Below, in pieces: positions 1 to 24,845 of a DNA stretch of 24,845 nt. Origin of the DNA: a virus. The DNA lies in IMG/VR virus record IMGVR_UViG_3300021960_000475, positions 1 through 24,845 of that record; one strand, written 5' to 3'. The stretch's first letter is position 1, and every line of letters begins with the position of its first letter. The notes under the pieces are model-generated. The model made no database searches. It was not told the origin of the DNA and worked only from the letters and a program-made list of their open reading frames with translations. The translations under genes were made by a program, and so were the position numbers.

Positions 1-3000
1 GGCATCTACCTTCTCCTGCACCTCATCGGCGATCTGCGCGGCCCTGCCTTTCAGCTTGTCTAGCCGAGCCTCCTTGCCACCGAGTATCTTGAGTTCAAGC
101 TCAAATGTCGCCTCCTTGCGACTCTCGTGCATGAACATTACTTTGGAATGCGACTCCGGGGTGAACTGTCGGTCGATGGTTACGGACTCGATGTAGGTCG
201 GGCCTGAGTTGTGGTCCGTTCCGCCACTCTCCGGTGCGGGGATCATGACCGAGACCTTGTTCGTCACTGCGTTCAGGTCCAACTGTTGGGCCCCCGTAAC
301 GACCGAGCCCATAGCCGCCTGTGCCTCCATGAGTGAGACATAGCTCTCCTCGATGTCGTTGACCAATGTGCGTTGGTCTTCGGTGTTGATGAGTGCCATG
401 CGGAGGAAGACCTTGCTGGCGATACCATCCTCTACGGCATTCCTGCCATTCTTTCCACTCTTCACCTTGATTCCCATTCGTGACGCTAGGACTGAGTTTA
501 CTCTCAACCACGCATCCACAACGGTGTCACCAGCCTTGTTCATCACATCTATGGACAGGCCAAACTCTCCGCCCTCCTCGCCTGTTGCTGCGGAGTTCAG
601 TTCGGCGAGCTTCTTGGATGTCATCGACATGTACCGCATCTCGATTGGCACATCTGCGATCAGGAACCTGTATGTCGCCGAGTGCGCCTGGTCGTTCCGG
701 TCGATGCGCCCAAGCACCTGCTGTAGGATGCTGATGTCATCGTACATCTGCGCGATAAGCATCATCCTCGGTCGGCGATCGTTGAACTTGTTTGCGGCAT
801 GCATGTCCAGTCCGGTGGCGGCAGACTTGTTCACAACCAGTGCGTCGATCGCCGACTCCATGCGGTCACCGTTGAAGCTGGCGATCATCTTTGCCCTCTG
901 CTCGACACCCACCTTCCTTTTCTTGTACTTGCCGTTGCGGACCTGCTTTTCGCGACCCGTAGCTTCGCCAATCCGCATCCCTGCCGCCTCTAGCCTCTCA
1001 ATGATCGCGTCGAGTGGCGATCCGCTCATGCCCGAAAGGTCCGCATTATCGACCAGCTCTTTTGCTGCCTCCCAGTCGGACAGGAAGTTGACCATCCCGT
1101 TAGCCCTAAGGAGTTCGTCGGTCAGGTACACCTCATACGCCTTGAACTCGGCGAGGTCGATATTGGCGGATTTAGAGTCCAGATCCGAAACCTCATTTGG
1201 GTCGATCGCGCTATTGACCCTGAGGGTCCTTGAGCGGTGGAGCTGGGCTATGAGCGCTTGCCTAACGCCAAACTCACCGACCTCGTCACCAACCTGCATG
1301 TCCGGAGTCTCGTCTAGGTGCTTCTCCAGGAGGGACTGGCCCGTGTTCTGGACGGCAATGATCGGCTTGTATCCAGCCTTGAACGCAGCTATCGCTTGAT
1401 CCGCGATCGCCTCGGCCTTCATGGAGAGCATTATCGTAGCCATGACCGGGTGTATGTAGTTGGCTAATCCTAGCTGCTCTGCTGGCTTCACCTCCTCGGC
1501 CGACTCAAACGGGGTCATGCGCTTGAAGTCCAGGTCGGACACGCTTCCCGGTTCGGAGTTGTGCATCTCGGCGATGTTCGTGAGGGACATCGTGTAACGC
1601 GCAGCGAGGAGCTTCTTGGGCTTAGCATGCTCTCCATCCAGGCTCATGATCGAGGAGAGGATGTCTGACACCGTGTTCGCGTTATCTTCGAAGCCATCCA
1701 TAGTGACCGTCGAGAACGAGGCATCGCTCATGTCCGCCTGTCTGCGGATGAGGCTTCCGCTTGCAGCCAGGGAGCCTGTGACCACCTGTTGCAGGGGTAG
1801 ACCTCCAGACTTGATGAGAGGCCCCAGGTGAGCGCCGAAAACCCCCATGGGTGTGTTCGTGTACAAACCCAGGGAGCTGGGGCCCTTCGCCCATGTGGCC
1901 GACAGGAAGACCGACCCCCTCGATGCGCCAACATACCTGCGGAAGTAGTCCTTGGTGTGGTCCTTGTCCACCTTGAACTTCTGATCCTTTGCGCGGACCT
2001 GCTTGCCAACACCGCCTCCGCCAGCGGCGTTGTGGCTTTCGTCCATCACTAGGACTGCATGCGGTGCCAGTGCTGACATAAAGTTACGGCGCACCACCGC
2101 ATTGTCACCTGGCCCGAGCTGCCTGTACGAAGACAGCAATACGTCCGCACCGATGATCGCCTTCAGCCTCTTACTTTGCAGCTTCTTCTGCTCTGCGGAG
2201 GCATCAGCCGGTAGGGGCTTGAGCGCGATCAGCTTCTCGGTTGCGACAATGAGGCGTTCCTTCTCCTCTCCAGTTGAAAGCGTGGACTGACCAAAAGCCC
2301 CATCCAGCGCAACCTCCAGGTTGTTGTTCGTGGCCGTCACGGAAACGCCTTCGAGGCCAACGTCTGCTAGGTCTCGGGTCGCCGCCTTGTAGAGGCTGTC
2401 GCCCTCCGTGATCCACACGGGCATGAGTCCTTGGTTTAGGGCATACCGAACTATGGAGCCAGCGATCCGGCCCTTGCCGGTTCCCGTCTGGTCCCCAATG
2501 ATGAACCCCATATTGTTTTCTATCGCGAAGACAGCCAGAGCGACAGCGTCTAGCTGCTCCGCGTACAGGAACTTGGTAGCGTCTTCTGAGCCGAGCCTCT
2601 CGGAGACCCACTCGTCGATCTGAACGCCGGTCTCGGTCTCGATCTTCCTGACTGCACGGTGTGTCTGCTCGGCTAGTCGGGCTGGCATTTTTAGCCCGTT
2701 CTTTTTCCCCTTTGAAGCTGGATCGTAGTCCACCAGCTTCGCGTTCTCTTTGGCTAGAGTTGCAGCGTCCCCTCGGCCCAGGTCTGAAAGTCTTCGGGCG
2801 CGGTCTTCAGAAGCTGTGAGTGCCTCGAATGCGGCACTTGGGGCCAGCTCGGCAGCGGGTCGACCGTCAGCAGTATCTCCATCTCGACCATCGCTGTCAG
2901 TTCCTCGATCGTCGACGCTGGATTCTGCGGGTTCGCGTTCATCCACTCCCAGATCGGTTCGTTCGCCTCCTCGATCATCACTTCCACCCTCTTCCTCAGT

Positions 3001-6000
3001 GACGCTCTGTACGTCGACAGACTCATCGGCTTGCCCATCTGAGCTTCCACCCAGAACAGATTCTTGTTCACCCCCTCTGGGGCCCACCTTACTTTTACCA
3101 TTGCGCCTCTCCTGGATGTTGACTTTGCGAGCATCTGCTGGCGAGGTCATTTTTTCACGGACAGACTTGTCCGCATTCTTGTATGCGAAGCCCCAAGCTG
3201 CCGGGAGGTACGGCACGGCGACTTCGCCGATGTACTCCTGGAACTCGTCCACGAACTCGCCGTAATCGTACACCTCTAGGGCAACTAGCTCCTCGGCAAG
3301 TGCCATGATCTTCTTTCCGACCTCGGGGTCCAGCCTGCCGCCCTGTTCGGGCGCTCCTTTGAGGCCAGAGTCGTTCGAGCCTTCGCCGCGCCCAATCTCC
3401 TCCTTGAGCTTCCGCATCCTGCGCCTCAGCTCTTTCCTCTTGTCGCTGAGGTCGTCTGCCGGAGATGTGGTCAGCTCGACCTCTTCCTTGGCGGGAACCT
3501 CCTCTTTGGAGGGGTCGTCCGCCTTGGATCTGGACTTGAGGTGGTCGACTCCGAACTCAACTATCTGAGAGCCGCCAGTGTCTTCCCAAAGTCGCTTCCC
3601 GCCACGATGCCTATCGGCAATAACGATGATGCCGTCATGGCCGACCATTACCGCGTAGTTCCTGAAGGTGCGGATGCGCTCGTTGTTCTCTTCGGTGCTG
3701 AGGATTCCGGTTGCGGTTATCCGCTTCCCGAGGTAGGTGTCCTTTAGGCCAGCGTTAGCCAACGCCCGAGCTAGGTCAACATCGCTGGCTATAACGAGCG
3801 GGTTCTTTAGGGACACCTGAACCTGACTGACCTTCCCATACCTAGCAGCATGCTCCCTGTCGGTGCTGGTGTACCGACCCGCGCCGAAGATGTTACTTCC
3901 ACCCTCTTCGATGTTTCGCTCCGCGCCTTCTCCACGGTAGGCCAAGACGCTATACGGCTCGCCGGTCACCGGGCGTGAAGGCTCCTCCTGAACATCAACC
4001 GCAACCTCGTCCTCCTCGGCCTCGGGCTTGTCTGCCTCCCAAGTGCTGTCGAACGTCTCGGCGACCTCTCCCCCGGTGTAGCTCGGGGTGGGAACATCGT
4101 AGCCATCGGACTCAAGTAGGCTTGCAACCTCCTCGAAGTTGTACCCGAACTCGTCTATCTCTAGACCGTAGGCCAGCTCCCAGAAGTCAAGCGTCTCCTC
4201 CGATACGGATTCGACGAGCTGCTCTCGTGTGAAGTACGCCTTTTCGCCCTCGGGCGCTTGAGCTGAGACCCGTGCCGACTCCTCACTGATGTCGTGTTCG
4301 TCCATCAGGCGAGTTACAACCTCGGGGTCGATCTTTGACTCAGCCGCCGCGTCCGCTTCGAGGTCGTCGGACAGGTCACTTTTCGACCCCTCTTTCCTCG
4401 GCTTGAATACCATTGCCTGGCCTTCACCCGACACCCATTTGCCATCGGCGGTGAAGCCGCGATCGGAGAGGAACTTTACGGCATGCCTGGTGGGGGCGAC
4501 CATCCTCATCCCGCCCCTCTTCTTCATGAACTCCAACAGCTTAGTCGCAAGTCCCATCTGTTGGAACTCGGGATGAACGTGGAGCGACTGGCCTGAGGTT
4601 GCCGCAACGATTTCCCCATCGCCATTCTTGATGACCTTGGTTGAGTTCATCAGTTGGGCGCTGTCCTTGATGCCAAGGGCCTGTAGTTCTTCAGTTTGCT
4701 TGCGCGTCGGTCTGCCCTCGGAATCCTCGCCAAGCTCCTCCATTAGGTCCTCGACCTCGAACCTCTGAGCCTCGCGGTACTTCGACACACCTTCAGCGTA
4801 TGCGCCAATGGCCTCGCGCACCTCGTCGCCGAAGCCGCGAGAGTCGGCCTCGTCCACGAGTGCCTGGAAGTCCCGAGTGCCACGGAGCATGGCCTGGGTC
4901 AGCGCATCGTAGAGCTTGAGGGTCTTCTTGCGGTCTGCTGGCTCGGGCTCAGCCTCGTTCAGAGCCTCGATCTCTAGGGCCGCAGTCTTGAATCCGAAGT
5001 TGGCTTCCTCGGGGGTGATGTTGCCAGCACCGCCTTCATCGAACTCGCCACGGGAGTTGAGGACCTCTTCGGCGGTAGCCCCGCCCTCTGGGTTCGGCTC
5101 GCGCTCGGGGACCGGTTCGGGCTCAGTGGTCGGTTCGGGCTCAACCGTTGGCACCTCCTCCTCGACGGGAGTGGTGTCGGTCCTGTCCTCGATGACGGTG
5201 GACTCTCCGTCTTCTTCCTCCAGCTCGCGGTCGGCGCGGCTCGGGATGTCCGGGTCCTTCTCTGGCTCGTTGCCGCCAAGCTCGGGCTCGACACTGCTGC
5301 GCTCGAACTTGAAGTGCTTTTCAGCAAAGGATACCGCCTCCTCAAGCGTTTCTCCGGTTACCTCGACGGAGGTTGACACCTGGCTGTCGCCATAGGTGAG
5401 TCGGAATCCATCGTCCGTGAACTCGACGACGGCCTCTTTGCCGTCGACCTTTCCAGTCAGCGACTCGATTTTAGTCTTGGTGGGCTCATCCGGCGTGACC
5501 GGGTCTTTACCCTCGAACACCTCTTGGATGTTCTGAGATAGGGCCTCCTCACTGTCGGCCCTCTTCTCAAGGGCCTCCAGCATCCGCGCCTGTTGACGCC
5601 TCTGCGGGATGGCGGTGATAGCGGGGATGGCCGAGAATGCTGTCAGCTCCTGGGCGATCTGGGTAGCTGTAGGCCAGCTCCACTCGTCGCCAAGGATGGC
5701 TGTACGCATCACATCGCCGACACGCTCCTCAAGCATCTCCGTGACGGGGCCCTGGAGACCGATCGAGTCTAGCGTCTTGGCCCAACCGGCTTCTTTGGCA
5801 ATCCCATCTAGGAAATCGCGTGTGGTGCGCGTGGGGTTCATCTTCTTCCATCGCTGAAAGACGGACCCCTGCATAATGTTGAGCTTGTTCACAAGAGGCA
5901 ACTTCCGCATGCCAGCGGCAATGCCCTCACCGGACTTCTCCGACAGGACTTCAATCCACATGTCGGCATAGCCAGCAGGTAGAGCCTCCATGAAGTCCTT

Positions 6001-6840
6001 GGAGGTCTCGTCGAAGATGATTGCTGCGCGTTCACCGTCCTGCATGGAGGCCATGCCGGGTAAGGCTCGACGGTATGCCGCCGCCGCAACCCTGGGTGTC
6101 ATGACCGCTGTCATGAGATTGGTTTGCGCTGCGCCCCCCGCAACCGCTGCTAATCCTTTAGTCGCAATGTTTTTGCCGAGCTTTTTCTCTAGCAGTGAGC
6201 GGATGGATGTTCCCGCCAGCTTGGCTGCGCCTTTGCGTGTAGCTGTTGCGACTCCGCCTGATGCGAAAAACTCCCCCGCGAATGCTGGGAGCTGGAATAC
6301 AAGCTCGGCCACTCCGCCTAAGAAAGTGCGGTCCCGCTGCATGTCTTGCAGGAAGTCGTTGACGAGCTTGAAGTTCTCAGGGGAGGCCCCAGCGCCGTTC
6401 TTCTCCAGGTCACGGGACGCCTCCCACACTTTGGAAATGTGTCCAAGCTCGTGGACACCCGCAACAAATGGGACTGCACTCGCTGCTGAGAAGTCGTTCC
6501 AAACTTCAGACACACCTTTAGGTTCCTGGTCTGACTCGTCCGCAGTATTGGACACAAAGGGGAGTCCTTGAGCGGTCACGCCTGAGGCCATGCCAGCCGG
6601 TGACTCAGCCTGGGACCACTCAAAACCATCCGGCATTGCGTACTGCCCTAGGGCATCCCTGGAGTCGCTAAGCAGTTGGTCGCGGTGCGGACTGTCGTAA
6701 AGCTTTTTGAAGTCGTACCGCTGCTGACTCTCAGGCTCGTCGTACCGGGGGGACTCAATGTCCCCCATGACGTTCACCTTGCTATGCAGTTCGTCTAGCT
6801 GGGAGAGCCACTTCGTGTACTCCGGGTCTTGAGTCTGCAT
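1..6840 (-). CDS. Giant polyvalent protein: LPD-like region, GNAT, ART-like domain, strawberry-notch-type SF2 helicase (C-terminus outside window)
   Basis: One reading frame runs without a stop from ATG at 6840 to the window edge, giving at least 2280 residues. Visible in order: an alanine-rich helical region (about 130-400) resembling the helical parts of large phage polyvalent proteins, with an HELGH string at 130-134; an acidic EPEP linker (about 560-585); a GNAT acetyltransferase segment (about 690-817) with Q760-x-x-G763-x-A765; an ADP-ribosyltransferase-like segment (about 952-1102) with Y968-R-G, G-R-Y990-T-S-T and a VxLKNPLVI strand; a low-complexity linker (about 1247-1363); and an SF2 helicase with Walker A GDQTGTGKGR (1449-1458), DESH (1600-1603), SAT (1647-1649) and GRIDRNDQ (2044-2051), spaced as in strawberry-notch helicases. 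It starts 3 nt after the preceding virion gene, with no clear Shine-Dalgarno. Polyvalent proteins are thought to be injected to counter host defences; that role is inferred here. Domain calls come from motifs, not a profile search. Confidence 0.85.
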   Translation of the reverse strand, partial: MQTQDPEYTKWLSQLDELHSKVNVMGDIESPRYDEPESQQRYDFKKLYDSPHRDQLLSDSRDALGQYAMPDGFEWSQAESPAGMASGVTAQGLPFVSNTADESDQEPKGVSEVWNDFSAASAVPFVAGVHELGHISKVWEASRDLEKNGAGASPENFKLVNDFLQDMQRDRTFLGGVAELVFQLPAFAGEFFASGGVATATRKGAAKLAGTSIRSLLEKKLGKNIATKGLAAVAGGAAQTNLMTAVMTPRVAAAAYRRALPGMASMQDGERAAIIFDETSKDFMEALPAGYADMWIEVLSEKSGEGIAAGMRKLPLVNKLNIMQGSVFQRWKKMNPTRTTRDFLDGIAKEAGWAKTLDSIGLQGPVTEMLEERVGDVMRTAILGDEWSWPTATQIAQELTAFSAIPAITAIPQRRQQARMLEALEKRADSEEALSQNIQEVFEGKDPVTPDEPTKTKIESLTGKVDGKEAVVEFTDDGFRLTYGDSQVSTSVEVTGETLEEAVSFAEKHFKFERSSVEPELGGNEPEKDPDIPSRADRELEEEDGESTVIEDRTDTTPVEEEVPTVEPEPTTEPEPVPEREPNPEGGATAEEVLNSRGEFDEGGAGNITPEEANFGFKTAALEIEALNEAEPEPADRKKTLKLYDALTQAMLRGTRDFQALVDEADSRGFGDEVREAIGAYAEGVSKYREAQRFEVEDLMEELGEDSEGRPTRKQTEELQALGIKDSAQLMNSTKVIKNGDGEIVAATSGQSLHVHPEFQQMGLATKLLEFMKKRGGMRMVAPTRHAVKFLSDRGFTADGKWVSGEGQAMVFKPRKEGSKSDLSDDLEADAAAESKIDPEVVTRLMDEHDISEESARVSAQAPEGEKAYFTREQLVESVSEETLDFWELAYGLEIDEFGYNFEEVASLLESDGYDVPTPSYTGGEVAETFDSTWEADKPEAEEDEVAVDVQEEPSRPVTGEPYSVLAYRGEGAERNIEEGGSNIFGAGRYTSTDREHAARYGKVSQVQVSLKNPLVIASDVDLARALANAGLKDTYLGKRITATGILSTEENNERIRTFRNYAVMVGHDGIIVIADRHRGGKRLWEDTGGSQIVEFGVDHLKSRSKADDPSKEEVPAKEEVELTTSPADDLSDKRKELRRRMRKLKEEIGRGEGSNDSGLKGAPEQGGRLDPEVGKKIMALAEELVALEVYDYGEFVDEFQEYIGEVAVPYLPAAWGFAYKNADKSVREKMTSPADARKVNIQERRNGKSKVGPRGGEQESVLGGSSDGQADESVDVQSVTEEEGGSDDRGGERTDLGVDEREPAESSVDDRGTDSDGRDGDTADGRPAAELAPSAAFEALTASEDRARRLSDLGRGDAATLAKENAKLVDYDPASKGKKNGLKMPARLAEQTHRAVRKIETETGVQIDEWVSERLGSEDATKFLYAEQLDAVALAVFAIENNMGFIIGDQTGTGKGRIAGSIVRYALNQGLMPVWITEGDSLYKAATRDLADVGLEGVSVTATNNNLEVALDGAFGQSTLSTGEEKERLIVATEKLIALKPLPADASAEQKKLQSKRLKAIIGADVLLSSYRQLGPGDNAVVRRNFMSALAPHAVLVMDESHNAAGGGGVGKQVRAKDQKFKVDKDHTKDYFRRYVGASRGSVFLSATWAKGPSSLGLYTNTPMGVFGAHLGPLIKSGGLPLQQVVTGSLAASGSLIRRQADMSDASFSTVTMDGFEDNANTVSDILSSIMSLDGEHAKPKKLLAARYTMSLTNIAEMHNSEPGSVSDLDFKRMTPFESAEEVKPAEQLGLANYIHPVMATIMLSMKAEAIADQAIAAFKAGYKPIIAVQNTGQSLLEKHLDETPDMQVGDEVGEFGVRQALIAQLHRSRTLRVNSAIDPNEVSDLDSKSANIDLAEFKAYEVYLTDELLRANGMVNFLSDWEAAKELVDNADLSGMSGSPLDAIIERLEAAGMRIGEATGREKQVRNGKYKKRKVGVEQRAKMIASFNGDRMESAIDALVVNKSAATGLDMHAANKFNDRRPRMMLIAQMYDDISILQQVLGRIDRNDQAHSATYRFLIADVPIEMRYMSMTSKKLAELNSAATGEEGGEFGLSIDVMNKAGDTVVDAWLRVNSVLASRMGIKVKSGKNGRNAVEDGIASKVFLRMALINTEDQRTLVNDIEESYVSLMEAQAAMGSVVTGAQQLDLNAVTNKVSVMIPAPESGGTDHNSGPTYIESVTIDRQFTPESHSKVMFMHESRKEATFELELKILGGKEARLDKLKGRAAQIADEVQEKVDA
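2754..3101 (-). CDS. Candidate overprinted gene nested out of frame inside the giant polyvalent gene
   Basis: This 115-codon frame starts with ATG at 3101 and ends with TAG at 2754-2756, in the +1 frame relative to the giant gene, which also stays open throughout. AGGAG lies 7 nt before the ATG, one of the best Shine-Dalgarno sites in the window. Codon use is genome-like (CTG, GTG, GAG, CCG, ACG, TCG dominate), whereas the giant gene uses many CGA, GGA and GAT codons here and encodes a D/S/G/R-rich linker. The predicted protein looks globular: a basic N-terminus (MVKVRWAPEG), helix-forming stretches such as SLRKRVEVMIEEANEPIWEW, and a Trp/Pro-containing C-terminal part (LPSWPQVPHSRH, EDFQTWAEGTL). 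An in-frame ATG at 3134 exists but lacks this ribosome site. I do not recognise the family and assign no function. It could alternatively be a frameshift product of the giant gene, but no slippery site was noticed. Confidence 0.6.
   Translation of the reverse strand: MVKVRWAPEGVNKNLFWVEAQMGKPMSLSTYRASLRKRVEVMIEEANEPIWEWMNANPQNPASTIEELTAMVEMEILLTVDPLPSWPQVPHSRHSQLLKTAPEDFQTWAEGTLQL
3109..3113 (-). promoter_or_regulatory. Strong Shine-Dalgarno for the nested gene
   Basis: The minus strand reads AGGAG at 3113-3109, followed by a 7-nt spacer (AGGCGCA) and ATG at 3101. In the giant gene's frame these bases are ordinary codons for Gln-Glu-Arg-Arg. The site decides the start of the nested frame and argues that it is translated independently. 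Confidence 0.55.
4710..4734 (-). repeat. 25-bp direct repeat, copy 1 (in giant polyvalent gene)
   Basis: This stretch is identical over 25 bp, and in the same orientation, to 8565-8589. Read on the minus strand it encodes LGEDSEGR (residues 703-710 of the giant protein), in the same codon frame as in the other copy. It lies just before the GNAT segment. An exact match of this length is far beyond chance for a window of this size. Confidence 0.9.
5113..5143 (-). repeat. Two 13-bp tandem units encoding an acidic EPEP linker
   Basis: CGGTTCGGGCTCA occurs at 5113-5125 and again at 5131-5143, a period of 18 nt. On the coding strand this gives the repeated EPEP part of a Glu/Pro-rich linker near residues 566-576 of the giant protein. 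It is probably a flexible spacer between domains that expanded by slippage. Confidence 0.6.
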
Positions 6841-6843
6841 GGT

Positions 6844-9117
6844 CTAGCTTTGTTCTTCGACAGGGATCGGTGATGGGTCGGACGCTGACGGGGAGGTGAC
6901 AGTCAACTTACCATCTTTGCCCTTGCTTACGCTATACCCAAGATCGCTTCCGTACTTGATGAACAGCTTCGTTATACCCGACCTCGTGATCGGCACATTC
7001 TTCTTGCCGCCGTAACCATTCTCTGCCAGCCAGCGCCCGAAGTCGTCGGCTGTGAAGTCCCCGGTTCCGACATCTGATTTCATAGCGTTGCCGACCTTTG
7101 GGTCCTCGAAGATGTGCTTGGCCAACGCACCAAAGTTTTTCCGGCGAATAGCGTAGTGCTCGCTGATCTTTGTGCCGTAAGCCGAATCCGGCTCGTCCAT
7201 CTCCGTCCAGTCCTGGATCAGCGGTCGACCCTCCGATACGCCTGTAGAGTGAAAGGCGTGGCTAGCCTTCCAGGCATCGGTCTTTTGCACCTCGGAAGAC
7301 AACTGCTGTGTCCACTTCTTGGGCATGTCATCGGGGTCATACCCGGAAGAGGCAAGCTCTCGGCGGACACCAATCATGCCCTCCTCGCTGAACACAACTG
7401 CCATCTCCTTGAGCAGGGCTGTGGGCTTAGTTTTCCGAGAAAATGCCCCCGTCTTCGTGTGCCCCTCCGGGACGGGCTCTAGGGCCCCACGGGACCGGAG
7501 GTGTGAGATGTTGGCTTCAATGCTCGGGTCCTCCTGTGGGGCCCCCATGGGCCCTGGCGCGGACTGTGGCGCTGGCATCGCCCCGCCCGGGGTGATGCCG
7601 CTCGGGGCCCCTCCGGATTTCCTGTACGCTGGCGACCCACCGGGGGCGAATCCGTCAGCGGACACTGCTTCGTAGCTGGACGGGGGGAGGCCCATCTCCC
7701 TGGCAACGTCTGCCCCTAGCTGATCGGTCTGTTTTATAGCCTGAGTGGCTAGGCCAGGGGCTAGGCTGGCGACCATGTTCTCGTCGAGCTGGTCGTATCT
7801 GGACAGATAGTTTTCCTCAAGCACCCCATTGAGTTCCTCCATCATTTGCGTTGTTGCCAACCTGCCCTCTTGGGTTAGCCGCCCGTTCTCATCAAGGACA
7901 TTCGGCATTGTCTGACTGACTGTCTCGAAGGCCCAGTGGAAGTTCTCGACGCTGGCATCTGCCCGGTCTTGCTTGAGCTTGTCGGTCTTCGCTTCGAGTG
8001 CCTTGCCCTTAGTGGCCGCGTCCATCATGGCCTCTCCCTGGTTGTAGTCCGGTGGGAGCTTGGACGTTCCATTCAAGTACATACGTTGCGCCGAGGTGAT
8101 GGCCGCAGCGACCTTGGCCCCCGTCATCAGAGATAGGGCCCGGCTGGATTCGTCCAGAGACGCCAGGGCGAAAGATATGTCCATCTCGTTGCGGTTGAAC
8201 TCATCAGCCTCCTTGAGCATTTGGTTGAACTCTTCCTTGAACTCGTTCGGGTTTGCCTCGTCGCGCTGGCTCAGGTTGGAGAGCATTTCGTCTATTCTGG
8301 CCTGTGTGCCCTCGGAGACTGGGAAGCTCTGTCCTTTGCGATTGGTCATCGCCAAGCGGTCGGTGCGGAAGGCTTGGTTGATCGACCCAGTCAGCTCCTG
8401 GGCATCCTCCCAGTTCTGCACCTCGGCTATGACCCTGCCGTGGTATGAGTTCACCGCAGCTCGGTCTTGTACACTCAGATTTGGGTTGTTGGCAGCCTCC
8501 ATCCAGCCCTCGTAGGCGGACCGCTTCTCAGGCGATAGATGATCAAGCATGGGCCCCTGAATCTGTCTGCCCTCGGAATCCTCGCCAAGGTCCTCTGACC
8601 CAGACAGGATGTTCCCGATGCGGGTAACGTCGGAATTGCGGTAGGCTTCATTTACAGCCTGAGTGCCCAGGTCGTTCTTGTTTCTCTGCTCTAAGTTGTA
8701 GTCCCGATCCTGCTCCTGGTTTCTTTGCTGAACCCCCTCCCAGCCGAACTTTTGCTCAGTATGTCTCCAGTCTTGCTCGAAGCTCCGGGACATCTGGTCT
8801 TGCGCCATTTCCTCTCTGGACAACTCCAGCGCACGCAGCCTGTCCTGATGCTCGTCTGTTCCGTCCCAGCGACTCTTGTTGTGGTCGTGTATGTCCTGGT
8901 TTATGGCCAGGCTGGCATCGGCTCGTTTGCCAGCGTCGATGGTTGATTGACCCTGGATTTTCCGCTGCTCAATCAGGGAGGCCAGGTCTTCCTTGCGAAC
9001 GCCCAGCCCCTCGTCAAACTGACGGGCAGATTCATCCAGCTTGCGCTGATCCATAGCCATGCCAAAGGCGGCGGAGAGGTCCCCCATTTCGGGGTTGATG
9101 TCAACTATTTGTGCCAT
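6844..9117 (-). CDS. Large internal virion (ejection) protein, coiled-coil rich
   Basis: This 757-residue protein has a Gln/Glu/Arg-rich N-terminal third (about 20-150) that should form long helices or coiled coil. A mixed helical middle follows, then a Pro/Gly/Ala-rich linker (about 485-550, with GGAPSG and PAPQSAPGPMGAP), and a compact C-terminal segment (about 560-745). The octapeptide LGEDSEGR at 177-184 is encoded by a 25-bp repeat shared with the giant polyvalent gene. AGGA lies 9 nt before the ATG and overlaps the stop of the previous gene. It follows the tail-hub and small internal protein genes, the usual place for core or ejection proteins of short-tailed phages. No lytic transglycosylase motif was noticed. 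The role rests on position and composition, not on a recognised family. Confidence 0.7.
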   Translation of the reverse strand: MAQIVDINPEMGDLSAAFGMAMDQRKLDESARQFDEGLGVRKEDLASLIEQRKIQGQSTIDAGKRADASLAINQDIHDHNKSRWDGTDEHQDRLRALELSREEMAQDQMSRSFEQDWRHTEQKFGWEGVQQRNQEQDRDYNLEQRNKNDLGTQAVNEAYRNSDVTRIGNILSGSEDLGEDSEGRQIQGPMLDHLSPEKRSAYEGWMEAANNPNLSVQDRAAVNSYHGRVIAEVQNWEDAQELTGSINQAFRTDRLAMTNRKGQSFPVSEGTQARIDEMLSNLSQRDEANPNEFKEEFNQMLKEADEFNRNEMDISFALASLDESSRALSLMTGAKVAAAITSAQRMYLNGTSKLPPDYNQGEAMMDAATKGKALEAKTDKLKQDRADASVENFHWAFETVSQTMPNVLDENGRLTQEGRLATTQMMEELNGVLEENYLSRYDQLDENMVASLAPGLATQAIKQTDQLGADVAREMGLPPSSYEAVSADGFAPGGSPAYRKSGGAPSGITPGGAMPAPQSAPGPMGAPQEDPSIEANISHLRSRGALEPVPEGHTKTGAFSRKTKPTALLKEMAVVFSEEGMIGVRRELASSGYDPDDMPKKWTQQLSSEVQKTDAWKASHAFHSTGVSEGRPLIQDWTEMDEPDSAYGTKISEHYAIRRKNFGALAKHIFEDPKVGNAMKSDVGTGDFTADDFGRWLAENGYGGKKNVPITRSGITKLFIKYGSDLGYSVSKGKDGKLTVTSPSASDPSPIPVEEQS
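8565..8589 (-). repeat. 25-bp direct repeat, copy 2 (in internal virion protein gene)
   Basis: Second exact copy of the 25-bp sequence at 4710-4734, about 3.8 kb away on the same strand. It again encodes LGEDSEGR (residues 177-184), flanked by unrelated residues (SGSED before, QIQGP after). Identity stops abruptly at both ends, which fits a short recombination or template-switch event, or a shared functional peptide under recent copying. Confidence 0.9.
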
Positions 9118-9126
9118 AGTGTTTTC

Positions 9127-9768
9127 CTAAGTTGCGAATGTTGACCCGACGCTGTCGCCAAGGCTTTGTCCGATCATACCGCCAGTCGGACCGCCCATGG
9201 CGTAACCGGCAACGCCACCCAAAGCGCCGAGGAGTCCCTTTTTGGGACCTTTCAGCATTGGGTTCACGCCATAGGGTGCGTTGCCTGTAGTGAGATGGAG
9301 TTTTTGCAAGTCAGACTGAGCTTTGACTTTCTGGATGTTCTCCTGAACACCGAGCATCTGGCTCCGTGTACCGGCTCGCATGTTGTAAGCGGACTGTCGG
9401 ACACCAACCTGCTGACCAGCACGGGCGGCGGACAGTTTCCGCTTTTCCCGGGCTCCCCTGCCAGCTATAGCCTTGCGGCGAGCAACGCTTCCGGTGACGT
9501 TGCTTAGCCCGGCGTTGGCAGCGGCTTGCTCGTTCTGAGCTGCTTCTTTCTTAGAGGATGCAGAGACCGACTCAGAGGCCGACCTTTCGGAATCCATAAG
9601 CTGCATCATTGCCGCTTTCTCCCAAACGCTGGCGTCACCCATCTGCTTCTGGAGCATCTTCATCATTAGATTGCTCTGCAGAAGCTGCCGTTTTTCCATC
9701 TCAGGCAACAGCTTCAGACCCTTCTTGCCTTGCTTGATGGGGTCTTGCCCCAGTTCTCCGAATATCAT
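9127..9768 (-). CDS. Small internal virion protein with glycine-rich hydrophobic C-terminus
   Basis: This protein has 213 residues. The N-terminal two thirds are helical, rich in Ala, Gln, Lys, Arg and Met, with an Ala/Ser/Glu coiled-coil-like stretch near 60-90 and a basic segment (ARRKAIAGRGAREKRKL) near 95-112. The last 35 residues (GLLGALGGVAGYAMGGPTGG) form a Gly/Ala hydrophobic tail typical of small phage ejection proteins that insert into membranes, such as the T7 gp14 type; that comparison is by character only. AGGA sits 8 nt before the ATG and overlaps the stop codon of the upstream gene. It lies between the tail-associated protein and the large internal virion protein, as expected for a core or ejection cassette. 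Confidence 0.65.
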   Translation of the reverse strand: MIFGELGQDPIKQGKKGLKLLPEMEKRQLLQSNLMMKMLQKQMGDASVWEKAAMMQLMDSERSASESVSASSKKEAAQNEQAAANAGLSNVTGSVARRKAIAGRGAREKRKLSAARAGQQVGVRQSAYNMRAGTRSQMLGVQENIQKVKAQSDLQKLHLTTGNAPYGVNPMLKGPKKGLLGALGGVAGYAMGGPTGGMIGQSLGDSVGSTFAT

Positions 9769-9778
9769 ACTTTTATTC

Positions 9779-10084
9779 CTATGGCTCTAGTATTCCAGCA
9801 AGCCGCAATGCGGCCAGCAGCGAGTTTAGTGTGGTGGCGATGTCCCCCGGGTCCGTACCGACAGCGTCAGAAACTGCTGACGCTGGCACGATATCCAGGC
9901 CCTCAGACGTTGATTTGAGTGTGCGGCCAACCACAACCTCGGTGCGACCGCGCACCTCCCGGATTGTGTTGCTCGGCTTCTTGTGCACGGAACTGATTTG
10001 GGCATTTCGTCTACCTCGACGATCCCTTCCGCCCAACTGCCGGGACTCTCCCGACAAGTTGTTGGTTCCTACGCGCCTGGGCAT
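9779..10084 (-). CDS. Small tail-associated hypothetical protein
   Basis: This protein has 101 residues. The N-terminal half is basic and polar (GGRDRRGRRNAQ), and the C-terminal half ends in a helix (DIATTLNSLLAALRLAGILEP). Similar short leucine/alanine helices ending in an L-R-x-A-G-[IL] pattern are common at the end of small phage tail or fibre-linked proteins, but no family is claimed. The ATG overlaps the hub gene's stop as TGATG, and GGAG lies 9 nt before it, so translation is probably coupled to the hub. Position between the hub and the ejection proteins suggests a minor tail or plug component. Confidence 0.6.
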   Translation of the reverse strand: MPRRVGTNNLSGESRQLGGRDRRGRRNAQISSVHKKPSNTIREVRGRTEVVVGRTLKSTSEGLDIVPASAVSDAVGTDPGDIATTLNSLLAALRLAGILEP

Positions 10085-13000
10085 CAGTGACTTCTCCGTC
10101 GACCGGCTGGGTACGCTCGGACGCTCATGGCTTCAAAGGCGAAACGCTCATTTGGGCTAGAGTTGACCAGCTCAACCCAGTAGTAGCCACCTTTAGCTTT
10201 TGCAGTTTGGTACATAGCCCTCCCGGACGGAACCGAGTCTTGCAAGAAATGCTCACCCGTCAGGTCTGCCGTGTTAGAAACGTACTGCCTAACGATTGCC
10301 CCATCTTGATCGGAAGCCAGAGTCGTTGCAAGGTGGCTAAAGCGGATATTCTTTCCTTCTCCACTCTTAGGGACGATCGGACCTAAGAGTACACGCGACT
10401 CAATAGGCTCCCCGTCGTCATCTTTTGCGGACGATTCGTATTGGCGGATAACGCCATCCTCCCCTCCAACTAGAACAACCCGGTCATCTGCGGTGTCTCC
10501 ATCCAGGACAGCCGAGGCGGTCACCTGGACTCCAGTGCTGCCAAACTCGTCTTCCCACCAAGCCGACCGCTTGCGATCCCAGAACCAGTGGCGGACCAAG
10601 GCTCCACCTCCAGCATATGGAATCTGGTAAACGTGCAAACCTTCTTGCCGTTCATTCCAGACAAGCTCCATGCGGTATGTGCCAAGGTCTACATCTGCCA
10701 TTCTGCGGTTGATGCTGGACTCGGTTATTTTTACTGGTGCCGCACCCGTTGGAGGCATCGCGAATACCCCGCCCCGGCTCCCAAAAAAGAAAATGTTGCC
10801 TCGCGGATCTTTGGCCCAAGATCGCCCAAAGGCTATCCCGGTGACATCCGTGAGGAGGTCGATCTGTCCGCCCAGTAGTGGGTCGCCTGTAAGCGTCCAG
10901 ATAGAGTGGTCGCAGCCAACAATCAGGATGTCGTCGCTATACGGGATTAGGCAGTTGATGACGTCCTGCGGCCTCCCCGCCAGCGACAGGGACCCTGCCG
11001 TAGCCGAAATGCTAGTGTCGTCAATGGGCGCGGTGTTCCAACCCTTGGGGTTATCCTTCTCGGACATAACCCAGGCATGGGGGTCGTCCGCCATTCTTGC
11101 CAGAACGAGTCGTCCGCGCCACGCGGCCACGAGCCTGGGGTTGTCGGGCAGCTTGCCCCCATCCTCGGCTTTGAGATGACTAACCGTTTCGGTTACGGGG
11201 TCGATAACCTTGACCCCAACGCCATCAACCACATAGAGCTTATTGAACAGTGCCGTGTGGTCAATGAAGCTGGCCGAAGCGGCGAAGTCTGGGGTCTCGT
11301 CACCATTCGTTACGTCCGAGTTTGCTCCGCCAGCCGTGAACTGTTTTAGCTCGCCATCGTATCCGACAGCATAGTGCGACATGCCTCGCGGAGGGTCCAT
11401 GTTGGGGGATACCGACACAGTGCGGTACTTCCACACCGTTGGCTGGCCTCCCGTGCCGTCTGCTCGCACATCAGATGTCGCCACATAAATGAACTGAGAC
11501 CTCCTATTTGACTCGGCAATATCTGACCCGTAGTCCGGGCTGAACGGAGCTACGCCGACCCCATACGCATCCCTTGAATCGTCTGGAACTCCACCGTCAA
11601 GGTCAAGGTCAAATAGGGCTGTTGACCCAACGGCTTCGTCTCGGATGACGGATACGGTCTTGTTGTCTGCATTTGAAGAGGAGTGTGACCGTGCAAAATG
11701 AATCGCGTCGAACTCGTCGGTAACGACATTTCCCGCTATTGGCTCTTTGGTGAAGCTGTCCTTGACCGTTGCGGTTAGCCCATCCTTCGAGATGCACGAC
11801 ACTCCGTGGTAGGAAGTGGATAGGCTCTCCCTCGTCCCAAGAGTAGCCACAGACCCGTCCTCAAGAAACGCTGCGGAAATGCCGCACCGGGGCTCGCTGG
11901 ACGAATCGTCGCCAAAGGCCCACGACAGTTCGCCAGTAGAGTCATAATGGGCCACGATCGGGCCAGCCTCTAGCAGTTGACTGATATTCCCGCTGTAAGA
12001 CCCATCTCCCTGAGGGGCCTGTGGGACCTTCTTCTGGTAGGGGTGAATCCAGCGATCGCCATCTCCAGGCAGGATATTTGGGCACCCCCACTTATGAACC
12101 AAGTACCCCTCAATCTTCTCCATCTCAGTCGTGTCATCGTCGATGACCGAAGATCCGGAGTAGTCCTCGTGGATCTTCGCCTCGATCACGCACCCAGACC
12201 CGCTCCCTCCAAAGAAGACATCATCTTCAGGGTAAACTTCGGGGGCATTCATCCACCCACAACCATCGGTGGAGAAGGTGTTAGTGTCGACCGATCCAGT
12301 TGTGGGGTCGACCGTATATGTCCCTATCTTCACCCAGGAAATGTAGTCAGAAGCACCTGGCGTGCCTGACGATCCGAACAAGGAGTTTCCCGATTGCGGC
12401 ATGTGTGCGCCTCCGCACGGCTCGTCGACCCCTTTGTGGATTACGGCTCGAAGATCGCCACCCACTGTGTACCCAGACCCATTGGAAGTCATGGTTATGG
12501 ACTTGACGTAGTCTGGGTCCTCGGGGTGCGTCAGGATTTTGGGCTCAGAAGAGTCGTCATTGCGGTCTATCCTGTCCAGGGTGATGACCTCTAGGATCTC
12601 TCCGCCAAAGTGGTCATTGGCAGACGTAGTCCAGTTATAACCAGTCCCCCAAGTGGTGTATGAGTCGATCTTCGACTTGATCGGCATGTCGGTCCACCTG
12701 TCAACAGGCACCCCATTGACCCTTATCAGCGATCGCGTCTTACCTGGGGGTGGACCACCGTTGGGGACCCAGGCTCCGCCACCCCCCACCTTGGAGACGG
12801 TCTGTGTATCTACAGACCCGTCATTGATTATTGTTATAAGCACCGCCTCGTCGTCTGCGGCCCAGCTCTCCTCGTTTCCATACTCGCCAATGTTGTAATA
12901 CTCATCTTTGGTGCAAGCTTCAAACGTCTGAAGGTGCGTGCCGTTGTAGAGCTTGGAGTAGTTGCCCACAGATCCTGACCCAACCGCAGTGTCAGCCGCT

Positions 13001-14523
13001 CTCTGGTTCCTAGAATAGTCATTGATCGAAGAGTTTCCGATGCCAGTGGCAGTTTCCACATAGTCAACTAGTCCTCCGGTGTAGAGACCATTAGGGCAGT
13101 AGTCGAGGCGGCCAATCTCGGTTGGTGACCCATTGCTTAGGACTGGTTTGGTAGAGCCGCAGTTCAAGCTCAAACTGAGATAGCCGTAACCGACAGTGCC
13201 CGTTGTTGACCCAACTGGAGTGGTTCCTCGAATCAACTGGCTGAATAGCGTTCCGCGACCAACCCCCTCAACAGAAGACGAATCGCTCTCCTTGTTCGGG
13301 CGAATCAAGATGAACGTGGCATACATGCCCGCCTCATAGCATGGGAAAGAAGATTGCTGTGAGGAGGCGTTCGACTTGAGGTTGGTGGTCGCTGGGCCGG
13401 AGATTAGGCTCTGGGTTATACCGTCGAACTGAATGGCGCCTCGACCGGCTAGGCCCTTTCCGAATGTCGGCCCAGGCTCATCGTCGATGGTGTTCGTGTA
13501 CAGGTGCCTCCCGCTTTTGTCCTTAGATCGAATAAATGTGATCTCGTCTCCGACCTCATAAGGGGTTGACGCGGGGTCAAGATCGTCAGCATCAATCCAG
13601 AACCAGACACGCTTTTCCCAGTCGTCAAGATCCTTTGGCGACCAGCCAATCGAAGACACCGTTGACTCTGGTGACGACGGTATTGACCCCACCTTTAGGG
13701 TGCCGTCAGGGTTGAATCCACGCAAGTCGTTCTTGGGGCATGAAACAACCATTGACCCCTTAGGGTCGACACCTACATGGTTTACCGGATACGGGACCGC
13801 GTATCGCACTGCCTCATTGGGAGAGCTGCTCGCCGCTTGGCTGTAAACTACAACCTCACTGCGTCCATCTTCAGGGATGTCTATGGCCGCATAGAGGGCT
13901 CCCTTGGAGAACTCCAGGTGCTTTACGAACCCGCCCGGCTGCAAGTTCCAGTAGTCTTCTGGCTCATACTCCTCATCGTCGTTCGCGGTCTCGACGATGC
14001 GCCATATTGAGGATTCGCGAGGGTCTCCACCGGTCGTGGACCCGACGAACACTCCGCCTTGATTGTCGATAGCTATGGCCTTGAGTGCCTGCCCCTTGGA
14101 GGTCACCTTTATCCCGTGTTCCCAGACCGAAACGCCCTCGCTGTTTAGCTTTACTACACTAGATGGGCCGCTCAGGCACAGGACGTTTTCCTGGTTGTCA
14201 ACAACAAGCCCATGGCACGGACCGCCGCCTGGCGTGGTGAAGCTCCACTCGGCCCCCGTCTCATCGGCGGTAGTGACCGCCGTGTAGTCGATGTTTCGTA
14301 GGTCGTAGCTAATCGACATCAACGCGCTAACCTTGCCGGTGAGCGACTCGGCTGGGTCGGTAAACTTGGACAGACCTTCCCGCTGAGCGCCACGCTCTCG
14401 GCCCGTTACGGGGTCGAGTCCGCGCATATTGAGAGCGTCGGAAGTGGTGCCTGGCTCCTGCTCGGTAAACGCCACATCGTCACTGATGCCTTTTATCGGG
14501 AAGCGTATGTCAATATCAGGCAT
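10084..14523 (-). CDS. Tail hub / nozzle protein: beta-propeller-type with inserted lectin-like domain
   Basis: This protein has 1479 residues. The N-terminus (FPIKGISDDVAF, EPGTTSDALNMR, GRERGAQREGLSKF) matches the opening seen in propeller-type hub proteins of short-tailed phages (P22 gp10-like or T7 gp12-like role). Propeller-like repeats occur at about 80-300 and again from about 845, with blades such as VVKLNSEGVSVWEHG and AHYDSTGELSWAFG. Between them lies a concanavalin/LamG-like region (about 303-835): it opens at VWFWIDADDLDP, has a KSGRH turn, and closes with IEGYLVHKWG and HPYQKKVP. That region is itself split by a Gly/Ser-rich segment (about 655-800). The C-terminus (HWFWDRKRSAWWEDEFG, GGEDGVIRQYE) is hub-like. 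It overlaps the connector gene as TAATG and is coupled to the next gene as TGATG. Its likely role is a portal-distal tail tube with glycan-binding decoration. Confidence 0.8.
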   Translation of the reverse strand: MPDIDIRFPIKGISDDVAFTEQEPGTTSDALNMRGLDPVTGRERGAQREGLSKFTDPAESLTGKVSALMSISYDLRNIDYTAVTTADETGAEWSFTTPGGGPCHGLVVDNQENVLCLSGPSSVVKLNSEGVSVWEHGIKVTSKGQALKAIAIDNQGGVFVGSTTGGDPRESSIWRIVETANDDEEYEPEDYWNLQPGGFVKHLEFSKGALYAAIDIPEDGRSEVVVYSQAASSSPNEAVRYAVPYPVNHVGVDPKGSMVVSCPKNDLRGFNPDGTLKVGSIPSSPESTVSSIGWSPKDLDDWEKRVWFWIDADDLDPASTPYEVGDEITFIRSKDKSGRHLYTNTIDDEPGPTFGKGLAGRGAIQFDGITQSLISGPATTNLKSNASSQQSSFPCYEAGMYATFILIRPNKESDSSSVEGVGRGTLFSQLIRGTTPVGSTTGTVGYGYLSLSLNCGSTKPVLSNGSPTEIGRLDYCPNGLYTGGLVDYVETATGIGNSSINDYSRNQRAADTAVGSGSVGNYSKLYNGTHLQTFEACTKDEYYNIGEYGNEESWAADDEAVLITIINDGSVDTQTVSKVGGGGAWVPNGGPPPGKTRSLIRVNGVPVDRWTDMPIKSKIDSYTTWGTGYNWTTSANDHFGGEILEVITLDRIDRNDDSSEPKILTHPEDPDYVKSITMTSNGSGYTVGGDLRAVIHKGVDEPCGGAHMPQSGNSLFGSSGTPGASDYISWVKIGTYTVDPTTGSVDTNTFSTDGCGWMNAPEVYPEDDVFFGGSGSGCVIEAKIHEDYSGSSVIDDDTTEMEKIEGYLVHKWGCPNILPGDGDRWIHPYQKKVPQAPQGDGSYSGNISQLLEAGPIVAHYDSTGELSWAFGDDSSSEPRCGISAAFLEDGSVATLGTRESLSTSYHGVSCISKDGLTATVKDSFTKEPIAGNVVTDEFDAIHFARSHSSSNADNKTVSVIRDEAVGSTALFDLDLDGGVPDDSRDAYGVGVAPFSPDYGSDIAESNRRSQFIYVATSDVRADGTGGQPTVWKYRTVSVSPNMDPPRGMSHYAVGYDGELKQFTAGGANSDVTNGDETPDFAASASFIDHTALFNKLYVVDGVGVKVIDPVTETVSHLKAEDGGKLPDNPRLVAAWRGRLVLARMADDPHAWVMSEKDNPKGWNTAPIDDTSISATAGSLSLAGRPQDVINCLIPYSDDILIVGCDHSIWTLTGDPLLGGQIDLLTDVTGIAFGRSWAKDPRGNIFFFGSRGGVFAMPPTGAAPVKITESSINRRMADVDLGTYRMELVWNERQEGLHVYQIPYAGGGALVRHWFWDRKRSAWWEDEFGSTGVQVTASAVLDGDTADDRVVLVGGEDGVIRQYESSAKDDDGEPIESRVLLGPIVPKSGEGKNIRFSHLATTLASDQDGAIVRQYVSNTADLTGEHFLQDSVPSGRAMYQTAKAKGGYYWVELVNSSPNERFAFEAMSVRAYPAGRRRSH

Positions 14524-15779
14524 TAGCTAGGACCTTGAACGGTGTTGCGAAGCATTGCTGGGATGAAAGTCCCGCTGCCAGACACGGCGGAACCGCGAAG
14601 TGCGCCCACGTTGGGTGCGATCTTCGCATCGCGACTGACGCAACCGGCCATGAGTGGTCCGCGCATCACAGAGTCCAGTCGCTGGTCGACTGTCCCCTCG
14701 TCTTCTTCTTCGATGCCCTTGACATAGGCCCTGAGCATCGCCTTGAACAGGGGCTCGATCCAGTCCGGCATGGACAACACATCGGTGTCGGCTTTGACCC
14801 GACCCCATCCGCCTCGGTAGAAGATGGTTAGGGCAGCATCGCTGTCAGCAGTGGGTACGGGGTAAAGCTCAAGCACCGGCTCGGGCTCGCCCCCAGAGGG
14901 CAGCGTGGTTCCGTTCACGATCACGAGCGGCGTTGCGAACTTAGTGCGGTTGATCTGGGCTCCAAAGAACTGGGTCTTTCCCCCGTTGCCTCCAATGACT
15001 TGCAGAAGAACGCCGTCTTCCCCGTGGATAGAGGTGTCGTATGTGAACCCGCACTGGATTCGATACCACCCGTCCTGGATAGGCTCGATCGTTGGCGTGA
15101 AGGTTGTGTCCCCAACTGCCGCCACAGTGGCTACGGTGCCGAAAGTGACGGAGAGCTGGGCCATCACGATCGCGGTTGTTTTGACATCGCGAACCGCTAT
15201 GAGGCCACCTCCGCCCGACCCCTCTTTGACGTAGATCGAAACGCAGTTGACTCCAGCGGTAACGCAGCCATAGGGTATGCTTTGGTCCCGGCGGTCTGCC
15301 GTGCTGGACACCGTGAACTCCGTTGCGTTCATCCCGCCAAGCGGGTCTGAAAATCCGGTCGCCAGCGTAGGGGTTCCTGAGTCCGCCCAAGACGACCCGT
15401 CAAATCGGTTTGAGTGCTTGACTGAGTTTGGAACGTCGGAGTCGCGATAGGTTAGAGCCCCATGCCAGTTCCATGTGGTCACCGAGATGTCACTAGCTCG
15501 CATCTGCAACACGGTCCCAACGTCGGTAAACTTGAGCGTGTTTAGAAGTCCATTTGTCGCATCGTAGCCGGTAATCTCCCTGATGCCATCAGGCAGTGCC
15601 GCATAGGTCTGCCCGGCAATGAGGTCGATTGTGGCGGTCTGCTTCTCCAGCCACGCCCACGGCTGTTGCGTGGCGAGGATCTCCCCCACATCGTTGATGT
15701 AGGAGAGACCGTCCGCTTTGGAGTAGCCGCCAACGACCTTGGCAACATGGTCGAGGCAGTTCTGGACTGTGAGGGACAT
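14523..15779 (-). CDS. Head-tail connector (adaptor) with inserted carbohydrate-binding-like domain
   Basis: This protein has 418 residues. Residues 1-115 (two helices, then a WAWLEKQTATIDL strand, YAALPDGIREI and WNWHGALTYRD) and 295-380 (PVLELYPVPTADSDAAL, YRGGWGRV, MPDWIEPLFKAMLRAYVKGIEEEDEG) read as the two halves of an adaptor of the P22 gp4 / T7 gp11 functional type. Between them, about residues 120-287, is a beta-sandwich resembling CBM-like domains of phage tail proteins: NRFDGSSWADSG, VTAGVNCVSIYVKEG, then QDGWYRIQCGFTY and FFGAQI. The domain replaces what is normally a short loop. It starts 3 nt after the upstream decoration gene and overlaps the hub gene as TAATG. A compact adaptor is the usual form, so the insertion roughly doubles its length. 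Its role in the virion neck is inferred from gene order and sequence resemblance. Confidence 0.75.
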   Translation of the reverse strand: MSLTVQNCLDHVAKVVGGYSKADGLSYINDVGEILATQQPWAWLEKQTATIDLIAGQTYAALPDGIREITGYDATNGLLNTLKFTDVGTVLQMRASDISVTTWNWHGALTYRDSDVPNSVKHSNRFDGSSWADSGTPTLATGFSDPLGGMNATEFTVSSTADRRDQSIPYGCVTAGVNCVSIYVKEGSGGGGLIAVRDVKTTAIVMAQLSVTFGTVATVAAVGDTTFTPTIEPIQDGWYRIQCGFTYDTSIHGEDGVLLQVIGGNGGKTQFFGAQINRTKFATPLVIVNGTTLPSGGEPEPVLELYPVPTADSDAALTIFYRGGWGRVKADTDVLSMPDWIEPLFKAMLRAYVKGIEEEDEGTVDQRLDSVMRGPLMAGCVSRDAKIAPNVGALRGSAVSGSGTFIPAMLRNTVQGPS

Positions 15780-15782
15780 GGC

Positions 15783-16235
15783 TTAGATTTCGTCCTTACC
15801 GAAACCCGCCCATCCGTCAAAGATCACCGCTCGCTTAGTGCCAGAGGTGCCCTGCTCCTCCGACTTCAAAATGATCTTCCTCTTGGTTGCGCCAGTGACG
15901 GGGATGGCATCTCCTCCGCCCACATTTGCAACGCCGAGCCCACCCTTGGCGATGGTGCCCCCAAAGTTGCAATGCTTGACGCGACCTTGGATTCGGACCA
16001 TTCCGTGCTTGTCACGGCCGATGGTCTCAAGGACGCACCCCATGATGTCGCCCAGGGCCCCTGCCGTGGTAACCACGATAAATGCGTCTAGGCGCCCCGT
16101 GGCCTCACTAGTTGTGATTCCGAGCTGGACAATCTCTCCACGCTTCACGGTGGCCCCAGATTTGTTGTTGAGTCGGAAGTCCAGGACTGCAATGTCCACG
16201 CCCTCTTCGGGGCCTACTGAGTTCTGTGAGGGCAT
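15783..16235 (-). CDS. Decoration-type capsid protein, paralogue B
   Basis: This 150-residue, beta-rich protein resembles the capsid decoration or DUF2190-like proteins encoded next to phage major capsid genes. It aligns by eye with the product of 16312-16761: LNNKSGATVKRGEIVQ against LNSTGGALTAGSLVQV, the core GCVLETIGRDKHGMVRIQGRVK against GVLLEDIANGERGLVRFRGRVK, and a C-terminal VIFDG against IEFDG. The two therefore look like a tandem duplication that has diverged strongly. No good Shine-Dalgarno precedes the ATG; the upstream 76-nt gap instead holds a 13-bp hairpin. It probably forms trimers or spikes on the shell; a head-fibre role is an alternative. Confidence 0.65.
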   Translation of the reverse strand: MPSQNSVGPEEGVDIAVLDFRLNNKSGATVKRGEIVQLGITTSEATGRLDAFIVVTTAGALGDIMGCVLETIGRDKHGMVRIQGRVKHCNFGGTIAKGGLGVANVGGGDAIPVTGATKRKIILKSEEQGTSGTKRAVIFDGWAGFGKDEI

Positions 16236-16260
16236 GTCTTTGTTTTGGTTGAGAGTAGTG

Positions 16261-16295
16261 CCTCCCCGACCCCCAAGTGCAAGGGGCCGGAGAGG
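16261..16295 (-). terminator. Strong intergenic hairpin between the two decoration genes (no U-tract)
   Basis: The arms 16261-16273 and 16283-16295 pair over 13 bp (with two G-U pairs on the minus-strand transcript) around a 9-nt loop. The stem is GC-rich. On the minus strand it is followed by CACTACTCTC rather than a run of U, so it is not a textbook intrinsic terminator. It may be an attenuator, an mRNA-stability or processing hairpin setting different levels of the capsid-proximal and tail genes, or a Rho-linked site. Confidence 0.5.
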
Positions 16296-16311
16296 CTAGG
16301 GATTCTGTCTA

Positions 16312-16761
16312 CTAGGCGTGGTTTACGCCTTTGGACAATCCGTCGAACTCGATAAGAGTAGGGACGGACGATCCCGTGACCAGGGTAGTCCCCAGGACAC
16401 GGAATGTGGCACCGATCGTGGCGGTCATCGTGTTTGCCGCGTTTGCCCCCGAGAGGTAAACGCCAACAGCCGGGGTTCCGGTTGTCTGCGCCTTCACTCG
16501 GCCTCGGAAGCGGACAAGCCCTCGCTCGCCATTGGCAATGTCCTCCAGGAGAACACCGAACTTTCCACCTTGCTCTAAGCCTAGAGTGCTGGGGTCTTCG
16601 ATGGTCGTCTGGGCAAGTGTGGTGGAGTCGATAACGCTCTCATCCACCTGAACGAGGGACCCCGCTGTGAGGGCTCCTCCGGTGCTGTTTAGCATTCTTT
16701 CGTCCCAGTTTTTCGGGCCAAAATAGCCATCACCGGGTCCAGAGATACTTGGGTTACTCAT
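16312..16761 (-). CDS. Decoration-type capsid protein, paralogue A
   Basis: This 149-residue, Gly/Thr/Ala-rich beta protein follows the major capsid gene. The core GVLLEDIANGERGLVRFRGRVK (about 68-90) and the C-terminal LIEFDGL segment are shared with the next gene's product, so the pair are paralogues. The N-terminal 20 residues (Gly/Pro-rich, ISGPGDGYFGPKNWDER) differ from the paralogue and could be an arm contacting the shell. A strong AGGAGG lies 8 nt before the ATG, but its last two G fall in a 6-bp stem. Position and fold type suggest a capsid cement or decoration protein; the copy next to the capsid gene is the more likely high-abundance one. Confidence 0.7.
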   Translation of the reverse strand: MSNPSISGPGDGYFGPKNWDERMLNSTGGALTAGSLVQVDESVIDSTTLAQTTIEDPSTLGLEQGGKFGVLLEDIANGERGLVRFRGRVKAQTTGTPAVGVYLSGANAANTMTATIGATFRVLGTTLVTGSSVPTLIEFDGLSKGVNHA

Positions 16762-16765
16762 TGTT

Positions 16766-16783
16766 CAATCCTCCTATGGATTG
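16766..16783 (-). promoter_or_regulatory. Shine-Dalgarno of decoration gene A presented in a small hairpin
   Basis: CAATCC (16766-16771) and GGATTG (16778-16783) form a 6-bp inverted repeat with a 6-nt loop. The AGGAGG ribosome site (minus strand 16775-16770) lies mostly in the loop and partly in the stem, 8 nt before the ATG at 16761. This could tune translation or shield the site until ribosomes arrive from the capsid gene. Confidence 0.4.
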
Positions 16784-16809
16784 GCTGTGGTCAGAGACCT
16801 GGGGTATTA

Positions 16810-17985
16810 CTACGCCCAGACACCAATCGTTTGAGCGGCGGAAGGGGAAACCATGCCCTGCTTTCGCAGAGAGCGGCAGATGATGTTGTGCCAGCAGTCA
16901 ACAGGCTGTGTCCATGTGAACGGCTGGTTCGGGTGACGCATCACAGGGTGACGCTTCATGTACCGGCGCGTGTGGAACACGGGGTTGATGTGGGAGCCAT
17001 CAATGAAGAAGTAGCGACCACCTTTCTTGGTGTGCGCCTCTTCGGTCTTGAAGGCGTCGGAAGCGGATGCGTCGACGAATACCGCAGCAGTGTCAAGCTC
17101 CGATGCATACACCAGGTCAATGCCAGCGTACTTCGGGTTCATGTATGCCGGGTCCTGCTTGGAAACGAACTGATCTTGCGATGCGCGAAGCATCGTTTGA
17201 TAGTGCGTGCGTCCGTTCAGTGAACATGCGATGAACTGAGCGCCACTCGATCCGCCACCGTACTCTTCCATGGTTGGAAGAGAGTCGAAGCGCACCTTGT
17301 GGTACATCTTGTCAAAGGCAGCGAACAGGTAGCTCGCAGCGTTGAAGGTGGCGTCCGCAGCATATGTCTCCTGCTGGCAGCGCCACTTAGACTCGGTCGA
17401 CTGGTCAATCGACTCTAGGGTCGACCAAGCCGTGCCCGTGCCGTCATCCTGGGGAGAGCTGTTGGTGTTCTCGTTGATGAAGGTGGTGAGGGAGAATGGC
17501 TGAGATCCGCCAGACGCTTCCATGTCCGCCTCGGAGGGGGGAGCAAAAAGGTCCTCCTCAAAGCCATTCATGAAGGAAGTCCACATGCGCTGCTCTTTGA
17601 CACGCTTGACACGCTTGTAGACTTGGTGCCTACCAGCGGTGGTCATGTTGTCGCCGACTTGTAGCTCAAGCTCATGGTCGGTCCAGGACATGTGGTCGAC
17701 CGTAAATCGCCAGTCCGTTTCCCACTCGTCCAGCACCTGGGGGTTTTGCCAGGTAAAGGTGTCATTGGGCTGGTAGTGGCGACGGGTGGACTTTTCGTCA
17801 AACATCAAGGAGTCCTTGATCTTCGTTCCACCCTGAACGACTTTGGTGCGGTCGGCTCCCTTTAGGAACCGCTTCAAAATGTAGGAGTTCTTCACCGCCT
17901 CATTGACAACGTCATCGGCCGACGTCAGAAACGTAGGGCCGGTGGCGGTCATGAAGTCGTTGAAGGTTGTTAGGGCTGAACCCAT
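16810..17985 (-). CDS. Major capsid protein (HK97-fold expected)
   Basis: This 391-residue protein is encoded directly after an acidic scaffold-like gene and before decoration genes, the standard place for the shell protein. The N-terminal part (FNDFMTATGPTFLTSADDVV, then LKRFLKGADRTKVVQGGTKI) reads like the N-arm and spine helix region. The middle has Trp-rich stretches (FTWQNPQVLDEWETDWRFTVDHMSWTDHE) and the C-terminal third has a domain ending RRYMKRHPVMRHPNQPFTWTQPVDCWHN. No protease or second shell gene is visible, so the protein may assemble without cleavage. AGAGG lies 8-9 nt before the ATG in a 29-nt gap after the scaffold gene. The family was assigned by order, size and general character, without a profile search. 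Confidence 0.75.
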   Translation of the reverse strand: MGSALTTFNDFMTATGPTFLTSADDVVNEAVKNSYILKRFLKGADRTKVVQGGTKIKDSLMFDEKSTRRHYQPNDTFTWQNPQVLDEWETDWRFTVDHMSWTDHELELQVGDNMTTAGRHQVYKRVKRVKEQRMWTSFMNGFEEDLFAPPSEADMEASGGSQPFSLTTFINENTNSSPQDDGTGTAWSTLESIDQSTESKWRCQQETYAADATFNAASYLFAAFDKMYHKVRFDSLPTMEEYGGGSSGAQFIACSLNGRTHYQTMLRASQDQFVSKQDPAYMNPKYAGIDLVYASELDTAAVFVDASASDAFKTEEAHTKKGGRYFFIDGSHINPVFHTRRYMKRHPVMRHPNQPFTWTQPVDCWHNIICRSLRKQGMVSPSAAQTIGVWA

Positions 17986-18014
17986 AGTTTTTACCTCTTA
18001 GGAGATGTTGTTGT

Positions 18015-19016
18015 TCACCAAGCCCTTCGGGCCTCCTCCACAGACGCTCCAGCCTCCAGCGCAGCAAGAACCCTGTTCTCCCGATCATCGGCAGTTGTAG
18101 AGTTTTGCTGGGTTGAGTTCTGGCGCGAAGTGCCGGAGGTTCCGTTTCTTCGGGCATGGCTTTTGGCGTTGCGAGCTGCTGCGTTGGTCGTTGCCACATC
18201 TTCGGCCCACATCTGCCGGGATGCGTCCCGTATCGCGTCATGGATCGCGTCCATGCCTTGATACTCGCCGCTGCCCATCAGTGTGGTTGCCTTGGCTATG
18301 GCCTCTTGCAACTTGGCATCATCGCTTAGCTGGGGAAACGTATCCTCCAGCCTACTAACGGAGTCTCGGATCATCATCCCCTCAAGCATGTTCTCCATGG
18401 CCGAGTTTTTAGACTCGGATGCAGCCATCTTGTGGGAGATAAACTTCGACACCTCTTCTGCCGCTTCTTCGCCATAAACTTCGGCGAACTCCTTCAACTC
18501 GGGGTCGGGGTTACCAGCTTCATCAGAGGGTTGTTCGCCATGCGAATCCTCCTCGCGGGTCCCGTCTCCAGCTTCATCAGTTTGCAACGCAGCGGCTTTT
18601 TCAAGCTCCGCATTGCGACGGTATACTTCATCGGCATCGCCCTGAATCTTTCCCATTTCCGCTGCCCATTTGACGGCATCGGCTGTACTCAGATTGTCTA
18701 GGACATGCTTGGGGACCTTGCCTCGCTTGAGGATGGCCGTAGCTTTAGCCAGGTCTTCCGACTGCGATCCCTGGTCTCCCGGCTCTGCGTTGGCGGCAGA
18801 TTCCATTTCCCCGGGCGGCTCGTAGACCGCATCATCGGATGGGTCGTCGGGCGCATCGGAGTCGTCAAGTGGCTCTAACTTCTGTAGGACCGCATCCATC
18901 TCAGCCTCCGAGCTGGTGATGGTGTCGCCACTGTCGACCATTACCGATTCCGGGGCCTCTACTGCGGGTGCACTTTCAGCGGCACCGCCACTTTCCATGG
19001 GGTCTAGCTCGTTCAT
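18015..19016 (-). CDS. Acidic scaffold-like protein
   Basis: This protein has 333 residues. The first 110 are strongly acidic and Ser/Pro/Ala-rich (VDSGDTITSSEAEMDAVL, LEPLDDSDAPDDPSDDAVYEPP). Predicted helices follow (about 85-130 and 165-265, including KEFAEVYGEEAAEEVSKFISHK), and the C-terminus is basic and alanine-rich (ARNAKSHARRNG, ALEAGASVEEARRAW). An acidic, helical protein with a basic tail immediately upstream of the capsid gene is the classic scaffold pattern, the tail being the likely capsid contact. The ATG overlaps the preceding gene by 4 nt, with AAGGA 9 nt upstream. No Ser-His-Asp protease motif was noticed, so it is probably scaffold only. Confidence 0.75.
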   Translation of the reverse strand: MNELDPMESGGAAESAPAVEAPESVMVDSGDTITSSEAEMDAVLQKLEPLDDSDAPDDPSDDAVYEPPGEMESAANAEPGDQGSQSEDLAKATAILKRGKVPKHVLDNLSTADAVKWAAEMGKIQGDADEVYRRNAELEKAAALQTDEAGDGTREEDSHGEQPSDEAGNPDPELKEFAEVYGEEAAEEVSKFISHKMAASESKNSAMENMLEGMMIRDSVSRLEDTFPQLSDDAKLQEAIAKATTLMGSGEYQGMDAIHDAIRDASRQMWAEDVATTNAAARNAKSHARRNGTSGTSRQNSTQQNSTTADDRENRVLAALEAGASVEEARRAW

Positions 19017-19210
19017 TTTTCCCTATCCTTGTTGCCTTTCAGCATCTCTGCACGAGTCACCTTGCAAATACCACGCGGAATAGACGCTGGGTCTACCCAG
19101 GCAGGACTCGTGTCTACCGCCGCCCGCTGCTCCGTAGGAGCCACTTCAGAGGCTTTGGTGGTCTTGGTTGCGACCTTTTTGGTCACCTTCTTGGTTGCCT
19201 TTTTTGCCAT
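19013..19210 (-). CDS. Small lysine-rich hypothetical protein
   Basis: This 65-residue protein has a Lys/Thr/Ala repeat N-terminus (MAKKATKKVTKKVATKTTKA) reminiscent of histone-like tails, followed by a more ordered stretch (PAWVDPASIPRGICKVTRAEML) and a charged end. It shares one base with the stop of the FmdB-like gene (TGATG) and overlaps the scaffold start by 4 nt, so it belongs to the coupled chain. The basic tail may bind nucleic acid or the acidic scaffold. No family is recognised. Confidence 0.65.
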   Translation of the reverse strand: MAKKATKKVTKKVATKTTKASEVAPTEQRAAVDTSPAWVDPASIPRGICKVTRAEMLKGNKDREK

Positions 19211-19515
19211 CAGTCGTAGTCGTATCCCCCGCCAGGGCGGTCTGAGGTCTTAGAGACGAACTCTAGGACCTCCTGCTTGTTTGTAAAGCACGGTCGGCCG
19301 CTTGAGTCGACCCGGGGAGCGTCAGGATGGTTCCGAGGGAGCGAGTGGGCCGTAATGTGCGTGTCTGCTTTGGCGTCTATCTGTAACCGACCAAGGACCC
19401 GAGTGCAAAGGATTCCCTCAATCTCGACCTTTTCCCCAAGCGGAGGGCACTCGGCCATGGAGTAGTATTGGAGGGTGGTGGACCCGTCAGGGCGTTCAAA
19501 CTTGTATTCAGGCAT
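19210..19515 (-). CDS. Degenerate FmdB-type small protein
   Basis: This 101-residue protein is read from ATG at 19515; a longer frame reaches 19596, but that extension is Ser/Thr/Arg-rich out-of-frame sequence over the previous gene. The start MPEYKFERPDGS, followed by YYSMAECPP and GILCTRVLGRL, follows the outline of FmdB-type zinc-ribbon proteins often found near phage portal and capsid genes. The usual two CxxC pairs are missing: only isolated Cys remain, near residues 23 and 37, and near 78. The C-terminal TNKQEVLEFVSKTSDRPGGG is also typical of this phage group. It overlaps the preceding gene by 8 nt and ends in TGATG with the next. Its function is unknown. Confidence 0.6.
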   Translation of the reverse strand: MPEYKFERPDGSTTLQYYSMAECPPLGEKVEIEGILCTRVLGRLQIDAKADTHITAHSLPRNHPDAPRVDSSGRPCFTNKQEVLEFVSKTSDRPGGGYDYD

Positions 19516-19732
19516 GTCCGGTATCGTCCAGAATAATAGGTGTGTTGTCGCCGAGTCCGAGCCCCTCGATGTTGTACTCCGAGAAATCCTTGGCATCTTC
19601 CGGGCTCATGCCCTGGCCGACGAGCACTTCTCTGATTTTCCGTAGCGAGTAGACGGCAATATCCTCGAGTCCGCATCTGGACCCGATCCCGAGTAGGGCC
19701 TTATCCATCCCGATGAACTTGGTGGTAATCAT
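19508..19732 (-). CDS. Small hypothetical protein downstream of portal
   Basis: This 74-residue protein is mostly helical at the start (GLEDIAVYSLRKIREVLVGQGMSPEDAKDFSEYNIEGLGLG), with an acidic end (TPIILDDTGHA). The ATG overlaps the portal stop as ATGA, and its own end overlaps the next start by 8 nt, so translation is probably coupled on both sides. Codon use is like its neighbours. No family is recognised. Small acidic helical proteins at this place may be assembly factors or connector partners, but that is only a positional guess. Confidence 0.6.
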   Translation of the reverse strand: MITTKFIGMDKALLGIGSRCGLEDIAVYSLRKIREVLVGQGMSPEDAKDFSEYNIEGLGLGDNTPIILDDTGHA

Positions 19733-21630
19733 CTGCGGTCCATCTGTCCGCGCATCGCCATTCCGGCTCCACCCATGGGTCCGCCTTCAGTCGGCACTGG
19801 TCCGCCTCCGCCCATGCCTGGGTTGCCCATGGCTGTTGGGTTTTGGATGGCTCTGGGGTATGCGCCCGACTCTTTGACCCTGGGGTCTGGTCCCATCTGC
19901 CTCTTTCGCCCCGCCTGTCGGCCAGTCATTGCGGCCAGGTCCCAGGGCGAAGCCTGGGGTGGTGCATTTGCCATTTCTAGCGCCATGTCTACGTCAATCA
20001 GATCCTCAAGCTCTGTTGAGTGGATGGACTCGCCGAGCTGCTTTAGCACGTTCTTCCACTTGATCCACGGCATCTGGGGCACCATTGGCCCCATCTGCGT
20101 CACAATCTCAGAGACCTGCATGGTGCGCTGCTGGAGCGTGGCCTCGGAGATCCGGCTCATAGAGTACGGCTCGATGTCGATTTCCAGATCGTCGAAAGTG
20201 AACCCGGACTCCAGTCCGCCACCGCCTCGGAACCAGGGGCTGTTCATGCCCAGCTCGTCCGCATCGTCCGATCCTAGGGGAAATACGATCTCGTCGTCAA
20301 TGAATAGGTAGTAGGCAACCTTTCTGGCGATCTGCTTGATTCCGTCCTCAAACTTGCCGCCAACGAACCCCATCCTTGTTTCGGACCCCCGGTCGGCCAC
20401 AGCAACCTCTGTCGCTGTAGCCCCGCTGACGGCACCATTTCTGGACTCGCTCATCCCGCTGTTACGCTCAAGGCGGTCTTTAGCGACCATGACGTACTCT
20501 AGCTGGGTCGAAGATAGTCCGCCGACCTCTACGGGCACGATCGAGTTCTTGTCCAGCCCGTTCACGGGCACCACGAAGTCGTGGGGCGAGTTCTTCACTT
20601 TGGAGGCCAGGTCCCGGTCCATGGAGTTGTCCACAAAGACCATCCGCTTGTACGAGTCGGCCGAGTTCTTGGATGCCCGGGCGTGATCGTTCATGTCCTT
20701 GACCTGCGACTCTACAGCCACGAGTGCGGACATGGGCCACGGGTCGTCAGGCACGGTGTACGAACCGGCAAGAACGTATGGACCGGATCGGGGTCCGTAG
20801 AAGGGCCGGGGCTTCCGAACGAACTTAGGCTTCTCTCCGCTGCTGGCCCCAACCCCCGAAGCCAGCGTGAAGATAGTCCCGTGGAATCCTTCATCGGCAC
20901 CCGGCGATTCATCCATCTCGTGACTGCCAACCCACACTTCTCGGAGGATCACTTCCTTCCGGTCAGGAATGGCCGTTCCTTCGACCTTCTCCTCTGCCCC
21001 CTTATGGAAGTCCTCAACGCCCTCACCTGGGGTCATGGATTTCACCGCCTCGACATTCCATCCAGCGTCAGGGTTCTCCTCTGCCTCCTTGACGAGGTCT
21101 TCGTGATCTCGGACGAAGGCGTGGCCCATGTACCTAGCATCCTCCTGACGCTTAGCCCGGGGGTCCAGGAAGAACTCTTTGAACCCGAGCCTGTAGACCT
21201 GAGGCCACATGACCGGGTCCTCGCTCTGATGCATGCCCTGGCGGGGCTCTAGCGTAACGATGGCCGCAAACCACGCGAACGAGTAGTCCACCGCCAGGAC
21301 CTCGCAGTCGCGACGGAAGTTGACATCCCTCGCCCAGCGGTTGCATCCTCGCCTTAGGGCATCTACGACAATGCCAGCCTCGCCGGGCCTTTTAGAGATG
21401 AAGTTGAACTTGGGGTTATCGTAAGCCATTCGCGGCACGATGCTGGAGATCCACTCAAAGGCGTGGTTCTCTGGGTCGTAGGAGTCAACCCCGGGGATGG
21501 CTTCGCCCTTATAGCCCGGGCCGTGGTATCGGGCCACTCGGTCAGAGATGGTCTTGAGGTGTTCGTCACGAAAACCCTCGGCCGCCTTGACCTCCTCCCA
21601 TAGCGCACTGCTTTTAGTGTCTAAGCTCAT
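19729..21630 (-). CDS. Portal protein
   Basis: This 633-residue protein is encoded directly after the large terminase, with a 4-nt ATGA overlap. Portal-like features are the N-terminal helical part (ALWEEVKAAEGFRDEHLKTISDRVARYHG), a wing region with aromatic strands (AWFAAIVTLEPRQG, YRLGFKEFFLDPRAKR), the central VESQVKDMNDHARASKNSADSYKR region, and a helix with RLERNSGMSESRNGAVSGATATEVA, close to the pattern seen in podoviral portals. The last 50 residues are Gly/Met/Pro-rich (GNPGMGGGGPVP), a disordered tail possibly inside the capsid. Length fits podoviral portals of about 550-700 residues. It would form the dodecameric DNA channel at the capsid vertex. GAGGA precedes the ATG closely. Confidence 0.85.
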   Translation of the reverse strand: MSLDTKSSALWEEVKAAEGFRDEHLKTISDRVARYHGPGYKGEAIPGVDSYDPENHAFEWISSIVPRMAYDNPKFNFISKRPGEAGIVVDALRRGCNRWARDVNFRRDCEVLAVDYSFAWFAAIVTLEPRQGMHQSEDPVMWPQVYRLGFKEFFLDPRAKRQEDARYMGHAFVRDHEDLVKEAEENPDAGWNVEAVKSMTPGEGVEDFHKGAEEKVEGTAIPDRKEVILREVWVGSHEMDESPGADEGFHGTIFTLASGVGASSGEKPKFVRKPRPFYGPRSGPYVLAGSYTVPDDPWPMSALVAVESQVKDMNDHARASKNSADSYKRMVFVDNSMDRDLASKVKNSPHDFVVPVNGLDKNSIVPVEVGGLSSTQLEYVMVAKDRLERNSGMSESRNGAVSGATATEVAVADRGSETRMGFVGGKFEDGIKQIARKVAYYLFIDDEIVFPLGSDDADELGMNSPWFRGGGGLESGFTFDDLEIDIEPYSMSRISEATLQQRTMQVSEIVTQMGPMVPQMPWIKWKNVLKQLGESIHSTELEDLIDVDMALEMANAPPQASPWDLAAMTGRQAGRKRQMGPDPRVKESGAYPRAIQNPTAMGNPGMGGGGPVPTEGGPMGGAGMAMRGQMDRR

Positions 21631-23057
21631 CCTTTCCTCTGGGACTCCCGCATTGTGTCGTCATGTCCCAGCAGGGCCCCAAGGCTAGCCGGGTCGTACT
21701 TATCTATAGCGATAGCACGAGTCATGTCTTTCTTCCATGCAAACATACACGCATAGCGTAGCGCATCGCAAGCGTGGTCTGCACAAGAAGGGTCAGGAAT
21801 CTCGCGCACTGGTCGTCCGTCTCTGGCCTCAGCGTAAATGAGTGATGGTAACTCCTCTTCTAGGGAGCAGGGGAGTGCCCTGTCTGACAGGTCTGGGTCC
21901 CGCCCATTGGACGCGCCCTCCACGAGGAAGAGTCCGGGTTCGCCTGTGATGCTGTCAGATAGATACGATCGGACCATATCGACTCCGCCTTGCCAGTCAT
22001 TGTCAGCTTTGATCGCAATCTTGTGGGTTTCCCGGGCACGGGCATACCCGAGGCGGTCATTCAGGAAGTCGATCGACCTGGGTTCTGCTGGGTCACAGGC
22101 AATCCGCACCAGCTCGTACTTCCGGTTCATCCTCTCGGCCGCGTCGGCCCACCAGTCAATCTGCTTGCCGGTCTGGTAGAACTCTTCCAAGCGGTACAGG
22201 CTCCCTTCCGAACTCACGCCCCACACCTGCATGCAGCCCGGGGCTCGAAAGCCCCAGTCTATGGACGCAAAGTGCCATTTCATCTCAGGCAGCATCGACC
22301 GAGGTAGGATGTGCTTTGCGGCATCGTAATCCTGGTAAATCTGCCCTTCAGCAGACACCCATTTGCCCAGAAACAGCCTTTCACGCCGCACCCCGGTCAT
22401 ATTGCTCAACCGCTGGAGGTATTCCGCCGTGATCGAGGGGTTGTCGGTGTGCCGAGACAGAATCCGGTGCGTTTTCCCGGTGTTGCACCGTTTATTTAGC
22501 CAGTGGAACTCCGTGTCTGGGTTGCAGTCACCCATCAACTGCTGATATGGGGCCACTCCGTTACGCAGCGCACGGTGGAAGCTCTCCCACTCGTTCAAGG
22601 TCAGCTCATTGGCCTCATTGACGTAGATCAGGTCGTACTCGGTGGAGAAAAGCCGGGTCGGGTTGTCCATTCCCCCCAAGACAATCCTGGAACCGTTCGG
22701 GTAGTCGTAGCCAGATCGGCTCTCTTTGGTGATATCACGGGCCAAGCAGGGGTGACCCTTGTACCAGACCTTGTTTTCCAGGGTAATCAGGAACGATTCG
22801 TTCAGCGACACCCGGGTTTTCCTCACCACCAGCACACGAACACCCGGATACTTCCAGCAGAAGTCCTCGATGTACTCCCCAATACCCCGAGACTTGCCCG
22901 TTCCAGCGGGTCCGTCCACGAGTACGTCCGGCTCACGACAAAGGAAGACCTCAGCCATGCCGCCCTGGGCTACAAACTCCATCTCGGCAACCTCATCCCT
23001 GAAGTCACCGTCTTCTTGGTCAAACTTGTCCGCTTCTTCGTACTCCAAAACCGTCAT
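21627..23057 (-). CDS. terL: Terminase large subunit
   Basis: This 476-residue protein has an ATPase part with Walker A GPAGTGKSR (49-57), Walker B LIYVNEAN with E148, and a coupling motif GDCNP (176-180). The nuclease part has acidic residues in ASIDWGF (D267), IACDPAEP (D322) and CADHACDALRY (D428 and D431), the RNase-H-like pattern of phage terminases. Both domains are complete, so it should cut and translocate DNA. ATG at 23057 has only a weak GGTGA ahead of it, after a 108-nt gap downstream of the small-terminase-like gene. It overlaps the portal by 4 nt. Whether packaging is cos, pac or terminal-repeat type cannot be told from this sequence. Confidence 0.92.
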   Translation of the reverse strand: MTVLEYEEADKFDQEDGDFRDEVAEMEFVAQGGMAEVFLCREPDVLVDGPAGTGKSRGIGEYIEDFCWKYPGVRVLVVRKTRVSLNESFLITLENKVWYKGHPCLARDITKESRSGYDYPNGSRIVLGGMDNPTRLFSTEYDLIYVNEANELTLNEWESFHRALRNGVAPYQQLMGDCNPDTEFHWLNKRCNTGKTHRILSRHTDNPSITAEYLQRLSNMTGVRRERLFLGKWVSAEGQIYQDYDAAKHILPRSMLPEMKWHFASIDWGFRAPGCMQVWGVSSEGSLYRLEEFYQTGKQIDWWADAAERMNRKYELVRIACDPAEPRSIDFLNDRLGYARARETHKIAIKADNDWQGGVDMVRSYLSDSITGEPGLFLVEGASNGRDPDLSDRALPCSLEEELPSLIYAEARDGRPVREIPDPSCADHACDALRYACMFAWKKDMTRAIAIDKYDPASLGALLGHDDTMRESQRKG

Positions 23058-23146
23058 AAGTCACCACTGGTAAGCACCCTGGGGAGCAGGTAGTCCCACA
23101 ACCCGTATTACACTGGACAGACACGCCACCATCCTTAGGCTAGGGC

Positions 23147-23165
23147 TTGCGGACCCCAACCGCAA
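23147..23165 (-). other. Small hairpin directly after the small-terminase-like stop codon
   Basis: TTGCGG (23147-23152) pairs with CCGCAA (23160-23165) over 6 bp with a 7-nt loop, touching the TAG at 23166-23168. No U-run follows on the minus strand. It sits in the only gap above 100 nt within the operon (23058-23165), which otherwise shows nothing coding, and might mark mRNA processing or slow transcription ahead of terL. Confidence 0.3.
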
Positions 23166-23969
23166 CTACTCCTCAGAACCTGAGCCCTCGGTCAGCTCCT
23201 CAAACGCGGCGTCCTCAGCCTCCAGCTCGCTAGGAAGCAACTCAGGTAGGTCCATGTCAACCAACTGGGCATTGTCAGCAGCACGACGGAGCAAGTCACC
23301 GTCAGCTCGGACCACAATCGTCTTCCTGTGGTGCATCTCGCCCTGGACGTCGACCTTCCGAACAACCGGACCGTCAACCCGGTCAAAGATGATCCGCGCA
23401 GCGTCGTTTGCAGTCTTGCCCTCGCCCTTGGCTCGCTTCACCAAAGCCTCGGCAATCTCCTTAGCATGGCGACCACCGTCAGCCTTCACCAGACTCTTCA
23501 ACCGAGCTGACAAGGTCTGACGCTTGCGGTTCGGGCGACCAAGAGGCTCGGCTTGACGCTTGCCCTTCTGCACTCCAGTCCGAACCTCAGGCTCAACGCA
23601 AGACGGGTTTGGGGGTATGACAGCGTGGGCGGGTCCCATCAGATGGCCTGGCCCGGCGCAGCCGGTCCTCCGCTTCGCTGCGCTTTCCTTTTCACCTTCC
23701 AGGCGGCGCCCCCCCACCTCGCCACCGGCCCCTTTCGCCACCCCACCTTCCACTTGACTCACCCCACCTTCGTCGACCAGCTCATCCACCGGACGCTTGC
23801 CGGTCAGCACTAGGTCCACCATAGCCTTGCCAATCTGGGCCCTGCTTGCCGGTGGTCGATTGGCCCCGCCACCCTGTGCCCTCTTGCGTTGCCGAGCGGG
23901 GACTGGGCGGGCGAGCGGCTGGGCAGGACCGTCTCCCCCCCCACCTATACCTTCCTTGCGATTATCCAT
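23166..23969 (-). CDS. Small-terminase-like / DNA-binding protein
   Basis: This 267-residue protein is read from ATG at 23969; the same frame is open to 24128, but the extra 53 residues cover the divergent promoter region and overlap the opposite gene. The first 130 residues are low-complexity, Gly/Arg/Pro-rich and basic (GIGGGGDGPAQPLARPVPARQRKRAQ). The C-terminal part is compact: GRPNRKRQTLSARLKSLV, AKEIAEALVKRAKGEGKTANDAARIIFDRVDGPVVRKVDVQGE, then an acidic tail. The basic GRPxRK start and the FDRVDGP block are the pattern of short DNA-binding proteins encoded before phage large terminases. This and its position make a small-terminase role likely. It contains two long G tracts and a 12-bp repeat. 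The ribosome site is poor, so a later start is possible. Confidence 0.6.
   Translation of the reverse strand: MDNRKEGIGGGGDGPAQPLARPVPARQRKRAQGGGANRPPASRAQIGKAMVDLVLTGKRPVDELVDEGGVSQVEGGVAKGAGGEVGGRRLEGEKESAAKRRTGCAGPGHLMGPAHAVIPPNPSCVEPEVRTGVQKGKRQAEPLGRPNRKRQTLSARLKSLVKADGGRHAKEIAEALVKRAKGEGKTANDAARIIFDRVDGPVVRKVDVQGEMHHRKTIVVRADGDLLRRAADNAQLVDMDLPELLPSELEAEDAAFEELTEGSGSEE
23709..23715 (-). repeat. 7-G homopolymer (coding strand) in the small-terminase-like gene
   Basis: Seven C on the plus strand, seven G in the coding sense, within a Gly-Gly-Arg-Arg stretch. A one-base change here would shift the frame ahead of the conserved C-terminal part. It could be a slippage site or a place where the assembly is unreliable. 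Confidence 0.8.
23739..23771 (-). repeat. Two 12-bp direct repeats, period 21 bp
   Basis: CACCCCACCTTC occurs at 23739-23750 and 23760-23771. The period of 21 bp, two helical turns, keeps the frame and repeats the peptide EGGV. Packaging-site (pac/cos) binding repeats are often found inside or next to small terminase genes, so this is a candidate, but the region is also generally low in complexity. Confidence 0.55.
23935..23942 (-). repeat. 8-G homopolymer near the start of the small-terminase-like gene
   Basis: Eight C on the plus strand, encoding the Gly run of GIGGGGDG about ten codons after the chosen start. Together with the 7-G tract it makes the N-terminal third of this gene prone to slippage or sequencing error. 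Confidence 0.8.
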
Positions 23970-24012
23970 AGTTTGCTGTTCAGTTATCTTGCGTTTGCGC
24001 CTATTGTCTCTG

Positions 24013-24061
24013 CGGGCAGGATAACCGCGCGGGTCGCACTTCGCAACTCGGCACCTGCCCG
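24013..24061 (-). promoter_or_regulatory. Candidate promoter with flanking inverted repeat for the virion operon
   Basis: On the minus strand TTGCGA (24046-24041) and TATCCT (24023-24018) are separated by 17 bp, each matching 4 of 6 bases of sigma70 -35 and -10 boxes, and point toward the gene starting at 23969. An 8-bp inverted repeat, CGGGCAGG (24013-24020) and CCTGCCCG (24054-24061), brackets this core, overlapping the -10 on one side. It may be an operator in the divergent region between leftward virion genes and rightward genes. Both calls are by eye. Confidence 0.35.
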
Positions 24062-24088
24062 ACACACACCGTTTGAGAGAACACACCC

Positions 24089-24481
24089 ATGAATCACGAC
24101 CTAAGGACGATGCACTACCACCGAGCACCCGGCGAGGCGACCTTGCCGTCCGTTGCCGCGCTATTCCCGCACCTATATAAGGATAGCGACCCGCTACGGG
24201 GCGGGCTTGAGCTGCTTGGCTTCGAGGCGCACCACACCGACGATTGCCCGCACTGCCGAGACGGCTGCAATCAGGGTCTAGCCGCGGGGCCCGACACCCC
24301 TAGCCCCTCGTCCGCGGATTGCGCCTCACTAGTCGCCGATCTAATGGGCCCCGCGTCCCTACTGGTGCCACCTAGCGCGATCGGCTTGCTGGCCCTAGTG
24401 GCCCTATCACTAGGCGCGGCAACCGCCGAGACCCGCACACAACGCAGCCAGTTTGAGGTTAGCCTTGGGGGGTCGCTCTAA
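24089..24481 (+). CDS. Hypothetical protein with Cys cluster and likely membrane segment
   Basis: This 130-residue protein reads rightward, away from the virion operon. A Cys/His group (HHTDDCPHCRDGC, residues 48-60) could bind a metal, and a hydrophobic stretch at about 89-112 (LLVPPSAIGLLALVALSLGA) looks like one transmembrane helix near the C-terminus. A second in-frame ATG at 24110 is possible; GAGAG lies about 9 nt before the first. Its stop overlaps the next ATG as TAATG, so the two are coupled. No family is recognised. The different strand suggests an early or regulatory region, but that is inference. Confidence 0.6.
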   Translation: MNHDLRTMHYHRAPGEATLPSVAALFPHLYKDSDPLRGGLELLGFEAHHTDDCPHCRDGCNQGLAAGPDTPSPSSADCASLVADLMGPASLLVPPSAIGLLALVALSLGAATAETRTQRSQFEVSLGGSL

Positions 24482-24845
24482 TGGGGGCTCAGGAGCTCGA
24501 GCGCGAGCTGAGGGTCATGGTCGAGACGGCAGCCGAGACGGCGGTCAATGCGGCGGACTGGGTCACCGAGTCCGAGGTCACGGACCTAATCGATAGCGCA
24601 CAAGAGGACTACGTACTCGAGTCCGATCTGCCGGACATGGACGAATATGTAAACACCTCTTCGATCTACGACTATGTGCACGACGCACTGTCTGAGCACT
24701 CGTCGGGCGAAAACCTATCGACGATAAACGACCACCTAAGCAGCGTAGCCAGAGGCAGCGACTGCAGCGACGGAAACCCATTTAGGGCTGCGGTTGTTGG
24801 TGTGGTTGCCGGACTGTTCGGGGTCGATGATGAGGGGCTGATGCA
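24481..24845 (+). CDS. Hypothetical acidic protein, cut by the window end
   Basis: The frame is open from ATG at 24481 to the last base, about 121 codons. It is strongly acidic and helical (ELERELRVMVETAAETAVN, TESEVTDLIDSAQEDYVLESD, DMDEYVNTSSIYDYVHDALSEH), then ends within a Gly/Val-rich part (AAVVGVVAGLFGVDDEG). Its start overlaps the previous stop as TAATG. No family is recognised. The alternating acidic helices resemble small early phage proteins, but no function is proposed. Confidence 0.6.
   Translation, partial: MGAQELERELRVMVETAAETAVNAADWVTESEVTDLIDSAQEDYVLESDLPDMDEYVNTSSIYDYVHDALSEHSSGENLSTINDHLSSVARGSDCSDGNPFRAAVVGVVAGLFGVDDEGLM

Follow-up and report, generated by a model that had tools for sequence, protein, structure and literature searches.

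Does a short reading frame that lies out of frame inside a giant phage gene encode a protein of its own, or is it merely a by-product of the gene around it? The question is raised by the window analysed here, which is the whole of a 24,845-nucleotide stretch of viral DNA (positions 1 to 24,845 of IMG/VR record IMGVR_UViG_3300021960_000475). Its minus strand carries a giant gene with strawberry-notch (SNO) helicase domains (1–6840; 2280 codons in the window, the 3′ end being cut by the contig). Wholly within this ORF, on the same strand and in the +1 frame relative to it, lies a frame for a 115-aa protein, here called N (2754–3101; ATG at 3101, TAG stop at 2754–2756). A Shine-Dalgarno sequence, AGGAG, stands 7 nt before the N ATG (3109–3113, minus strand). 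A sequence-only reading of the window had singled out this frame as an overprinted gene, and both the 115 codons and the AGGAG at that spacing are present as it claimed.

The giant gene and its domains

Pfam places AAA_34 at aa 1425–1714 (E = 4.7e-12) and Helicase_C_4 at aa 1942–2088 (E = 6.1e-12) of the giant gene product, and the SNO helicase module, which aligns with phage and plasmid relatives (204–2745, minus strand), begins directly after the N stop. There is also a weak GNAT match at aa 749–797. Most relatives encode an adenine methyltransferase (Pfam N6_Mtase or Eco57I) as the domain preceding N, and N lies in the methyltransferase–helicase linker. Methylase–helicase dyads and strawberry-notch helicases are described as features of polyvalent proteins in Iyer et al., 2017 (PMC5512222), where DarB, the archetype of the dyad, is said to shield P1 DNA from type I restriction (section 14). 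Unlike most relatives, the giant gene of the window has no NPPF-type methylase motif in the part that the incomplete contig contains; N is kept here all the same, which links it to the helicase.

Codon usage of the two frames in the window

Under a codon model trained on the remaining genes, the giant frame scores best throughout the 6.8-kb gene, with the N stretch as the single exception; there the +1 frame does as well or slightly better. Over this DNA, GC3 is 0.79 in the N frame and 0.405 in the giant frame, and the synonymous-codon score of N is typical of the genome (z = −0.1), while that of the giant frame is the worst among the windows of the giant gene (z = −5.1). The giant frame here (2754–3101, minus strand) encodes a linker that is rich in D, S, G, R and E with few hydrophobic residues, order-promoting residues making up 13% of it vs 34% of N. 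The sequence-only reading had described a nested frame with the GC-rich third positions of the genome inside a D/S/G/R-rich linker written in CGA, GGA and GAT codons, and these figures are in keeping with both halves of that description.

The length of the frame is mildly unusual by itself, as the probability of the nested frame being open given the amino acids of the giant protein is 0.053; the reverse test is stronger, with a probability of 0.0067 for the giant frame being open given the nested amino acids. Length being weak evidence, it is homology that places the N ORF beyond chance: a profile built from 82 relatives, with the window left out, ranks it top of 350 window ORFs (E = 7.8e-10, the runner-up having E = 0.25).

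Homologues of N in relatives

Direct searches of Pfam, PHROGs, annotated phages, IMG/VR and GTDB genome contigs with the N sequence gave no match. Relatives were fetched through the alignment of the SNO helicase instead (80 loci from IMG/VR, then 80 from GTDB, at 27–32% identity), and the N family was found only by local search of these. Local tblastn and phmmer gave weak matches directly upstream of the helicase, and an iterated profile then detected N in 75 of the 90 loci fetched first (the window counted), with E-values down to 6e-45. In all 75, N is nested in the helicase ORF in one shared relative frame. The GTDB loci add further homologues, among them ones in cyanobacterial, alphaproteobacterial and Desulfovibrio elements. 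The profile had no match among reversed ORFs, used as a control, and in a three-frame scan of the context all 106 matches above 10 bits fell in the +1 frame, the best score in either other frame being 3.0 bits. The roughly 106 loci with a homologue comprise phages, plasmids and bacterial mobile elements, and each has N within the giant ORF, ahead of the helicase domain. No stand-alone copy of N was found, although the sensitive profile was run only on loci fetched through the helicase and remoter copies could exist.

Close relatives of the giant gene covering the N stretch were sought and none found, and selection on N was consequently measured in relatives only. The terminase of the window phage (21627–23057) has kin on three short IMG/VR contigs (L002, L003 and L004; 100%, 91% and 71% identical), none of which reaches the giant gene. 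The diversity of the 43-row N alignment ruled out a pattern scan.

Start site and selection on both frames

Most N starts in relatives are an ATG with AGGAG or a similar sequence 5–10 nt upstream, and in most members this start falls a few codons before a conserved W.P motif. A Shine-Dalgarno sequence is found at 80% of N ATGs vs 4.8% of the other out-of-frame ATGs of the same giant ORFs, and 5-mer matches at 59% vs 0.7%; N starts were picked partly by their Shine-Dalgarno sequence, which biases this enrichment upward.

In 13 separate pairs of relatives, differences per codon at N positions 1, 2 and 3 are 0.35, 0.29 and 0.49, and N is the more conserved product over the shared DNA in every pair (mean identity 0.51, vs 0.35 for the giant frame). 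Together these indicate that selection acts mainly on N. This had been inferred from codon usage in the window and is now supported by the substitution pattern of relatives, with fewest changes at position 2 and most at position 3. The outcome that was to have refuted a nested gene, namely stops or frameshifts in its frame in relatives, is the opposite of what is seen, as the N frame persists across the roughly 106 loci.

The giant frame is also maintained. In 95 loci checked it has no stops over N; selection on N alone would leave an expected 6.5 per locus, and the third frame has 10.6. It follows that both frames are kept. The 95 loci are related, and the product of their probabilities is not a true p-value; the direction is unmistakable. 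GC3 across N loci is 0.39 in the giant frame over N, 0.62 in the helicase part and 0.75 in N, and the giant frame of relatives is again a linker, rich in G, P, S and R. What the giant frame needs over N is openness and hydrophilicity, its amino-acid sequence being weakly constrained. Initiation signals of its own, conservation of the protein and constraint on both frames are all met, and by these marks N is a dual-coding overprinted gene, the two products being inferred.

The N protein

The AlphaFold2 model of one family member (L026, with 60 family sequences) has a pLDDT of 94.7 and a pTM of 0.88, with two strands and six helices, in line with the globular product that had been suggested for the nested frame. 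A single-sequence model of the window N is poor (pLDDT 60) yet has a similar order of elements. Foldseek searches of PDB and BFVD gave no significant neighbour, and there was no consistent match across family members in Pfam, PHROG, NCBIfam or PADLOC. The predicted fold is thus a confident and apparently new one. The charge is modest, at −5 for the window protein and a median of −8 for the family.

Distribution and annotation

In a FastTree phylogeny of the helicase, N occurs throughout the phage and plasmid lineages, the window itself sitting on a long branch. N was not detected in one chromosomal clade of 26 rows, nearly all of them Bacteroidota, nor in a Pseudomonas/Acinetobacter pair, although the helicase is present in both, and it is therefore not universally needed by such machines. 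Eight loci that were negative or doubtful for N (L048, L067, L081, L082, L122, L131, L137 and L143) have a flip of codon frame at the N position and probably carry a diverged N, so that fewer loci truly lack N than the profile implies. P1 darB has neither an N match nor a codon-frame flip. A MutS_I domain precedes the helicase in 6/28 N-lacking relatives vs 0/44 N-carrying ones; with only six cases, it was rejected as a general replacement of N.

The suspicion that annotation passes over the nested frame holds for the records examined. In plasmid records the helicase CDS covers N, which has no entry of its own, and in the cultured Bacteroides phage BS-TP4 a 16-kb CDS is annotated alone, with a diverged N frame at the expected spot (weak, E = 0.02). 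The exception is a Gloeobacter plasmid (L008:1438–7377), where N is annotated as WP_230844304.1 and the helicase is shortened so as to start at the end of N, even though the giant frame is open for a further 0.9 kb upstream of that start. No report of genes nested in these giant genes was found in the literature (open-access papers only).

Other nested frames in giant genes

A frame for an HNH endonuclease lies out of frame in one giant helicase ORF (L029:5014–5652; phrog_3377, E = 8e-46), with the giant frame open across it, and hence known genes also get inserted into such linkers. A possible second nested family occupies another giant-gene linker, again in the +1 frame (L026:3250–3474, L030:4201–4515, L068:4138–4422 and L106:1201–1515). 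Further +1 codon-frame flips in giant ORFs are seen at L085:5173–5388, L014:1582–1887, L018:3694–3981, L018:12160–12423, L094:8938–9465 and L104:1912–2142, some of them with a Shine-Dalgarno ATG and none belonging to a known family.

Interpretation and alternative explanations

The existence of N as a real gene is, on comparative sequence evidence, close to certain. That evidence establishes that N encodes a protein of an undescribed family, that it is nested just ahead of the SNO helicase domain and that it has a predicted ribosome-binding site of its own; the evidence likewise establishes that the giant frame is open across N, where the giant protein would be read through as a disordered linker. 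Ribosomes would then initiate internally on the giant mRNA and yield a separate, mildly acidic N protein of ~13 kDa, a step that is inferred in the absence of expression data. N is in turn probably a dedicated partner of the SNO helicase, whether small subunit, adaptor or regulator, again by inference, as there is no biochemical evidence of interaction. Nesting would make N inseparable from its partner and co-expressed with it. The role of partner is favoured because linkage to the helicase is obligate and no stand-alone copy was found. Taken jointly, a nested gene, a read-through linker, internal initiation and a helicase partner make up an account that we consider reasonably probable, its last two elements being inferred.

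The most serious alternative accepts N as real and makes it an independent anti-host or anti-defence factor, for which the giant linker is a tolerated, co-expressing site. Linkers do seem able to act as cassettes, given the nested frames hosted elsewhere in giant genes, the HNH endonuclease included. Those frames are sporadic, however, whereas N always sits directly before the helicase, even in very distant lineages, and is not found alone, and we regard an independent factor as unlikely, if by no means excluded. N could also lack a start of its own and form an alternative C-terminus reached by frameshifting from the upstream giant protein. In two loci (L008 and L019) its frame is indeed open some way upstream of the likely start, but the window frame opens just 15 codons before the ATG and the Shine-Dalgarno start keeps its place ahead of the W.P motif in most members, which leaves frameshifting very improbable.

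It is no more tenable that the upstream gene, N and the helicase gene are three ordinary genes and that the giant frame stays open across N by accident. Annotation of the Gloeobacter plasmid does take this form, and the giant frame over N is of low complexity, yet the complete lack of stops in that frame across the 95 loci speaks against accident, as does the scarcity of places for the helicase to begin: an in-frame helicase ATG near the N stop occurs in 23% of loci vs 63% of background windows. A separate helicase start after N is accordingly unsupported. Finally, GC-rich genes leave the +1 relative frame poor in stops and the length of N is only modestly unusual, and the open frame might on those grounds be a chance by-product of a GC-rich, low-complexity linker; set against the profile E-values, the conserved start site, the substitution pattern and the globular model, this can be virtually dismissed.

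How the arrangement arose is undecided. By the usual criterion N is inferred to be the older frame at its locus, as its codons are genome-like and those of the giant linker are not, and an ancestral operon of methylase, N and helicase genes that became fused across N would fit with this. Birth of N by overprinting would fit instead with its having neither stand-alone copies nor a fold neighbour.

Significance and comparison with known systems

To our knowledge, most described overprinted genes are lineage-restricted, which makes N unusual as a nested gene that is conserved in phages and plasmids and over several bacterial phyla. The analysis brings to light a family with a confident, apparently new fold that annotation had hidden, and accounts for the odd codon usage of giant-protein linkers. 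Cultured carriers are plasmid pAQ6 of Picosynechococcus PCC 7002, with N within its SNO helicase CDS, and, with its weaker homologue, phage BS-TP4. We hold it an even question whether N is, more widely, an obligate new-fold subunit of methyltransferase–SNO helicase machines carried across many lineages, with giant polyvalent linkers hosting nested genes generally.

Among known systems, the locus resembles DarB-like dyads in its host gene, a SNO helicase that is fused to a methyltransferase in most relatives, and differs in the nested frame, of which the passage of PMC5512222 on these proteins makes no mention. N would point to a missing component of such antirestriction machines. Ocr and ArdA are acidic DNA-mimic antirestriction proteins, and N is like them small, acidic and linked to antirestriction loci; N as a DNA mimic of this type was rejected, since its charge is modest rather than strongly negative and it has no fold match in PDB, that of Ocr and ArdA included. 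Cas11 is a small subunit produced from an internal start in a larger gene, cas8 or cas10d, whereby an internal cistron supplies a small protein to the same machine, which for N is proposed only; Cas11-type starts are in frame and that of N is out of frame. The Rz1 gene of phage lambda, wholly nested in Rz in the +1 frame with its own start, differs in that N is no lysis lipoprotein and in its host gene, its fold and its range of carriers (for N, phages and plasmids, and several phyla), and shares with N the arrangement of a complete gene inside another on the same strand, with a start of its own and products that are, for N by inference, functionally linked.
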